DNA of 64,000 nucleotides from Lactiplantibacillus garii (GTDB taxonomy: Bacteria; Bacillota; Bacilli; Lactobacillales; Lactobacillaceae): NCBI RefSeq assembly GCF_003885105.1, contig NZ_QWZQ01000010.1:1-64000 (forward strand). Direction: 5' to 3'. The translations under genes were made by a program, and so were the position numbers. Under the pieces are notes generated by a model that saw only the letters and a list, made by a program, of their open reading frames with translations, was not told the origin of the DNA and made no database searches. Within the stretch, counting starts at the first letter, position 1, and the number at the start of each line of letters is the position of its first letter. Of the stretch, positions 1-64,000 are shown in pieces.

Positions 1-122
1 GTCCAGTATTCGCAATTATCGGTATTTTAGCCATCGCGGGTGGCGTTCAGTACTATTCAAACTTTGTTGCCAAGGAGAATGCGACGAGCAAACATTTCAC
101 TGCTTCCCGTAATAACCGCTAG
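1..122 (+). CDS. C-terminal end of a small membrane protein (partial)
   Basis: The window opens inside a reading frame that reads from base 3 to a TAG at 120-122. The visible 39 residues begin with a hydrophobic run (PVFAIIGILAIAGGV) that looks like the end of a transmembrane helix, followed by a short polar, basic tail ending SRNNR. A strong terminator follows within 60 bases, so this is the end of its transcription unit. The family cannot be named from this fragment. Confidence 0.6.
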   Translation, partial: PVFAIIGILAIAGGVQYYSNFVAKENATSKHFTASRNNR

Positions 123-176
123 GCCAACGGGAAACTTTGACCATTCGCACACGTGTGCACATACAATCAAACCATT

Positions 177-213
177 AAAAAAGAACTGATCAATTAAAGA
201 TCAGTTCTTTTTT
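177..213. terminator. Bidirectional rho-independent terminator
   Basis: A perfect 15-bp inverted repeat (177-191 with 199-213) encloses a 7-base loop, with A-run and T-run at the two ends. It sits between the plus-strand fragment ending at 122 and the minus-strand gene ending at 216, so it can serve both. Confidence 0.85.
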
Positions 214-215
214 AA

Positions 216-371
216 TTACTTGATTTTTGGTGTGTGTTCGATGGTTTCAGTCTTACCAGCGGCCCAACGTTGGATCGCAGCGGTTTGCTTTTCGCGACGA
301 ATGCGCTTTTGCTTACCGGCAACTGGCCGACGAGCAGCCCAAGTGTTATATGGTTTTGCAACAACAGTCAT
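216..371 (-). CDS. Small basic hypothetical protein (51 aa)
   Basis: A 51-codon frame on the minus strand starts at the ATG complementary to 369-371. It is preceded by a near-perfect Shine-Dalgarno sequence (AAAGGAGG) about 9 bases upstream and ends just before the bidirectional terminator. The protein (MTVVAKPYNTWAARR...) is strongly basic, rich in Arg, Lys, Ala and Gln, with no membrane segment. This composition would suit a nucleic-acid- or ribosome-associated protein, but I do not recognise the family. The good ribosome binding site and flanking terminator make it a likely real gene despite its size. Confidence 0.6.
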   Translation of the reverse strand: MTVVAKPYNTWAARRPVAGKQKRIRREKQTAAIQRWAAGKTETIEHTPKIK

Positions 372-958
372 AAGAGTATGTCCCTCCTTTGATTAGTCCA
401 ATAACGACTATACTAAAACAAGTATAGCGTAAATTGCAACCGAATTTAACGGAAAAGCTGCCTTTCCCTGAAAAAATTGCATTTCTATTATAACCAATCT
501 TTTGAGAAGTTGTCAAGGCAATATCCTTTACAGAGTGTGAAAGGTGCGCGGCGCTTATTGACGGCGGTTAGCTTAGCATCAATTTGGCATCTTAGAACGG
601 CCAATTTGGTTGTCACCGGCGCAATAGCTGGGGACGATCGTGTCACGCGGCGGCGGGGTGCCTATTTAACGATTTGGAGCGACTATTTAACGATTAACGT
701 CATTTAACCCCATAAATTACCGGATTGGGCAAAATGGCAACTAAAATTTAATTATTAATGACGGGAGCAGGATTGGCCTAGCGTGGAGTTAACACCATTC
801 AACGATTAAATGAACGGTGTCTACCTTAATTAATTCACCATTTCGAACGATTAAGCCCCGTTATTAGACGCTCTAACGTAAACTGTCCGGCTTACACAAA
901 CTGTTAGACACTTTTTATAAAAAATGCTATATTACTTCTAGAAAGTAGGGAAGTTATC
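372..958. other. Gene-free 590-bp intergenic stretch
   Basis: This stretch separates the divergent small basic gene and the TetR regulator. The only longer frame (477-707) lacks a ribosome binding site and resembles no family. A 13-bp direct repeat (CTATTTAACGATT at 662-674 and 683-695) is visible, along with AACTGT direct repeats just upstream of the regulator that could be operators. Nothing else is supported. Confidence 0.5.
926..934 (+). promoter_or_regulatory. Extended -10 promoter of the TetR gene
   Basis: TGC-TATATT is an extended -10 element about 25 bases before the regulator's start codon. A possible TTAGAC -35 at 904-909 has a long 19-base spacer. The AAACTGT direct repeats overlap and precede the -35, a plausible place for autoregulation. 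Confidence 0.45.
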
Positions 959-1588
959 ATGAGTCACGATGTTGACCCGCGCGTGGATAAGACGCGCCGG
1001 CGTTTACGCCAAGCATTAATTACATTATTACAAACCGAAACGGTTGAAAACATTTCCGTTCAGCAGCTGACTAGTACCGCGGCGGTGACCCGGGGGACCT
1101 TTTACCTTCATTATAAAGATAAACCGGCGTTCGTGGATCAGGCCCTAGAAGACCTAGTGACGGAATTGTTTGAGCAAGCCATTGTCACGGTGGGAATTGG
1201 GGACGTGATCACCAACCCGGCCGACCCGTTGCGCCGGGTACGGGTGCTCTCCTTATCCCGGGCGTTGGGGTACATTGACCAGCACGCCGAGGCGTTCAAG
1301 ACGTTGTTGCTGGATCAGCGGCAGTTAGCCGTTAACCGGCGGATCAATCAGCAGTTAACCAAGTGGATGAATCAGTTTTACCACGATTTTGAGGACCAGT
1401 TTGCGGACCTGGAAGTTCCCGTTAGCATTCAGATTGCGTACTACGTCTCAGCCACGGTCGGACTGATCACCGACTGGTTAGCCAACGACATGATCTATAC
1501 GCCGCGCTACCTCACCAAGTGTATTAAAAAGATGCACCACTTAATGACGGTTCGCAACATTAGTTTCACCGATTTTTTCATTCAGTGA
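959..1588 (+). CDS. TetR/AcrR-family transcriptional regulator
   Basis: This 209-residue protein has the TetR layout. Residues about 10-60 form the three-helix DNA-binding domain, with the typical turn and recognition helix around VTRGTFYLHYKDK. A longer helical ligand-binding and dimerisation domain follows. The C-terminal part resembles the group of Firmicutes regulators related to DhaS rather than the classical QacR drug-binding type; that is a family impression only. The start ATG at 959 follows a GGGAAG-like binding site. No adjacent efflux or metabolic gene lies in the same unit (the next gene is rplU with its own promoter), so the target is unknown. Autoregulation is likely. Confidence 0.85.
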   Translation: MSHDVDPRVDKTRRRLRQALITLLQTETVENISVQQLTSTAAVTRGTFYLHYKDKPAFVDQALEDLVTELFEQAIVTVGIGDVITNPADPLRRVRVLSLSRALGYIDQHAEAFKTLLLDQRQLAVNRRINQQLTKWMNQFYHDFEDQFADLEVPVSIQIAYYVSATVGLITDWLANDMIYTPRYLTKCIKKMHHLMTVRNISFTDFFIQ

Positions 1589-1597
1589 AAATCTGAC

Positions 1598-1626
1598 TTG
1601 ACTATTATGAAAAAATTTGATAACAT
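1598..1626 (+). promoter_or_regulatory. Promoter of the rplU operon
   Basis: TTGACT (1598-1603) and TAACAT (1621-1626) are separated by 17 bases, close to the SigA consensus. It lies just after the TetR gene's stop codon and about 120 bases before the L21 start, leaving room for a structured leader. Confidence 0.65.
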
Positions 1627-1632
1627 TTTCCT

Positions 1633-1745
1633 GTTGTATTTGTGGACTTCTACAGCTACAACCGCACGAGTTGAGTATTAAGTTCAGTTTCTGACGCTTA
1701 ATTCGGCGAGTCTAAGTGATTCATAATTTAAGGAGGTGCACAAAC
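1633..1745 (+). ncRNA. Probable L21-type ribosomal protein leader
   Basis: About 115 bases lie between the rplU promoter and the GTG start. They contain paired segments around GGACTTC...GCGAGTC and AGTTCAG...GACGCTTAA and no coding potential. Firmicutes rplU genes are usually preceded by the L21 leader, a structured element thought to allow feedback control by L21. Position and length fit; the assignment rests on context and an approximate fold, not on a model match. Confidence 0.5.
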
Positions 1746-2054
1746 GTGTACGCAATTATTGTAACTGGTGGTAAACAATATAAAGTTGAAGCAGGTCAAG
1801 CTATCTACGTTGAAAAACTTGATGCTGCAGCTGGTGACAAGGTTACTTTTGATCAAGTAGTCTTTGTCGGCGGCGACACAACCAAGATTGGTACCCCTAC
1901 TGTTGATGGTGCGACGGTTGAAGGTACTGTTGAAAAACAAGGCCGTGACCGTAAAGTGGTTACTTTCAAGTACAAGGCCAAGAAGGGCCAACATACTAAG
2001 AAGGGTCATCGCCAACCATATACTAAGGTAACGATCGACACAATTAATGCATAA
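1746..2054 (+). CDS. rplU: 50S ribosomal protein L21
   Basis: L21 binds 23S rRNA in the large subunit near L20. The 102-residue product matches the family throughout: the N-terminal [13 protein letters not shown] strand and the basic C-terminal [19 protein letters not shown] segment that contacts RNA. A GTG start at 1746 is chosen because AAGGAGGT ends eight bases upstream and the family begins with MYAII; a longer frame from 1716 would be an artefact. It heads the conserved rplU-prp-rpmA operon. Confidence 0.97.
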
Positions 2055-2074
2055 TTAAGAAAGTAGGCATTCTC

Positions 2075-2410
2075 ATGATTCAGGCAACCATTTCTCGTAA
2101 TCACAACGGTCGGGTGACCGCTTTTAAATTAACGGGACATGCTGATTCAGGTGCTTATGGACAAGACATCGTGTGTGCGGCGGTTTCGGTGTTAGCAATC
2201 AGTACGGTCAACGGGATCGAACAAGTTGCCCACTTAAAGCCCGCGGTTCAGAGTGATGAAACGAACGGGGGCTTACTAATTGCGGATTTTTCTAAGCTGG
2301 ACTTAGAAAATCAACAATTACAAACGTTACTCGAAAGTTTCACGCTCGGATTAAACGATGTTGCCACGAACTACGGAGATTACATCCAGGTTCGTGAACA
2401 AACACGATAA
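2075..2410 (+). CDS. prp: Ribosomal-processing cysteine protease Prp
   Basis: Prp (formerly YsxB, DUF464) is a small cysteine protease that removes the N-terminal extension of ribosomal protein L27 in Firmicutes. The 111-residue product carries the catalytic pair in its signature: His22 in TGHAD and Cys34 in DIVCAAVS. It lies between rplU and rpmA, the invariant position of this family, and the downstream L27 has the expected cleavable extension. Processing is essential for ribosome assembly in Staphylococcus aureus; the same role is inferred here. Confidence 0.95.
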   Translation: MIQATISRNHNGRVTAFKLTGHADSGAYGQDIVCAAVSVLAISTVNGIEQVAHLKPAVQSDETNGGLLIADFSKLDLENQQLQTLLESFTLGLNDVATNYGDYIQVREQTR

Positions 2411-2434
2411 CCACATTCGGAGGTGGACTTTACT

Positions 2435-2713
2435 ATGTTAATGAACTTGCAATTCTTCAGTCACCATAAAGGTGGCGGTTCAACTGCCAACGGTCGTGAT
2501 TCAGCTGGTCGGCGTTTAGGTGCCAAGCGGGCTGACGGCCAAACGGTTAAGAATGGGAACATTCTTTATCGTCAACGCGGAACTCACATTTACCCAGGTG
2601 TAAACGTTGGTCGCGGTGGTGACGATACGTTATTTGCCATGGCAGACGGTGTCGTTCGTTTTGAACGTAAAGGTCGCGACAAGCGCCAAGTCTCTGTTTA
2701 CCCAGCAGAATAA
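2435..2713 (+). CDS. rpmA: 50S ribosomal protein L27 with cleavable N-terminus
   Basis: L27 reaches into the peptidyl transferase centre with its N-terminal tail. The 92-residue protein starts [17 protein letters not shown]: the LQFF motif is the Prp recognition site, and cleavage after the second Phe would expose SHHKGG. The ATG at 2435 follows GGAGGTGG by nine bases; an upstream in-frame GTG overlaps that site and is rejected. The rest ([21 protein letters not shown]) is canonical L27. A terminator follows 14 bases after the stop, closing the operon. Confidence 0.97.
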
Positions 2714-2727
2714 TAAAGAGTATGAGA

Positions 2728-2754
2728 AGAGCCTCTGAGGGGGCTCTTTTTTTT
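2728..2754 (+). terminator. Terminator of the rplU-prp-rpmA operon
   Basis: AGAGCC and GGCTCT form a stem around a short loop, followed by eight T residues, immediately after rpmA. Confidence 0.85.
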
Positions 2755-2799
2755 CGAGAGTGTGAGGTCCGAGCGGGTGGCTTTGAGCATTGCCTAGCT

Positions 2800-3066
2800 A
2801 TCAGTGCTATGCGGTTTGTGCATGGTACTGATAGCGTAGCAAGCGCAGAAGGCAGCTCGGCCCGAACACATTTCGGCAATCAAGGTAGGGGCGCGTACTG
2901 TTTTTGCATTGTATGACTAGCGTAGCAAGCGGAGCGACCAGCTTAACCCGAACACGTTTCGGCAATTAGAATAAGGACGTGCGGTTTGTGCATGGTACTG
3001 GTGACGTAGCTAACCGCAGGACGCAGTCTGACCCAAACACGTTTCGGCAATCCGGTTAGAACGTGC
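2800..3066. repeat. Three degenerate tandem repeats of about 85 bp
   Basis: The gene-free stretch between rpmA and the pepP-like gene (2755-3192) contains three aligned copies, ending with CATTTCGGCAAT or CGTTTCGGCAAT at 2880, 2966 and 3051, so the period is 86 and 85 bases. Copies one and three share an identical 20-base start (GCGGTTTGTGCATGGTACTG at 2811 and 2981); all share GTAGC and CCSAACAC-TTTCGGCAAT. Short open frames cross it but have no ribosome binding sites. The block shares short motifs with the dispersed repeat of 46-58 kb. Confidence 0.75.
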
Positions 3067-3153
3067 CTTAGTCTTTGACTCGTTTCTGCCAGCGTTAATT
3101 TCCACGCGTATTGACGTGAGTTATAACTGAATTTCATCAATTTTGATATAGTT

Positions 3154-3162
3154 TGGTATAAT
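3154..3162 (+). promoter_or_regulatory. Extended -10 promoter of the aminopeptidase gene
   Basis: TGG-TATAAT is a consensus extended -10 hexamer 31 bases upstream of the start codon, just after the tandem repeat array. No convincing -35 is visible, as is common with extended -10 promoters. Confidence 0.6.
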
Positions 3163-3192
3163 AGAGCACGTAGTATGAATGGGAGTGACTTA

Positions 3193-4257
3193 ATGTCGAG
3201 TCGAATTGAACGGTTACAACAAACCTTTGAGGGGCTAAAAATTGACGCGTTCCTAGTTTCGAGCGAAGCTAATTTACACTACTTAACGGGAATGGCGGAT
3301 ATGGCCGGTGACGGCTACTTACTAGTTTTAAGCGACGACGTCTATTTGATTACGGATGCCCGTTATCAAACGGCGTTTGCCAACCAGTACGATCAGCAGC
3401 ACTTGGTAATTACCCGGGACTACCTGGGTGCCGTGTGTGCGTTGATTGCCAAGCACCAAACCGGCGTGATGGGCTTTGAAGACGATTTGCCGTACGCCGC
3501 GTACAGCTACTTGGATGAAAACCTAGTTAGTGACTTAGTGGCGTTACCAGCCGTCGTTGATACGTTACGGATCACCAAGGAAGCGGACGAAATCGCCAAG
3601 CTGCGGGCGTCCGCTAAACTGGCCGACGCCGGCTTTGCTTACGTAACTAGCATTGTCCGGCCGGGAATGCGTGAAATTGACGTCAGCAACTTGTTAGACG
3701 CCTTTATGCGCAGTCACGGTGCCAGCAACCCGTCGTTTACCACCATCGTGGTTGGTGGCGCCCGGGCGGCCTTGCCCCACGGAACGGCGTCAACCGCGTT
3801 ACTGGAAGCTGGCCAAATGGTGACGTTAGATTTCGGCTACTTTTTAAACGAGTACACTTCTGACATGACCCGGACCTTCGCGCTCGGTGAACCGGACGCT
3901 AAGCTTAAGACGGCCTACGCGGCGGTGCAGACCGCGCAACAAATGGTGGTCGACCACGTCCAAGCGGGGGCGAACAGTGCCGAACTTGACGCCGTTGGCC
4001 GGGACTTCTTGACGCAAGCGGGTTACGGCGAAGCCTTTAACCACGGGATGGGTCACGGCATCGGCCTGGCCATTCACGAAGGGCCGTTAATTTCTAAAAA
4101 CACGAACAATCAGTTAGTGGCCAACAGCGTGGTCACCGTGGAACCCGGCGTTTATTTCCCAGGTCTGGGTGGCATGCGAATTGAAGACGACGTGTTGGTC
4201 ACGAACGACGGGCACGAACGCTTAACTAAAGCAACCCGTGAATTACTTATTTTATAG
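3193..4257 (+). CDS. pepP: M24-family Xaa-Pro aminopeptidase
   Basis: A cytosolic metallopeptidase of the M24 (pita-bread) family, which removes N-terminal residues preceding proline. The 354-residue protein has an N-terminal creatinase-like domain (about 1-120) and a catalytic C-terminal domain with the dinuclear metal ligands: LDFGYFLNEYTSDMTRTF (two Asp), HGMGHGIGLAIHEGP (His), and VEPGVYFP with GGMRIEDD (two Glu). The ATG at 3193 is preferred over an in-frame ATG at 3175 because GGGAGTGA lies six bases upstream. In lactobacilli this gene regularly precedes efp, as here. PepQ-type prolidase specificity cannot be excluded from sequence alone. Confidence 0.92.
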   Translation: MSSRIERLQQTFEGLKIDAFLVSSEANLHYLTGMADMAGDGYLLVLSDDVYLITDARYQTAFANQYDQQHLVITRDYLGAVCALIAKHQTGVMGFEDDLPYAAYSYLDENLVSDLVALPAVVDTLRITKEADEIAKLRASAKLADAGFAYVTSIVRPGMREIDVSNLLDAFMRSHGASNPSFTTIVVGGARAALPHGTASTALLEAGQMVTLDFGYFLNEYTSDMTRTFALGEPDAKLKTAYAAVQTAQQMVVDHVQAGANSAELDAVGRDFLTQAGYGEAFNHGMGHGIGLAIHEGPLISKNTNNQLVANSVVTVEPGVYFPGLGGMRIEDDVLVTNDGHERLTKATRELLIL

Positions 4258-4326
4258 TTAAGACAGTTGTCAGGACGGCTCCGTCTTGTTATAGTAATAA
4301 AGATATCTTCTAGGAGGACTTATAAT

Positions 4327-4884
4327 ATGATTTCAACTGCAGATTTTAAAAATGGTTTAACCATTGAAGTAGACAACGCAATTTGGCGCATCGTGGAATT
4401 CCAGCACGTTAAGCCTGGTAAGGGTGGCGCGTTTGTTCGTTCAAAGCTTAAGAACTTACGGACCGGTGCCGTTCAAGATAAGACTTTCCGTGCCGGTGCG
4501 CGGATGGAACAAGCCCCAATCGACAAGAGTACGATGCAGTACCTTTACGAAGATGGTGGCAACTACGTCTTCATGAACACCGATACCTACGAACAAATTG
4601 AAATTCCTGGCGAACAAATTCAAAACGAATTGAAGTTCTTGAAGGAAAACATGGAAGTTTCCGTAACCATGTACAACAACGAAGTGTTAGGCATCGACTT
4701 ACCAAACACCGTGACCTTGGAAGTTAAGGAAACGGAACCGGGTATTAAGGGCGACACCGCTTCCGGTGGTTCCAAGCCCGCTACTTTGGAAACCGGTGCG
4801 ATCATTCAAGTGCCATTCTTCGTTAAGGCTGGCGACAAGCTGATTGTTAACACCGTTGACAGCACCTACGTTTCACGGGCTTAA
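4327..4884 (+). CDS. efp: Translation elongation factor P
   Basis: EF-P binds between the P and E sites and helps ribosomes stalled on polyproline stretches. The 185-residue protein has the three beta-barrel domains of the family. The tip loop of domain I reads [10 protein letters not shown] with Lys32, the residue modified in many bacteria; the modification pathway here is unknown. A perfect AGGAGG lies nine bases before the ATG at 4327. It follows the aminopeptidase gene with a 70-base gap containing a small GACGG/CCGTC hairpin. Confidence 0.97.
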
Positions 4885-4930
4885 TTCAACGAACTAGAAC
4901 CGGCAAACATGGAATTGGAGGAATGTCAAA

Positions 4931-5389
4931 ATGGCTGACAGTAGCAACATTACGTTACAAAGTAAAGAACCCAGCTTAGGACAAATTCAAATTGCACCAG
5001 AAGTGCTTGAAATCATCGTTGGTATCGCGGTAAGTCAGATTGATGGCGTTAACCGGATGCAGGGAACGATTTCTTCCAGTGTAAATGAGTTGTTCGGTCG
5101 TAAGAAGAGTCTCGGTAAGGGTGTCAAGTTGACGATCGTTGACGACCAAATCAGCGTGGACGTCTACGCCTACTTAAACTACGGGGTGTCCGTACCAAAA
5201 GTCGCGTTAGCCATCCAGGATAAGGTCAAACAACAGATCCTGTTCATGACGGACTTGGCCTTAAGCGAAGTTAACGTGCACATTACCGGGATCGTTACTG
5301 AAAAGACGGAGAGCGCCATTGACCCGAACAATCTTTTTGGTGATGAAGACCCCGAAACTGATCAAAATGAAGATGGTGAAGAATCTTGA
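4931..5389 (+). CDS. yqhY: Asp23/Gls24 family protein YqhY
   Basis: A 152-residue Asp23/Gls24 (DUF322) protein with the conserved pattern ISVDVYAYLNYGVSVPKVA. The gene lies between efp and nusB; in Bacillus the same gene sits beside accBC and has been tied to control of acetyl-CoA carboxylase, but accBC is absent here, as usual in lactobacilli. The C-terminus is acidic. Its TGA stop overlaps the TTG start of nusB, so the two are probably translationally coupled. A paralogue of the same family lies at 30105 next to the FakA-like gene. Confidence 0.9.
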   Translation: MADSSNITLQSKEPSLGQIQIAPEVLEIIVGIAVSQIDGVNRMQGTISSSVNELFGRKKSLGKGVKLTIVDDQISVDVYAYLNYGVSVPKVALAIQDKVKQQILFMTDLALSEVNVHITGIVTEKTESAIDPNNLFGDEDPETDQNEDGEES

Positions 5390-5805
5390 GTTTAACGCGT
5401 CATGAAATCCGGGAAAAGGCGTTTCAAGCGCTATTTGCCTTGAACGCTAACCCGGACGCTGATGAAAATCAGCTTTTCCAACAGTTACTCAACCCGGACG
5501 AGACCGCTGAAATGGAAATTCCGGCCTATCTCAGTACGCTGGTAACTGGTGTTCGTGAACATCAAGCGGAATTAGACGCCCAGATTCAACCGTACCTTAG
5601 CCAAACGTGGTCGTTAGACCGGTTGGCTAAGACCGATTTAATCATTTTGCGCATCGCGTTCTTCGAATTAAAGTTCGTCGACGACGTGCCGGATAAAGTG
5701 GCGGTCAACGAAGCAATCGAATTAACCAAGGCGTTCAGCGATGATCGTTCACGGAAATTCGTGAGTGGGGTCCTGGGTAAGGCCGTTACCAACCAAGCGC
5801 TTTAG
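5386..5805 (+). CDS. nusB: Transcription antitermination factor NusB
   Basis: NusB pairs with S10 (NusE) and binds boxA RNA to promote rRNA antitermination. The 139-residue all-helical protein has the family signature of LDRLAKTDLIILRIAFFEL and AVNEAIELTKAFSDDRSRKFVSGVLGK. It starts with TTG at 5386, overlapping the yqhY stop by four bases (TTGA); the N-terminus MSLTRHEIREKAFQALF matches the family, supporting this start. A strong terminator follows. Confidence 0.95.
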   Translation: MSLTRHEIREKAFQALFALNANPDADENQLFQQLLNPDETAEMEIPAYLSTLVTGVREHQAELDAQIQPYLSQTWSLDRLAKTDLIILRIAFFELKFVDDVPDKVAVNEAIELTKAFSDDRSRKFVSGVLGKAVTNQAL

Positions 5806-5840
5806 TCTAAAACCGAACAATTATATGTTCAACCCGAAAA

Positions 5841-5866
5841 GTCTGGCACTTTGCCAGACTTTTTTT
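5841..5866 (+). terminator. Terminator after nusB
   Basis: GTCTGGCA and TGCCAGAC form a perfect 8-bp stem with a 3-base loop, followed by seven T residues. Confidence 0.9.
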
Positions 5867-5909
5867 AATAACTTATCATTCTACTTCCTACTTTTTTGGC
5901 TCGGGACTA

Positions 5910-5918
5910 TGCTAAAAT
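5910..5918 (+). promoter_or_regulatory. Extended -10 promoter of the folD operon
   Basis: TGC-TAAAAT lies 33 bases before the folD start and after the nusB terminator. No clear -35 is seen. Confidence 0.5.
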
Positions 5919-5950
5919 GAAACCAGACAAAAAGAGGGAGCGTGGCACGC

Positions 5951-6808
5951 GTGACGAAGATTATTGATGGTAAGGCGGTCGCCAAACAGGTGAACGAAGC
6001 AACCGCAAAGCAAGTTGCAGCATTAGTCGCCCAAGGCGTTCAGCCCGGAATTGCAGTGATCATTGTGGGGGAAGACCCCGCAAGCAAGATTTATGTACGT
6101 AACAAAAATCGCAAGGCAACCAAGTTAGGGATGCATTCGATTGTTCGGCAATTGCCGGCAACCACCACCCAGGAAGAATTACTGGCCGTTATCGCGGAAT
6201 ATAACGCCGATGACAGCATTCACGGGATTTTGGTCCAGTCGCCACTGCCGAAACAAATCAATGAACCGCTGATTACGATGGCAATTGACCCGCACAAGGA
6301 CGTGGACGGTTTCCATCCGGCTAACGTCGGTAAGTTAGTGACGAACTTTCCGGGGAATTACCCGGTCGCTAACACGCCCCGCGGTATTATGACCATGTTA
6401 AAGGCGTACGGGGTCAATCCCGCCGGTAAAACGGCGGTCGTGATTGGGCGTAGTACGATCGTGGGTAAGCCGATGGCGGCGTTACTAACCAACGCCAACG
6501 CCACCGTGACGGTCGCCCACAGTCGCACCCACCATTTAAAGGACGTCGCCAAAACGGCGGACATTTTAGTGGTGGCGACCGGGATCACCCACCTGATCAA
6601 CGGTGAGGATATCAAACCGGGCGCGACCGTGATCGACGTCGGCATGGACCGGGACGAAAGCGGTAAGTTGACCGGGGACGTGGACTTTGAGTCGGCCCAG
6701 GGCGTGGCCGGTTTAATTACCCCCGTACCGGGTGGGGTTGGCCCGATGACCATCGCCACCCTGATGCAAACCACGGTTGAACTTGCAAAATGGAGTGATC
6801 GTAAGTGA
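5951..6808 (+). CDS. folD: Methylenetetrahydrofolate dehydrogenase/cyclohydrolase
   Basis: FolD interconverts 5,10-methylene- and 10-formyl-tetrahydrofolate, supplying one-carbon units for purines and for formyl-Met-tRNA (fmt is downstream in this window). The 285-residue product has the substrate motif YVRNKNRKATKLG with the catalytic Lys, GILVQSPLP, the Rossmann segment VVIGRSTIVGKP and the C-terminal PGGVGPMTIATLM signature. I chose GTG at 5951 because GAGGGAG lies ten bases upstream; GTG at 5942 is only one base from it. Its stop overlaps the xseA start (GTGA), so it opens a five-gene operon. Confidence 0.95.
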   Translation: MTKIIDGKAVAKQVNEATAKQVAALVAQGVQPGIAVIIVGEDPASKIYVRNKNRKATKLGMHSIVRQLPATTTQEELLAVIAEYNADDSIHGILVQSPLPKQINEPLITMAIDPHKDVDGFHPANVGKLVTNFPGNYPVANTPRGIMTMLKAYGVNPAGKTAVVIGRSTIVGKPMAALLTNANATVTVAHSRTHHLKDVAKTADILVVATGITHLINGEDIKPGATVIDVGMDRDESGKLTGDVDFESAQGVAGLITPVPGGVGPMTIATLMQTTVELAKWSDRK

Positions 6809-8157
6809 GTGACAGTCAACAATATTTGACAGTTTCCGCATTAACTCAGTATTTAAAACGTAAATTTGAAGTCGACCCGTATTTGGGCAAGGTATACTTG
6901 ACTGGTGAAATTTCTAACTACCGGCCGCGCCCGAACACCCACCAGTACTTTAGCTTAAAGGACGACCACGCCAAAATTTCGGCGATCATGTTCAAGTCGG
7001 CCTTTGCCAAGGTGAAATTCCGTCCCGAAGAGGGGATGAAGGTGCTGGTAGTCGGTCGCATCGGTTTATACGAGCCGAGCGGCAGTTATCAGATCTACGT
7101 GGAACGCATGGAACCGGACGGCGTGGGCGCGTTGTACCAAGCCTACGAACAATTAAAGAAAAAGTTAGCGGCTGAGGGCTTATTTAATGCGCCCAAAAAG
7201 CCGCTTGCGCGTTTTCCTAAACGCATCGCGGTGGTGACGAGTCGCAGCGGGGCCGTGATCCGTGACATCATTACGACGGCCCGCCGGCGCTACCCGATCG
7301 CCCAGATCGTCTTGTTTCCGGCGCAGGTCCAAGGTGACGCGGCGGCGCCCGAAATTGCCCGCCAAATTGAACGGGCCAACGCGACCGGTAACTTTGACAC
7401 CCTGATCATCGGGCGCGGGGGTGGTTCGATCGAAGACCTGTGGCCGTTTAACGAAGAAGTGGTCGCCCGGGCGATCGCGGCGAGCCAATTGCCGGTGATT
7501 TCCTCGGTCGGGCACGAAACCGACACGACGATCGCCGACCTGGTCGCCGACGTGCGGGCCGCCACGCCGACCGCCGCGGCCGAATTAGCGGTACCGGTCT
7601 TTAACGACGTTCTGTTACAATTAAAGCAGGACCAGACGCGGGTACTGAACGCCTTTCAAAACCTGGTTCAGCGTGACCGGCAACGCTTAAACAAGTTAAG
7701 TACGTCGTACGTTTTTACCCAGCCGAACCGGTTGTACGAAGGCTACTTACAAAAGCTAGACTTTTTAAGCGAACGCTTAAAGCAGGCCGGTCAAACTAAC
7801 GTGAACCAGGCGGAACAGCAGTACCAGCGCTTAGCCCAGCGGTTAGCCCAACGCACGCCGATTCACCAGGTCAACCAGGCGCAAACGCAGGTAACTAACC
7901 TGGCCCAGCGGTTAGAACGCAGTACCCAGCTCGTGATGCAACGCAAGCAGCAGCGGCTGGCGCAGACCGTGCAGTCGTTGGACCTATTAAGTCCGTTAAA
8001 GATCATGGGTCGCGGGTACGCGTTCGTCACGGCCGACAAGCAGGTCGTCCATACCGTGAAGCAGGTCCAACCGGAGCAAGCGGTGGCGATTCACTTTGCG
8101 GACGGGACGGCCCAAGCCCAAATCACGAGTACCGATGGAGGAAAACAAAATGGCTGA
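6805..8157 (+). CDS. xseA: Exodeoxyribonuclease VII large subunit
   Basis: XseA is the catalytic subunit of the single-strand-specific exonuclease VII. The 450-residue protein has an N-terminal OB-fold (about 1-100), the catalytic domain with the family motif [16 protein letters not shown], and a long Gln/Arg-rich helical C-terminal region expected to form the coiled coil that binds several XseB subunits. It starts with GTG overlapping folD and its end overlaps xseB by eight bases, consistent with coupled translation of the complex. Confidence 0.96.
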
Positions 8158-8389
8158 ACAACCAACATTTGAACAAAATTTGAACCAGTTAGAAACGATC
8201 GTTAACCAACTAGAACAGGGCGACGTGCCGTTGGAACAGGCTCTCGACCAGTTTCAAAAGGGCGTTGCTTTGAGTAAACAGTTACAAAGCACCCTGGAAG
8301 GCGCCGAAAAAACGCTGACTAAGATGATGGACGCAAGCGGCAACGAAGTTCCGTTTGAACAGGCTAACCAAGATGACCAACATGAATAG
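8150..8389 (+). CDS. xseB: Exodeoxyribonuclease VII small subunit
   Basis: A 79-residue helical protein matching Xse[34 protein letters not shown] is the core signature, followed by a second helix with [12 protein letters not shown]. It forms the accessory subunit of exonuclease VII with XseA. The ATG at 8150 has GGAGG about eight bases upstream inside the xseA end; the upstream frame extension is rejected. Its end overlaps the start region of ispA. Confidence 0.95.
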
Positions 8390-9272
8390 TCAGCTGCTAG
8401 CCGCTTTTGAGGCGCGGTGGGTGCCGCGGATCAACACCTACTTAGACGAAAACTTGCGGGATTGCAGCGACCGCGACATTTTAACCGCTGCCATCCGTTA
8501 TTCGGTGCTGGCGGGCGGCAAGCGCCTGCGACCGCTGCTGACGCTGGCCGTCTTAACGACCTTTGACCAACCGGTGACGGCGGCCCATTTACGGGCGAGC
8601 GTGGCGGTTGAACTGATGCATACTTATTCGCTGATCCACGACGACCTGCCCGCCATGGACAACGACCAGTTGCGCCGGGGGGAACCGACCAGCCACGTAA
8701 AGTTCGGTGAGGACGTGGCGATTTTAGCCGGGGACGCCTTGCAGCCGCTGAGTTTTCAGTGGATCGCGGACAGCGGCCTCGCGCCGTCCGTGATTGCCCA
8801 GCAGACGTTAGCGTTAGCCCAAGCGACCGGTCCCACCGGAATGGTCGCGGGCCAGGTCGCCGACGTTAAAAATACCGGCCATCAGCTGGATCTGCCGGCG
8901 CTGCAGCAGTTGCACCGCGAAAAGACCGGGGCGCTGATCCACTACGCCGTGCAGGCCGGGACCATCCAGGCACCGGTACCGGCACCGGTTGCCGCGGCGT
9001 TATTGAAATTTGCGGACGCCTTTGGACTGGCTTTTCAAATTTACGACGACATCTTAGACGTCACCAGTACGCCGGAACAACTCGGTAAGGCGACTCACAA
9101 GGATGCCGGTGAACAGAAAAATACCTACCCGGAATTATTAGGGCTAGACGGCGCGCGGGCCGCGTTGACCACGGCGGTTACCGCAGCGCAAACGGCGTTA
9201 CGGGAAGCCAGCGCCCTGAGTCAACGGAATTTTGACCTGTTAGCTTCATTTTTAACGTACTTCACAAATTAA
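8373..9272 (+). CDS. ispA: Farnesyl/geranylgeranyl diphosphate synthase
   Basis: A trans-isoprenyl diphosphate synthase that condenses IPP with allylic diphosphates. Both aspartate-rich motifs are present: [12 protein letters not shown] (first) and [11 protein letters not shown] (second), plus GGKRLRP and the DVKNTGH region. The start is uncertain: ATG at 8373 or 8382 both lie in the xseB end, and neither has a strong binding site; 8373 is given. In bacteria using the MEP route dxs follows this gene; here tlyA follows directly, in keeping with the mevalonate genes at 61-64 kb that would supply IPP. Confidence 0.93.
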
Positions 9273-9286
9273 AGGAATTAATTTAG

Positions 9287-10102
9287 ATGGAAAAAGAACG
9301 CATTGACGTATTATTAGTACAACAGGGGTTATTTGATACCCGTGAAAAAGCCAAGCGGGCCGTCATGGCCGGTGAGATTTTAGGGGCTAACGAAGAACGC
9401 CTCGATAAACCCGGCATGAAGGTCCCGGTGACCACCGAGCTCCACTTGAAGGGTAAACCCATGCCCTACGTTTCCCGCGGGGGCTTAAAGTTAGAGAAGG
9501 CCCTGCACAGTTTTAACATCGACGTGCGTGACAAAACGGTGTTGGACATTGGGTCGTCGACCGGGGGCTTTACCGACGTGATGTTGCAAAACGGCGCGAA
9601 GCTCAGCTACGCGCTGGACGTGGGGAGTAACCAGCTTGTTTGGAAGCTCCGCCAAGATCCGCGCGTCGTCGTCATGGAACACACTAACTTCCGGTACAGT
9701 AAGCTGGCTGATTTTAAGGACGGTCAGCCGAGCTTTGCTTCGATCGACGTTTCGTTTATTTCACTGCACTTAATTTTGCCACCACTGCACGCCATCATCG
9801 AAAACGGTGGTGAGGTCGTCGCGCTGATCAAGCCGCAGTTTGAAGCTGGGCGGGAAAACGTCGGCAAGCACGGGATCGTGCGGGACCCGGCCGTGCATAC
9901 CGCCGTTTTGAACGATATCGTGGATTTTGCGGTCAGTGCCGGCTACAACGTGCTCGGGTTGGATTATTCACCAATCAAGGGTGGCGAGGGCAATATCGAA
10001 TTTCTCGTGCATTTACAAGCTACTGACCAGCAGGCGGCCGTGGCGCCAAGTGTATCAATCGAACAAACTCAACAAGCCGCGTACGACCAACTGAATAAGT
10101 AG
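9287..10102 (+). CDS. tlyA: TlyA-family rRNA 2'-O-methyltransferase
   Basis: The 271-residue protein joins an N-terminal S4 RNA-binding domain (about 5-65, RIDVLLVQQGLFDTREKAKRAVMAGEI) to an FtsJ-like SAM methyltransferase domain with LDIGSSTGGFTDVML as the SAM-binding motif. TlyA methylates cytidines in 16S and 23S rRNA in Mycobacterium; the Bacillus homologue YqxC has the same context beside argR and recN. A hemolysin label sometimes given to this family is not supported by sequence. It is the last gene of the folD operon. Confidence 0.92.
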   Translation: MEKERIDVLLVQQGLFDTREKAKRAVMAGEILGANEERLDKPGMKVPVTTELHLKGKPMPYVSRGGLKLEKALHSFNIDVRDKTVLDIGSSTGGFTDVMLQNGAKLSYALDVGSNQLVWKLRQDPRVVVMEHTNFRYSKLADFKDGQPSFASIDVSFISLHLILPPLHAIIENGGEVVALIKPQFEAGRENVGKHGIVRDPAVHTAVLNDIVDFAVSAGYNVLGLDYSPIKGGEGNIEFLVHLQATDQQAAVAPSVSIEQTQQAAYDQLNK

Positions 10103-10189
10103 TGGATTTTAAATCCAGTCTTTCATATTTATGCAAAATGGCTTATGATGTGTTTAAATAGATATGAATAAGACGCCGGGGGTGATCGG

Positions 10190-10648
10190 GTGAAAAAGCA
10201 AGAGCGCCAGCGCTACATTAAACGATTATTAAGTTCAAACGAAATTGAACGACAAGAAGACTTTGTCAGTTTATTACGTGCCGAAAATATTGAGGTGACC
10301 CAGGCCACCATTTCAAGGGATATTAAGGACATGCAACTGGTCAAGGTTCCCTCGGCAACGGGTGGCTACCATTACAGTATGCCAGTCCAAAAACAAATGG
10401 ATACGGAAAAAAAGCTCAAGCGCACGCTCAAGGACGCGTACGTCTCCTACGCAACGCAGGATAAGTTCGTGCTCGTGAAGGTGTTGCCCGGTAACGGTCC
10501 GGCGTTAGCGAGTTTGATTGAAGCGATGCACTACGATGAGGTGTTCGGAACGATCGGTGACGACGCCACCGTTTTGATCATTTGTAAGTCCCTGGCCCTG
10601 ACCTTAGACTTACAGCAAAAAATTCAACGTCTCTTAAGCGATAACTAA
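10190..10648 (+). CDS. argR: Arginine repressor ArgR/AhrC
   Basis: The 152-residue protein has the ArgR layout: an N-terminal winged-helix DNA-binding domain (VTQATISRDIKDMQLVKV) and a C-terminal oligomerisation and arginine-binding domain ending GTIGDDATVLIIC. It starts with GTG after a GGGGGTGA site. Family members are arginine-responsive hexamers that control arg biosynthesis or catabolism genes; no arg genes are in this window. Location beside recN is conserved in Firmicutes. A possible TATGAT -10 lies at 10144-10149, and AT-rich TGAATA-like segments nearby could be ARG boxes (weak). Confidence 0.94.
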   Translation: MKKQERQRYIKRLLSSNEIERQEDFVSLLRAENIEVTQATISRDIKDMQLVKVPSATGGYHYSMPVQKQMDTEKKLKRTLKDAYVSYATQDKFVLVKVLPGNGPALASLIEAMHYDEVFGTIGDDATVLIICKSLALTLDLQQKIQRLLSDN

Positions 10649-10662
10649 GTTTAGTTATTGAT

Positions 10663-10697
10663 CGACCTGTTCACGTTCGTGTCAGGTCGCTTTTTTT
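10663..10697 (+). terminator. Terminator after argR
   Basis: CGACCTG and CAGGTCG form a 7-bp stem with a 13-base loop, followed by CTTTTTTT. Confidence 0.85.
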
Positions 10698-10771
10698 AGA
10701 CCGCCAGACGAACGGCGGCCGCGTGAATCGCCGACTGGGCAGTGCCCAATTGGGTTTTGGGAGGAATCGGT

Positions 10772-12466
10772 GTGTTACAGGAATTATCAATTACAAATTT
10801 TGCCATTATTGAACACTTGGACATTGCGTTTGAAAACGGGATGACGGTGTTGACCGGGGAAACCGGGGCCGGGAAATCGATCATTATTGATGCGGTCGGC
10901 CTCTTAGCCGGTGGCCGCGGGTCGCAGGAATTCATCCGGACCGGGGCCGATAAAGCGGTGCTGCAGGGGATGTTTATTTTACCCGCCGACGGGGTGACGG
11001 CGAAGATGCTGGACGAAGCCGGCATCGACCACGCCGATAACACGGTGATCTTGCAGCGGGAGATTGCCAAGAGCGGCCGCAACACCTGCCGGATTAACGG
11101 AATGTTAGTCAATACGACAACCTTAAAACGAATCGGTGAGACGATCGTCGACATTCACGGTCAAAATGAACACCAGGAACTGATGCAACCGGACAAACAC
11201 CTCGGTTTATTAGACGAGTTCGCGGCACCGAAGATCCGGAAACTAAAGAGTCAGTATTCGCAGCAGTACCACGCGTACCAGCAGCTTAACCAGGAACTCC
11301 GGCAAAAAAACGCCAACGAGAAGGAATGGGCCCAGCGGTTAGACATGCTGAATTTCCAAGTGGAAGAAATTTCGGCGGCCCAGGTCAAAGTGGGCGAAGA
11401 AGCCGACTTAACGGCCGAACGCGACCGGCTGGATAATTACCAGACGATCAACCAGGCCTTGCAGCAGAGTTACACCCTGTTGGCCGCCGGTGAGGAGACT
11501 CAGGGCGCGGTCGACATGGTTGGTACGGCCATGAACGCGTTAGAACCGATTGCCAACTTGGACCCGGCGTTTAACGAGATCACGATGAACGTTAAAAACG
11601 CCTTTTACGGCTTACAGGACGCTGCCGGGCAAATTTCAAACCAGTTAGACTTGCAGGAGTTTGACGAAGGGCGGCTCGACGAAATTGAACAGCGCTTAGA
11701 GGTGCTTAGTCAGTTAAAACGCAAGTACGGCGACTCCGAGCAACAAATTTTGGATTATTATAAGAAGATCTCCGCGGAACTGGCCAAAATGACCGACTCC
11801 GAGGAAAACAGCGAGGGCTTATCGCAACGGGTGGCCGAACAAAAAGCGGCGCTCCAAAAAACGGGGGAAGCCCTGTCCGATAAGCGCCGGGCCGCGGCTA
11901 AGTCGTTGCAGCGGCAGATTCACCAAGAATTAAAGGATCTGTACATGGATAAGGCGGTTTTTGAAGTCCGCTTTAAACCGACGAACGGCCAGCTTTTTCG
12001 CAGCGGGTTGGACAGCGTTGAGTTTTACATTCAAACCAACCCCGGTGAAAAGATGCGGCCGTTGGCGAAAATTGCGTCCGGCGGGGAGCTGTCGCGGATG
12101 ATGCTGGCCTTAAAGACGATTTTTTCCGAATCACAGGGTATTACCAGCATTATCTTTGACGAAGTTGATACCGGGGTCAGCGGCCGGGTCGCCCAGGCGA
12201 TCGCCGAAAAGATCAGCGGCATCGCCCACTTTTCCCAGGTACTCTGCATCACCCACTTGCCGCAGGTGGCGGCGATGAGCGACCACCACTACTTCATCGC
12301 CAAAAAGATCACCGGTAACCGCACCAAGACTAGCGTGACGAAGCTGACCGCCCACGCCCGCGTGGAAGAACTGGCACGGATGCTGGCCGGCACCAAGGTC
12401 ACGAAATTATCACTGGAACACGCCGAGGAATTATTACGGCTGGCCGGTGAAGAAAAAGCTGAATAA
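10772..12466 (+). CDS. recN: DNA repair protein RecN
   Basis: RecN is an SMC-like ATPase acting early in double-strand break repair. The 564-residue protein has Walker A GETGAGKS at residues 29-36, a long central coiled coil, the ABC signature SGGELSRMMLALK and Walker B IIFDEVDTG. GTG at 10772 is chosen because GGGAGG lies eight bases upstream and the family begins MLQELSI; a frame running back to 10742 is rejected. A terminator follows the stop. Confidence 0.95.
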   Translation: MLQELSITNFAIIEHLDIAFENGMTVLTGETGAGKSIIIDAVGLLAGGRGSQEFIRTGADKAVLQGMFILPADGVTAKMLDEAGIDHADNTVILQREIAKSGRNTCRINGMLVNTTTLKRIGETIVDIHGQNEHQELMQPDKHLGLLDEFAAPKIRKLKSQYSQQYHAYQQLNQELRQKNANEKEWAQRLDMLNFQVEEISAAQVKVGEEADLTAERDRLDNYQTINQALQQSYTLLAAGEETQGAVDMVGTAMNALEPIANLDPAFNEITMNVKNAFYGLQDAAGQISNQLDLQEFDEGRLDEIEQRLEVLSQLKRKYGDSEQQILDYYKKISAELAKMTDSEENSEGLSQRVAEQKAALQKTGEALSDKRRAAAKSLQRQIHQELKDLYMDKAVFEVRFKPTNGQLFRSGLDSVEFYIQTNPGEKMRPLAKIASGGELSRMMLALKTIFSESQGITSIIFDEVDTGVSGRVAQAIAEKISGIAHFSQVLCITHLPQVAAMSDHHYFIAKKITGNRTKTSVTKLTAHARVEELARMLAGTKVTKLSLEHAEELLRLAGEEKAE

Positions 12467-12474
12467 CCATTCAG

Positions 12475-12507
12475 GAGTTTGAATCTTTGGTTCAGACTCT
12501 TTTTTTG
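12475..12507 (+). terminator. Terminator after recN
   Basis: GAGTTTGAA pairs with TTCAGACTC (one G-T pair) and is followed by TTTTTTT. Confidence 0.85.
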
Positions 12508-12683
12508 CTTCTTTAGTGATGTTAATAGGATTGGTTCCGGTTCCAATGCCCAGAAAACTGCATTTTACGTGGCGTGTTGTTTGCAATTTTGTTTTAAGAT
12601 ACGTTATGCTTGATAGGGTACAGTTTATTAAGTGAACTGCATAAGCTGAAAAAAAGATTGGAGTGATGAGGTTGTTTCTGACA

Positions 12684-13871
12684 ATGGAACATTTGAACAA
12701 GACGTATCCTGGTGGCAAAGTCGCCGTTGAAGATTTTAATCTTGAAATCGAAAAGGGTGAGTTTGTTTGTTTCATCGGGACCTCTGGTTCGGGTAAAACG
12801 ACGACCATGCGGATGATCAATCGGATGTTAAGTCAGACTTCCGGCACCATCAAGTTAAATGGCGAAGATATTGGCAAAATGGATCCGGTGAAGTTACGCC
12901 GCCAAATTGGTTACGTGATTCAAAACATCGGTTTAATGCCGCACATGACCATTCGGGACAATATTACGTTGGTGCCCCGGTTGCTAAAGTGGCCCCAAGA
13001 AAAAATGAACGAACGGGCCAAAGAAATGATCAAACTAGTTGAACTCCCCGAAGATTACTTAGACCGTTACCCGTCGCAACTGTCCGGTGGGCAGCAGCAA
13101 CGGATCGGGGTGGTTCGGGCACTGGCCGCGGATCAGGACTTAGTTTTAATGGACGAACCGTTTGGGGCCCTAGACCCGATCACCCGGGAAGCCCTACAGG
13201 ACTTAGTTAAGGATCTGCAAGAACGTTTAGGCAAGACCTTCGTGTTCGTGACCCACGACATGGACGAAGCGCTGAAGCTTTCGACCCGGATCGTTGTCAT
13301 GGATGGCGGGAAGATCATGCAGGTGGACACACCCGACGGTATCTTACGGCACCCGGCTAACGAATTCGTGGAGAACTTGATTGGGAAGGACCGTTTGATC
13401 CAGGCCCGCCCAAGTATTACGACCGTTGGCCAAGTGATGTTAAAAGACCCAATCGCCACCACGCCCGGCAAGTCGTTGACCGACGCGCTGCGCTTAATGC
13501 ACGATAAGCGGGTCGATTCACTATTAGTTACCGACGAAGCCGGCATCTTAAAGGGTGTCATCGGCATTGAAGACGTGGACTACAACTTTAACTCCGCGAC
13601 CAGCGTGAGCGACATCATGAAAAAAGATTTGTTCTACGTGCAGTCCAGTTCGTTAATTCGCGACACCGTGGAACGAATCCTAAAACGGGGACTGAAAAAC
13701 ATCCCGGTCGTCGACGACAACCACCGCTTAGTCGGAATCGTCACCCGGGCGACCCTGGTTGATATCGTGTACGACGCCCTTTGGGGTGATGAAGAAGCGG
13801 ACGAAGAGACCAATAACATTCACCACGGGGAGGACGCCGACTCCGCGAGTGCCAAGGGCGGTGAAGCCTAA
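12684..13871 (+). CDS. opuCA: Osmoprotectant ABC transporter ATPase with CBS pair
   Basis: The ATPase of a glycine betaine/carnitine/choline uptake system. Walker A GTSGSGKT is at residues 32-39, the signature is [11 protein letters not shown] and Walker B is [12 protein letters not shown]. The C-terminal third (about 255-370) holds two CBS domains, which in OpuA/OpuC-type transporters sense ionic strength or bind nucleotides. The tail is acidic and His-rich. The start is ambiguous: in-frame GTG 12663, TTG 12672 and ATG 12684 are possible; ATG is chosen although the TTG has a better spaced GGAGTGA. Its stop overlaps the next start (TAATG). The four-gene unit resembles OpuC rather than the two-gene OpuA; the exact substrate is unknown. 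Confidence 0.92.
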
Positions 13872-14503
13872 TGATGAGTTTTTTACAAACTTACGGGGCC
13901 CAGCTCCTGCTGAAAACGTGGCAACACCTCTACATTTCAGCAATCGCCCTGTTACTCGGGGTGATCGTGGCAGTGCCGATCGGGGTCCTGTTGACCCGCG
14001 CAAACGACACGGTTGCCAACGTGGTGATGTCGATCGCTAGTATGTTACAAACGATTCCCGCGATGGCCCTATTAGCGTTAATGATTCCGTTCTTCGGGAT
14101 CGGGAGCGTGCCGGCAATTATTGCCCTGTTTATCTATTCTTTGTTACCGATTTTACGGAACACCTACTTAGGGATGAAGGACGTCGAGCCGGCGCTGATC
14201 GACGCGGCCAAGGGCATGGGCATGACGAGTGGTCAGTCAATCATTAAAGTCGAAGTTCCGATGGCCGCGCCGGTGATCATGGCCGGGATCCGGTTATCCG
14301 CGACGTACGTGATTGCCTGGGCCGCGCTGGCATCCTACATTGGTGCCGGTGGTCTTGGGGATTTCATCTTCAACGGTTTAAACTTATACCGGACCGATCT
14401 GATCTTAGGCGGGTCGATTCCGGTCATCATCTTGGCCCTGGTCGTGGACTGGTTACTCGGCAAGTTGGAAGCCGCCGTGACGCCACGAACGACGCAAGCG
14501 TAA
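13871..14503 (+). CDS. opuCB: Osmoprotectant ABC transporter permease (first)
   Basis: A 210-residue inner-membrane permease of the BPD-transport family with about six hydrophobic segments. The cytoplasmic EAA-like loop that contacts the ATPase reads [22 protein letters not shown]. It overlaps opuCA by one base and is followed closely by the binding protein gene. A homologous second permease is encoded at 15451; the two are expected to form a heterodimeric channel. Confidence 0.92.
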
Positions 14504-14515
14504 GGGGGTAGCGAG

Positions 14516-15451
14516 ATGAGAAAATTCAAAAAATGGTTTTTAGGTGTCGTGACGACCGTGGCTAGCGGCGTTTTATTAGCCGGTTGCGGCTTTCCGGGCC
14601 TTTCCGGGACGTCGTCTGACACGGTTCGCATCGCGTCCCAAAATACGACCGAACAACAAATCATGGCCTACGTGATTCAGGACATGATTCAGCACTATTC
14701 CAACTTAAACACGACGATCATTAACAACCTGGGTTCCGGGACGGTTAGTTTTAACGCCCTGAAAAACAACCAGGCCGACATTTCGTCGATTCGCTTTACC
14801 GGGACCGACCTGACCACCATCTTAGGTGAAAAGGCCGACCGCGGTAACGTGAAGGCGACCGATAACAAGGTTCGTTCCCAGTTCAATTCGAAGTACCACA
14901 TGACCTACTTCCCGTCCTACGGGTTTGCCGATACCTACGCGTTCATGGTGACCCAGCAGACGGCTAAAAAGTACCACTTAAACACGGTCAGCGACATGAA
15001 GAAGGTGGCCTCGAAGTTAACGGTTGGTTTGGACCAAACTTGGCTGGAACGGAAGGGTGACGGTTACCCCGATTTCCAAAAACTGTATGGTTATAAGTTT
15101 GGTAATACCTACCCAATGCAAATTGGGCTAGTTTACGACGCGTTGGAATCCGGTAAAATGGACGCCATTTTGGGTTATTCCACCGATGGCCGGATCAGAA
15201 GTTACAATCTGAAAATTTTAAAGGACGACAAAAACTTCTTCCCACCGTACAACGCGAGTGCCGTTGCCACTAACAAAGTCTTGAAGGAACACCCGCAACT
15301 GAAGTCGATCTTAAGCCGGTTGAACGGGAAGATTAGTTTAAAGACCATGCAAAGTTTGAACTATAAGGTTGATAATAACTTAGTTGAACCGGAAGTTGTG
15401 GCCAAACAGTTCCTAGAACAACACAACTACTTTGAAGGGAGTGGCAAGTAA
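14516..15451 (+). CDS. opuCC: Osmoprotectant-binding lipoprotein
   Basis: The extracellular substrate-binding protein, anchored as a lipoprotein. The N-terminus has a Lys/Arg-rich start, a hydrophobic stretch and the lipobox LLAGC with Cys24 as the lipid-modified residue. The mature part belongs to the OpuAC family: TVRIASQNTTEQQIMAYV near the start and ILGYSTDGRIRSYNLKILKDD towards the end, the usual ligand-binding region. GGGGGTAGCGAG precedes the ATG. The stop overlaps the start of opuCD. Confidence 0.93.
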   Translation: MRKFKKWFLGVVTTVASGVLLAGCGFPGLSGTSSDTVRIASQNTTEQQIMAYVIQDMIQHYSNLNTTIINNLGSGTVSFNALKNNQADISSIRFTGTDLTTILGEKADRGNVKATDNKVRSQFNSKYHMTYFPSYGFADTYAFMVTQQTAKKYHLNTVSDMKKVASKLTVGLDQTWLERKGDGYPDFQKLYGYKFGNTYPMQIGLVYDALESGKMDAILGYSTDGRIRSYNLKILKDDKNFFPPYNASAVATNKVLKEHPQLKSILSRLNGKISLKTMQSLNYKVDNNLVEPEVVAKQFLEQHNYFEGSGK

Positions 15452-16104
15452 TGGCACACATGAATATGTTGCAACAGTTGGTCTATTACTACCAGCAAAA
15501 CGGGGCGTACGTCTTGAGCCAGTTTGCCCGTCATTTCCTGATTTCGATTTACGGGGTGCTGTTCGCGGCGATTATCGGGATTCCGATTGGGATCTTGATC
15601 GCCCACCACAGTAAACTCAGTGCGACCGTGATCGCGATTGCCAACGTGATCCAGACGGTGCCGTCACTGGCGATGCTGTCGATCATCATGATTGGTTTGG
15701 GCTTGGGGGTCAATACGGTGATTGTGACCGTCTTCCTCTATGCGCTATTACCGATCATTAAAAACACCTACACCGGGATGCTGAACGTTAGTCCAAGTAT
15801 TCTTGATTCCGGTAAGGGGATGGGCATGACCCGCTGGCAAATTTTACGCATGGTCGAACTGCCGCTTTCGTTATCGGTGATCATGGCCGGTTTGCGTAAT
15901 GCTTTAGTGCTCGCGATTGGGATCACCGCGATCGGGACCTTCGTTGGTGCCGGTGGTTTAGGGGACATCATCATTCGCGGGACCAACGCGACCGATGGTG
16001 GGGCCATTATTTTGGCCGGTGCCTTACCAACCGCGTTAATGGCGATTATTTCGGATACGGTCTTAGCCTGGATCGAAAAACGGGCCGACCCAACTCAAAA
16101 ATAG
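15451..16104 (+). CDS. opuCD: Osmoprotectant ABC transporter permease (second)
   Basis: A 217-residue permease homologous to OpuCB, with the coupling loop LDSGKGMGMTRWQILRMVELPLS and C-terminal FVGAGGLGDIIIRG, both diagnostic for OpuCB/OpuCD-type subunits. It overlaps opuCC by one base. It closes the operon; a large hairpin terminator follows within ten bases. Confidence 0.92.
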   Translation: MAHMNMLQQLVYYYQQNGAYVLSQFARHFLISIYGVLFAAIIGIPIGILIAHHSKLSATVIAIANVIQTVPSLAMLSIIMIGLGLGVNTVIVTVFLYALLPIIKNTYTGMLNVSPSILDSGKGMGMTRWQILRMVELPLSLSVIMAGLRNALVLAIGITAIGTFVGAGGLGDIIIRGTNATDGGAIILAGALPTALMAIISDTVLAWIEKRADPTQK

Positions 16105-16111
16105 GGTAAAC

Positions 16112-16185
16112 AAAAAGATTGATTTACAGGTCACCCACCGAACCCATTCAGGGGGGCGCGGTGAGGCTGTAACATCAATCTTTTT
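16112..16185 (+). terminator. Terminator of the opuC operon
   Basis: AAAAAGATTGAT...TACAG pairs with CTGTA...ATCAATCTTTTT across a 74-base structured element that ends in a T-run and AATTT. Inner bases GGTCACCCACCG...GCGCGGTGAGG can pair further. Confidence 0.8.
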
Positions 16186-16190
16186 AATTT

Positions 16191-16252
16191 GCGGTCAAAA
16201 CACTTCAATTGATATGCAAGGTGGTATCAGTTGAAATTTCATCTTTGACCGC
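16191..16252 (+). terminator. Second long imperfect hairpin after opuC
   Basis: GCGGTCAAA (16191-16199) pairs with TTTGACCGC (16244-16252), and the inner TTCAATTGATAT pairs with GTATCAGTTGAA using T-G wobbles. Wobbles are compatible with plus-strand RNA, and AAGCTTTTTATT follows. It lies between convergent genes and may be a back-up or bidirectional terminator. Confidence 0.55.
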
Positions 16253-16274
16253 AAGCTTTTTATTTACGGGTTGA

Positions 16275-16610
16275 TTAGGCCCGCTGAATATAGCGAATCT
16301 GGGTAACGTCAACGAGGTGCGTTAAGTGCTGCCGCCGGTTGATCAAAACGAGCTGACCACTAGCCAGGGTCCGTAACACCCCGTGAATATTATACGGGTG
16401 GGTTTCGGTTAAGCTGGGCTGCATTTGTAACATCACTTGGTAGTGCCGCGTTTGCGCTTGTTTTAAGAACAAATCCCGCTGAAAGGCCGGCATCGTGGGC
16501 AGGAGTGGTGCCACGACGGTCGGGGCGGCAATGAAGTCATCCATAAACTGGCGGTACGAAGCTTGTAAGTTTTTTGAAATTAATTTTAAATTGGATTGTT
16601 GATTTTGCAT
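16275..16610 (-). CDS. YolD-like protein, SOS-type promoter
   Basis: A 111-residue protein whose C-terminal part (HGVLRTLASGQLVLINRR...VDVTQIRYIQ) resembles the beta-rich YolD-like domain, often encoded beside UmuC-type Y-family polymerases; no polymerase gene is adjacent here. The start at 16610 is chosen because GAGGTGG lies just upstream; an in-frame ATG 18 bases earlier is less likely. The promoter contains a LexA-type SOS box inside the -35/-10 spacer, so damage induction is likely. The family assignment is tentative and rests on a short similar stretch plus the regulatory context. Confidence 0.6.
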   Translation of the reverse strand: MQNQQSNLKLISKNLQASYRQFMDDFIAAPTVVAPLLPTMPAFQRDLFLKQAQTRHYQVMLQMQPSLTETHPYNIHGVLRTLASGQLVLINRRQHLTHLVDVTQIRYIQRA

Positions 16611-16642
16611 GTGAGCCACCTCGAACATTTGTTTGTGTTTAC

Positions 16643-16671
16643 ATTATACGAACAAACGTTCTAAAATGCAA
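16643..16671 (-). promoter_or_regulatory. Promoter of the YolD-like gene
   Basis: On the minus strand TTGCAT (16671-16666) and a perfect TATAAT (16648-16643) are separated by exactly 17 bases. The SOS box fills most of the spacer. Confidence 0.75.
16649..16662. promoter_or_regulatory. LexA (DinR) SOS box
   Basis: CGAACAAACGTTCT matches the Gram-positive SOS consensus CGAACRNRYGTTYC at all but the last base. It sits between -35 and -10 of the YolD-like gene, where LexA would block RNA polymerase. A second, weaker match (CGAACATTTGTTTG, 16622-16635) lies between the -10 and the start codon. Confidence 0.75.
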
Positions 16672-16736
16672 GCCATAAATTCACAAAAAAGTTTTCCGTA
16701 AAAAGACGGCTTCGGGCGAGAATCGCCGGATAAAAC

Positions 16737-16765
16737 TTGCAATCTAGCCATAAAAAGTGCAAAAT
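16737..16765 (+). promoter_or_regulatory. Promoter of gmk-rpoZ
   Basis: TTGCAA (16737-16742) and CAAAAT (16760-16765) are separated by 17 bases, 38 bases before the gmk start codon. Confidence 0.5.
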
Positions 16766-16803
16766 AAACTTTAAAACATATTTAATAAGGGGAATTTGCG
16801 ATC

Positions 16804-17424
16804 ATGGCGAAACAAGGCATGTTAATCGTCTTATCAGGTCCTTCGGGCGTCGGCAAGGGTACCGTCCGTAAGGAGATCTTTGACTCAGATGATAACGATT
16901 TTCAATATTCAGTCTCGATGACGACTCGGAAAATGCGTCCGGGTGAAGTTGATGGAAAGGACTACTATTTTGTCTCCAAAGATGAATTCGAGGATGAAAT
17001 TAAAAGCGGCGGTATGCTTGAATATGCCAAGTATGTTGACAACTACTACGGAACGCCCTTAAAATATATTAAGCAGTCGTTGGCCGCTGGTAAGGACGTT
17101 TTCCTCGAAATCGAAGTTAACGGTGCCATGCAGGTTCGCGAAAAAATGCCCGACGGTGTCTTCATTTTTCTGACACCACCCGATTTAATGGAATTAAAAC
17201 ACCGGATCATTGGCCGTGGCACGGATGACATGAGTGTCATCAATAAGCGGATGGCTAAGGCCGTGGGCGAAATTAAAATGATGCGTAATTACGATTACGC
17301 GGTAATCAACGACGAAGTGCCGCTGGCGGCGGAACGGATCAAAGCCATCATTAAGAGTGAGCGGTACAGTGTTAAACGGGTCATGCCCGAGTATGAAGAA
17401 ATGTTAGGAGATGCGGAATCATGA
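16804..17424 (+). CDS. gmk: Guanylate kinase
   Basis: Guanylate kinase phosphorylates GMP to GDP with ATP. The 206-residue protein has the P-loop GPSGVGKGT at residues 12-20, the GMP-binding segment [22 protein letters not shown], and the lid region with GRGTDD. The start ATG at 16804 is preceded by AAGGGGA at slightly long spacing. It overlaps rpoZ by four bases, the standard gmk-rpoZ arrangement. Confidence 0.96.
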
Positions 17425-17633
17425 TCTTATATCCATCAGTTGATGATTTATTAAAGCAGGTTAATTCACGGTACTCACTGATTATGTTAGCCAGCAAGCG
17501 GGCGCACGAATTGGACGCCGGCGCGGCACCGATGCTCAGTGAATACAAGTCCGTTAAAACCATTGGTCGGGCCTTAGAAGAAATCGCGGCCGGCGATTTA
17601 ATGATCGACCCCGACGAAACCGATGAAGACTAA
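17421..17633 (+). CDS. rpoZ: RNA polymerase omega subunit
   Basis: A 70-residue omega subunit, which assists assembly of the beta' subunit. The motif [21 protein letters not shown] is the conserved omega signature. ATG overlaps the gmk stop (ATGA). The C-terminus is short and acidic, as usual in lactobacilli. Confidence 0.94.
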
Positions 17634-17646
17634 TTCAAATTACTAG

Positions 17647-17678
17647 AGTGCTGGGCCAGATTGGTCCGGCGCTTTTTT
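17647..17678 (+). terminator. Terminator after gmk-rpoZ
   Basis: A 12-bp stem including G-T pairs (AGTGCTGGGCCA with TGGTCCGGCGCT) is followed by a T-run. Confidence 0.8.
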
Positions 17679-17722
17679 ATTTGGCTGGATTAGGCTTTCA
17701 GCTACAACAATTGGTTAATTCT

Positions 17723-17763
17723 TGATACAATTAAACTATCTATGGTGGCGGGCAAACCGCCAC
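17723..17763 (+). promoter_or_regulatory. Promoter and leader hairpin of coaBC
   Basis: TGA-TACAAT (17723-17731) is an extended -10. The following ~95-base leader contains a 7-bp GTGGCGG/CCGCCAC stem (17745-17763) with a 5-base loop. No T-run follows, so it is not an obvious attenuator. Confidence 0.4.
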
Positions 17764-17833
17764 TAAGAGCACGGATCAATCAATTTAGGGTGCACTAGTC
17801 AGTACCGGTGGCACCATCAAGGGACGTGAAGTA

Positions 17834-19057
17834 GTGGACATTTGGAATCAGCGCCACGTAACGGTGGTTATTAGTGGGGGCATTGCCAGTTACAAGGCCC
17901 TAGTTTTAATTCGATTATTAATGAAACGGGGGGCGACGGTGCGGGTCGCGATGACCGCCCACGCCTCCGAGTTTGTCACGCCGTTAACGTTTCAAACGTT
18001 GACCCAGCAACCAGTTGTGTTAGACGAGTTTACGACCAGTGACCCGCACCACGTGGTCCACGTGGCGTTGGCGGACTGGACGGAAACCATGGTGTTGGTC
18101 CCGGCAACGGCAAATTTAATTGCCAAGGTGGCCAACGGTATTGCCGACGACGCGGCGACCACCACGGTGTTAGCAACCACTGCGCCCAAATTCGTCATTC
18201 CGGCGATGAATTCCCACATGTACGCGAACCCGGCGACCCAGCGGAACCTCAAACAGTTGACGGCGGACGGGCTTTTCGTCCTGACTCCGGCAACCGGTAT
18301 GTTGGCGGAAGGCTACGCGGGCAAGGGCCGCTTACCCGAACCGGAAGCAATCGTCGACTGGTTAACGGACCAGTTGATCCAGCAAACACCGGACTTGCCG
18401 TTAGCGCACCAGCGCGTGCTCGTCACCGCTGGCGGGACCCGGGAAGCTTTGGACCCGGTGCGCTACATTTCCAACCGGTCGTCCGGTAAAATGGGTTACG
18501 CCGTGGCGCAAGCCGCCCGTGAAATGGGGGCGGACGTGACGTTGATCAGCGCGACCCGCAACTTACCGGTCCCAACCGGCGTTAAAGTGGTCTACGTGCA
18601 GTCGGCCGCCGACTTGTTGGCGCAAGTTAGCACGGAATTTCCAACGACCGACCTCTTAGTGATGGCTGCGGCGGTCTCCGATTACCGGCCGGTGCAGTCG
18701 GCCACGGAAAAAATCAAGAAGCCGGCCGACCACGCCGATTTGACGCTGCAACTAACGGAGACCCCGGACATCTTAAAACGGCTGGCGCCGCAAAAAACGC
18801 ACCAGTACGTGATCGGGTTTGCGGCTGAGACGCAGCACTTAATGACTAACGCTCAGCGCAAGCTGACCAGCAAAAAGTTAGACTTGTTAGTGGCTAACGA
18901 CGTTTCCAAACCGGGCGTCGGTTTTAACGGCGATACCAACCAGGTCACGTTATTACAACCGAACCAGGCGCCAATTAAAACGGCGTTATTATCTAAAATT
19001 GAAATTGCCCGCACCATTTTGACCACCGCGGTGGCCGCTGGTGCGGTGCAAGCGTAG
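17834..19057 (+). CDS. coaBC: CoaBC: PPC synthetase/decarboxylase
   Basis: A bifunctional coenzyme A enzyme. The N-terminal FMN-dependent CoaC domain (about 1-185) decarboxylates phosphopantothenoylcysteine; it shows the substrate motif PAMNSHMYANP. The C-terminal CoaB domain ligates phosphopantothenate and cysteine; VTAGGTREALDPVRYISNRSSGKMG is its nucleotide-binding start, and MAAAVSDYRP lies in the active site. The 407-residue length is typical. GTG at 17834 follows a GGGACGTGAAG site. It heads a long operon, coaBC-priA-fmt-rsmB-stp-prkC, with small gaps or overlaps. Confidence 0.95.
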   Translation: MDIWNQRHVTVVISGGIASYKALVLIRLLMKRGATVRVAMTAHASEFVTPLTFQTLTQQPVVLDEFTTSDPHHVVHVALADWTETMVLVPATANLIAKVANGIADDAATTTVLATTAPKFVIPAMNSHMYANPATQRNLKQLTADGLFVLTPATGMLAEGYAGKGRLPEPEAIVDWLTDQLIQQTPDLPLAHQRVLVTAGGTREALDPVRYISNRSSGKMGYAVAQAAREMGADVTLISATRNLPVPTGVKVVYVQSAADLLAQVSTEFPTTDLLVMAAAVSDYRPVQSATEKIKKPADHADLTLQLTETPDILKRLAPQKTHQYVIGFAAETQHLMTNAQRKLTSKKLDLLVANDVSKPGVGFNGDTNQVTLLQPNQAPIKTALLSKIEIARTILTTAVAAGAVQA

Positions 19058-19082
19058 TTTATTCAGAGAGAGGAAGACGATT

Positions 19083-21500
19083 GTGGCGCAAATTGCCCAA
19101 GTTTTGGTCGACGTGCCGACCATGCAAACCAACCGGCCGTATAGTTATCAGATCCCGGCCGCGTGGCAGTCGCAGGTGCAGCCCGGCATGCGGGTCGTCG
19201 TGCCGTTTGGTCGTGGTAAACGCCGGGTGCAGGGGTTCGTCCTTAAATTAGACGAGACCACCAACTACGATGGCGACCTCAAAGCCATTGACGCGGTGGT
19301 CGACCTTGCACCGGTACTGAATCCCGAAGCGCTAGAGATGACCGAGTGGCTGGCGGAAAGTACCTTCTCGTTTCGGATCACCTGCGCGCAGACGATGCTG
19401 CCCGCGGTGATGCGGGCGAAGTACGAAAAGCAGTTGCGGCCCACGTCCCAAACGTCGGCGACCGTTGAGCAAACGCTTTTTAAGGGGCACAGTGAAGTCC
19501 CGTTTGACGACGCGGCCCAAACGCCGCAAGCGGTTAGTGAATTGTTACGACTGCAAGCCGCGGGGCAAGTTGACGTTTATTACCAAGTTAAAAATCAAGC
19601 CCGCCGCAAAACCCAGGTCGCCGTCAAAACGACCCTGACTACGGCTGAACTGGTCGCGGCGGAAAAGACCGTCCGGACCGGGGCGCACCAACAACTGGCC
19701 CTGTTAAAGGGGTTGGCGACCCTCAACGGTGAAACGCTGGCTCAAAAAGCGTTTAGTGAACGGTTCAAGGTGAGTGAAGCCACGATTCGGACCGGGGCCA
19801 AGAAGGGCTGGCTCAAAAAAGTCGCCGTGGAAGTTTACCGCGACCCGTACGCGACGAGTGACATTCAGCCCACCCAGCCGCTTCAGCTCAACCCCGAACA
19901 ACAAGTGGCCGTGGACCAGATCGTGAGCGCCATCGACCAACCGGCCACCACCACCTTTTTACTCGAAGGGGTGACCGGTAGCGGCAAAACCGAGGTGTAC
20001 CTGCAGTCAATGGCCGCGGCCTTAGCACAGGGCAAAACCGCCCTGATGCTGGTGCCGGAAATTTCGCTGACTCCGCAAATGGTCCGTCGGGTCAAGGGCC
20101 GCTTTGGGAAGGCCGTGGCGGTGTTACACAGCGGCCTATCGAGCGGTGAAAAGTACGACGAGTGGCGCCGGATTCAACGCGGCGAGGCCCAGGTCGTGGT
20201 CGGCGCCCGTTCCGCGGTATTCGCGCCGTTGACTAACCTCGGGCTGATCGTCATGGACGAGGAACACGAAAGTACTTATAAGCAGGACGACGCGCCGCGG
20301 TACCACGCCCGCCAAGTGGCGTTGTGGCGCAGCCGTTATCACAATTGCCCGGTCGTGTTAGGCTCGGCGACGCCGTCCTTAGAGACCCGCGCGCGGGCCG
20401 AAAAGGGCGTCTACCAGCGGTTAGTACTGGCTGACCGGGTCAACCAGCGGCCGTTGCCGCAAGTTTCAATCATTGATATGAAAAAAGAAATGCAGCAACA
20501 CGCCGAAAGTAACTTTTCGGCGCCGCTATTGGTCGCCTTGCAGGACCGGCTGGACCGCCACGAACAGAGCGTGCTGATGCTGAATCGCCGGGGCTACTCG
20601 TCCTTTGTTTTGTGTCGCGATTGCGGGTTTGTGCTGAAGTGTCCGAACTGTGACATTTCACTGACCCTGCACATGGACACCCACACCATGAAGTGCCACT
20701 ACTGCGGGCACGAAGAACCGATCCCGCGGGTCTGCCCGAACTGTCATAGTCGTCAGATCCGTTACTACGGGACCGGGACGGAAAAGGTCGAAGAGGAACT
20801 CCGCGACCTGTTGCCAGACGCCCGCATCATTCGGATGGATAACGATACCACCCGGAAAAAGGGCGCCCACGCGAAATTATTAGCGCAGTTTGGCAGTGGT
20901 GACGCCGATATTTTGATTGGCACCCAGATGATCGCCAAGGGACTGGATTTTCCCAACGTGACGCTGGTCGGGGTCCTAAACGCCGATACCGCCCTGGGGT
21001 TACCGGATTTTCGGGCCAGTGAGCGCACCTTTGAGTTATTGACGCAGGTCAGTGGTCGCGCTGGTCGGGCCGAAAAGAGCGGCCACGTCTACATTCAGAC
21101 GTTTAACCCGGACCACTACGCGATTCGCTTTGCCCAGCACCACGACTACGAAGGTTTCTTCAAGTACGAAATGCAAGTCCGGCACCAGGGTGGTTACCCG
21201 CCGTACTACTTCACCGTCCAGATCACGGCCAGTGATTTAGATGAAGCGGTGGCGGCCAAACGGATGTACCAACTGTTACAATGGTTACGACCACGCTTGG
21301 CCCCCAGCACGATCATCCTAGGGCCGACCCCGAAACCGATCGCGCGGGTCAACCGGCGCTACTACTACCAAATCGTGATCAAGTATAAGCAAGAGCCCAA
21401 CCTAGAAAAGACGCTGACCACCTTGTTACACGAGACCCAGGTCCAGCAGCGCCAGGGCTTACAAATTGGCATCGACGTGGAGCCGTTACACTTCATGTAG
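19083..21500 (+). CDS. priA: Primosomal protein N' (PriA helicase)
   Basis: PriA restarts stalled replication forks. The 805-residue protein has the N-terminal 3'-end-binding and winged-helix domains (about 1-270), helicase motifs with Walker A GVTGSGKTEV and the DEEH box MDEEHESTYKQ, and the zinc-binding insertion with eight cysteines (CRDCG, CPNCD, CHYCG, CPNCH). GTG at 19083 is chosen from the GAGAGAGG site ten bases upstream; the longer frame starting inside coaBC is rejected. Confidence 0.96.
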   Translation: MAQIAQVLVDVPTMQTNRPYSYQIPAAWQSQVQPGMRVVVPFGRGKRRVQGFVLKLDETTNYDGDLKAIDAVVDLAPVLNPEALEMTEWLAESTFSFRITCAQTMLPAVMRAKYEKQLRPTSQTSATVEQTLFKGHSEVPFDDAAQTPQAVSELLRLQAAGQVDVYYQVKNQARRKTQVAVKTTLTTAELVAAEKTVRTGAHQQLALLKGLATLNGETLAQKAFSERFKVSEATIRTGAKKGWLKKVAVEVYRDPYATSDIQPTQPLQLNPEQQVAVDQIVSAIDQPATTTFLLEGVTGSGKTEVYLQSMAAALAQGKTALMLVPEISLTPQMVRRVKGRFGKAVAVLHSGLSSGEKYDEWRRIQRGEAQVVVGARSAVFAPLTNLGLIVMDEEHESTYKQDDAPRYHARQVALWRSRYHNCPVVLGSATPSLETRARAEKGVYQRLVLADRVNQRPLPQVSIIDMKKEMQQHAESNFSAPLLVALQDRLDRHEQSVLMLNRRGYSSFVLCRDCGFVLKCPNCDISLTLHMDTHTMKCHYCGHEEPIPRVCPNCHSRQIRYYGTGTEKVEEELRDLLPDARIIRMDNDTTRKKGAHAKLLAQFGSGDADILIGTQMIAKGLDFPNVTLVGVLNADTALGLPDFRASERTFELLTQVSGRAGRAEKSGHVYIQTFNPDHYAIRFAQHHDYEGFFKYEMQVRHQGGYPPYYFTVQITASDLDEAVAAKRMYQLLQWLRPRLAPSTIILGPTPKPIARVNRRYYYQIVIKYKQEPNLEKTLTTLLHETQVQQRQGLQIGIDVEPLHFM

Positions 21501-21537
21501 CTGACCAGATTTTGAAATCAACGGAGGCACAAATTTA

Positions 21538-22488
21538 ATGACATCAATCGTATTTATGGGGACCCCGCAGTTCGCGGCGCCCATTTTAGAAAGCTTAATT
21601 AAAGAAAAGTATCAAGTACTGGCCGTGGTGACCCAACCCGACCGCAAAGTTGGCCGCAAACACGTCCTGACCGCTTCACCGGTCAAACAAGTGGCCGTGG
21701 CCCACGGCATTGAAGTCCTGCAACCCGAAAAAATCGGGGGCAGTCCGGAAATGCAACGGGTGATCGACCTGCAACCCGACCTGATCGTGACGGCGGCGTT
21801 CGGGCAGTTTTTACCGACCAAGTTATTAAAAGCGGCCAAAATCGGTGCCATCAACGTTCACGGTTCCTTATTACCGAAGTACCGCGGCGGCGCGCCCGTG
21901 CAGTATTCCATTATCAACGGGGAAGCCGAGACCGGCATCACCATTATTTACATGGTCAAAAAGATGGACGCCGGCGACATGCTGGCGCAACGCGCGATTC
22001 CCATTGAAAAAACGGACGATACCGGGACGATGTTTGAAAAACTCAGCGTGGTGGGGCGCGACCTGTTGCTCGAAACCTTACCAAAATTGATCAACGGTGA
22101 GTTAACGGCCACGCCGCAAGCTGAAGAGCAGGTCACCTTCGCGCCGAACATTCAACCGGAACAAGAAGAACTCGACTTCTTTAACCAGACGGCCGCGCAA
22201 ATTGACGACCAGGTCCGCGGGATGCGGCCGGCGCCCATCGCTTACGCCGTGCTGGATGGCAAACGGACCAAGTTCTGGGACGTGACGCCACTCGACGAAA
22301 CCGTTGACCAAGCGGCCGGACAGGTGGTGCGCAAAACTAAGCACGCCCTCGTACTAGCCGCGGCCAACGGAACCGCCTTGGCAATCAACGAGTTGCAGCC
22401 GGCGGGCAAACCTAAGATGACAATTACGGACTTTTTAAATGGTGCCGCGGACAAGTTCGCGACCGGAGAGCAGGTTATTAATAAATGA
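21538..22488 (+). CDS. fmt: Methionyl-tRNA formyltransferase
   Basis: Fmt formylates initiator Met-tRNA using 10-formyl-tetrahydrofolate (made by FolD, 15 kb upstream). The 316-residue protein begins SIVFMGTPQFAAPIL and contains the catalytic region INVHGSLLPKYRGGAPVQYS with the Asn-His pair. The C-terminal domain binds tRNA. GGAGG lies about nine bases before the ATG. It overlaps rsmB by four bases. Confidence 0.96.
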   Translation: MTSIVFMGTPQFAAPILESLIKEKYQVLAVVTQPDRKVGRKHVLTASPVKQVAVAHGIEVLQPEKIGGSPEMQRVIDLQPDLIVTAAFGQFLPTKLLKAAKIGAINVHGSLLPKYRGGAPVQYSIINGEAETGITIIYMVKKMDAGDMLAQRAIPIEKTDDTGTMFEKLSVVGRDLLLETLPKLINGELTATPQAEEQVTFAPNIQPEQEELDFFNQTAAQIDDQVRGMRPAPIAYAVLDGKRTKFWDVTPLDETVDQAAGQVVRKTKHALVLAAANGTALAINELQPAGKPKMTITDFLNGAADKFATGEQVINK

Positions 22489-23828
22489 GTACAGTGGACA
22501 ACACCCCCCGCTGGTTAGCGGTGGCGGCCTTAGCAAAAATTAAAAATGGCGCCTATTCCAATTTACAATTGAATCAACTGATCAACGACCATACGATGGA
22601 TCGACGCGACATTAACCTGTTGACTAACATGGTCTACGGGGTGATCCAGCACCGTTTGACCTTGGAATACTGGTTAAAACCGTTCGTGTGCCATCCTAAT
22701 CAAATCGATCCGTGGGTCAAGGAACTACTGCTGAGCGCGTTGTATCAGTGGCAGTACCTGGATAAAATTCCCCAACGGGCCGTTTTTAACGAAACGATTG
22801 AGATTGCCAAAGTGAAGGGTCATCCCGGGATTCGGCGGTTTGTGACCGGCGTCTTGCACCAAATGGACCGCAGCGGGCTGCCTAGTTTTGATGCTATTAA
22901 GGATCCCGACGAACGGTTGAGCATTACTTACAGTATGCCCGTTTGGTTAATTAACGAACTGCGCGCCCAGTTGGGACAGGAAAAAATGGTCAGTATTTTA
23001 GCGTCACTGAACCAACCGGCTAAGCAGTCCTTGCGGGTCAACCCGGCCGTGTCAAACGTGGCCGACGTGCAGGCTGCCTTAGAAAACGCCGGTCTGACGG
23101 TGGAAGCTAGTCAGGTTTCGCCGCTGGGGTTAATTGTCACCGAGGGGCAGGCCGTTAACACCGAAGCGATACGCTACGGGATGTTTACCGTGCAGGATGA
23201 AAGTGCCCAGCTGGTCGTACCCGCGTTAAACGTGCAACCGGGGGACCACGTGCTGGACGCCTGCGCCGCGCCGGGTGGGAAAACGACCCAGATCGCCGCG
23301 GAGCTGGATAAAGATCAGGGGGGCGAAGTCGTCGCCCTAGACATCCACGCCAACAAGGTCAAGTTGATCGGTCAAAACGCCGCCCGGATGCACGTCGCCG
23401 ACCGGGTCGCTGCGACCGAACTGGACGCCCGCAAGGTGGGCGGTGAGTTTGGCGAGAACCACTTTGACCGGATCTTAGTTGACGCGCCGTGTTCCGGGTT
23501 GGGGCTGATTCGTCGTAAACCGGAGATCCGTTATGAAAAGCAGCTCAGCGATAGTTTGAACCTGCAAAAGATTCAACTCGCAATTTTATCAGCGGCCGCC
23601 CCAACCTTGAAAAAAGGTGGTATCATGACGTATAGCACTTGTACGATTCTGCGACAGGAAAATCAGGACGTGATCGACCAGTTCTTGGCGGCCCATCCCG
23701 ATTTTGAGTTGCAAACAACGCCAACTAAACAGGGATTAAAAGCGGACCGCGACGTGCAAACGTTATCGATCTATCCGGACGACTACTTGTCTGACGGCTT
23801 TTTCATTGCTTGTTTAAGAAAAAAATAA
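22485..23828 (+). CDS. rsmB: 16S rRNA m5C967 methyltransferase RsmB
   Basis: RsmB (Sun/RrmB) methylates cytosine 967 of 16S rRNA. The 447-residue protein has an N-terminal NusB-like RNA-binding domain (about 1-140) and a Rossmann methyltransferase domain with LDACAAPGGKT, VDAPCSGLG and YSTCT; the two Cys are the catalytic pair of the m5C family. It starts with ATG overlapping fmt (ATGA). Confidence 0.95.
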   Translation: MSTVDNTPRWLAVAALAKIKNGAYSNLQLNQLINDHTMDRRDINLLTNMVYGVIQHRLTLEYWLKPFVCHPNQIDPWVKELLLSALYQWQYLDKIPQRAVFNETIEIAKVKGHPGIRRFVTGVLHQMDRSGLPSFDAIKDPDERLSITYSMPVWLINELRAQLGQEKMVSILASLNQPAKQSLRVNPAVSNVADVQAALENAGLTVEASQVSPLGLIVTEGQAVNTEAIRYGMFTVQDESAQLVVPALNVQPGDHVLDACAAPGGKTTQIAAELDKDQGGEVVALDIHANKVKLIGQNAARMHVADRVAATELDARKVGGEFGENHFDRILVDAPCSGLGLIRRKPEIRYEKQLSDSLNLQKIQLAILSAAAPTLKKGGIMTYSTCTILRQENQDVIDQFLAAHPDFELQTTPTKQGLKADRDVQTLSIYPDDYLSDGFFIACLRKK

Positions 23829-23845
23829 CCGTGGAGTGGTGAACA

Positions 23846-24595
23846 GTGGATTTTGCATACCGGTCGGATATTGGCCAACAACGTGAAGAAAATGAAGACT
23901 ACGTCGGCGTTTTTCAAAATAACGCCGGGATCAATTTTGCCATCGTCGCGGACGGCATTGGCGGCCACCAGGGGGGCGACGTGGCTTCCGAGATGGCGGT
24001 CTCGCACATGGGGTACCGTTTTGAAAACACCGATTTTGATCAACCAACGGACGCGGTGAAGTGGCTCGCAAACGAGGTCCAGGACGAAAATCAGCACATC
24101 ATCGAAAAGGCCCGCGAGTTTTCGGACTTAAAGGGCATGGGGACCACCATGGTGGCGGCCCTGCTTTTTGATAACCAATTTTTAATGGCCAACTTAGGGG
24201 ACAGCCGCGGCTACCTCTACCGGGACGGCGAACTGCACCAATTGACCGAGGACCATTCACTGGTCAACGAGCTCGTGAAGCGCGGCGAAATTTCCGCGGA
24301 ACAGGCCCGTAAACACCCCCAGAAAAATATCATTACCCGTACGCTGGGCATTTCGCCGGACGCGGATATTGATACTAAGTTGTTTGAAGCCCAGCCCGGC
24401 GACCAGTTATTGCTGTGTTCGGACGGGTTGACTAACATGGTGCCCGATGACCAGTTGGCAACCGTCTTAAAAGCCACGGATCAAACGGCCACGCAGAAGT
24501 GCGAAACGCTGATCAAAATGGCTAACGCGGCCGGGGGCTTGGATAACATCACCGCGTTGATCGTGGCGGTAGATGGCGAGGTGGCCGGTAAATGA
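23846..24595 (+). CDS. stp: PP2C-type Ser/Thr phosphatase
   Basis: A metal-dependent phosphatase (PrpC/Stp) that removes phosphates placed by the downstream kinase. The 249-residue protein shows the PP2C metal-binding aspartates: Asp8 in RSDIG, Asp18 in EENEDY and Asp36-Gly37 in VADGIGGH, later GDSRGYL, and CSDGLT and LDNITA near the end. GTG start at 23846 after GGAGTGGTG. It overlaps the kinase gene by four bases, so the two opposing enzymes are probably made together. Confidence 0.95.
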   Translation: MDFAYRSDIGQQREENEDYVGVFQNNAGINFAIVADGIGGHQGGDVASEMAVSHMGYRFENTDFDQPTDAVKWLANEVQDENQHIIEKAREFSDLKGMGTTMVAALLFDNQFLMANLGDSRGYLYRDGELHQLTEDHSLVNELVKRGEISAEQARKHPQKNIITRTLGISPDADIDTKLFEAQPGDQLLLCSDGLTNMVPDDQLATVLKATDQTATQKCETLIKMANAAGGLDNITALIVAVDGEVAGK

Positions 24596-26625
24596 CACCC
24601 AACTATACCCTTAGCGGACGGTACCGAATCGTCCGGTCATTAGGTGAAGGTGGGATGGCCAACGTTTACTTGGCGCACGACTTAATCTTAGATCGCGACG
24701 TCGCGGTCAAGCTCTTACGTTTAGACTTGCGGGATGACCCGAAAACCATTAAACGGTTTCAACGCGAAGCCTTAGCGACAACCGAATTAGTACACCCGCA
24801 CATCGTGAGTTTGTACGATATCGGTGAAGAAAACGGCATGCAATACTTAGTCATGGAATACGTGAAGGGCATGGACCTGAAGAACTACATTAAGGAAAAT
24901 TTCCCAATACCGTTGCAGCAAGTTATTGACATCATGGAGCAGATTTTAAGTGCGGTGGCCACCGCCCACGCGCATAATATTATTCACCGGGACTTAAAGC
25001 CCCAAAATATTTTAATTGACGAACAGGGCAACGCTAAGATCACCGACTTTGGGATCGCCGTGGCGTTGTCTGAACATTCGATGACCCAAACCAATACGAT
25101 CTTGGGCTCGGTCCACTACCTTTCACCGGAACAGGCGCGGGGGAGCATGGCCACTAAGCAGTCCGACATCTATTCGTTAGGCATCATTTTGTACGAAATG
25201 CTGACCGGCTCGGTCCCGTTTAAAGGTGAGACCGCGGTCTCCATCGCGCTGAAACACTTTCAAAACGCGATCCCGTCCGTCCGGGACTTTGACGCCGACA
25301 TTCCTCAGGCCCTCGAAAACGTGGTGCTGTGTGCGACCGCCAAGGACCCGCGCGACCGTTACGCGACCGTGGAAGACATGGCGTCGGACCTATTAACGAC
25401 GTTATCCAGTACCCGCGTGGGTGAAAAGCGCTTCGTACCGGACGACGTTGGCAACGACGAGACCAAAATCATGCCGAGCGCCGAGATTCAGGCGGCCATT
25501 AAGGCTAATCAGGACGGTAAGACGCAGGTCATGCCGCGCAAGACCGCCGCAGAAGCGGATCAGGTCCAACCGAAACCGGCGCCCGCCCAGCCCAAAGAAC
25601 CAGCCGAGGAACCGGTCCGGCCGACCCGGTCGTGGTCCAAACGCCACCCGTTGCGGCGCCGACTGCTGATCATCGGCACGATCATCTTATTATTAGTTGC
25701 GGCAATCGTGATTGGGCTGGAACTCAGCCGACCACAATCAACCACCGTGCCGCGGGTGACCGGCTTATCCCAAGCCGCGGCCACCAAGGTGTTGGCCAAG
25801 CGTAACCTGTCCGTGGGGGAAGTGAAGCGGGTCAAGAGTAACCAGGTCGCCACCGGGCAGGTCGTCAAAACCACCCCCGGAACGAAAACCAAGGTCTCAG
25901 AGCACGCCCGCATTAATTTGACCATTAGCAGCGGGGCTAAAAAAATGAATTTTGGTAATTACGTCAACGAAAGCTACCGGGACGTGCGCCAAACGTTGAA
26001 ATCGGCCGGCTTTACGGTTCGTGAACGGTTTAGCACCTCGGACGTGGCCACGGGACAGATCATCAGTCAGGACGTGGCTGCGGGCAGCAGCGTTTTGCCA
26101 ACGACCACCACGGTGACTTTTACCGTGAGTGCCGGAAGTCGTTACGTCGCCCTCAAGGATCTAACGGGTGAAAGTCAGGCCGACATTACCGATTACGCGC
26201 AATCCAACGGGTTAAACGTCAACTTTAAACGCGGTTACTCTTCAGAACAAAAGGCCGGTTACTCGTATGATCAGACCCCCGACGGCGGTGCCGACGTGCG
26301 GGCCGGTTCAACGATCACGGTCACGATGTCACGGGGCAGTCAGCCGGAAACGGCCGCGACACCCACCAATTTTTACGTCAAGCTGACCTTACCGTACAAG
26401 GCACTAACGCCCACGACGACTCAGGCAAACGACGTCAAAATCTATTTACAAGATGATAATCACGTGCTCGGCACGCTGTACCGGGATCTCGCCATCATGC
26501 ACGATACGCGGATCAGTTTGCCGTTTGAACTAACCGGTAAGACCAAGGGCCGCTACCGGATCGTACGCAACGGGGTCACCATCAGTGAAAAATTCAACGT
26601 GACGAGTCAGGACGCAACAAATTAA
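24592..26625 (+). CDS. prkC: PASTA-domain Ser/Thr protein kinase
   Basis: A membrane-anchored kinase of the PrkC/StkP/PknB family that senses cell-wall material. The kinase domain occupies about 10-270: glycine loop GEGGMANVY, catalytic Lys40, HRDLKPQN with Asp134, DFGIA. A polar linker follows, then one transmembrane helix near 357-378 and about three extracellular PASTA repeats (about 380-585, e.g. VPRVTGLSQAAATKVL). The C-terminal ~90 residues form a further extracellular domain. 677 residues is normal. The linker Thr-rich segments (ETKIMPS, KTQVMPR) are candidate autophosphorylation sites. Confidence 0.96.
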   Translation: MTPNYTLSGRYRIVRSLGEGGMANVYLAHDLILDRDVAVKLLRLDLRDDPKTIKRFQREALATTELVHPHIVSLYDIGEENGMQYLVMEYVKGMDLKNYIKENFPIPLQQVIDIMEQILSAVATAHAHNIIHRDLKPQNILIDEQGNAKITDFGIAVALSEHSMTQTNTILGSVHYLSPEQARGSMATKQSDIYSLGIILYEMLTGSVPFKGETAVSIALKHFQNAIPSVRDFDADIPQALENVVLCATAKDPRDRYATVEDMASDLLTTLSSTRVGEKRFVPDDVGNDETKIMPSAEIQAAIKANQDGKTQVMPRKTAAEADQVQPKPAPAQPKEPAEEPVRPTRSWSKRHPLRRRLLIIGTIILLLVAAIVIGLELSRPQSTTVPRVTGLSQAAATKVLAKRNLSVGEVKRVKSNQVATGQVVKTTPGTKTKVSEHARINLTISSGAKKMNFGNYVNESYRDVRQTLKSAGFTVRERFSTSDVATGQIISQDVAAGSSVLPTTTTVTFTVSAGSRYVALKDLTGESQADITDYAQSNGLNVNFKRGYSSEQKAGYSYDQTPDGGADVRAGSTITVTMSRGSQPETAATPTNFYVKLTLPYKALTPTTTQANDVKIYLQDDNHVLGTLYRDLAIMHDTRISLPFELTGKTKGRYRIVRNGVTISEKFNVTSQDATN

Positions 26626-26632
26626 AGTAGTA

Positions 26633-26658
26633 AGTCATGCGCAGGCATGACTTTTTTT
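26633..26658 (+). terminator. Terminator of the coaBC-prkC operon
   Basis: AGTCATGC and GCATGACT form a perfect 8-bp stem with a 4-base loop, followed by seven T residues. Confidence 0.85.
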
Positions 26659-26666
26659 GGTACAAT
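26658..26666 (+). promoter_or_regulatory. Extended -10 promoter of rsgA
   Basis: TGG-TACAAT directly follows the T-run of the preceding terminator, 56 bases before the rsgA start. Confidence 0.55.
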
Positions 26667-26721
26667 GGAGTTAGTTATCCATAAGTGGACCGTACCAAAC
26701 TAAAAATAAGGTGGTGCTAAT

Positions 26722-27618
26722 TTGAAAATTGGACAAATTCGACAATCGCTAAGCGGTTTTTACGACGTTTACGCCGATGGTCAACTATATCGAACCCGGG
26801 CGCGCGGAAACTTCCGTAAGCGTAAAATTACCCCGTTAGTTGGGGACCAGGTGGAGTTTGACAGTACAACGCCGCAGGAGGGCTACTTGCTAAAAGTGTT
26901 AGCGCGGCAGACCCAGTTGGTGCGGCCCCCGGTTGCCAACGTTAACTTAGCGGTGGTCGTGACCGCCACGACCAACCAGGAGTTTTCGACCAACTTGTTG
27001 GACCGGCAACTGGTGGCTTTAGAGGTGGCCGGCATTCAGGCGGTGCTTTACTTTGCCAAGACCGACCTGCTCGACGACGCGACTTACCAAGAACGGGCCG
27101 CTTTAGCGGAGCGCTACCGGCAGATCGGCTACCCGGTCATTATTGACCGGACCGCCTTTTCCGCGACCGCGTTAGCCGCGGTCAAAGCCCAACTAGCCGA
27201 CCACGTGGCGGTCGTGATGGGCCAGACCGGGGCGGGTAAATCCACGTTATTAAACCACTTGCAACCCGGTTTAGATTTAGCGACCGGTGAAATTTCGCAG
27301 GCGCTCAACCGGGGGAAACACACGACCCGTAAGGTTAGTTTGATTCCGGTAGCGGACGGGTTGGTAGCGGATACGCCCGGGTTTTCTTCCTACGAAGTTT
27401 TTGACATTGCCGCCAACGAACTGACCCACTTTTTCCCCGAATTTGTGCGGTTAGGTCGGGACTGCAAGTACCGTGGTTGCGTGCACATCAACGAGCCGCA
27501 GTGCGCCGTGAAGGCCGCGTTAGCCGCCGGGGACGTGTTGCAAAGTCGCTACGATAACTACTTGCAGTTTTACGAAACCATTAAGAATAAAAAAGTCATT
27601 TATAATAAGAAAAAATAA
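26722..27618 (+). CDS. rsgA: Ribosome small-subunit GTPase RsgA
   Basis: RsgA (YloQ/EngC) is a circularly permuted GTPase that helps 30S maturation. Order of domains in 298 residues: OB-fold (about 1-70), GTPase with G4 FAKTDL before G1 [12 protein letters not shown] and G3 DTPGFSS, then the zinc-binding tail [17 protein letters not shown] start at 26722 follows AAGGTGGTG. It begins an rsgA-rpe-thiN operon. In other Firmicutes the same enzyme lies beside prkC and its activity is modulated by phosphorylation, which may hold here. Confidence 0.95.
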
Positions 27619-27638
27619 TTTAAAGGTGTGTGAAATTA

Positions 27639-28292
27639 ATGATTAAAGTTGCCCCTTCAATTTTGAGTGCGGATTTTGCTAATTTACAACGGGACGTGCA
27701 GATGGCGGAAAAGGCCGGCGCGGATTTGTTGCACATTGACGTCATGGACGGCCAGTTCGTACCGAATTTATCCTTTGGGATGAGTACCGTGGCGGATCTA
27801 CGGCCGGTGACTTCGCTGACCCTGGACTGCCACTTAATGATCGTGGAACCGGAACGTTTCGTGGAAGCCTTTGCGAAGGCCGGCGCGGACTTGATCGGGG
27901 TCCACGTGGAAAGCACCAAGCACATTTACCACGTGTTACAACTGATCAAAGCGGCCGGTGCCAAGGCCGAAGTCGTGATTAATCCCGGCACGCCGCTGGA
28001 CATGGTCAGCGAAGTTTTGCCGTTAGTTGACCAAGTACTGATCATGACCGTTAACCCCGGCTTTGGCGGCCAGCACTTCCTGGAACCAATGGTCGCTAAG
28101 ATTAAGGCCCTAGACGCTATCAAACGCGAAAAGGGTTATAACTTTGACATCGAAGTCGACGGCGGCATCAACGCCGACACCGTGAAGGCGTGCTACGCGG
28201 CGGGAGCCACGGTCGCGGTGGCCGGTTCTTACGTTTACGGGAGTGCCGACCCGGCTGCCCGGATTCAGGACCTTAAAGTGGCGACGAACTAA
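27639..28292 (+). CDS. rpe: Ribulose-phosphate 3-epimerase
   Basis: Rpe interconverts ribulose 5-phosphate and xylulose 5-phosphate in the pentose phosphate or phosphoketolase pathway. The 217-residue TIM barrel begins KVAPSILSADFANL and has LLHIDVMDGQFVPNL, LDCHLMI, VMTVNPGFGGQ-type (here IMTVNPGFGGQ) and EVDGGI motifs holding the metal-binding His and Asp residues. ATG at 27639 is preferred to a GTG at 27630 that overlaps its binding site. One-base overlap with thiN (TAATG). Confidence 0.95.
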   Translation: MIKVAPSILSADFANLQRDVQMAEKAGADLLHIDVMDGQFVPNLSFGMSTVADLRPVTSLTLDCHLMIVEPERFVEAFAKAGADLIGVHVESTKHIYHVLQLIKAAGAKAEVVINPGTPLDMVSEVLPLVDQVLIMTVNPGFGGQHFLEPMVAKIKALDAIKREKGYNFDIEVDGGINADTVKACYAAGATVAVAGSYVYGSADPAARIQDLKVATN

Positions 28293-28930
28293 TGACCACG
28301 GTAAATTTATTGGTGGGTGGTCCGACTGAGAATTGGCCGGACCATTTAGAAACGTTACCGGGGCCGTGGGTCGGTGCCGACCGCGGGGCGCTTCGACTTG
28401 TCAAAATGGGGATTCAACCGGTGATGGTCGTTGGGGACTTCGACTCGATCAGCAGTCGTGAGTTGGCGACGGTCAAGGCCGCGTTAGCCGGTTTGGTGAT
28501 TGTTAAGCCGGACCAGGACCACACCGACACGCAGTTGGCACTCAAATCCATTTTTGAGCAGCTCGCGCCGGACGAAGTGCACGTGTACGGCGCTACCGGG
28601 GGCCGTTTAGACCACTTATTAGCTAACGTGTGGTTAGTCTTGGACCCGTTTTTTCGGCAGTGGGCGCCGCAAATTAAGCTGATCGACCGCCAAAACAGCG
28701 TACAGTACTTTTTACCCGGCAGTTACCAGATTCAAAAGGAAGCGGACAAAAAGTACCTGGCGTTCGTACCGCTAATGCCGATGCACCTGACGTTACCGGA
28801 CGAAAAGTACCAGTTACAAGCGGACCACAACGATTACCCAATTTCGTGGGCCAGCAACGAATTTGTCGGCACCAGCGGCCACTTTAGCTTTGACCAGGGC
28901 GTGTTAGCCGTGATTCAAAGTAAAGATTAA
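28292..28930 (+). CDS. thiN: Thiamine diphosphokinase
   Basis: ThiN converts thiamine to thiamine diphosphate with ATP. The 212-residue protein contains VGADRGALRLVKMG, VVGDFDSIS and the DQDHTDTQLAL motif with acidic catalytic residues, then GATGGRLDH, all family hallmarks. It overlaps rpe by one base. Thiamine diphosphate is needed for phosphoketolase, which acts on the product of the neighbouring Rpe. No TPP riboswitch precedes the unit. Confidence 0.93.
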   Translation: MTTVNLLVGGPTENWPDHLETLPGPWVGADRGALRLVKMGIQPVMVVGDFDSISSRELATVKAALAGLVIVKPDQDHTDTQLALKSIFEQLAPDEVHVYGATGGRLDHLLANVWLVLDPFFRQWAPQIKLIDRQNSVQYFLPGSYQIQKEADKKYLAFVPLMPMHLTLPDEKYQLQADHNDYPISWASNEFVGTSGHFSFDQGVLAVIQSKD

Positions 28931-28936
28931 TAAGTA

Positions 28937-28980
28937 AAAGGCGACTAAACGCGAAGGTACGCGGTTAGTCGCCTTTTGTT
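28937..28980 (+). terminator. Terminator after rsgA-rpe-thiN
   Basis: AAAAGGCGACTAA pairs with TTAGTCGCCTTTT around a loop, followed by GTT. Confidence 0.85.
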
Positions 28981-29014
28981 ATGGAGTCGCATTTTTTAGT
29001 GGTGGTAGGGATCC

Positions 29015-29169
29015 GGTGCCCTGCGAAGTGCTTGAAATGATCCTTGTGGGCACGTTTTTGAGCTAATCCAAAGGGCGAATCATCTCAAAAAGCGGTCTTG
29101 TTGTAAGCCCGCAAACGACGCGGACTAACAACAATTTCACAAGGATATTTCAAAAGTTCTCCGGGCACC
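29015..29169 (-). ncRNA. Structured element A (three-way junction)
   Basis: Read on the minus strand, 155 bases fold into a closed structure. Basal stem GGTGCCC/GGGCACC (29169-29163 with 29021-29015); upper stem ATTTCAA/TTGAAAT plus an 8-bp TCCTTGTG/CACAAGGA; a junction with two hairpins, TTGTTGT...ACAACAA (inner AGTCCGC/GCGGGCT) and TTTTTGAG/CTCAAAAA. The inner hairpin has a G-U wobble only if the minus strand is the RNA. It is homologous to element B at 29397-29506, with compensatory stem changes. No protein frame or known family was recognised. Confidence 0.55.
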
Positions 29170-29396
29170 TAGTATTGAAGCTCTGAAATTAGTTTGATGG
29201 TAAAGGCTAAACGTTAATAAATGGACGAGCAATTCGACGTGGCCACTAGCGTTCAAGTTGTTATCAATGGGAAAATAATTGTGTACGAATATGTGTCGTA
29301 GGTATGTTGAAAGGGTACTGTAAGAAGTCTGATTAAAGTAAACAATCTACCAATTTTGATCCTAACGTTTAAAGCTAAAATTGAAGTGGAAGAAGA
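29170..29396. other. Gene-free spacer between elements A and B
   Basis: The two structured elements diverge from this 227-base AT-rich spacer. It contains TAAACGTTA-like palindromes near both ends. A possible TAAAAT -10 precedes element B on the plus strand. No coding sequence with a binding site is visible. Confidence 0.4.
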
Positions 29397-29506
29397 GGTG
29401 CCCGGAGAATTCCGCAAGTTAGCTGTGAAATTGGTGGTAGCTCACGTTTTGGGTAAGCTTACAGCAACGTACCCACAGCTAACTTGCGGGGCTTTCAAAG
29501 GGCGCC
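29397..29506 (+). ncRNA. Structured element B, divergent homologue of A
   Basis: Read on the plus strand, 110 bases give the same plan as element A: basal stem GGTGCCC/GGGCGCC with a wobble, the shared strand GGTGCCCGGAGAA, a perfect 16-bp stem (29412-29427 with 29474-29489), the shared junction GTGAAATTG, and a hairpin TTGGTGGTAGCT...AGCTTACAGCAA. The second hairpin of A is missing. Different stem bases but preserved pairing point to selection on structure. Function unknown. Confidence 0.55.
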
Positions 29507-29522
29507 GGCAACAAAGAAAGCC

Positions 29523-29593
29523 AAAAAAAATCACCATCCGCATTAACGGGTGGTGGTCCTGCAAGGTGCGGGTAACTAGCCGGTTGAATTATA
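29523..29593 (-). ncRNA. Candidate short sRNA with own promoter and terminator
   Basis: On the minus strand ACGACA, 17 bases, then TATAAT (29593-29588) form a plausible promoter. About 25-45 bases after the expected start, CACCACCCG/CGGATGGTG (29556-29532) forms a 9-bp stem with a 6-base loop, followed by an uninterrupted eight-T run (29530-29523). The predicted RNA is only about 55-60 bases and has no convincing frame. It could alternatively be a second terminator for rpmB read-through. Confidence 0.4.
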
Positions 29594-29637
29594 AACTTTA
29601 TAAAAGTTGGTGTCGTTAAACCGGATTTTGGGCAACA

Positions 29638-29676
29638 AAAAACGCCAGTCACAAAAAAATTTGTGGTGGCGGTTTG
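29638..29676 (-). terminator. Terminator of rpmB
   Basis: On the minus strand CGCCACCACAAA pairs with TTGTGACTGGCG around a T-rich loop and is followed by TTTTTTG, just after the L28 stop codon. Confidence 0.8.
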
Positions 29677-29681
29677 TTGCG

Positions 29682-29867
29682 CTAAACGCGCGTTACTTTA
29701 CCTGATTTCAAAGTCCGAGCTGAAACCCAAACCTTCTTTGGTTTACCATCAACTAAAATGCGAACTTTTTGCAAGTTAGCTTTCCAGCTGCGGCGGCTGT
29801 GGTTTAAGGCGTGAGAACGCGTGTTACCAAAGTGCGTCCGCTTACCCGTAACGAAGTCTTTTGCCAT
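29682..29867 (-). CDS. rpmB: 50S ribosomal protein L28
   Basis: A 61-residue L28: [27 protein letters not shown] and the C-terminal [17 protein letters not shown] are typical. The start at 29867 has AAGGAGG upstream; an in-frame start at 29918 is rejected. The gene lies alone, divergent from yloU, as in many Firmicutes. Confidence 0.96.
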
Positions 29868-29928
29868 GTTGATCTGCCTCCTTCGGTAATCATTGATAAA
29901 AGGTCGTTGCTTTATCATTCACTAGAAT

Positions 29929-29957
29929 AATTTATCATAGTTTGATACGCGTTGCAA
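29929..29957 (-). promoter_or_regulatory. Promoter of rpmB
   Basis: On the minus strand TTGCAA (29957-29952) and TAAATT (29934-29929) are separated by 17 bases, about 62 bases before the start codon. Confidence 0.55.
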
Positions 29958-30052
29958 TACATTTCTATCAAGTAATTTTACTTTACTGCTAAATTCCCAC
30001 GCTGCGGGCTTTGAGAACCCCGTGCGCTTGATTTTTCTTTCATGAACCGTTG

Positions 30053-30061
30053 TGCTATGAT
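30053..30061 (+). promoter_or_regulatory. Extended -10 promoter of yloU-fakA
   Basis: TGC-TATGAT lies 44 bases before the yloU start; a TTGATT further upstream is too distant (22 bases) to be a regular -35. Confidence 0.5.
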
Positions 30062-30104
30062 AAACTATCGTAAATGAGCGCGTTAAAACAAGGAGGCTAT
30101 TTTC

Positions 30105-30467
30105 ATGGCTGTCAAAATCAAAACGCAATTTGGAACAATCGATATCGATAACGATGTCATTGCGACGGTCGTTGGCGGTGCCGCGACGGATAACTACGGG
30201 GTTGTCGGCATGGCTAGTCGGAATCAGATTCGTGATAATTTAAATGAAATTTTACGGCGCGAAAATTATGCGCGGGGCGTGGTCGTCCGCCAAGAAGATA
30301 ACGGTGTGGCGATCGACGTCAACGTGATCGTTAGTTACGGGACCAAGATTTCAGAAGTCTCACGCAATGTCCAAGCCAAGGTCAAATATAATTTGCAAAA
30401 CATGCTTGGCGTTACGGCCAATTCGGTCAACGTCATTGTCCAAGGTGTGCGGGTAATGAACGACTAA
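30105..30467 (+). CDS. yloU: Asp23/Gls24 family protein YloU
   Basis: A 120-residue Asp23/Gls24-family protein with the conserved YARGVVVRQEDNGVAIDVNVIVSYGTKISEVSRNVQ pattern. It always accompanies the FakA-like gene in Firmicutes. AAGGAGG precedes the ATG. Paralogue of yqhY at 4931; members are thought to bind membranes or lipid enzymes, but the molecular role is unsettled. Confidence 0.92.
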   Translation: MAVKIKTQFGTIDIDNDVIATVVGGAATDNYGVVGMASRNQIRDNLNEILRRENYARGVVVRQEDNGVAIDVNVIVSYGTKISEVSRNVQAKVKYNLQNMLGVTANSVNVIVQGVRVMND

Positions 30468-30497
30468 ATTGAAGTTGGTGTAAGCCAAGGAGGAATT

Positions 30498-32216
30498 TTG
30501 AAATTGAAAATCACCACGATTACTAATCTTGAATTTGGCAAAATGGTGCAAGCGGCTTCGCAAAAGCTGAACCAACGTGCCGAATTCATTAATTCTTTGA
30601 ACGTTTTCCCGGTACCCGATGGCGATACCGGTACGAATATGAGTTTATCAATGGCCAGCGGGGCCAAGTACGAACGGGAAGAAACCAGTACCCAGGTCGG
30701 TGATCTGGCTTCGGCCCTCGCTAAGGGACTGTTAATGGGTGCGCGCGGGAACTCCGGCGTGATCCTGTCCCAGATTTTCCGCGGCTTTTCTAAAAACGTG
30801 GCGGGTAAGGCAACCTTAGACGCTAACGATTTAGCCGAAGCTTTCGCAGCGGGTGCCCAGACGGCCTATAAGGCGGTTATGAAGCCCACTGAGGGAACTA
30901 TCCTGACCGTCATTCGTGAAGCAGCGGGTGCCGGTAAAAAGGCCGTTAAAACGACCGATGATATTTGTGAAGTGATGACGACCATCGTGGACGCCGCGGA
31001 GGCCGCTTTGAAGTCAACGCCGGACCTGTTACCCGTTTTGAAACAGGTCGGGGTCGTGGACTCCGGTGGTCAGGGGCTGACCTTTGTGCTGGAAGCCTTT
31101 AGTGATTCCCTCAGCGGTAAAGTCGACGAATCGCAGGACTACGTGCCCGATGACGCCGAAATGGATTCGATGATCGACGCGGCCCACCATCAAAGCGTGC
31201 AGGGGAAGCTTGATCCCAACGATATCAAGTACGGTTACTGTACGGAAATCATGGTCCGCATTGGTGACGGTAAGTTGGTCGACCATAAGTTTGACTACGA
31301 TACCTTCTATAACTACTTAGCTAAATTGGGGGATTCGTTGCTGGTCATTAACGACGACGAAATCGTCAAGGTCCACGTGCATACCGAACATCCCGGTGAT
31401 GTCATGACTTGGGGCCAACGTTTCGGGGCCCTGATCAAGGTCAAAGTGGACAACATGCGCCTACAACAAGAGACCATCATGGAACACGATAAGGAAGACG
31501 CTCAGGCGGAATCCGCCGTTGCGACGGCGGCCGAACCCGCACAACCGCAAATTGACATGCACGGTTACGCGATTATTTCGGTTTCCTCCGGTGACGGGAT
31601 CGCCAAGCTCTTTAAGGGCTTAGGCGTGACCCACATCATCGCGGGCGGTCAAACGATGAACCCCAGCACGGCGGACATCGTTAAAGCGGTCAATGATAGC
31701 GGGGCAAAAAAGGCCTTAGTCTTACCGAATAACAAGAACATCTTCTTAGCGGCGGAACAGGCGGCGGAAGTGGCCGACGTTCCGGTTAAGATCATTCACA
31801 GTAAGACGATCTCACAGGGGATGACGGCCATGTTAGCCTTCAACCCGGAAGCCAGCTTGGAAGATAACCAGGCCGAAATGGAAGATACGCTCGATACGGT
31901 GGTTAGTGGTCAGGTGACCCACGCCGTTCGTGATACGACCATTGACGGGCTGGAAATCAAGAAGGACGACTACATGGGCTTAGTGGACGGTAAGATCGTC
32001 ATTACGAACCCGGACCGTGAAACGGCCACGCTCGACATGGTCAAAGCCATGCTGGACGAAGACAGTGAACTCGTCACGATCATTTACGGGGCCGACGCAA
32101 CTAAGGCCGACGCTGACAAATTATCAGCGGCCGTTCAAAAATTAGACGACGAATTAGAAATTGAAATCCACGAAGGGGACCAACCGGTTTACCCGTTCTT
32201 GATTTCAGTGGAATAA
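30498..32216 (+). CDS. fakA: FakA-like fatty acid kinase (YloV)
   Basis: FakA phosphorylates FakB-bound fatty acids to acyl-phosphates for phospholipid synthesis. The 572-residue protein has an N-terminal DhaL-type kinase domain with Mg-nucleotide ligands in PVPDGDTGTNM (Asp41, Asp43), GARGNSGVILSQ, and GVVDSGGQG, a middle domain, and a C-terminal DegV-like domain. TTG start at 30498 after AAGGAGG. No fakB is in this window. The product would feed PlsX/PlsY, and plsX lies downstream beyond recG. Confidence 0.9.
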   Translation: MKLKITTITNLEFGKMVQAASQKLNQRAEFINSLNVFPVPDGDTGTNMSLSMASGAKYEREETSTQVGDLASALAKGLLMGARGNSGVILSQIFRGFSKNVAGKATLDANDLAEAFAAGAQTAYKAVMKPTEGTILTVIREAAGAGKKAVKTTDDICEVMTTIVDAAEAALKSTPDLLPVLKQVGVVDSGGQGLTFVLEAFSDSLSGKVDESQDYVPDDAEMDSMIDAAHHQSVQGKLDPNDIKYGYCTEIMVRIGDGKLVDHKFDYDTFYNYLAKLGDSLLVINDDEIVKVHVHTEHPGDVMTWGQRFGALIKVKVDNMRLQQETIMEHDKEDAQAESAVATAAEPAQPQIDMHGYAIISVSSGDGIAKLFKGLGVTHIIAGGQTMNPSTADIVKAVNDSGAKKALVLPNNKNIFLAAEQAAEVADVPVKIIHSKTISQGMTAMLAFNPEASLEDNQAEMEDTLDTVVSGQVTHAVRDTTIDGLEIKKDDYMGLVDGKIVITNPDRETATLDMVKAMLDEDSELVTIIYGADATKADADKLSAAVQKLDDELEIEIHEGDQPVYPFLISVE

Positions 32217-32241
32217 CTAAATCAAAGCAGCAACGCAGATC

Positions 32242-32272
32242 GGGGTTGGGCCGTTAGTCCCAGTCCCTTTTT
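32242..32272 (+). terminator. Terminator after fakA
   Basis: GGGGTTGGG pairs with CCCAGTCCC (with wobble) followed by TTTTTG. Confidence 0.7.
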
Positions 32273-32295
32273 GTGTTTTAGCGGGTGCTTGCATT

Positions 32296-32325
32296 TTGGT
32301 CAGCGTTTCGAGTCTTTGGTATAAT
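32296..32325 (+). promoter_or_regulatory. Promoter of recG
   Basis: TTGGTC (32296-32301) and a consensus TATAAT (32320-32325) with 18-base spacing; TGG before the -10 makes it extended as well. Confidence 0.65.
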
Positions 32326-32358
32326 TGAAACATAATCTTTCAGAAAGGGCGTGCGAAT

Positions 32359-34398
32359 ATGGCACAACAATTAAGTGACGCCGTGGGGAGCCTCAGCGGG
32401 GTCGGTCCGGCCCGGCAGAAGGCCTTAGCCGAACTCGGCATCAACACGGTCGCCGACCTCTTAACGTACTATCCCTTTCGTTACGACGATTTACAGGTCA
32501 AAGACGTTAACGAGATCGCTGACCAGGAAAAGGTGACCTTAAAGGGGACCGTGGCTTCGGAACCGGTCCTGGCCCGCTTTGGCCGCAAAAAGAACCGCTT
32601 GAATTTCCGGTTATTGATCGACCACGACGTTTACATGGTGACTTTTTTTAACCAGCCGTACCTCATGAAACAAATCACGACCGGTCAGCCCATCGCGGTT
32701 TACGGCAAGTGGGACGCCAAGCGTAGTAGCTTGACCGGCATGAAGATCATTAACCCCAATAACGCCGACGAAGCGTTTGGGTCGATCTACCCGGCTAGCA
32801 AGTCGGTGCGCCAAACCACTTTACAAAAACTCATTAAGCAGGCTTACGACGGTTACGCGGACGTGATTACGGACATCGTGCCGGAACCGCTGCGGGTCAA
32901 GTACCGGTTGTTATCGCGCCGGCAGATGATCCACGACATGCACTTTCCGGCTAGTCAGGATGCGTCCAGTGCGGCCCGGCGTTCGGCGACCTACGAAGAG
33001 TTTTTACTTTTTCAAATGAAAATGCAGGAACTTAAACAAAGTGACGCGACGACCAACGGTATTGCGATCCACTACGATAACGACCGGCTCAAGGCCTTTA
33101 TCAAAACGCTGCCGTTTGAGTTGACCCACGCCCAAAAACGGGTCGTGAACGAGATCTGTCTGGACCTTAAGTCACCGCAACACATGAACCGCCTGTTGCA
33201 GGGGGACGTGGGCTCCGGGAAAACCATCGTGGCGGCCATCGTGATGTACGCGGCCATTACGGCCGGTTACCAGGCGGCGCTAATGGCGCCCACCGAAATT
33301 TTGGCGGAACAACACGCGAATAACCTAGCGAAAGTGTTTGCGGACACCGACGTGAACGTCGCGCTGCTGACGGGTTCCACTAAGCCGGCCGCCCGCAAAA
33401 CCTTGTTGGCGGCCTTAGCGGCAGGAGAAATCAACCTGCTGATTGGAACCCACGCGCTGATTCAAGACGGCGTGGACTACGCGAACCTAGGCCTAGTGAT
33501 TACCGACGAACAACACCGTTTCGGGGTCAACCAACGGGCGGCGTTTCGGCAAAAGGGCGGGCAGCCCGACGCGTTGGCGATGACCGCGACGCCGATTCCG
33601 CGGACGTTAGCCATCACCGCTTACGGGGAAATGGACGTGTCGGAAATTGACGAACTGCCGGCGGGCCGGCAACCGATCCAAACGACCTGGGTGCGCAGTA
33701 ACCAAGCTAACTCGGCGTTAAGCTTTGTTCGTCAGCAGATCAACACCGGTTCGCAGGCCTACGTCGTGACGCCGTTGATCGAAGAATCCGAAACCCTGGA
33801 CGTTAAAAACGCCGAGGCGCTGTCCGCAAACTTGCAGGACTACTTTGGCCCCACCATTAAGGTCGGCTTGCTCCACGGCCGTTTGAAGCCGGAAGAAAAG
33901 GACGCCGTGATGGCCGCTTTTAAGGCCGGTGACATCCAGGTGCTGGTTTCAACGACGGTCATCGAAGTCGGGGTCGACGTGAAAAACGCGACAATCATGA
34001 TGATCTACGACGCGGACCGCTTTGGTCTGGCCCAACTGCACCAACTGCGCGGCCGGGTCGGCCGGGGCAGCAAGGCGTCGTACTGTATTTTAGTCGCCGA
34101 CCCGAAGAATCAGCAGGGGATCGAACGGATGCAGATCATGACGCAGACGACTAACGGGTTCGTGCTGGCCCAAAAAGATTTGGAATTACGCGGGGCCGGT
34201 GACGTGTTGGGCGTCAAACAGTCCGGGATGCCGGTCTTTAAAGTGGGCGATCCGGTGGCCGATTTAAACGTGCTTCAGGTGGCCCAGCAGGACGCCCACG
34301 CCATCGTGCAACAACCGGATTGGCAGGATCAACCGGCGTACCAGGCGTTAGCTCAGTACTTAAAAGTAAAATTAGCGGCGGTCGGAACGTTAGACTAG
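32359..34398 (+). CDS. recG: ATP-dependent DNA helicase RecG
   Basis: RecG remodels stalled forks and Holliday junctions. The 679-residue protein has the N-terminal wedge/OB domain (about 1-190), Walker A GDVGSGKT, a DEQH box ITDEQHRFGV, motif VI QLRGRVGRG and the C-terminal TRG-like region. In some lactobacilli serine dehydratase genes lie between fakA and recG; here the two are adjacent. It is followed by plsX after 30 bases. Confidence 0.96.
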   Translation: MAQQLSDAVGSLSGVGPARQKALAELGINTVADLLTYYPFRYDDLQVKDVNEIADQEKVTLKGTVASEPVLARFGRKKNRLNFRLLIDHDVYMVTFFNQPYLMKQITTGQPIAVYGKWDAKRSSLTGMKIINPNNADEAFGSIYPASKSVRQTTLQKLIKQAYDGYADVITDIVPEPLRVKYRLLSRRQMIHDMHFPASQDASSAARRSATYEEFLLFQMKMQELKQSDATTNGIAIHYDNDRLKAFIKTLPFELTHAQKRVVNEICLDLKSPQHMNRLLQGDVGSGKTIVAAIVMYAAITAGYQAALMAPTEILAEQHANNLAKVFADTDVNVALLTGSTKPAARKTLLAALAAGEINLLIGTHALIQDGVDYANLGLVITDEQHRFGVNQRAAFRQKGGQPDALAMTATPIPRTLAITAYGEMDVSEIDELPAGRQPIQTTWVRSNQANSALSFVRQQINTGSQAYVVTPLIEESETLDVKNAEALSANLQDYFGPTIKVGLLHGRLKPEEKDAVMAAFKAGDIQVLVSTTVIEVGVDVKNATIMMIYDADRFGLAQLHQLRGRVGRGSKASYCILVADPKNQQGIERMQIMTQTTNGFVLAQKDLELRGAGDVLGVKQSGMPVFKVGDPVADLNVLQVAQQDAHAIVQQPDWQDQPAYQALAQYLKVKLAAVGTLD

Positions 34399-34428
34399 CC
34401 GGTCAATACGAGAGGAAATGGTGACAAG

Positions 34429-35475
34429 ATGATCAAAATTGCGATCGATGCCATGGGTGGCGATTACGCGCCCAACGCAGTAATTGAAGGGGTCGAACAG
34501 GCCCGCGACTTATTTGAGGACACGGTCTTTTTACTTTACGGCCAGCGCGACGTCATTAACGCCCAGCTTAAAAACCGGGAACGGATCCAAATCATTAACG
34601 CCGACGAAGTCATTACGATGGAAGACGAACCGGTCCGGGCCGTGCGGCGTAAAAAGCACTCCTCGATCGTGATGGCGGCCCAGGCCGTCAAGGATGGTCA
34701 GGCCGACGCGTTTTTCTCCGCCGGAAATTCCGGGGCCGTCCTGGCAGCGGGGCTGTTTATCGTGGGCCGCATCAAGGGGATCGACCGGCCCGGGTTAGTC
34801 ACCGCCTTGCCGGTCGTCCGCAACGCCAACCAGTCCAACTTCGTGATGATGGACATCGGCGCCAACGCTGACAGTAAACCGATGAACCTGCAACAGTACG
34901 GGGTCTTGGGGACGTACTACGCCGAACGGATGATGCACGCCAAGAACCCGCGGGTCGCGTTACTGAATAACGGGACCGAGGACGACAAGGGTAACAAGGT
35001 CCACAAAGCGGCCTTTGAACTCCTGCAACAAACCGCCGACATTAACTTTGTCGGTAACGTTGAATCCCGCGACCTGTTAAACGGGGTCGCCGACGTGGTC
35101 GTGACCGACGGCTTTACCGGGAACGCCGTGCTGAAGAGCATTGAAGGCACCGCCCGTTCGATGCTCGGCTTAGTTAAGGACGCCGTTTACAATACCGGGG
35201 TCGGCGGCAAGCTGGGGGGACTGTTGCTGAAGAACGGTTTTAACCAGATCCGCTCGCAAATGGACTACTCGCAGTACGGCGGGGCCGTGTTATTAGGCTT
35301 ACAGGCACCGGTCGTGAAGGCCCACGGTTCCAGCAAGGCGCCGACAATCGTGAACACGATCCGGCAAATTCGGCAGATGGTCAGCACCGACCTGGTTCCC
35401 GGGGTGGCGGAATACTTTGCGCACCAGCAGGCAAATCAGCAGGCAAGTGTAGACAAGCCCGACGAAAACGATTAA
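34429..35475 (+). CDS. plsX: Phosphate acyltransferase PlsX
   Basis: PlsX makes acyl-phosphate from acyl-ACP for phosphatidic acid synthesis. The 348-residue protein opens with IKIAIDAMGGDYAPNAVIEG and contains FFSAGNSGAVLAAG, GANADSKP, LLNNGTED and VTDGFTGNAVLKS, all standard family blocks. GAGAGGAAATGG precedes the ATG. plsX-acpP pairing is conserved and functional, since ACP carries the acyl chains. The C-terminus is Gln/Ala-rich and variable. Confidence 0.96.
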   Translation: MIKIAIDAMGGDYAPNAVIEGVEQARDLFEDTVFLLYGQRDVINAQLKNRERIQIINADEVITMEDEPVRAVRRKKHSSIVMAAQAVKDGQADAFFSAGNSGAVLAAGLFIVGRIKGIDRPGLVTALPVVRNANQSNFVMMDIGANADSKPMNLQQYGVLGTYYAERMMHAKNPRVALLNNGTEDDKGNKVHKAAFELLQQTADINFVGNVESRDLLNGVADVVVTDGFTGNAVLKSIEGTARSMLGLVKDAVYNTGVGGKLGGLLLKNGFNQIRSQMDYSQYGGAVLLGLQAPVVKAHGSSKAPTIVNTIRQIRQMVSTDLVPGVAEYFAHQQANQQASVDKPDEND

Positions 35476-35513
35476 AATACTTTAGTGAATTCAAGTTAGC
35501 GAGGGAGCTCTAC

Positions 35514-35759
35514 ATGACAAAAGAAGAAATTTTTAATAAAATTGCGGCCATCATTGCGGACCGCTTCGAAGTTGATCAAAGTAAAGTGACGAACGACATG
35601 AACCTCCAGAAGGATCTGGACGCCGATTCCATTGACTTCGTAGAATTTGTGTTGGAATTAGAAGACACCTTTGGGAGCGAAATTTCCGACGAAGACGCCG
35701 AAAAGCTTTCCACGGTTGGTGAAGTGGTCGATTACGTGGCTGCGCATCAAGCTAAATAA
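35514..35759 (+). CDS. acpP: Acyl carrier protein
   Basis: An 81-residue acidic four-helix protein with the attachment site DADSIDFVE; Ser39 would carry 4'-phosphopantetheine. The usual motif is DSLD, and DSID as seen here is common in lactobacilli. GAGGGAGC lies eight bases before the ATG. Lactobacilli often have a second ACP in the fab cluster; this copy follows plsX and may serve phospholipid synthesis. Confidence 0.94.
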   Translation: MTKEEIFNKIAAIIADRFEVDQSKVTNDMNLQKDLDADSIDFVEFVLELEDTFGSEISDEDAEKLSTVGEVVDYVAAHQAK

Positions 35760-35770
35760 CGGTCACTGAC

Positions 35771-35817
35771 CGTAACTAAAAGCAGGTATCCGATTGGGGT
35801 ACCTGCTTTTAGTTACG
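35771..35817 (+). terminator. Terminator after plsX-acpP
   Basis: CGTAACTAAAAGCAGGTA pairs with TACCTGCTTTTAGTTACG, an 18-bp stem with a 10-base loop. The T-run is inside the stem. Confidence 0.7.
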
Positions 35818-35840
35818 GCCAAACCGCCAGTCTAATAAAA

Positions 35841-35870
35841 TTGTTATTAAGCGCGTAATCATAGTATAAT
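35841..35870 (+). promoter_or_regulatory. Promoter of the rnc-smc-ftsY operon
   Basis: TTGTTA (35841-35846) and consensus TATAAT (35865-35870) are separated by 18 bases, 43 bases before rnc. Confidence 0.7.
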
Positions 35871-35912
35871 GGTTAATTGTATCGGTATTTTATTTACGAA
35901 AGGAAGTTTAAC

Positions 35913-36617
35913 ATGATTACAGAATTAGCCGCGATGCTCAAAGACCGTTTCGGGATCGTTTTTAACAACCCCGATTTGTTAGCGGAAGCCTTTACGCAGG
36001 CCTCGTACGTCAACGAACATCAGGATCAGAAGTTAAAATTTTACGAACGGGTCGAATTTTTGGGGGATGCCGTCTTGGAACTGGCAGTGTCCGAGTATTT
36101 ATACAAACGTTATAAAGACATGCCCCAAGGCAAGTTGACCCGCCTCCGGGCCGCAATGGTGTGCGAAGACAGCTTCGCCAGCTTTGCCCGGGAGTGCGGG
36201 TTTCCCCAGTACATTCGCTTAGGTAAGGGTGAACAAAAGGCGCGGGCGTGGGAACGGGATTCCCTGCTTTGCGATATTTTTGAATCCTTCGTGGGGGCCT
36301 TGTATTTAGACCAGGGCCGCGAACCGGTCTTGAAGTTTGTCCACCAAGTGATCTTCCCTAAACTAGACGAAGGCCGCTTTGACGGGGTCTTTGACTATAA
36401 AACGACGCTGCAGGAATACTTGCAACGCGACGGCGACGTGGATATCGATTATCAACTGATCGAACAGGACGGTCCCGCTAACGAACGCTCTTATGAGATC
36501 GCCGTTTTGGCCGATGGTAAAAAAATCGGTCAGGGCTGGGGACACTCTAAGAAGGAAGCTGAGCAGAGCGCGGCCCGGCAAGCATACAGCCAATTACAAC
36601 AAAGTAACGATCAATAA
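35913..36617 (+). CDS. rnc: Ribonuclease III
   Basis: RNase III cleaves double-stranded RNA, including rRNA precursors. The 234-residue protein has the signature ERVEFLGDAVLEL with catalytic Glu48 and Asp52, a second acidic pair in DIFESFVGALYLD, and a C-terminal dsRNA-binding domain (about 160-230, YKTTLQEYLQ...KKEAEQSAARQAYSQL). The ATG at 35913 follows AAAGGAAG; an earlier frame start is rejected. Confidence 0.96.
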   Translation: MITELAAMLKDRFGIVFNNPDLLAEAFTQASYVNEHQDQKLKFYERVEFLGDAVLELAVSEYLYKRYKDMPQGKLTRLRAAMVCEDSFASFARECGFPQYIRLGKGEQKARAWERDSLLCDIFESFVGALYLDQGREPVLKFVHQVIFPKLDEGRFDGVFDYKTTLQEYLQRDGDVDIDYQLIEQDGPANERSYEIAVLADGKKIGQGWGHSKKEAEQSAARQAYSQLQQSNDQ

Positions 36618-36637
36618 TTACAGGAAGTTTGTGTCGA

Positions 36638-39600
36638 ATGCAACTTAAATCATTAGAAATCAGCGGCTTCAAATCCTTTGCCGATAAAACCAAAATTGAT
36701 TTTCAAGCCGGAATGACCGGCATCGTCGGCCCAAACGGTAGTGGTAAGAGTAACATTATCGAAGCCATTCGCTGGGTGCTCGGTGAACAGGCCGTTAAAA
36801 GTTTGCGCGGAACGAAAATGACCGACGTGATCTTTGCCGGTTCGGCGCACCGTAAACCGCTCAACATGGCTAAGGTCACGATCACCTTTGATAACAGTGA
36901 CCACTTTTTACCACTGGACTACGCGGAAGTCAGCATTACCCGGAAGCTTTTCCGCAACGGCGACAGTGACTATCTAATCAATAACCAAAGCTGTCGCTTA
37001 AAGGACATCACCAACCTGATGATCGATACCGGACTGGGTAAGGATTCCTTTTCCGTGATCTCGCAAGGCCGGGTCGAAGCGGTATTTAACGCTAAGCCCG
37101 AAGACCGGCGGAGCATCATCGAAGACGTAGCCGGCGTTTTGAAGTACAAAAAGGATAAGCAGACCACCGAAAATAAACTGGCGGAAACCACCGACTATTT
37201 GGACCGGGTCAACGACATCATTGCCGAACTCGCACAACAAAAGGGGCCGTTGGAAGAACAAGCCAGTTTAGCCCGTGACTACCAGGACCAAAAACAAAAG
37301 TTTGACGACCTGGACCGTTCGCGCCTGGTCAAAAAAATCACCATTGCCCACGATCAATTGGTCACGGTCAACCAAAAACTGACCGGTGCCAAGCAATTGG
37401 TCAACCAGTACCAACAACAAGTGGACGCCGGGGCCACGCAGTTAGCCGCGTTAAAGGCCGAACAAGCCAAACAACTGCAACGCAAAGACCAGCTGGCGGC
37501 TAAAAACTTGGAACTGACCAAGACGATTGAAAACACGCAAGGTCAACAGGGCGTGGACGCGGAACGGCGGCAAAATCAGCAGGCGACCCAAACCCGGGTG
37601 CAAGCTGAACTGGCCACCGCCACCGCGCAACTTGCCAGTTTAACGACGCAACGGAGTGAACTGACGGCCCAGCTCGCCCAGCAAAAAGCACAAATCAAGC
37701 AGCTTAAAGCCGCCGTGGCCGAACTAACCACGGCAACCAGCGCCGCCGGTCGGCAACAACTGGCCGACCGCTTGACCGAGTTACGGAACGCCTACGTCGA
37801 TGAAAAACAGGTCCAAGCCGAACTGAATAACGAGGCGAAGAACCTGGTCAAACAGCACCAGCAGGCCGGAAGTCAAACCGACGCGTTAGCTAACCGGCTC
37901 GCCACGGCTCAGGCCAACTTAAAACGGGTCGCGACTACCGTTGACGTGCATAACCGCGAGCAAAGCGACCTCCAAAACCAGGTCAGTCAGCAGCAGGAAC
38001 ACCTTAAGCAACAGCAAGCGGAATTTAAACAAACCGCCGTTAAGATCGACGCGCAGCAGCAGCGCTGGTTTGACGCGGCCGGACTAATGCAACGGGAAAA
38101 ATCGCGCTTAGAAGCGTTACAGTCCGTGCAGGAACGTTACACGAACTTTTACGCCGGGGTGCGGATGGTGTTACAACACCGGCAGCAGTTTAGCGGCGTG
38201 GCTGGGGCAGTCTCCGAACTCCTAAACGTTCCCGGACAATATACTAAAGCGGTCGAAGTTGCGCTGGGCGGCCAGCTCCAAAACGTGGTTTGTGACACCC
38301 AGCAGACGGCCAAGGCGGTCGTGAACTTTTTAAAACAAAACCACGCCGGCCGGGCGACCTTTTTGCCCATGGAACGCATCCAGGCCCGGCAGTTACCGGT
38401 CAACACGGAACGGGAACTACAACAGCAGGCCGGCGTTTTGGGCATCGCCAGTGAGTTAGTCGACTGTGAACCCCGGCTACTGGCCATCAAGCGCTACTTG
38501 CTGGGGACCACCGTGATCGTCGATACGTTGGACCACGCCATGGCGATCTCCCGCACCCGCCGTTTCCGCTGTAAATTGGTCACGGTTGGTGGTGAAACCA
38601 TCGCGGCCAGCGGGGCCATCACCGGTGGGGCGACCCGCCACGATGACAACGGGCTGCTGCAACAACAGCAATCCGCCGAAAAAATTGCGGCCAACGTGGC
38701 GCAAATGCAGGCGGAGTTAGTGACTTATGAACAGGATCTGGCTAGCGCCAAGCAGGCCAACCAGGACCGTTCTTCACAAATTGAAACCAGTCAGCAACGC
38801 TTAACGGAGCTAAAGGACCAGTTAAACCAGGTTCAGGCCCAATTACAAGCGGCACAAAGTGAGCAGACCCAGTTGACCCGTCAGGTCAAGGCTCTCGATT
38901 ACGAGCAACGGCAACGGCATCAAGCCGATGATAGTTACGAAGACCAGGTCGCCCGTAACGAACAGGCCAAAGCCGAAAACGCGGCCAAGCTGAAAACCTA
39001 TCAGGACCAAATGGCGACGGTGGAACAGCAGCAAAGCGACTACGAAGCTTACCAACAAACGCAGGCCGGAAAACTACAGACCCAACGTGAACAGTTGGTA
39101 ACGTTACAGGAACGCTGTAAACAGACCCAGAGCCAGTTAGACCAGTGCGCGGCCCAGTTACAAGATCAGACGCGTGCTAAGACCCAGGCCGAAGCTAGCT
39201 TGGCGGAAATTCAGGACCACCTGGCTAGTCAACAAATGTCGGTTCAGGAACGGGCGGCCGTGTTACAACGGGCCCAAGCCGACCAAGCCAGCGTGTTAAA
39301 GGACCAGGCGGCTTGCGAGCAACGGCTCGGGGACTTGAACGACCAGGTCGAAGACTTATCCGCCCAACAGGTCCGGACCCAGCAATTGGCCGCGGCCGCG
39401 ACCGACGATTACCGGCGACTGGAACTGAGTCAGACCAAGCTGACCGGGGAAGTTGACCACGCGACCGCCGACCTAGCCGAAAAGTACAACTTGACCGTGG
39501 CCGCGGCCCAAGCGAACGTGAGTGACCTTGACTTACCGGCCATTAACGAGCAGCTCAAACTCCTGAAACGGGGGTTGGACGAGATCGGGACGGTCAACTT

Positions 39601-40198
39601 GGGGGCCATTGAGGAATTTGACCGCGTGAAGCAGCGCTACGATTTCTTGAACACCCAGGCGGTGGACTTGAAAGAATCCAAGGCCCACTTGTTACAAACG
39701 ATGGCCGACCTCGATACGACGGTCGCCACCCGTTTTAAAACCGCGTTTGACCAGGTTGCGGCGCAGTTTAGCACCATTTTCGTGCAAATGTTTGGCGGGG
39801 GCAAGGCCCAGCTGATCTTGACCGATCCGGAGCACCTGCTCACGAGCGGGGTGGACATCATGGCCCAGCCGCCGGGCAAAAAGTTCCAACGGTTAAGCCT
39901 GTTGTCCGGTGGGGAACGCGCGTTAACGGCGATCACGCTGTTATTTGCGATCCTCGCCGTGCGGCCGGTGCCGTTCAGTATTTTGGACGAGGCCGAAGCC
40001 GCGCTGGACGATGCCAACGTGGACCGTTTCAGTCAGTATTTAAACGATTTTCAAACTGGGACCCAGTTCGTGATCATTACCCACCGGAAGGGGACGATGA
40101 TGCACGCCGACGTGCTCTACGGGGTAACGATGGAAGAATCGGGGGTCTCAAAAATGGTGTCCGTTTCGTTAGCGGACCTTAAAAATGACCAAAATTAA
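36638..40198 (+). CDS. smc: Chromosome segregation protein SMC
   Basis: SMC, with ScpA and ScpB, compacts and segregates the chromosome. The 1186-residue protein has Walker A GPNGSGKS at residues 31-38, two long Gln/Ala-rich coiled-coil arms (about 165-500 and 660-1000), a hinge around 510-650 (SGVAGAVSELLNVPGQYTKAVEVALG), and the C-terminal head with LSGGERALTAITLLFAIL and SILDEAEAALDDANV. ATG at 36638 has AGGAAG upstream. It sits between rnc and ftsY, the conserved Firmicutes position. Confidence 0.97.
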   Translation: MQLKSLEISGFKSFADKTKIDFQAGMTGIVGPNGSGKSNIIEAIRWVLGEQAVKSLRGTKMTDVIFAGSAHRKPLNMAKVTITFDNSDHFLPLDYAEVSITRKLFRNGDSDYLINNQSCRLKDITNLMIDTGLGKDSFSVISQGRVEAVFNAKPEDRRSIIEDVAGVLKYKKDKQTTENKLAETTDYLDRVNDIIAELAQQKGPLEEQASLARDYQDQKQKFDDLDRSRLVKKITIAHDQLVTVNQKLTGAKQLVNQYQQQVDAGATQLAALKAEQAKQLQRKDQLAAKNLELTKTIENTQGQQGVDAERRQNQQATQTRVQAELATATAQLASLTTQRSELTAQLAQQKAQIKQLKAAVAELTTATSAAGRQQLADRLTELRNAYVDEKQVQAELNNEAKNLVKQHQQAGSQTDALANRLATAQANLKRVATTVDVHNREQSDLQNQVSQQQEHLKQQQAEFKQTAVKIDAQQQRWFDAAGLMQREKSRLEALQSVQERYTNFYAGVRMVLQHRQQFSGVAGAVSELLNVPGQYTKAVEVALGGQLQNVVCDTQQTAKAVVNFLKQNHAGRATFLPMERIQARQLPVNTERELQQQAGVLGIASELVDCEPRLLAIKRYLLGTTVIVDTLDHAMAISRTRRFRCKLVTVGGETIAASGAITGGATRHDDNGLLQQQQSAEKIAANVAQMQAELVTYEQDLASAKQANQDRSSQIETSQQRLTELKDQLNQVQAQLQAAQSEQTQLTRQVKALDYEQRQRHQADDSYEDQVARNEQAKAENAAKLKTYQDQMATVEQQQSDYEAYQQTQAGKLQTQREQLVTLQERCKQTQSQLDQCAAQLQDQTRAKTQAEASLAEIQDHLASQQMSVQERAAVLQRAQADQASVLKDQAACEQRLGDLNDQVEDLSAQQVRTQQLAAAATDDYRRLELSQTKLTGEVDHATADLAEKYNLTVAAAQANVSDLDLPAINEQLKLLKRGLDEIGTVNLGAIEEFDRVKQRYDFLNTQAVDLKESKAHLLQTMADLDTTVATRFKTAFDQVAAQFSTIFVQMFGGGKAQLILTDPEHLLTSGVDIMAQPPGKKFQRLSLLSGGERALTAITLLFAILAVRPVPFSILDEAEAALDDANVDRFSQYLNDFQTGTQFVIITHRKGTMMHADVLYGVTMEESGVSKMVSVSLADLKNDQN

Positions 40199-40219
40199 TT
40201 TAAAAAGGAAGTGTTCATC

Positions 40220-41707
40220 ATGGGACTATTTAGTCGCCTAAAAAAAGCGTTCAGTTTACCTGAATCTGAAGAATCCCAAGCAACCAGTACGGCGAGCGCG
40301 GCCGTTGCCAGTGAAACGAGTCAGGCCAGTACCGGCGTAAGTGCCGCTGCCAGTGCCCAAAGTGAAAGCGACACGACCGTCACCTACGTTGAGAGCGGCC
40401 CGGCGAGTGCCACCCCCGTTTCGGCAGCCGCCGAGTCGGAAGCCCCGGTGACGGCTAGTGAGGCGGCGGATGCTTCCCAATCGACCGCCCCGACGAGTGC
40501 TACCGCGGAGGTCGTCAGTGCCGCCCCCGTTTCGGAGGCAGTGCCGGTTTCAGCCGAATCCCAAATGACGGCCAGTGAAGCGGTCGCTAAGTCAATTGCG
40601 GCGTTAAAAGCCGCGGCTGCTAGTCAAAGCAGTCAACCAGCGCAATCCGCTACCAGCACGGCGGAAGCCACCGTCAGCGAAGCGCCCGTTGAAAGTAAGG
40701 CCAGTGAAGCGGTCACGACGACGGGAGATGCAACTACTACAGAACCAGCCAGCGAAACGGAAACTGAGCCCACCGAAGCCGAACGTTACGACCAGGGCTT
40801 AAAGAAGTCCCGTAAAACTTTTGGCGACCGGATCAACGCCTTCTTGGCGAACTTCCGGCACGTTGACGAAAACTTTTTTGACGAACTGGAAGACACGCTG
40901 ATCGAATCCGACGTGGGTTACGAAACTGCCATGCGGATCAGTGACGAACTCCGCGACGAAGTGAAGTTACAAAATGCCAAGAGCAAGAAGGACATTTCCA
41001 ACGTCATCGTTGAAAAGTTGGTCGACATGTACGGTGAAGCCGGTGAGGGCGAGGATAACTCGATCCACATGGCTAAAAGCGGTCCGACCGTGATCCTGTT
41101 TGTCGGGGTCAACGGGGCCGGTAAAACGACGACCATCGGTAAGATGGCCAACATGTACAAGCAACAGGGCAAAAAGGTCCTCTTGGCCGCCTGCGATACG
41201 TTCCGGGCCGGTGCCATCCAACAACTCCAGGTTTGGGGTCAACGGGACGGCGTGGACGTCGTTGCGGGACCCGAGAAGAGTGACCCGGCCTCGGTTTGTT
41301 TTGACGCCGTTAAGAAGGCCAAGGCCGAAGATTACGACGTGTTGTTTGTCGACACCGCCGGCCGCTTGCAAAATAAGGTCAACTTAATGAACGAGCTGGA
41401 AAAAATCAAACGGGTGATTACCCGTGAAATTCCGGACGCCCCGCACGAAGTGTTACTGGTACTAGACGCCACGACCGGGCAAAACGCGTTGACGCAGGCT
41501 AAGGAATTTAAGTCCACGACCGCCGTGACCGGGATCGTCTTGACGAAACTCGACGGGACCGCCCGCGGGGGGATCGTTTTGGCCATCCGTAACGAACTGC
41601 ACCTCGCCGTGAAGTACGTTGGGTTGGGTGAAAAGGTCACCGACCTGCGACCGTTTAACGCCAACGACTTCGTTTACGGCTTGTTTAAGGACGTTATTAC
41701 GGCTTAA
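40220..41707 (+). CDS. ftsY: SRP receptor FtsY with long N-terminal domain
   Basis: FtsY is the membrane-associated SRP receptor GTPase. The C-terminal NG domain (about 190-495) contains GVNGAGKTTTIGK, DTFRAGA, DTAGRLQ and TKLDGTARGG. The N-terminal ~185 residues are low-complexity, rich in Ser, Ala, Thr, Val and Glu, with repeated TASEA, SAAPVSE-like units, and begin with an amphipathic-looking MGLFSRLKKAF that may bind membranes. The whole is longer than the roughly 330 residues of the Bacillus protein. ATG at 40220 has AAAGGAAG upstream. Confidence 0.95.
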   Translation: MGLFSRLKKAFSLPESEESQATSTASAAVASETSQASTGVSAAASAQSESDTTVTYVESGPASATPVSAAAESEAPVTASEAADASQSTAPTSATAEVVSAAPVSEAVPVSAESQMTASEAVAKSIAALKAAAASQSSQPAQSATSTAEATVSEAPVESKASEAVTTTGDATTTEPASETETEPTEAERYDQGLKKSRKTFGDRINAFLANFRHVDENFFDELEDTLIESDVGYETAMRISDELRDEVKLQNAKSKKDISNVIVEKLVDMYGEAGEGEDNSIHMAKSGPTVILFVGVNGAGKTTTIGKMANMYKQQGKKVLLAACDTFRAGAIQQLQVWGQRDGVDVVAGPEKSDPASVCFDAVKKAKAEDYDVLFVDTAGRLQNKVNLMNELEKIKRVITREIPDAPHEVLLVLDATTGQNALTQAKEFKSTTAVTGIVLTKLDGTARGGIVLAIRNELHLAVKYVGLGEKVTDLRPFNANDFVYGLFKDVITA

Positions 41708-41769
41708 TATTAACGGTGTGCGTCCAGTTGATGTTGGGTGGACGCTACAACTCGTCACTAAGATAACTA

Positions 41770-41813
41770 GCGCGCAAATGACTTGGTTTAGTTTTGAGTC
41801 ATTTGCGCGCTTT
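41770..41813 (+). terminator. Terminator after ftsY
   Basis: GCGCGCAAATGACT (41770-41783) pairs perfectly with AGTCATTTGCGCGC (41797-41810), followed by TTT. Confidence 0.75.
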
Positions 41814-41938
41814 GACGTTTTAGCGCAATCCCTTTCATTTTTTGAGTAAAAATGGCGGCTGAGAGTTGACGAATCCTACTAAAATCGGTAATCTTAACTA
41901 GTATGTAGTCTGAGCTTATAAGCGTGAGGAGTCACCGC

Positions 41939-42286
41939 ATGGAAATTGAAAAAAATTACCGGATCAACTCGTTATTTGAGTTTTACGAACCGCTATTAAC
42001 CAATAAACAAAAAGAGTATATTCAACTGTACTACGGCGACGATTATTCCCTCGGTGAGATTGCGGCCGAATTCTCGGTTTCCCGTCAGGCGGTCTACGAT
42101 AACATTAAACGGACCGAAAAAATCTTGGAAGGTTACGAGACGAAGCTCAGTTTGTACCACGACTTTGTGGAACGCAATCACGAAGTTGACGCCATTTCGG
42201 ACTATATCAAGGCGCATTACCACGGCGATGCAACGTTAATTAAGATGATTCAACAACTAGTCAGTTTAGAAGCTGACTCAGAATAA
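41939..42286 (+). CDS. ylxM: Putative HTH protein YlxM (SRP operon)
   Basis: A 115-residue helix-turn-helix protein of the UPF0122/YlxM family. [44 protein letters not shown] is a sigma-70 region 4-like helix-turn-helix. YlxM is encoded directly upstream of ffh in Firmicutes and has been shown in streptococci to modulate SRP GTPase activity; the same is inferred here. The ATG at 41939 follows GTGAGGAG; no strong promoter was identified. Confidence 0.93.
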
Positions 42287-42307
42287 TATAAAGGTTAGGT
42301 GACACTG

Positions 42308-43756
42308 ATGGCATTTGAAGGCCTAACAGAACGGTTACAAAAGGCAATGACCAACCTCCGGCGTAAGGGGAAGGTCTCGGAAAGCGACTTACGGCAAACG
42401 ATGCGGGAGATCCGCCTCGCTTTGCTGGAAGCCGACGTTAACTTTACGGTCGTTAAGGACTTTGTCAAGACGGTCCGTGAACGGGCCCTCGGGGCGAAGG
42501 TCTTAGAAGGGTTAAACCCCGCCCAACAAATCGTTAAAATCGTTAACGAAGAATTAACGAAAACGATGGGGGAAACGGCGGTACCGTTAAATAAATCACC
42601 AAAGATTCCGACCGTGATCATGATGGCCGGGCTGCAAGGGGCCGGGAAAACCACGACCGTGGGAAAACTGGCACTCAAACTTAAGAACGAGCAAAACGCC
42701 CGGCCGTTAATGATCGCGGCCGACGTTTACCGGCCCGCCGCGATTCAACAATTGCAACAGGTCGGGCAACAAATCGACGTGCCGGTCTTTGAAATGGGCA
42801 CTGACGTTGATCCGGTTGAAATCGTCCGGCAAGGGATGGCGCAGGCTAAAGAGAACCATAACGACTACGTCTTCATTGATACGGCCGGTCGGTTACAAAT
42901 TGACGAACAGTTAATGAACGAACTGGCGAACATCAAGGACCTCGTCCACCCCGATGAGATCCTGTTGGTGATTGATGCCATGACCGGGCAAAACGCCGTC
43001 AATACCGCCGAAGGGTTTAATGACAAATTAGACGTCACCGGGGTCGTTTTGACCAAGTTAGACGGGGATACCCGTGGTGGGGCCGCCCTGTCAATTCGGG
43101 CCGTGACTGGTAAACCAATCAAGTTCGTTGGTCAGGGTGAAAAGATGACCGACCTCGACGTCTTCCATCCCGACCGGATGGCGGACCGGATCCTCGGCAT
43201 GGGTGACATGCTGACGCTGATTGAAAAAGCCCAACAACAGTACGATGAAAAGCAAGCCGAAGAAATGAACCTGAAGATCCAGGAAAACACCTTCGACTTT
43301 AACGACTTCATCGATCAGTTGGACCAGGTCGACAAGATGGGAAACATGGAAGACATCATGAAGATGATCCCCGGGATGGCAAATAACCCGGCCATGAAGA
43401 ACTTTAACATGGACCCCAAGGACATCGCCCACGTGCGGGCCATCGTTTATTCGATGACTAAGCAGGAAAAGGCCGACCCGGACCTGTTGAACCCGTCACG
43501 GCGGCGTCGAATCGCTGCTGGTTCCGGGCGACCGATTCACGAAGTTAACCGGATGATCAAACAATTTAACCAAACCAAGAAAATGATGAACCAAATGTCG
43601 AAGGGGAACTTCTCCGGCATGGAAGGCCTCATGGGTGGCAACGGTGGCGGTATCGGTGGTAAGATGCAGCAGATGGCCATGAAACGGATGGTCCGCCAAA
43701 CCAAGAAGAAGAAACAAAAGCGGTTGGCGAAGGCGATGCGCCGTCGGAAACGCTAA
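42308..43756 (+). CDS. ffh: Signal recognition particle protein Ffh
   Basis: Ffh binds signal sequences and SRP RNA, and docks on FtsY. The 482-residue protein has the N domain, G domain (GLQGAGKTTTVGK, DTAGRLQ, TKLDGDTRGG) and a Met-rich M domain from about 300, ending in a very basic RQTKKKKQKRLAKAMRRRKR tail. ATG at 42308 chosen with the AGGTGA site upstream. The SRP RNA gene is not in this window. Confidence 0.97.
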   Translation: MAFEGLTERLQKAMTNLRRKGKVSESDLRQTMREIRLALLEADVNFTVVKDFVKTVRERALGAKVLEGLNPAQQIVKIVNEELTKTMGETAVPLNKSPKIPTVIMMAGLQGAGKTTTVGKLALKLKNEQNARPLMIAADVYRPAAIQQLQQVGQQIDVPVFEMGTDVDPVEIVRQGMAQAKENHNDYVFIDTAGRLQIDEQLMNELANIKDLVHPDEILLVIDAMTGQNAVNTAEGFNDKLDVTGVVLTKLDGDTRGGAALSIRAVTGKPIKFVGQGEKMTDLDVFHPDRMADRILGMGDMLTLIEKAQQQYDEKQAEEMNLKIQENTFDFNDFIDQLDQVDKMGNMEDIMKMIPGMANNPAMKNFNMDPKDIAHVRAIVYSMTKQEKADPDLLNPSRRRRIAAGSGRPIHEVNRMIKQFNQTKKMMNQMSKGNFSGMEGLMGGNGGGIGGKMQQMAMKRMVRQTKKKKQKRLAKAMRRRKR

Positions 43757-43791
43757 TTTAAAAGATTTTTTAGCCTGTCAAGAAAAAGTCC

Positions 43792-43820
43792 TTTACAAGC
43801 TATGGATTTACTGGTATATT
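43792..43820 (+). promoter_or_regulatory. Promoter of the rpsP operon
   Basis: TTTACA (43792-43797) and TATATT (43815-43820) with 17-base spacing; TGG precedes the -10. Confidence 0.65.
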
Positions 43821-43852
43821 ATTACCTGTTAAAGAATTCGGGAGGTGTTTAA

Positions 43853-44125
43853 ATGTCAGTCAAGATTCGTCTAAAGCGGATGGGTTCAAAGAAAAATCCA
43901 TTTTACCGGATTGTTGTCGCAGATTCACGTTCACCACGTGATGGTCGTTTTATCGCCCAAGTCGGCACATACAACCCACTTACTGAACCAGCCCAAGTTA
44001 AACTTGAAGAGGAAGATATCCTCGGTTGGTTGAACAATGGTGCCCAACCTTCAGATACGGTTAAGAATATTTTATCCAAAGCCGGTATCATGAAGAAGTA
44101 CCACGAAGCAAAGTACACTAAATAA
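43853..44125 (+). CDS. rpsP: 30S ribosomal protein S16
   Basis: A 90-residue S16 with [33 protein letters not shown], the family signature. GGGAGGTG lies before the ATG. Start of the conserved rpsP-khpA-rimM-trmD-rplS group. Confidence 0.97.
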
Positions 44126-44142
44126 TAAAGCGGTAATAGATC

Positions 44143-44400
44143 ATGGCAGATATTAAAGCTTTAATCACCACGGTCGTGACCCCCTTAGTCCAACATCCTG
44201 ACGATATCCAAGTTGATTTTCAAGAGACCCAACGGTACTTGGAATACAACTTAACGGTTAACCCCGAAGATATCGGCCGGGTGATTGGCCGTCAGGGTCG
44301 GGTTGCTTCGGCAATTCGCACGATTGTGTACAGTGTCCGCGTTTCAGGACCTAAACGTGTCCGGCTTACGATCGAAGACGGACAACAAAAAAACTCTTGA
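44143..44400 (+). CDS. khpA: KH-domain RNA-binding protein KhpA
   Basis: An 85-residue single KH-domain protein (YlqC). The GXXG loop reads IGRQGRVASAIRT. KhpA with KhpB is an RNA-binding pair linked to cell division in streptococci. Unusually, the 5' arm of the following terminator lies within its last codons, so the lysine-asparagine-serine end is constrained by RNA structure. Confidence 0.94.
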   Translation: MADIKALITTVVTPLVQHPDDIQVDFQETQRYLEYNLTVNPEDIGRVIGRQGRVASAIRTIVYSVRVSGPKRVRLTIEDGQQKNS

Positions 44401-44434
44401 GCGAAGCAGTAATGTTTTGTTTAAGAGTTTTTTT
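44387..44434 (+). terminator. Terminator overlapping the khpA 3' end
   Basis: AAAAAAACTCTT (44387-44398) pairs with AAGAGTTTTTTT (44423-44434) across a 24-base loop. The 5' arm is inside khpA. It would partly separate rpsP-khpA from rimM-trmD. Confidence 0.75.
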
Positions 44435-44490
44435 ATTACTTATAAATCAAACGCAATTTAAAAACCAGTTTATATATGAGGAGGGTACCC

Positions 44491-45015
44491 ATGGATTATT
44501 ATCGCATCGGAACACTAGTCAACACCCACGGCATTCGCGGCGAGGTGAAGGTCGTGGTCATTACCGATTTTCCAGAAAAACGCTTTAAAGCCGGCCAGCA
44601 GGTGACGTTATTTAAGTCGCCGGATAGCACGACCAACGGGGTGCCGTTGGTGATCAATAAGTCCCGGCAACAAAAGGGCCTCTTTTTCCTGACGTTCAAG
44701 GGCCTCGATAACATTAACGACGTGGAGCAGTATAAAGGCTGGACCATCATGGTGGCGGCGGATGAACTTCACGCCCTGCCGGAAGGTGAATATTACTACC
44801 ACCAGATCGTCGGGCTCACGGTCGTCACGACGGCCGGGGAGACCCTTGGAAAAATCAAGGAAATTTTATCGCCGGGCGCTAACGACGTTTGGGTGGTTCA
44901 ACGCGGCCACGGTCAAAGCGACGTGTTACTGCCGAAGATCCCCCAAGTAATCAAAAAGGTCGACCTGGACGCCGGCGTGGTGACCGTAGAACTAATGGAG
45001 GGGTTGATCGACTAA
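44491..45015 (+). CDS. rimM: Ribosome maturation factor RimM
   Basis: RimM binds S19 and assists 16S rRNA 3' domain maturation. The 174-residue protein has the N-terminal barrel ([17 protein letters not shown]) and the C-terminal PRC-barrel ([33 protein letters not shown]). ATG at 44491 follows GAGGAGGG. Its TAA overlaps the trmD start. Confidence 0.96.
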
Positions 45016-45755
45016 TGCAAATCGATATTTTAAGCCTATTTCCCGGCATGTTTGAAGGTCCCCTGCACGAATCGATGATCGGTAACGCCATTGAAAATAA
45101 CGTCATTAACGTGGACGTGACCGATTTTCGCGATTACACGACCGATAAGCACAACCACGTGGACGACTACCCGTATGGCGGCGGGGCCGGGATGCTACTG
45201 CAGCCACAGCCCATTTTTGACGCCTTAGCGGCCGTTCAAGCCAAGCACCCGGCAAAGGGGCGGGTCGTCCTGTTAGATCCCGCTGGCGTGCAATTTAACC
45301 AGCACGTGGCCGAAGACTTTGCCAAGGAAGACCACCTGACGTTTATTTGCGGCCACTACGAGGGCTACGACGAACGGATCCGTTCACTGGTGACCGACGA
45401 AGTCTCGTTGGGCGACTACGTTTTAACCGGGGGCGAACTGGGCGCGATGGTGATGATCGACGCGACCGTTCGGCTGATTCCCGGCGTGCTCGGCAACGCG
45501 GAATCGGCCCCCGGGGATTCGTTTTCCAGCGGCTTGTTAGAGTACCCGCAGTACACGCGTCCGGCTGATTTTCGCGGCATGCCGGTTCCGGAGATCCTCT
45601 TAAGCGGCGACCACGGGAAAATTGCGGACTGGCGTTTAGAACAGGCGCTTAAACGCACTTATGAACGCCGGCCGGACCTGTTAAAGGGACTCAAGTTATC
45701 CGGTAAGGCCCGCCAAATGTTGGCGGATATTCAAGCCGACGAAGCGGGTTATTAA
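45015..45755 (+). CDS. trmD: tRNA (guanine-N1-)-methyltransferase
   Basis: TrmD makes m1G37 in tRNAs. The 246-residue SPOUT enzyme begins [17 protein letters not shown] and has the knotted SAM site [27 protein letters not shown] and [18 protein letters not shown]. Overlaps rimM by one base (TAATG). Confidence 0.97.
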
Positions 45756-45871
45756 ATTAAGCTTGCATTCCGGGTAACGGATATGTTACTCTATTTATTG
45801 GCTATTACGCCCATTAACGATGTTCCGCTGACCAGGTTGTCACGAATGTCGGCGAAAGGAAGAAACAAATT
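45756..45871 (+). promoter_or_regulatory. rplS leader, possibly an L19 leader element
   Basis: The 116 bases between trmD and rplS contain a short helix-prone stretch (GTAACGGATATGTTAC is a near-palindrome at about 45774-45789). Firmicutes rplS genes often carry an L19 leader. The match here is by position only. Confidence 0.35.
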
Positions 45872-46228
45872 ATGCGTCAAAATCAATTGATCGAAAAGAT
45901 CACCAATGACCAACTCCGTACGGATATCCCTGATTTCCGTGCCGGTGATACGGTTCGGGTTCACGCCCGCGTCGTTGAAGGGACCCGCGAACGGATCCAA
46001 TTATTCGAAGGTGTCGTTATCAAGCGTCACGGTTCCGGTATCAGCGAAACCTACACTGTTCGTAAGATCAGTAACGGTGTCGGTGTTGAACGGACTTTCC
46101 CATTACACACACCACGTGTAGCTGCCATTGACGTTGTTCGTCAAGGTCGCGTACGTCGCGCTAAGTTGTACTACTTGCGTAACTTACATGGTAAGGCTGC
46201 CCGGATTCCAGAACGTCGTCGGGGCTAA
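45872..46228 (+). CDS. rplS: 50S ribosomal protein L19
   Basis: A 118-residue L19 with [22 protein letters not shown] and [43 protein letters not shown] precedes the ATG. Own terminator downstream. Confidence 0.97.
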
Positions 46229-46276
46229 TTACAACGCAATTAGTTTTGGTTGGTGGTTACCACCAGTCGAAACGTT

Positions 46277-46316
46277 AAAAACGGCTAACTGAATTTTTCA
46301 GTTAGCCGTTTTTTTC
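46277..46316 (+). terminator. Terminator of rplS
   Basis: AAAAACGGCTAACTGA pairs with TCAGTTAGCCGTTTTT around a short loop, followed by more T residues. Confidence 0.9.
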
Positions 46317-46317
46317 A

Positions 46318-46437
46318 GGGTGTGCCAAAAGTCGGTAAGCCGTTAAGCGGAGCCCGCTGACTTTTAAAACCCGTTTCGACAATAATTATTTGGAGATGAA
46401 AACGAGACCGTGGCTTTTGCCACAGCCTCTTTTTTTG
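46318..46437 (+). repeat. Dispersed 3'-UTR repeat, copy 1
   Basis: Follows the rplS terminator in transcript orientation. It contains GTGTGCCAAAAGTCGGTAAGC, then AGCGGAGCCCGCTGACTTTT, AAACCCGTTTCGACAATAATT, and ends in the terminator hairpin GAGACCGTGGC/GCCACAGCCTC with a T8 run. Part of a 365-bp gene-free gap (46317-46682); the rest is AT-rich with a TATAAT (46624-46629) upstream of the next gene. Confidence 0.8.
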
Positions 46438-46682
46438 TGCGCGTAACCGGCCTTAAAATCACCTTGCTTATCAAGTTAGTTCAACGTTGCATTTTGATTA
46501 TTAAGATAGTTCTCATTTTTACAAAAGAATCAGCTTTTTGAAAACGGTTTATACTTGCGATTAAACGCTAATCCCGGTAGCCCCTCGTAATTACCCGGAA
46601 AATCTGGTAGTTTATCATTAAAATATAATTAGAAAAAAGGAACACCGCTAATTATAAATTAATCAATTGGAGTGTGATGCTT

Positions 46683-47939
46683 ATGGCAGCAATTATTGCG
46701 TTGATGGTCGTAATGGGATTCATGATGGTGGGCGAATGGGTTTCGACCCGTTCCCGCGCGTACATCCCGTCCGTCTTCATTACGGCCGTTCTATTTTTGA
46801 TTGGGTTTTGGACCATCGTTCCTAAAAACATCGTACCCCAAGCGTCGTTTGGCACGCAGTTCATCGCCATTACGCAAGCCGTTTTATTGGTACATATGGG
46901 CACGTTGATGAACTTAAAACTATTACTTAAACAATGGCGCGCCGTTGTGATTGCTTTGACCGGGGTCGTTGGGACCGTTGTCCTCGCGATGGGCATCGGC
47001 AGTTTACTTTTCAGCTGGCACACCGTGGTCGCCAGCGTCCCACCGCTGACCGGGGGGCTGGTCGCCGCCTTTCTAATGACGGCCGGTTTAAAAGCTCAGG
47101 GAATCACCGCGTTAGTGGCGTACCCGGTCGCGATGTTCGTGGTGCACAGCATGTTGGGTTATCCGCTGACCGCCTGGATGTTAAAGCGTGAAAGTCGCCG
47201 TTTGCTTGGCCAATACCACGCCGATCCAGTCGCGGTACCAGCCACGGACGACCCCAAGCTGGGGCGGGCGACGAACCACACCAACGCCCAGGTGACCGCG
47301 TCCGCGCGTGATAAGGAAACGGCCGTGGCGCCTAGCCAAACGGTGGCCCGGTTTAAGTTACGCCGCTGGCAAGTTTCCGACGCGTACGACACGCCCGCAT
47401 TCATGCTCTTTAAAGTCGCCATCGTGACCGCACTGGCCGAATGGGTAGCCAGCCTGTTACACGGTGCCGTTAACCAATTCATCATTTGCTTGATCTTTGG
47501 CGTGATTGCCCACCAAGTCGGCTTTTTGGAAGATTCCGTTTTGCAAAAGGCCGGGGTGTTCCACTGGTTGATGTACGGGTTACTGGCGTACATTTTCTCC
47601 AACTTGAACATCGTTAAGATCAGCATGTTATCCGGTATTTTAGTTCCCATCGTGACGTTGATTATCTTGGGGATCACCGGGATGTTCTTAGCGTCCGCCG
47701 TTTTAGCTAAGCCGCTTGGTTTCAGTCGTGAAATGGCGTTTGCGAGCGCGTTGACCGCGTTGTTTGGGTTCCCAGCCGACTACATCGTGACCCACGAAGT
47801 TGCCGGGATCATGGGGACTAACGCCAAGGAAAAGAAGTACTTACTCGACCACATGTTACCAAAGATGTTAGTGGGCGGCTTTGCGACCGTGTCCGTCGCG
47901 TCCGTGATCATTGCATCGGTATTTTTGAAGATTTTGTAG
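46683..47939 (+). CDS. Multi-pass membrane protein, GltS-like transporter
   Basis: A 418-residue integral membrane protein with roughly ten hydrophobic segments in two halves joined by a hydrophilic, Thr/Ala-rich loop (about 180-220). The re-entrant-like segment VPPLTGGLVAAFLMTAGLKAQG and the C-terminal FGFPADYIVTHEVAGIMG resemble, but do not clearly match, the GltS-type two-fold transporter pattern. The gene is 12 bases from an M20 hydrolase gene, which suggests import of a conjugate that the hydrolase then cleaves. Start ATG 46683 follows GGAGTG by eight bases; the substrate is unknown. Confidence 0.6.
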   Translation: MAAIIALMVVMGFMMVGEWVSTRSRAYIPSVFITAVLFLIGFWTIVPKNIVPQASFGTQFIAITQAVLLVHMGTLMNLKLLLKQWRAVVIALTGVVGTVVLAMGIGSLLFSWHTVVASVPPLTGGLVAAFLMTAGLKAQGITALVAYPVAMFVVHSMLGYPLTAWMLKRESRRLLGQYHADPVAVPATDDPKLGRATNHTNAQVTASARDKETAVAPSQTVARFKLRRWQVSDAYDTPAFMLFKVAIVTALAEWVASLLHGAVNQFIICLIFGVIAHQVGFLEDSVLQKAGVFHWLMYGLLAYIFSNLNIVKISMLSGILVPIVTLIILGITGMFLASAVLAKPLGFSREMAFASALTALFGFPADYIVTHEVAGIMGTNAKEKKYLLDHMLPKMLVGGFATVSVASVIIASVFLKIL

Positions 47940-47951
47940 GAGGCAATCTTT

Positions 47952-49115
47952 ATGACAACAACAGAATTAACCACTTGGATGACCGGTTTGCGCCATCAGA
48001 TCCATGCGTACCCCGAACTCGCGTTACACGAAGTTAAAACGACCGCGTTGATCAAAAAAACGCTGACTAGCTTAGGCGTCCGGTTATTACCGTACCCCGG
48101 GGCAACCGGCGTCGTTGCGGAAATCGGTCACGGGGAACCGACCGTGGCGCTGCGGGCCGACATTGACGGCTTGCCGGTGTTAGAAAAGTCGGACTTGCCG
48201 TTTGCCTCCACTATTAAGGGCCACATGCACGCCTGTGGGCACGATTTTCACACCGCCGCGTTGCTCGGAGGTGCCCGCCTGCTTAAAGAACACGAAGCCG
48301 AATTGAAGGGCACGGTACGGCTGATCTTTCAACCCGCCGAAGAGGGGCACTTAGGGGCGAAGATCATGATCAAAAACGGCGTCCTCAACGGGGTGCAGGC
48401 CATTGCCGGTTTTCATAACCAACCCAACATTCCGGTCGGGACGTTAGCCTTAAAGACCGGTCCCATGATGGCCAGCAACGATAACTTTGACGTGACGATT
48501 CAGGGGCACGGCTCACACGCGGCGATGCCGGAAGCTAGTCACGACCCGATCGTCACGCTGGGCGAATTAATCACGGCCCTACAAACAATCCGCAGTCGCA
48601 ACATCGCACCGGACGCGCCGCTGGTGTTAACGTTAGCGGCGGTCAAAGCCGGGACGACCTTTAACGTCATCCCTGATTCAGCGGAATTCAAGGGGACCAT
48701 CCGGACGTTTAGTGCCGCCAACCGGCAACTGGCCAAGGAACGCTTTTACGACATCGTGCAAGGAATTACTAAGATGAACGGTCAAACCACCGCTGTTAAG
48801 TGGGACCGCGGACCGAGTTGCGTGAACAACGACGCCACGTTGACCACTATTTTGAAGAAGGCCCTCGCCAACACCGTCAACATCGTGCCGGCGCACCCGT
48901 GCAACGCCGACGACGACTTTGCGTTATACCAGGAACGCGTGCCCGGATTTTACGGTTTCATGGGTTCCGGTGGCACCGGTGTTTTACACCAATCCAACTA
49001 CAGTTGCGACGACGCCGGCTTGATCTACGGGGCCAAGTTCCACTTTGTCGCCGCCAAAACGATGCTCGCCGCCGTGGCGGCCGGCGCGTTTAGCACGGTC
49101 GACCAGGCCGTTTAA
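47952..49115 (+). CDS. M20-family amidohydrolase
   Basis: A 387-residue cytosolic metallohydrolase of the M20D type (N-acyl-amino-acid amidohydrolase / hippurate hydrolase / IAA-amino acid hydrolase group). Metal ligands sit in HACGHDFHTAALLG and PAEEGHLGA; RADIDGLPV, the start of the lid domain region SHAAMPEASHDP and the C-terminal GTGVLHQSNY complete the pattern. AGGAGGC precedes the ATG. It shares an operon with the upstream membrane protein, so it may act on the imported compound. The specific substrate (N-acetyl-diaminopimelate, acyl-amino acid or other) cannot be told. Confidence 0.88.
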   Translation: MTTTELTTWMTGLRHQIHAYPELALHEVKTTALIKKTLTSLGVRLLPYPGATGVVAEIGHGEPTVALRADIDGLPVLEKSDLPFASTIKGHMHACGHDFHTAALLGGARLLKEHEAELKGTVRLIFQPAEEGHLGAKIMIKNGVLNGVQAIAGFHNQPNIPVGTLALKTGPMMASNDNFDVTIQGHGSHAAMPEASHDPIVTLGELITALQTIRSRNIAPDAPLVLTLAAVKAGTTFNVIPDSAEFKGTIRTFSAANRQLAKERFYDIVQGITKMNGQTTAVKWDRGPSCVNNDATLTTILKKALANTVNIVPAHPCNADDDFALYQERVPGFYGFMGSGGTGVLHQSNYSCDDAGLIYGAKFHFVAAKTMLAAVAAGAFSTVDQAV

Positions 49116-49139
49116 TGGGTATTAAGCCGCGTAACGTCA

Positions 49140-49174
49140 AACAACGCCTCACCAATCTGGTGGGCGTTGTTTTG
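49140..49174 (+). terminator. Terminator after the amidohydrolase
   Basis: AACAACGCC...CACCA pairs with TGGTG...GGCGTTGTT and is followed by TTG. Confidence 0.75.
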
Positions 49175-49179
49175 CGTTC

Positions 49180-49188
49180 TGGTATAAT
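49180..49188 (+). promoter_or_regulatory. Extended -10 promoter of the SPFH gene
   Basis: TGG-TATAAT lies directly behind the preceding terminator, 28 bases before the TTG start. Confidence 0.6.
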
Positions 49189-49215
49189 AAAGGTCATAAA
49201 GGGGGATGAATTTTT

Positions 49216-50082
49216 TTGAAAGAAAAACAAGTATTTCATATCAACGGTTACGTCGGCCTGGTATTAGCCATTTTATTCGTGTTAGCCGGCGGGTGGCTGG
49301 TTTGGAGCGGGGCGACGGGTGACCACTTCTTTAGCGTATTACTCGGGGCGTTACTGATCATTATTGCGGCCTTCGGGGCGAGCTCGTTAACGATCGTGGG
49401 GCCCAACGAAGCGCGGGTGCTAACGTTTTTCGGGAAGTACATCGGGACGATTCGCGATTCCGGGCTGTTCATGACGGTGCCGCTGACCAACAAGTTTTCA
49501 ATTTCACTGCGGGTGCGCAACTTTAACAGCGCCATTTTAAAGGTCAACGACTTGCGCGGAAACCCGGTGGAAATCGCGGCGGTCATCGTGTTTAAGGTGG
49601 TCGATACCAGTATGGCGCTGTTCGCGGTCGACGATTACGAACAGTTCGTGGAAATTCAGAGTGAATCTGCCATTCGTCACGTGGCGTCGGAGTACCCGTA
49701 CGATACGTTTGGCGATGATGAAAAGGAGACCCTGCGGAGCAATCCGACCGAAGTCTCTGACCGTTTAACGGAGGAGTTACAAGAACGGCTCAACGTGGCC
49801 GGGGTGGAAATCGTGGAAACGCGCTTGACTCACTTGGCCTACGCCACGGAAATTGCCAGCGCGATGCTGCAACGGCAACAGTCGTCCGCCATTTTATCCG
49901 CGCGGAAGGTGATCGTTGAAGGGGCGGTTTCGATTACCGAAGAGACCATCCAACGCTTGGAAAAGGATACCGGGATGCAGTTGTCGGACGATAAGAAGCT
50001 GCAACTGATCAATAATATGATGGTCACCATTATCTCGGAGCGCGGCTCACAGCCGATTATTAATACGTCGGATTTGAAGTAG
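49216..50082 (+). CDS. SPFH/Band 7 domain membrane protein
   Basis: A 288-residue protein with two N-terminal hydrophobic segments (about 10-30 and 38-58) followed by an SPFH domain (VGPNEARVLTFFGKYIGTIRDSGLFMTVPL...SLRVRNFNS) and a helical C-terminal part. It belongs to the stomatin/flotillin-like superfamily that forms membrane microdomain scaffolds. No protease partner such as NfeD/STOPP-type serine protease lies next to it, unlike classic slipin operons. TTG start at 49216, preceded by AAAGGGGG. Confidence 0.85.
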   Translation: MKEKQVFHINGYVGLVLAILFVLAGGWLVWSGATGDHFFSVLLGALLIIIAAFGASSLTIVGPNEARVLTFFGKYIGTIRDSGLFMTVPLTNKFSISLRVRNFNSAILKVNDLRGNPVEIAAVIVFKVVDTSMALFAVDDYEQFVEIQSESAIRHVASEYPYDTFGDDEKETLRSNPTEVSDRLTEELQERLNVAGVEIVETRLTHLAYATEIASAMLQRQQSSAILSARKVIVEGAVSITEETIQRLEKDTGMQLSDDKKLQLINNMMVTIISERGSQPIINTSDLK

Positions 50083-50131
50083 TACTTGGTTTAACAGCAA
50101 CTTGTTAGTAACAACTAATTAAATAAGGCGC

Positions 50132-50177
50132 AAACGGACGGCCCCGGAGGTGTGAATCATTCGGGGCCGTCCGTTTT
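50132..50177. terminator. Bidirectional terminator, convergent genes
   Basis: AAACGGACGGCCCCG pairs with CGGGGCCGTCCGTTT around a 15-base loop, with A/T runs on both sides, between the SPFH gene and the minus-strand gene at 50185. Confidence 0.85.
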
Positions 50178-50184
50178 AAGCTAT

Positions 50185-50748
50185 TCAGAAGTTAGGGTCG
50201 TCCGGCGCGTAGTAGTCGAGTTGGCCGTTATGTGCTTGAATCAGCAGGTGTTCAAAGTTGGTACCGTAGTAGAGTCGCACCCCGTAACCCTGTCCCGGGA
50301 ACTGTTCACCGATTTGTTGGCTCTGTTGCAGAACTTGTTTTCGGGCATCCGTTAGTTCGGCACTGCCAGTTGCCACGGCCTGGGCTAAACCGCTGGTGGT
50401 GACGTCTAAGAGGGTGTAATCCATGAAACGGTTGGTATCGTCTAACCTAAAGTTCATCGCGGTGCCGTCAAACGCGGTCACGGTCGCTTCAAAGTAGGCC
50501 CGCGGTGAGGCTGCCGCCACCGGGGAGGCTAAAAGCGGCGGAATGCCCGCCGTTGGGGTACTCGTAGTGGATGGTACGGCCGTTTCTTTGGCGGCTCGGT
50601 GCCGCTTTTTTAACCACCAGCTAATACCGGCCACGATTAGGCCGGCACCAATCGCTACGGCGAACCAGACCCAGTGAACGACAATAAAAGTTAAGATCAA
50701 CGCAATAATAATGGTATCGATGCAACCAACGTGGCCCCGTTGCGTCAT
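50185..50748 (-). CDS. Membrane-anchored hypothetical protein (187 aa)
   Basis: The start at 50748 is chosen because AGGGGGGCGAGTG precedes it; a frame running 26 codons further is rejected. Residues about 9-50 form two close hydrophobic segments ending in a KKRHR stop-transfer sequence, then a Thr/Ser/Pro linker, then a soluble domain of about 115 residues ending QLDYYAPDDPNF. The domain topology (outside or inside) is unclear. No family recognised. Confidence 0.65.
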   Translation of the reverse strand: MTQRGHVGCIDTIIIALILTFIVVHWVWFAVAIGAGLIVAGISWWLKKRHRAAKETAVPSTTSTPTAGIPPLLASPVAAASPRAYFEATVTAFDGTAMNFRLDDTNRFMDYTLLDVTTSGLAQAVATGSAELTDARKQVLQQSQQIGEQFPGQGYGVRLYYGTNFEHLLIQAHNGQLDYYAPDDPNF

Positions 50749-50894
50749 TTCACTCGCCCCCCTCGCTAACGGCGTTATTAGATATGGCTTGAACGCAATG
50801 TTTAAGTACTGCATCGTCATTTTCACTATGTTTTATTATAGCAAACGTGGTGCTGGTCTGGCGGTCGAATTAACTAAACGGGGACCCAACGGCA

Positions 50895-51074
50895 TAAAAA
50901 AACGAGGCTGTGACTTTTGTCACAGCCTCTGTTGGATCTCCGCACAATTATTGTCGAAACGTGCACCCAAAGTCAGCGGCTTCCGCTTAACGGCGGATGT
51001 CAAACAATCCAAGCCCAGGATTATTCGCCATCCGCCGTTAATGCTCACCAGCTAACCGACTTTTGGCACACTCT
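50895..51074 (-). repeat. Dispersed 3'-UTR repeat, copy 2 (with insertion)
   Basis: In minus orientation it begins GTGTGCCAAAAGTCGG downstream of the dipeptidase gene and ends in GAGGCTGTGAC/GTCACAGCCTC followed by CGTTTTTT, so it acts as that gene's terminator. Compared with copies 1 and 3 it carries an extra ~65-base segment bounded by GCATTAACGGCGGATG / CATCCGCCGTTAA inverted repeats. It fills most of the 337-bp gene-free gap 50749-51085. Confidence 0.8.
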
Positions 51075-51085
51075 GGCTTGAACGT

Positions 51086-52525
51086 TTATAAGTTTAAATC
51101 GGTATTGTAATTCAGCGGGGACATGTCGGTACTCTTGGTGATCAAGTCGGCGGCGAGGGCTTGCATCGCGTTGATGGCAATGTCGGCAGCTTTTTGGTTG
51201 GCCTGGGTCAGCTTAGTGGTCAACTGGTCACCGGTCAGGGCCGCAACTTCGTGGTCGGTCACGATCAGGTGGTGGCCCAACGCAACGGCTAAGTCCTTTT
51301 GGACCGTTTGCAGGTCACCGTGGAGTTCGTGATAGTGCGCGTCAACGAGGACCCCGACGTGTTTAAAGATCCAATACGCCGAAGTGGGATCAAACTTTTC
51401 GGTCGCTACCTGGTACGCGGCCGGGGTGTCATCGGCACCGGCGTAAAACGGCACGTAAACACTTTCGGCGGCCACGCCCATCGCGAGCCAGTGGATGCCG
51501 CGGGTCGCCACCGGTAAGTCTTCCCGTAGTTGCAAAACGTGGGATTCCTGGGTCTTGGCTAAGCTGATTGGTCGGTAAGTGTGTTTTTCCGCGTCAGTGC
51601 CGCTGCCGACCGGGTCAAACGGGGTCCCCTCATAGTGCGAAGCCAGGTAGTGCTGGACTTCGTCGATGTGGATCAACCCGCTGGCCCGTTGAATAAATGG
51701 CAGGTCAAACGACTCCGGTTGTTGGTCAACGTTGGGCGTAAAGTACTTTTGCCCGTACCAAACGCGCGGCGTGTTGTAGTGTAGGTCCGATAGGTCGGCG
51801 GTGCCAAACACTTCCCGAAAATTGAGACCGTTGTCCATTGAAGCTAATTGGTTGTCTAATACAAAGTTACGAATTCCCTTGGCGTACATGTAGTTATCGT
51901 GGTCGGTCAAATCAATTTCTTGGATGGCTAACTGGTTGGCCACCACCGCGTAGGCGTCGTCCGGAATGCGTTGCGCGACCCAGTAGTGGCCGGCCCCGGT
52001 CTCCATGTACCAAACTTCGTCGGCGTCACTGAATAGGATCCCGTTGGTTTCGTAGGTGCCGTGTTCCTCAATAATTTGACCGAGGCGTTCGACCCCTTCG
52101 CGGGCGGAGTGAATGTACGGTAAGGTGACCGTGACCATCGCTTCTTCGCCGATCCCATTTTGAACGTAGGGGTCGGCAGCCAGTACGCGGGGGTTGCAGT
52201 AGGCGCTTTCGGTGGCACTCATCGCCACGCCGTACTCGTTAATGCCGTCTTCTTCGAATAAGCCGTACTTAGGCGTCCATTCGGGGGTGGCGGTGTACTT
52301 GGCCCGAATCTTGGGTAACGTCATGCTAAACGGGTGGTCGGCGTCTTGGGACTTAAAAGTCTGGGGCGCGTCAAATTCCGTGTGCGGGTGGATGACGAAT
52401 TTTTTGGCCCAGGCCGCCCGTGAGTCTTCGTTTCGGCCAATCATGGTCGAACCGTCCGCGCTGGCGTTCTTACCAACGAGGATGCTCGTACAAGCGGAAT
52501 AGGGGTTAAACTGGTGGGTCAGCAT
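51086..52525 (-). CDS. pepD: C69-family dipeptidase
   Basis: A 479-residue dipeptidase of the C69 (PepD) family, an N-terminal nucleophile hydrolase. A short pro-segment MLTHQFNPYSA precedes Cys12, the nucleophile freed by autoprocessing, in SACTSILVGKNASADGSTMIGRNED. It degrades dipeptides in the cytosol. The start at 52525 has AAGGA upstream; an in-frame start nine codons earlier is rejected. Lactobacilli carry several pepD paralogues, so a letter suffix is not assigned. Confidence 0.92.
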   Translation of the reverse strand: MLTHQFNPYSACTSILVGKNASADGSTMIGRNEDSRAAWAKKFVIHPHTEFDAPQTFKSQDADHPFSMTLPKIRAKYTATPEWTPKYGLFEEDGINEYGVAMSATESAYCNPRVLAADPYVQNGIGEEAMVTVTLPYIHSAREGVERLGQIIEEHGTYETNGILFSDADEVWYMETGAGHYWVAQRIPDDAYAVVANQLAIQEIDLTDHDNYMYAKGIRNFVLDNQLASMDNGLNFREVFGTADLSDLHYNTPRVWYGQKYFTPNVDQQPESFDLPFIQRASGLIHIDEVQHYLASHYEGTPFDPVGSGTDAEKHTYRPISLAKTQESHVLQLREDLPVATRGIHWLAMGVAAESVYVPFYAGADDTPAAYQVATEKFDPTSAYWIFKHVGVLVDAHYHELHGDLQTVQKDLAVALGHHLIVTDHEVAALTGDQLTTKLTQANQKAADIAINAMQALAADLITKSTDMSPLNYNTDLNL

Positions 52526-52610
52526 AGGAGTCCTTCTTTCTGTCTGGATCAATTAATAAGCTTATCTGAGTTAATTTTAGCATTTTTCAGAATCAATGCG
52601 TATTTTTAGT

Positions 52611-52616
52611 TATAAT
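52611..52616 (+). promoter_or_regulatory. -10 of the YitT-family gene
   Basis: Perfect TATAAT 37 bases before the start; -35 is weak. Confidence 0.4.
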
Positions 52617-52653
52617 GGAAGGCGTTTAAATAAGACGTAAAGAAGGTTTCAAA

Positions 52654-53550
52654 ATGGCGCACATTACTAATCCCCGCCTGGCGTTTGCCTGGCAAGTTAT
52701 CGTGATGCTGGCGTCGGCCGTGATCTCGGCGGTCGCGTTAAACGAATTTTTGATTCCCGCTAATACTTTTAGCGGCGGGGTGAACGGGCTTGCCCAATTG
52801 TTATACTCACTAGGAAAACCGCTGGGTCTACAGATCAATACCGGTTGGTACATCCTGATCTTTAACGTGCCGATTGCGTTACTCGGCTGGTTTAAACTCG
52901 GGCACCGGTTTACGATCATGAGCTTTGTGACCGCCTTCTTGACGGCGATGGCCGCCGTGATCGTCCCGGTGATAAACGTCGCGCACAACGCGTTACTCGG
53001 TGCGCTGTTTGGCGGAATTTTGACCGGGATCGGGATTGGCATTACGATGCGTTACGGCTTTTCGACCGGGGGCTTTGACATTATCGTGTTAGTTTTGGAA
53101 CGGGTGACGGGGCGAACGGTCGGCAGCCTAATGTTTATCACCAACCTGATCATCATCGTGATGTCTGGGCTCTTATTTAGTTGGGAAAACGCGTTATTTA
53201 CGATCATTGCGATTTACGCGTCGACCCGCTTAGTTGACCTGATCCATACCCGCCACCAAAAGCTCACGGCGATTATCGTCACGAGTCAACCGGCCGAAGT
53301 TGCCAAGGCGATCCAGCGGGCGATTTTACGCGGCGTGACCGTCATCAGCTCCACGGGAGCCTATTCCGGCCGGCCTAACGCCACGTTGCTGGTGGTGTTG
53401 AGTCGTTACGAACTCTACGCCTTACAGGGCGCGGTTCACGACCACGATCAGCACGCCTTTATTGACATCTTAAACACCGTCGATACGTCGGGATTATTCA
53501 TGAATGAGCGGGAACAGGCGGCCCAACGAGAAAGTTTGCAAAAGCCATAA
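52654..53550 (+). CDS. YitT family membrane protein
   Basis: A 298-residue protein with five or six hydrophobic segments in the first ~200 residues (SAVISAVALNEFLIPANTFSGGVNGLAQLL, GGILTGIGIGITMRYGFSTGGFDIIVLVLERV) and a C-terminal soluble DUF2179 domain (about 205-285) with AIQRAILRGVTVISSTGAYSG. This is the usual YitT architecture. The family's transport role remains unproven. The divergent promoter region is shared with pepD. Confidence 0.9.
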   Translation: MAHITNPRLAFAWQVIVMLASAVISAVALNEFLIPANTFSGGVNGLAQLLYSLGKPLGLQINTGWYILIFNVPIALLGWFKLGHRFTIMSFVTAFLTAMAAVIVPVINVAHNALLGALFGGILTGIGIGITMRYGFSTGGFDIIVLVLERVTGRTVGSLMFITNLIIIVMSGLLFSWENALFTIIAIYASTRLVDLIHTRHQKLTAIIVTSQPAEVAKAIQRAILRGVTVISSTGAYSGRPNATLLVVLSRYELYALQGAVHDHDQHAFIDILNTVDTSGLFMNEREQAAQRESLQKP

Positions 53551-53601
53551 AATTAAAGTATCATTAGTTTCTGTAAGAATAATAAGAGGAGCGTGGACTC
53601 A

Positions 53602-53796
53602 ATGCCAATCGTACACATTGATTTAATTGCCGGTCGTTCACAAGAACAACTTAAAAATTTAGTGAAGGACGTTACCGACGCCGTTAGCAAAAATACCGGT
53701 GCCCCGGCCGAACACATTCATGTTATTTTAAGTGAAATGCAAAAGAACCGTTACAGTGTTGGCGGTGTTTTAAAGAGCGACGAAGAGGCTAAATAG
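53602..53796 (+). CDS. 4-oxalocrotonate tautomerase-like protein
   Basis: A 64-residue 4-OT superfamily protein starting [16 protein letters not shown]. Removal of Met would expose the catalytic Pro1. The small-protein length matches the hexameric 4-OT class. ATG at 53602 follows GAGGAGCG; the earlier in-frame GTG is less likely. The natural substrate in lactobacilli is unknown. Confidence 0.9.
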
Positions 53797-53810
53797 TTTT
53801 TTCATTGTTG

Positions 53811-53840
53811 AACCGGCCGAACCGATGGGCCGGTTTTTTT
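53811..53840 (+). terminator. Terminator after the tautomerase gene
   Basis: AACCGGCC and GGCCGGTT form an 8-bp stem around an 8-base loop, followed by a T-run. Confidence 0.85.
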
Positions 53841-53875
53841 GAAACGGGAGTCACGCGGAGAATTGAGGTTAAATC

Positions 53876-55201
53876 GTGAACGAACAAATTAGTGCTGCCG
53901 CCCTGAACGCCGCGCACCATTTGACCGTTGGCGGCGTCGATACCTTAGCCCTAGCTAAGCAGTACCAAACACCGCTGTACGTCTATGATACGGGCGCCAT
54001 TCGGGCAGAAATCGCAGCTTTTAAGCAGGTTTTTGAAACCAACCGGGTTAAGTATCAAATTAGTTATGCCAGCAAGGCCTTCGCGACCGTAGCGATGTAT
54101 CAGTTGATCGCTCAGGAAGGCATCCACTGCGACGTGGTGTCGGGCGGTGAACTTTACACGGCGCAACAAGCCGGCTTTCCGATGGAACGGGTCTCGTTTC
54201 ACGGTAACAATAAGTCGGTTGCCGAGCTTAGCATGGCGTTAGACGCTGGTGTTGGCTGCATTATCGTGGATAATTTTTACGAACTGAATTTACTGACACA
54301 ACTAACGACGGAGCGGCAGCAAATGACGACCGTGATGTTACGCATCGCGCCCGGGATTTCGGCGCATACCCACGATTACATTTCGACTGGTCAGGAAGAT
54401 TCCAAGTTTGGTTTTGACCTGAACAGTGGCCAGGCCGACGAAGCCGTTAAACGGGCCCTTGGCGCGCCGTACTTAGACTTAGTAGGGATTCACTGCCACA
54501 TTGGGTCACAAATTTTTGAACTGAACGGGTTTGAAATGATCGTGGATAAGTTGGTCGGCGTGTTTGCGCGCTGGCAAACGGAACTGGGCTTTTACCCGCA
54601 GATCATGAACGTCGGCGGCGGTTTCGGGGTGAAGTACACGGCCGAAGACCAACCCTTAGAACCGACCGCGTTTGTGGACGCCATCCTAAAAGAAACCATC
54701 GCCCAAACGCAAGCCCACCACGTCCCGATGTTGGAAGTATGGATCGAACCGGGACGTTCACTCGTGGCAACGGCCGGGATGACCCTGTACACCCTGGGCG
54801 CTTCGAAGGACATTCCGGGGATCCGGAAGTATTTGGCCGTGGACGGCGGGATGGGGGATAACATCCGTCCGGCCCTCTACGAAGCCAAGTATGAAGCGGT
54901 ATTGGCCAAGGACCCGACGTTGCCCGCTAAACAAGTGGTCTCAATTGCTGGGAAGTACTGTGAATCCGGTGATATGTTGATCTGGAATCAGCAGTTGCCC
55001 GCCACGCAACCGGGGGACGTCCTCGCCGTTTTAGATACCGGGGCGTACGGCTATTCAATGGCCAGCAACTATAACCGTAACCCGCGGCCCGCGGTGGTCT
55101 TTTGTGAAAACGGCCAGAGCCAGCTGGTCGTCCAACGGGAAAGTTACGCAGACCTGACCCGCTTAGACTTACCACTCGCCGTTCCCGAAAAAACTGAATA
55201 A
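53876..55201 (+). CDS. lysA: Diaminopimelate decarboxylase
   Basis: LysA converts meso-diaminopimelate to lysine with PLP. The 441-residue protein has YASKAF with the PLP-binding Lys67, HGNNKS, GIHCHIGSQI, GGGFGVKY, EPGRSLV and CESGDML in the family order. It starts with GTG at 53876 and is alone here, away from the dap genes with which it often clusters. The terminator of the next repeat follows. Confidence 0.95.
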   Translation: MNEQISAAALNAAHHLTVGGVDTLALAKQYQTPLYVYDTGAIRAEIAAFKQVFETNRVKYQISYASKAFATVAMYQLIAQEGIHCDVVSGGELYTAQQAGFPMERVSFHGNNKSVAELSMALDAGVGCIIVDNFYELNLLTQLTTERQQMTTVMLRIAPGISAHTHDYISTGQEDSKFGFDLNSGQADEAVKRALGAPYLDLVGIHCHIGSQIFELNGFEMIVDKLVGVFARWQTELGFYPQIMNVGGGFGVKYTAEDQPLEPTAFVDAILKETIAQTQAHHVPMLEVWIEPGRSLVATAGMTLYTLGASKDIPGIRKYLAVDGGMGDNIRPALYEAKYEAVLAKDPTLPAKQVVSIAGKYCESGDMLIWNQQLPATQPGDVLAVLDTGAYGYSMASNYNRNPRPAVVFCENGQSQLVVQRESYADLTRLDLPLAVPEKTE

Positions 55202-55205
55202 CGAC

Positions 55206-55328
55206 TAAAACAAAAGGTGCCGTGGCAAAAGTCACAGCACCTTTTGTATCTCCGCACAATTATTGTCGAAACGGGTTTCAAAAGTTAGCGGGCTCCGCTC
55301 ACCAGCTAACCGACTTTTGGCACACTCT
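55206..55328 (-). repeat. Dispersed 3'-UTR repeat, copy 3
   Basis: In minus orientation it runs from AGTGTGCCAAAAGTCGG through AAACCCGTTTCGACAATAATT to the hairpin AAAAGGTGCTGTGAC/GCCACGGCACCTTTT. It lies between lysA and the minus-strand gene ending at 55341; the hairpin can serve both. Confidence 0.8.
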
Positions 55329-55340
55329 GAGTTATTTTAG

Positions 55341-55901
55341 TTAACCTTGAATGCGTTCGATTTTACCGACCGCGATCGGCAGGGTCACGTGGTGGTCGTA
55401 CTGGGCAACTTCGCCGGCAACCGTGGCTGGTAGGTTTAGACTGGGCGCGACGCCGTGAATGTAAATGACCCGCTTGTCGAGAGCCAGTTCGCTATCATGA
55501 AAGACTTTTTTGAATTCGGCGTCTAAACGCTTTAATGGCACCACCTTGGTATAGGCAAAGTAACCGTTGGCGTCCGCAACCGGGTAGGCGTCGTTGGGGA
55601 CGTCCATGGTTTCCGGGGTCGCGTTAAAGGGGACCATCGTGGTTCCGGAAACGGGCTCGGTTTCGGGTAAGTCCACGTAGCCGTCCTGGTTGGCGTCCTG
55701 AGCCATCGTCGCAACCGCTGCGGGCCGACCGTCCGGAAAGCCGTGAAAATGTTCCCAGTGCTGCTGGTTGGCGGGGGTGTCAAACATTTCAATGTTAACG
55801 GTCAATTGGTCACCGTTCACCACGAACACGGCCGAACCGTGGGCGGCAGTTCCGATGGCTTGTGCGTTTAACGGGGCAATTTTTGCTTGATAGATTTTCA
55901 T
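55341..55901 (-). CDS. Cytosolic CHRD-like protein, putative
   Basis: A 186-residue soluble protein with no signal peptide. The N-terminal half has beta-rich repeats and HWEHFHGFPDGR, reminiscent of CHRD/superoxide dismutase-like folds; a DANQDGYVDLPET loop resembles an EF-hand calcium loop. C-terminal part RVIYIHGVAPSLNLP. ATG at 55901 follows AGGAGTG. Family assignment is tentative, and no enzymatic role is proposed. Confidence 0.6.
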   Translation of the reverse strand: MKIYQAKIAPLNAQAIGTAAHGSAVFVVNGDQLTVNIEMFDTPANQQHWEHFHGFPDGRPAAVATMAQDANQDGYVDLPETEPVSGTTMVPFNATPETMDVPNDAYPVADANGYFAYTKVVPLKRLDAEFKKVFHDSELALDKRVIYIHGVAPSLNLPATVAGEVAQYDHHVTLPIAVGKIERIQG

Positions 55902-56096
55902 CAACGTTCACTCCTATTTGGTTTATTAATTTAACGGCCTTAACTAAAATGGTTATAACACATTTCCATGATGACGGCTAAGCAAAACGCATCAAAAAGT
56001 TACCGAACTAAATTTGTAGAAGCGTGCGGGTGGGCAACCGGCAGATAAAAGGGTACGATGGTGGTTAGAAAAATTAATGGATGGGGAGTTTTACGC

Positions 56097-57011
56097 ATGC
56101 GAAAATGGCTAACGTGGCCCGTGTTTTATGAATTGACCGAGATCTATACGGCCCCGCTAAACGTGATGTGGTTCGTTTTGGGCGTCGCAATCGCCCAGTA
56201 CCACTTAGGAACCGTTAACTGGTTCAACGTCGGCTTATGCCTCGTGGAGGTGTTTATTTTTGATTTGGCCGTCAACGTGTCGGATAACTACTACGATTAC
56301 CAACACGCACTCGACCGGGTCGACTACGCGCGAAATACCAACCCGATTGGCCGGTTAAACTTACCAGCGGCCGGGGTCGGGCGCTTAGCACTGGGGTTGT
56401 ACTTGCTGTCGTTACTACCGGGGATTTGGCTGGTTGGGCGGACCGGGTGGCTAGTGTTACTACTAGGCCTGCTCGGTTACGTGATCGGTATTTTTTATAC
56501 CGCCGGCCCGCACCCAATCAACGCGACGCCGCTGTGCGAAACGGTGGTCGCGTTATCGATTGCCTTTTTGATCCAGCTAACTTGCGTGGTGGTCTCGACG
56601 TACGGGCAGCGGCCAATGACCTGGACAATGGTGGGGACGACCTTCTTACTGTGCCTTCCGCTTACCCTGATTTTTTTCACGATTCAACTGGCTAATAATA
56701 CGGCCGACCGTGACGAGGATATTCGCAACCACCGCTACACCTTAGCGTACTACCTGGGTAAACCCGGGGCGGTCCGTTTGATCCAACTGTTTTTGATTCT
56801 CGGCAGCCTGTGGCCGATTGTCAACGTCCTACTGGGCATCGCCCCGGTCGTCACACTGGGGGCCGTTTTGCTCCTACCATTCATGTGGCGGGGGATGCGG
56901 CCGTTCTTTGCGGTGCAGGATAAAAAGCGCACCTTCATAACGACCGTTAAAAGTGCGTCGTTGTTCTTCTTGTTATACCCAATTTTATTTGTAGTTGGGA
57001 CTTGGTTTTAA
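56097..57011 (+). CDS. menA: UbiA-family prenyltransferase, MenA-like
   Basis: A 304-residue integral membrane protein of the UbiA superfamily. Both Asp-rich motifs are present: NVSDNYYDYQHALD and DRDEDIRNHR, which bind Mg-prenyl diphosphate; several membrane helices follow. MenA attaches a polyprenyl chain to 1,4-dihydroxy-2-naphthoate in menaquinone synthesis; no other men gene is visible nearby, so a salvage role with external precursors is possible. ATG at 56097 after GGGGAG; symbol is an inference. Confidence 0.75.
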   Translation: MRKWLTWPVFYELTEIYTAPLNVMWFVLGVAIAQYHLGTVNWFNVGLCLVEVFIFDLAVNVSDNYYDYQHALDRVDYARNTNPIGRLNLPAAGVGRLALGLYLLSLLPGIWLVGRTGWLVLLLGLLGYVIGIFYTAGPHPINATPLCETVVALSIAFLIQLTCVVVSTYGQRPMTWTMVGTTFLLCLPLTLIFFTIQLANNTADRDEDIRNHRYTLAYYLGKPGAVRLIQLFLILGSLWPIVNVLLGIAPVVTLGAVLLLPFMWRGMRPFFAVQDKKRTFITTVKSASLFFLLYPILFVVGTWF

Positions 57012-57097
57012 GAAAAATTAAAAATTGGGTCAAAGCTGGTTAATTAAGGTGAAGTGGACTATATTATAAGCTAGTTTATGAATTAGGGGTAAGTGCG

Positions 57098-57877
57098 ATG
57101 GTAGCAGAACGACAACGGCGGTGGGTGGCAGTTTACCACCTGATTGTGACCCTCTTAACGCTGGGTTCGGTCATTAACGTGGTGTTACTCAGCTTTCACG
57201 TGGGTAACTGGCACCTGGAGTCACAGGTCGCCAACGGATTACTAGCAGTATTTGCGGTGGACTACTTTGTCCGCCTGGCAATCGCGAAGGACCGCAAAAC
57301 GTTTTTGATTCACTCGGCCTTTGATTTGATGGGGATCATTCCGATGCACCCGGTGTTTGCCCTGTTTCGACTGGGCCGGCTCGCGCGGATGATCCAGTAC
57401 CACCATCTTTTCTGGAAACTGGGATTGGACGGTAAGTGGACCCACGATTTTCACCGGTTTATTTATAGCACCGGTTTTATTTATTTGTTTTCAATTAGCA
57501 TTGCCATTATCGTCCTCAGCGCGTTGTTGTTTTCCGTGTTTGAACACCAGAGTTTGTCGGACTCGTTGTGGTGGGCAATCACGACGGCGACCACGGTGGG
57601 TTACGGCGACGACACCCCGCACACCGCGGTGGGAAAAATTATCGCGGTCGGCCTAATGTTTGGCGGGATCGGGTTCATTGGTTTGTTAACCAGTACGATC
57701 ACCGACTTTTTCACCAATCAGACCAGTCAGTCACTCGTCCAAACGGATGATCAAGATCAACGGGACTTGCAACAACTACTTGTCAAAATTGAGACGTTAA
57801 CGCAAAAGGTCGACCGCCTGCAGACCGAGGTCAAACGACTGCAGCAACCACCGACCAAACATCACTCACACCGTTAA
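57098..57877 (+). CDS. Voltage-gated-type K+ channel
   Basis: A 259-residue six-segment cation channel. Hydrophobic segments lie near 10-33, 45-64, 76-92, 126-148 and 183-207, with an S4-like stretch FRLGRLARMIQY. The pore loop contains the selectivity filter TVGYGD. After the last helix a polar C-terminus (about 210-250) forms a likely coiled coil (LLVKIETLTQKVDRLQTEVKRLQ). No regulatory RCK domain follows. Lactobacilli often have one such channel. Confidence 0.9.
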   Translation: MVAERQRRWVAVYHLIVTLLTLGSVINVVLLSFHVGNWHLESQVANGLLAVFAVDYFVRLAIAKDRKTFLIHSAFDLMGIIPMHPVFALFRLGRLARMIQYHHLFWKLGLDGKWTHDFHRFIYSTGFIYLFSISIAIIVLSALLFSVFEHQSLSDSLWWAITTATTVGYGDDTPHTAVGKIIAVGLMFGGIGFIGLLTSTITDFFTNQTSQSLVQTDDQDQRDLQQLLVKIETLTQKVDRLQTEVKRLQQPPTKHHSHR

Positions 57878-57904
57878 AGCACGGTGTTAAGCCAACTCAA
57901 CGGG

Positions 57905-57949
57905 GCCGGCAACGACTAGCAGCAGTACTAGCGTTGCCGGCTTTTTTTG
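57905..57949 (+). terminator. Terminator after the K+ channel gene
   Basis: GCCGGCAACG pairs with CGTTGCCGGC, a 10-bp stem, followed by seven T residues. Confidence 0.85.
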
Positions 57950-58070
57950 CGTTGCCAGCCCGGTTGATAAGGAAAACGACAAAATGAAACTTTAAAGTAA
58001 GCCTTAACCACCCAAAAGCACTACATTAAAAGTGTTGAGTTAGCAAACGTCTATTCAGGGAAGTGGTTTT

Positions 58071-58352
58071 TTGAAAACACAGAAACGAGTTGTAACGTGC
58101 GTGAAGTGGCGGGATCGTCAGCACAAGCACGTTTGGCAGTGGCTAGTCGTTTTAGCAACCGGTCTCCTGATGTGGGTGGAAACCGGACTGAGCGGTTTGG
58201 CCGATACGGTCGATACGCGTTCAGGCTTAGAGGATGTTCGTTGGGTTTGGCGCGATAAGTCGTTTAACTTGGTGACCCTCGTAGTGATTACGGTCGTCGT
58301 GGTACTGGGTTTGGTACTCGTCGCCAACGTGCAGCGGTTGCACCATTCTTAA
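58071..58352 (+). CDS. Small two-segment membrane protein
   Basis: A 93-residue protein with hydrophobic segments at about 22-37 and 68-86, a Lys/Arg/His-rich cytoplasmic N-terminus and a short external loop. TTG start at 58071 after GGGAAGTGG. Unusually Trp- and Val-rich. No family recognised; a small regulatory or stress-envelope role is possible but unproven. Confidence 0.5.
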   Translation: MKTQKRVVTCVKWRDRQHKHVWQWLVVLATGLLMWVETGLSGLADTVDTRSGLEDVRWVWRDKSFNLVTLVVITVVVVLGLVLVANVQRLHHS

Positions 58353-58374
58353 CGGCAAATCAAAATAAACACGT

Positions 58375-58460
58375 TAAAAAGGAGGCTATGACAAAAGTCA
58401 CAGTCTCCTTTGTATTTCCGCACAATTATTGTCGAAACGGGTTTCAAAAGTCAGCGGGCT
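58375..58460 (-). repeat. Dispersed 3'-UTR repeat, copy 4 (truncated)
   Basis: Lies in minus orientation directly behind the HAD phosphatase gene, with AAACCCGTTTCGACAATAATT and the hairpin AAAGGAGACTGTGAC/GTCATAGCCTCCTTT plus T-run. The repeat's AGCCCGCTGA segment overlaps the stop codon of the gene; the far (GTGTGCC) end of the element is missing. Confidence 0.75.
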
Positions 58461-59268
58461 ATTCGGCTAAAGCAAAGTAGTCGTCGAGGTACCGGGCGAC
58501 CCCGTTTTGGTCGTTATCGTATGCCGTGACGTCGTCGGCCGCGGCTTTGATGGCGCTGGTCCCGTTAGCCATGGCGACCCCCAGTCCGGCGTATTGGAGC
58601 ATTTCTAAGTCGTTATGTTCATCGCCAAATGCAATGACGTTGCGGCGGGCGATTTGGAAGTGGTCGGCGAGGTAGGCTAAGCCCTTTGCCTTGTGGACGC
58701 CCTTAGACGTCACTTCTAGAATCGCGTTGGGACCGCCCCAAACGCCGACGTCGACGAAGTCCCCGAAGTGGGCGTTGATCCAGTCAACGACGGCCGTACG
58801 CCGGTCTAACTGGACGAGTAAGACCAGCGAGTTCGGGTTGCGGGTCAACGTTTCCGGCGTGAGCCGCGGGCTGTTCATGATCTCGGGGAAAAACTTCCCG
58901 GCGACCAGGTCCTGGCCGGCCGTCATGGTGCTGTTTTTATTTTCTGCAATAATTTCATTAATGCCGAGTTGTTCTCGGTATTTGATCAGGGCCAACACGA
59001 TGGCCTTGTTAACGGTGAACTGGTATTCGGATGCCCAGGTCTGGTGGGGTAAGTGACCCAGTGAGCCGTTGAAGTTGATCATTGGACTGACCAGATGCAA
59101 CTGGTCGTAGATGGCCGCCGAACCCTGGTAGGACCGGCCGGTAATGATACTAACGACGTGTCCCGCGTTTTGCAGGCGTTGCATGGTTTGGATGGTCGCG
59201 GTGTTTAACCCCGAATCCGCGTTGAGGGTGGTTCCGTCTAAATCGAGCGCAATTAGTTTTCTTTCCAT
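58459..59268 (-). CDS. Cof-type HAD-superfamily phosphatase
   Basis: A 269-residue haloacid dehalogenase-like hydrolase of the Cof/YbiV type. DLDGTTLN at the N-terminus holds the nucleophilic Asp, with ITGR, KAKGLAYLA and FGDEHNDLEML in order and a cap of the C2 type between. Sugar-phosphate or nucleotide substrates are typical of the family. Its last codons merge into the dispersed repeat. Confidence 0.9.
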   Translation of the reverse strand: MERKLIALDLDGTTLNADSGLNTATIQTMQRLQNAGHVVSIITGRSYQGSAAIYDQLHLVSPMINFNGSLGHLPHQTWASEYQFTVNKAIVLALIKYREQLGINEIIAENKNSTMTAGQDLVAGKFFPEIMNSPRLTPETLTRNPNSLVLLVQLDRRTAVVDWINAHFGDFVDVGVWGGPNAILEVTSKGVHKAKGLAYLADHFQIARRNVIAFGDEHNDLEMLQYAGLGVAMANGTSAIKAAADDVTAYDNDQNGVARYLDDYFALAE

Positions 59269-59410
59269 ATCAAGTCAACCTCTCATTCACCACAGTTAAT
59301 CATTTAAATCTAGCATAGATTTCACCGGATTGCGAATCTTTAAATCCTTGCCAGACTGGTGAAGTGTGATAATCTAGTTGAGGATGCTTTTGTGATTAGG
59401 AGGAAATTTC

Positions 59411-60781
59411 TTGCAATTACCAGCAGAATTTATTAGTAAATATAAAAAATTATTAGGTGCCGACGCCCCGGCTTTTTTGGCCGCCTTTGACGGTCCGGTT
59501 GAGAAGGGCTTTCGAATCAATCCGAACAAGCCGGTCACCCCGGCGATGACGGCTAAGATGACGAGCGCGGTCCCGTATAGTCCGATCGGGTACTACGGAC
59601 GGGTCAACGGCAACGCCATGGAACACCTCGCCGGCGCGGTTTATAGTCAGGAACCGAGTGCCATGACGGTGGGCGAATTTGCCCGGCCCGAGCAACACGA
59701 ACGGGTGCTCGACCTCTGCGCCGCGCCCGGCGGTAAAACGACCCACTTACTTAGCTATTTAAAACAAACTGGGTTATTAGTCACTAACGAGATCAACCCC
59801 AAACGGGTCACGGCATTGGGTGATAACGTCGAACGTTACGGCGCACTCAATACGGTGATCACCAACGCGACACCGGCCGCGTTAGCGAAGGAACTTCCGG
59901 GCTTTTTTGACCGGATCTTAGTGGACGCGCCGTGTTCGGGTGAAGGGATGTTTCGTAAGGACCCGGCGGCAACCCAGTACTGGACGCCGGATTACCCGGC
60001 GGAGTGTGCGACGCGCCAGCGTGAAATTTTAACGGAAGCCGTTAAAATGCTGAAGCCCGGCGGTCACTTGATTTATTCAACGTGCACCTTCGCGCCGGAA
60101 GAGGACGAACAGATGATGGCCTGGTTATTAAAGACTTACCCCGAATTTGAATTAGAACCGCTGACTAAAACGGCCGGAATGGTGGACGGTAAGCCGGAGT
60201 GGGCCGACGGTAATCCCACGCTGACAAGGGCTGCCCGCTTATTTCCACACTTAATGCGTGGGGAAGGCCACTTCATCGCTAAACTGGTTTTCCACGGTGA
60301 GACTCCGGTTAAACCGAAGCGGACGGTACGGAACGAACTGACCCCGACTGAACGCCAGTTGTGGCAGGACTTTTTGCAAAAATCCGGGGTCACTAACTTT
60401 CCGGACCTGGTTTTGCAAGCGCACGGGGACCAGTTATACGGTTTACCGGCCGCGATGCCGCTCACGCGCAAGTTAAAGGTCTTTCGTGCGGGGATCCAGT
60501 TAGGCACGTTCAAGAAAAAGCGCTTTGAGCCCAGTTACGCGCTCGCTTTGGCCAGTGACGCCATCGACTTGCCGACGGTGGCCATTGACCACGCACAGTG
60601 GCAAAAATACGTGCACGGCGAAACGTTCCAGTTAACGCAGGCTGCCACCAAGAACGGTTTTCGGGTCCTGACCTGTGACGGGTTACCGGTTGGTTTTGGC
60701 AAGGTCGTGGGAACGACCGTCAAGAATTTCTTCCCTAAAGGCCTACGGTTCTTGGCGACCGCGGAGAATACTGCTTTATAG
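59411..60781 (+). CDS. RsmF-type rRNA m5C methyltransferase
   Basis: A 456-residue RNA cytosine-C5 methyltransferase resembling RsmF/YebU. LDLCAAPGGKTTHLLSYL binds SAM; VDAPCSGEGMFRKDP and YSTCTFAPEEDE carry the catalytic Cys pair. The C-terminal domain (about 300-456) is PUA-like. TTG start at 59411 with AGGAGGA upstream. It is distinct from the rsmB gene at 22485. Confidence 0.92.
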   Translation: MQLPAEFISKYKKLLGADAPAFLAAFDGPVEKGFRINPNKPVTPAMTAKMTSAVPYSPIGYYGRVNGNAMEHLAGAVYSQEPSAMTVGEFARPEQHERVLDLCAAPGGKTTHLLSYLKQTGLLVTNEINPKRVTALGDNVERYGALNTVITNATPAALAKELPGFFDRILVDAPCSGEGMFRKDPAATQYWTPDYPAECATRQREILTEAVKMLKPGGHLIYSTCTFAPEEDEQMMAWLLKTYPEFELEPLTKTAGMVDGKPEWADGNPTLTRAARLFPHLMRGEGHFIAKLVFHGETPVKPKRTVRNELTPTERQLWQDFLQKSGVTNFPDLVLQAHGDQLYGLPAAMPLTRKLKVFRAGIQLGTFKKKRFEPSYALALASDAIDLPTVAIDHAQWQKYVHGETFQLTQAATKNGFRVLTCDGLPVGFGKVVGTTVKNFFPKGLRFLATAENTAL

Positions 60782-60792
60782 TGTTCAATATA

Positions 60793-60836
60793 AAAAAATG
60801 CTGACGCGCGGAAAACGACCGCGCGTCAGCATTTTA
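60793..60836. terminator. Bidirectional terminator, convergent genes
   Basis: AAAATGCTGACGCGCGG pairs with CCGCGCGTCAGCATTTT around a 7-base loop, with A-rich and T-rich flanks. Confidence 0.85.
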
Positions 60837-60851
60837 GTCTACTTAAACGGT

Positions 60852-61022
60852 TTAACTGAGTGTCTTGGTGCGCATGATCTGGACGCAATCGGGACAGTAC
60901 GCGACCGAGTTGACTTGCAAAAAACTCCGGACTTCACTCAGCGTCCGCCGGGGAACGCGTAATAGGAAGTACGCCCGGTCCGGCCGCTTCAACGGTTTCC
61001 CACAATTTTGACAAACTAGCAT
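60852..61022 (-). CDS. Zinc-ribbon hypothetical protein (56 aa)
   Basis: A 56-residue protein with two CxxC pairs (CQNCG near the start and CPDC near the end), probably a zinc ribbon. The start at 61022 has AAGGGGGG upstream; a longer frame to 61055 is rejected. No family recognised beyond the metal-binding fold. Confidence 0.65.
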   Translation of the reverse strand: MLVCQNCGKPLKRPDRAYFLLRVPRRTLSEVRSFLQVNSVAYCPDCVQIMRTKTLS

Positions 61023-61137
61023 GGACAATCCCCCCTTGTCGATTACTATAATCATAACCAGTTATAAATCAGAATGATAACATAGCCGATAGTAAGGTTG
61101 GTGTCCTTATGATTTAAAGTTGGGGCTAACAAGAAGC

Positions 61138-61182
61138 GATAACGACGCCGTTACTTATAGATTTTAGTAACGGCGTCGTTGG
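61138..61182 (-). terminator. Hairpin after fni
   Basis: AACGACGCCGTTAC (61141-61154) and GTAACGGCGTCGTT (61167-61180) form a perfect 14-bp stem. No proper T-run, so termination strength is unclear. Confidence 0.5.
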
Positions 61183-61193
61183 TGAATAAAAAC

Positions 61194-62231
61194 TTATTTT
61201 AAAGATTGCTTGTAAGCCGCAAGTTCGGCTGAATAGGTTAGTTTAGCATCCATCGTGTGGAGCTGGGTCACCGAAGTCGCGCCAACTAGGGCCATCAATA
61301 ACCGTAACTGTTCCTGCCAGTCGGCCAACATTTGAATGACTTCGGCGTTGGTGTGGTGTAACAACGCGTGTAACACCGTTCCGGCCATGCCGACCGCGTC
61401 CGCGCCCAACATGAGGGCCTTTAGCACGTCTAACGGGTTGCGCACGCCCCCGGATGCTAGGATGGTCAGATCGGCGGGGTGGTCCCGGACGGCCAGTAAA
61501 GATTCAACGGTTGATAAGCCGAAGTCGTGTAAGTAGGCCATGTCGCGTGCGGGCCGCCGCCGGTTTTCAATGTCGACGAAGTTGGTGCCGCCGCGGCCAC
61601 CCAGGTCAAGGTACCGCACGCCGGCCGCGTAAAGCCGCTGCATGGTCGGTCGCGAAATACCAAAGCCCACTTCCTTGGCGATGACCGGGACGGCCAGGTG
61701 GTTGACCACGTCTTGGATGTTAGCCAGCCATTTAAAGTCGCGGTCGCCTTCGGGCATTACGATCTCCTGGACCACGTTGAGGTGTAATTCCAAGGCGTCG
61801 GCACCTAACATGCGGACCGCCGTTTGTGCGGCGCTTAACTGGTGGCCGGCCCCGAGATTCCCAAAAATGAGCCCGTGCGGGTCGTTGGCGCGAACGGTGG
61901 TAAAGGTTGACGCCAGGGCGGGGTCCTTAATGGCCACGCTCTGCGAACCGGTGGCCATTGGTAGGTGGCAGGCGGCCGCAACTTGCGCTAAACGGGCGTT
62001 TAAGCGGCCAGTCTGAACGGAGCCGCCGGTCATGGCTTCAATGTAGAGCGGGCTTTCCCAGTGCCACTGACCAACCGTTGCTGCCAGCGAAACATCACTG
62101 ACCCGGGTTTCGGGCAGCGCGTCGTGGCGGATCTTGACCTGGTCAAACGGGTTGGGTCGGTCACCGTGATAATACTTCTCCGCTAACGAAACGTGTTCGT
62201 CTTTGCGGTGTGATTGTTGACTTTGTGGCAC
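61194..62231 (-). CDS. fni: Type 2 isopentenyl-diphosphate isomerase
   Basis: The FMN- and NADPH-dependent IPP isomerase (Fni) that makes DMAPP in mevalonate-pathway bacteria. The 345-residue protein begins [20 protein letters not shown] and has the FMN-binding blocks [23 protein letters not shown] and [14 protein letters not shown]. The start at 62231 (GTG) gives correct spacing to GGGAGG and matches family N-termini; the upstream GTG at 62240 overlaps that site. It feeds IspA at 8.4 kb with substrate. Confidence 0.93.
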
Positions 62232-62337
62232 GAAAGCCACCTCCCATTAATTTAAAAGTGTTTACAATCAGCAACGGGGCTGATTATTACTGGCATGATT
62301 GTTAACGTGCGAAACCTAAGTGGCTAACGGGACCTAA

Positions 62338-62382
62338 CCCAAAACCGGCAATTATTCCAAACCTAGAATAATTGCCGGTTTT
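62338..62382 (-). terminator. Terminator-like hairpin after mvaK2
   Basis: AAAACCGGCAATTATTC pairs with GAATAATTGCCGGTTTT, a 17-bp stem with an 8-base loop. A T4 end on the minus side makes a modest terminator. Confidence 0.6.
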
Positions 62383-62421
62383 ACGTTTACGGCGTCAAAT
62401 AGGTTCCGTGCCGCGTGGTTT

Positions 62422-63513
62422 TTAAGCGTTAAAAATTGAATCGTCGTCGACGGTGTGCACGTTTAAATGCAGCTGTTCGATCCCGTCACGGGCCCACTGC
62501 TCGAGTAGGGCGCGCGAATCGAGGGCCCGGTCGATCAAAACGATCCCACAATCGCCACCGCCAGCGCCGGACGTTTTAGCGGCGGCTCCCGCGGCTTCGG
62601 CGAGACTGATCATTTTCTTTAAGATCGGCGTTTCAATCGTGACGTGGCTGAACGCGCCGAGGGTCTGTAAGAGGTGGCGGTTGTAGCGAATCTCAGTTTG
62701 AATCGCCGTTAGGTCACCGGCGTGAAACCCGCTGATCATGCGTTTAAGGCAGGCCTTGCTGTCTTGCAGGAACGTCTGGTATTCCCCACGTTGTTTGGCT
62801 TTGACTAAGGCCACCTTATCCACGAGGTGGGAGGTGGAAGCCGGCGAACCGGTCCAACCAATCATCAAGCGCAGGTTGCTCGGGGGCGTTAACAGGTCAA
62901 TCTTTAAGTCCGGCCAGTCCATGTTAAGTAGGGCGCTCAAACTGGATTTTTGGCGCTGAACGTGCAGCCAGTCGCGGTCAAACGAATGGTACGCGATCCA
63001 GCCGCCGTAAACGCTGGCGGCGATGTCGCCGAGCGACCCGTTTCCTTGTACGGAAAGGTGGGCGATGGCGGCTAATTTAAAGAGCTTACGTTTATCCATT
63101 GGCAGGCGATAGAACTGACAAAGGGCTTTAATGGTCGCCACGGTTACCGCGGCGGACGACCCCAGCCCGTACTTTTTACCGTCGGCACTGTCGAGTTCAC
63201 TGTTGATACCGAGGTGGTACACGCCGAGTTCGCGGCCCAGTTCGTGGGCGTAACTTTCCGTCAAACTGATGGCGGAAAGGATGTAGTGAAACGGGTTATC
63301 CCGGTTATCAAATACCATCGCGTCGCCTTGACGCCGCCAAACGATCGAGTTTTCCTGGTACTGTTTTGAAACGATACTTCCAACCGTATCGCTAGGTGAA
63401 ATCGTAGCGGTCACGAATTGATCTAACGCCACGATAATCGCTGGAAACCCACTTTCAACTACGGCGTACTCCCCCGCAATGTAAAGTTTTCCCGGTGCTT
63501 TCACCGTAATCAT
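62422..63513 (-). CDS. mvaK2: Phosphomevalonate kinase
   Basis: A GHMP-family kinase that phosphorylates mevalonate 5-phosphate. The 363-residue protein starts ITVKAPGKLYIAGEYAVVE and carries KKYGLGSSAAVTVATIKAL, the GHMP P-loop, and the C-terminal AAGAAAKTSGAGGGDCGIVL. The start at 63513 is chosen over 63531 because AAAGGA has correct spacing. Directly downstream of mvaD, upstream of fni. Confidence 0.94.
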   Translation of the reverse strand: MITVKAPGKLYIAGEYAVVESGFPAIIVALDQFVTATISPSDTVGSIVSKQYQENSIVWRRQGDAMVFDNRDNPFHYILSAISLTESYAHELGRELGVYHLGINSELDSADGKKYGLGSSAAVTVATIKALCQFYRLPMDKRKLFKLAAIAHLSVQGNGSLGDIAASVYGGWIAYHSFDRDWLHVQRQKSSLSALLNMDWPDLKIDLLTPPSNLRLMIGWTGSPASTSHLVDKVALVKAKQRGEYQTFLQDSKACLKRMISGFHAGDLTAIQTEIRYNRHLLQTLGAFSHVTIETPILKKMISLAEAAGAAAKTSGAGGGDCGIVLIDRALDSRALLEQWARDGIEQLHLNVHTVDDDSIFNA

Positions 63514-63560
63514 GCCATCATGTCCTTTCATGGTCTGCGCAACGTTTCACGTAACCTAAC

Positions 63561-64000
63561 TTATGCTTCCGTAATTGTGATCCCCGGTCCCGGTTTGGCA
63601 ACGATCAGTTGTTCCGGGGCGAAGTGTTTTGCTAATGCCGCTTTGATCACGGCCGTATCGTGGCCCGCGCAAATAATTTTAACGTTCGGGCCAGCGTCCA
63701 AAGTATAATAACAGTTTACCCCGTTCGCGCGCAAGTCGGTGACCGCTTGAATGGCGGTCAGGGTGTCCGCGGTAAAGTAGTTAAAGGCCGGGTCGGCACT
63801 TAGGTTCAACGCGTGCATCCGCATCGCGTTGGTTTCCGCGATCATGCCGAGGGCGTGCAGGTCCTTAGCGGCGATGGCGTGACGCATGCGGTCGAGGTCG
63901 TGGTTGGCGGTTTGCACCCAGGCGGGGTAGTACGGCGAGGTCGCGACGACCCTGGCCATTCCGTCCGTGGAACTAATGGGCTTTTTAGTGGCCTTTAAAA
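63561..64000 (-). CDS. mvaD: Diphosphomevalonate decarboxylase (partial)
   Basis: The frame stays open to the window edge, so only the C-terminal ~146 residues are seen. KKPISSTDGMARVVATSPYY is the family region with the conserved Ser-Ser/Thr; NYFTADTLTAIQAV and YYTLDAGPNVKIIC follow, the latter with the conserved Asp-Ala-Gly-Pro-Asn. It makes isopentenyl diphosphate. A start at 63959 inside this frame is not real. Confidence 0.93.
   Translation of the reverse strand, partial: LKATKKPISSTDGMARVVATSPYYPAWVQTANHDLDRMRHAIAAKDLHALGMIAETNAMRMHALNLSADPAFNYFTADTLTAIQAVTDLRANGVNCYYTLDAGPNVKIICAGHDTAVIKAALAKHFAPEQLIVAKPGPGITITEA

Follow-up and report, generated by a model that had tools for sequence, protein, structure and literature searches.

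A pair of structured arms facing away from each other lies between two genes of the window, the 64,000-nt stretch of Lactiplantibacillus garii contig NZ_QWZQ01000010.1 analysed here, and we consider it very likely (probability about 0.8) that this pair is a copy, old and by now degenerate, of a dispersed mobile element that codes for no protein and is foldback-like in that its arms are two mirrored Y-shaped (three-way-junction) modules. As found in the L. plantarum group, the element is a foldback-like, non-autonomous transposable element (MITE) rather than what is left of a large RNA, because it has IS982-type terminal inverted repeats (TIRs) and target duplications, lacks a transposase and shares its termini with intact IS982-family insertion sequences. 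MITEs are usually regarded as stripped-down transposons without cargo of their own; this one bears paired modules with very strong covariation and is plentiful among lactobacilli of industrial importance, the L. plantarum group included.

The window copy and its module family

Module A occupies positions 29014..29170 on the minus strand (GGTGCCC/GGGCACC basal stem, upper stem and two hairpins; model core 29043-29143) and module B positions 29397..29507 on the plus strand (GGTGCCC/GGGCGCC basal stem, upper stem and a single hairpin; model core 29422-29479). The spacer that separates these outward-facing modules (29171..29396) holds no convincing gene, judged by its position and the list of open reading frames. 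The left neighbour is a plus-strand open reading frame (28292..28930) that we take to be thiamine pyrophosphokinase (thiN), and the right neighbour is a convergent frame on the minus strand (29682..29918), presumably ribosomal protein L28 (rpmB). The motifs shared in the same order, the common basal stem and the two differing upper stems that a sequence-only reading had described are all present. Module A folds on the minus strand at −70.7 kcal/mol (z −7.5) and module B on the plus strand at −59.9 kcal/mol (z −5.5), values equalled by none of 200 shuffles in either case. The opposite strands fold more weakly (A −61.8, z −4.7; B −54.1, z −6.8) but still beat their shuffles, since both modules are near-palindromes. 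By eye, terminator-like inverted repeats flank the element on both sides (28938-28977 and 29521-29560).

Compared as DNA, A and B are only weakly alike (72% over ∼73 nt, E 0.27), and the convincing evidence for their kinship comes from other copies. A DNA search with this region found further copies in the L. garii genome and in some relatives, and comparison of six L. garii stretches with the window revealed a longer repeat, with additional modules inverted relative to the first. An alignment of 28 modules, which included A and left out B, showed double changes at 21 of 32 predicted pairs and was used to build covariance model R1. Module A scores 94.3 bits with this model, a value partly built in because A belongs to the training set, and B, from outside that set, scores 29.3 bits (E 1.2e-4) in a whole-genome search. 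The second hairpin of B has been lost, and the window copy is degenerate and old. No convincing TIR or target duplication was found within 200 nt of its modules; it is assigned to the family by module and architecture.

In an alignment of 142 distinct modules (A5), which was fitted to the model and so leans towards it, 98.4% of cells were paired, changes on both sides were seen at 27 of the 32 pairs, and the covariation score was 0.668, compared with 0.056–0.086 when the partners were slid. Unpaired positions are conserved too, namely an A-rich junction and mismatches within both hairpins. The proposal that A and B are homologous three-way junctions with compensatory changes is supported by the covariance model, and strong covariation of the fold across genera agrees with the accompanying claim that structure is under selection. 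Four Lactiplantibacillus loci of one genome (L011, L017, L020 and L022 in G007) have modules with a third hairpin, forming a four-way junction.

Homologues in other Lactobacillaceae, which the same reading had suggested looking for with a covariance model, are widespread. The L. garii genome contains 33 model matches at E≤1; these include 12 outward pairs, whose starts are separated by 346–491 nt. Matches occur in 19 of 21 Lactiplantibacillus genomes (E≤0.001), with 16 to at least 150 copies per genome; these counts are lower bounds, and two genomes have at least 150. With stricter filters (E≤1e-6), 64 of 251 sampled Lactobacillaceae genomes match, representing 13 of 40 genera, and a pattern scan also matched Secundilactobacillus, Companilactobacillus and a Limosilactobacillus MAG. 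In the stretches that were searched with Rfam covariance models, nothing near a gathering score fell on the modules, in agreement with the earlier failure to recognise a family, and none of the papers listed by a literature search clearly describes the repeat. The suggestion that A and B are remnants of a large ornate RNA was not borne out, as no Rfam family of that type matched. Such RNAs, of which ROOL and GOLLD are examples, also covary strongly and occur in lactobacilli, whereas the Y modules are ∼100-nt units in mobile repeats.

The 160 distinct clusters of modules comprise 79 outward pairs, 10 longer arrays, 3 same-strand pairs and 68 single modules. The longer arrays keep the outward pattern (<<>, <<>>, <<<>>, <>>), as do the tandem modules ∼260–330 nt apart at L010, L016, L025 and L026 of genome G010. 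All 89 pairs of opposite-strand neighbours within 900 nt face outward (the pair at L172 is a spurious overlapping antisense match), and a further 37 pairs inspected by eye are likewise outward. This mirrored layout would be expected if one end module had undergone an inverted duplication. Three other genera have single-Y repeats for which the model detects no partner, in one case (G270) as a ∼200-bp unit bounded by GTGCCAAA/TTTGGCAC, and the paired MITE form is therefore not the sole vehicle. A search by eye for an autonomous version with a gene between its modules found only host-type genes between distant matches.

Termini shared with IS982-family insertion sequences

Element ends were located by comparing orthologous copies. 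Pairs of the L. plantarum group sit in an element of ∼0.8–1 kb (819–990 bp in the nine measured) that has no internal transposase and whose consensus terminal repeat is ACGCGTTGTGCTAGTTA. The terminal motif (at least 11 of 16 positions) is present at both ends of 27 of 77 pairs and at one end or more of 58; shuffled flanks reach this level in 244 of 3000 cases, so that ∼0.5 of 77 pairs would have it at both ends by chance. Outside the group the plantarum-type motif was found at both ends of 1 of 39 pairs and at one end or both of 4 of 39, which is about the chance level. Target duplications of 7–8 bp lie at the exact place in 5 of 28 L. plantarum-group elements with both ends, compared with 0 of 756 mismatched pairings and 0 of 20000 permutations; the remaining 23 have no recognisable duplication.

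A search with the terminal-tip pattern retrieved elements that have identical termini and a transposase gene. All four proteins tested from within elements sharing those termini scored above the cut-off of the IS982 transposase model (NF033520), although one (L296) is broken by a stop. Insertion sequences with the same termini have 8-bp duplications in 3 of 10 cases and a 7-bp duplication in 1 of 10. According to PMC7335449, IS982 ends follow the pattern AC(N)6T(N)5TT, and ISLpl4 of L. plantarum has 8-bp repeats; the consensus tip of our elements fits that pattern, and the duplications of 7–8 bp agree as well, the difference from the IS982 family being that the Y element has no transposase gene. 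A related case is MITECca01 of Cardinium, presented in PMC9769881 as a ∼240-bp element with IS982-type termini, no transposase and 169 mostly intergenic copies, derived from a defective parental insertion sequence. The two elements are alike in termini, missing transposase, high copy number and mostly intergenic sites, and the Y element differs in having two covarying modules as cargo and in spanning genera.

An origin of both copies as ends of a DNA transposon had been named as the finding that would overturn the structural proposal. For the best-preserved relatives it largely holds, since they form the two mirrored arms of a non-autonomous element with TIRs at its ends. The Y module is nevertheless not a simple transposon end, because its fold covaries strongly and spans genera. 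We envisage that an IS982-family transposase moves the element in trans, and the window copy may have moved likewise. Of the 21 genus genomes, 13 gave IS982 transposase matches at E≤1e-10 (8 of these exceeding the cut-off) and that of L. garii gave none; thus, transposase presence today does not track the repeat. The L. garii genome also gave no match to the terminal 16-mer at one mismatch or fewer. By eye, its other copies have common outer ends like TTGYGCTGATATTC, which resemble part of the plantarum tip, and one locus (L349) has a 6-of-7 duplication.

REP/BIME, ERIC, BOX and RUP are dispersed intergenic palindromic repeats, and BIMEs have mirrored pairs. The Y repeats are similar in both respects, but the unit is larger (a three-way junction) and has no link to RAYT-type Y1 transposases in the genus. 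Y1 (HUH) transposases showed no phyletic association with the repeat in the 21 genus genomes: they occur in 13, including both genomes without Y, and are missing from several that are rich in Y. Mobilisation of the REP/RAYT type was rejected for this reason.

Orthologous sites

The thiN gene has orthologues in 20 of the 21 genus genomes, and a model match is present at 7 of these 20 loci. At the thiN-rpmB site, L210 looks by eye like a remnant, and the gap in G010 is 152 nt with no remnant. In G004 and G016 the flanks are colinear and the element is inverted. Genome G032 and the draft assembly EGD-AQ4, which represent two species, share nine sites with the element and both flanks, once one-flank pairs, duplicates and rearranged loci are excluded. 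The element is inverted at five of them (L091/L182, L096/L104, L272/L148, L273/L164 and L261/L106), about half of the comparable sites, and not at the other four (L090/L150, L123/L258, L133/L266 and L162/L275); misassembly of the draft could contribute to these calls. Breakpoints fall within the inner inverted repeats near CATGAATCATGATTAAATCATGCC. The outer flanks are unmoved (seen in detail at L096/L104), which argues for inversion rather than reinsertion, and recombination of the inner repeats would flip the element in place. The pair L119/L128 was considered as a possible empty site and discarded, since L128 retains a remnant and represents an internal deletion. At L097, L113 and L181 the flanks of the G032 element match two separate places on a single contig of EGD-AQ4, the pattern that recombination between inverted elements would leave.

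Identity over the nine scored sites, with the misoriented L272/L148 row dropped and L261/L106 not scorable, was 92.0% for the longer Y, 95.6% for the shorter Y, 80.3% for the spacer and 86.9% for the outer arms. Inclusion of the L272/L148 row gave the same order (88.9, 91.8, 76.8 and 84.3%). At 7 of 9 orthologous loci both Y modules had a higher identity than the spacer, and the reverse was seen at L091/L182 and L258/L123; gene conversion or the exchange of spacers could contribute to this difference.

Strand sense and the role of the fold

At paired columns read in the Y sense, G-U pairs outnumber A-C mismatches (104 versus 27 in A5; 37 versus 8 in the sequence-only alignment A2), and of 240 cores, 216 fold better in the Y sense and 22 in the opposite one. 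The strand that folds thus appears to be the Y sense, and the strand originally proposed stands. Together with the strong covariation, these results are what would be expected if the Y modules were independent small RNAs, transcribed outward from the spacer and carried by a mobile element. However, G-U pairs make up just 104 of 4472 cells, and A5 was fitted to a model that favours them. Sigma-70-like promoters in 54 spacers scored barely above resampled sequence (best 8.89 versus 8.58, and 8.80 versus 8.57), and with no clear excess we rejected divergent spacer promoters. The 22 classified single-Y copies had no strand preference relative to neighbouring genes, which also eliminated a 3′-UTR element of one gene. 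We regard the small-RNA explanation as tentative and less likely than not.

Equally tentative is the possibility that selection acts on single-stranded DNA, with the 3′ end of the folded strand facing the terminal repeat and the fold aiding transposition, replication or in-place inversion. The invariant polarity relative to the terminus, the scarcity of G-U pairs, the frequent inversion in place and the lack of gene-strand preference are all consistent with this idea. It is harder to reconcile with the IS982-family insertion sequences, inside which no Y was found (5 model matches among 14 loci searched, all in L299 and L301), or with the failure of Y1 transposases to track the repeat. We consider it about equally likely that the Y module acts as RNA or as single-stranded DNA.

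That the fold is under no selection at all, and that template switching in quasi-palindromes or gene conversion between copies produced double changes in one step, seems improbable to us. Double changes (1109 cells) do far exceed single-sided ones, and spacers have seemingly been swapped between orthologous copies while the arms stayed alike, but this account leaves the conserved A-rich junction and hairpin mismatches unexplained and does not predict the strand asymmetry in folding or the higher identity of both modules than of the spacer at 7 of 9 loci. We similarly doubt that the element is a bidirectional transcription insulator or terminator between genes. By a crude ORF caller, with 35 clusters without a flanking call dropped, convergent gaps are enriched (37 of 125 versus 32 of 195 in the control) and divergent gaps depleted (20 of 125 versus 57 of 195). 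Most copies nevertheless lie in co-directional gaps, as in the control (68 of 125 versus 106 of 195), and the pattern fits insertions tolerated away from promoters just as well.

Under the reading we prefer, a mobile element with mirrored arms, the Y folds would be retained after insertion for what they do as folded single strands, and would serve the element itself as structured end modules (RNA or single-stranded DNA) rather than regulate one neighbouring gene. A bolder proposal, which we consider rather unlikely as a whole, makes the Y module, with its conserved junction and mismatches, itself the unit of selection. It would have reached at least 13 genera of lactobacilli by more than one vehicle (mirrored foldback elements of IS982 type and short single-Y repeats), would stay intact after insertion and, in elements that invert in place, would act with a host or transposase protein that recognises its folded strand. 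If the fold works, the element offers a test case for the use of structure by a non-coding selfish element; otherwise it cautions that DNA repeats, too, can give rise to covariation.

Carriage on phages was dismissed, with no blastn match for three queries, as was plasmid carriage of the L. garii element, which had no match. Plasmid matches were obtained for two plantarum-type queries (26 records each) and, as partial matches, for a single-Y query (6 records). One plasmid of another genus, pSF118-44 of Ligilactobacillus salivarius UCC118 (L244), contains a plantarum-type stretch that covers 32% of the query at ∼91% identity. Genome G151, also from another genus, has one model match and a plantarum-type element (L327) complete with the inner inverted repeat, which looks like a horizontal transfer.
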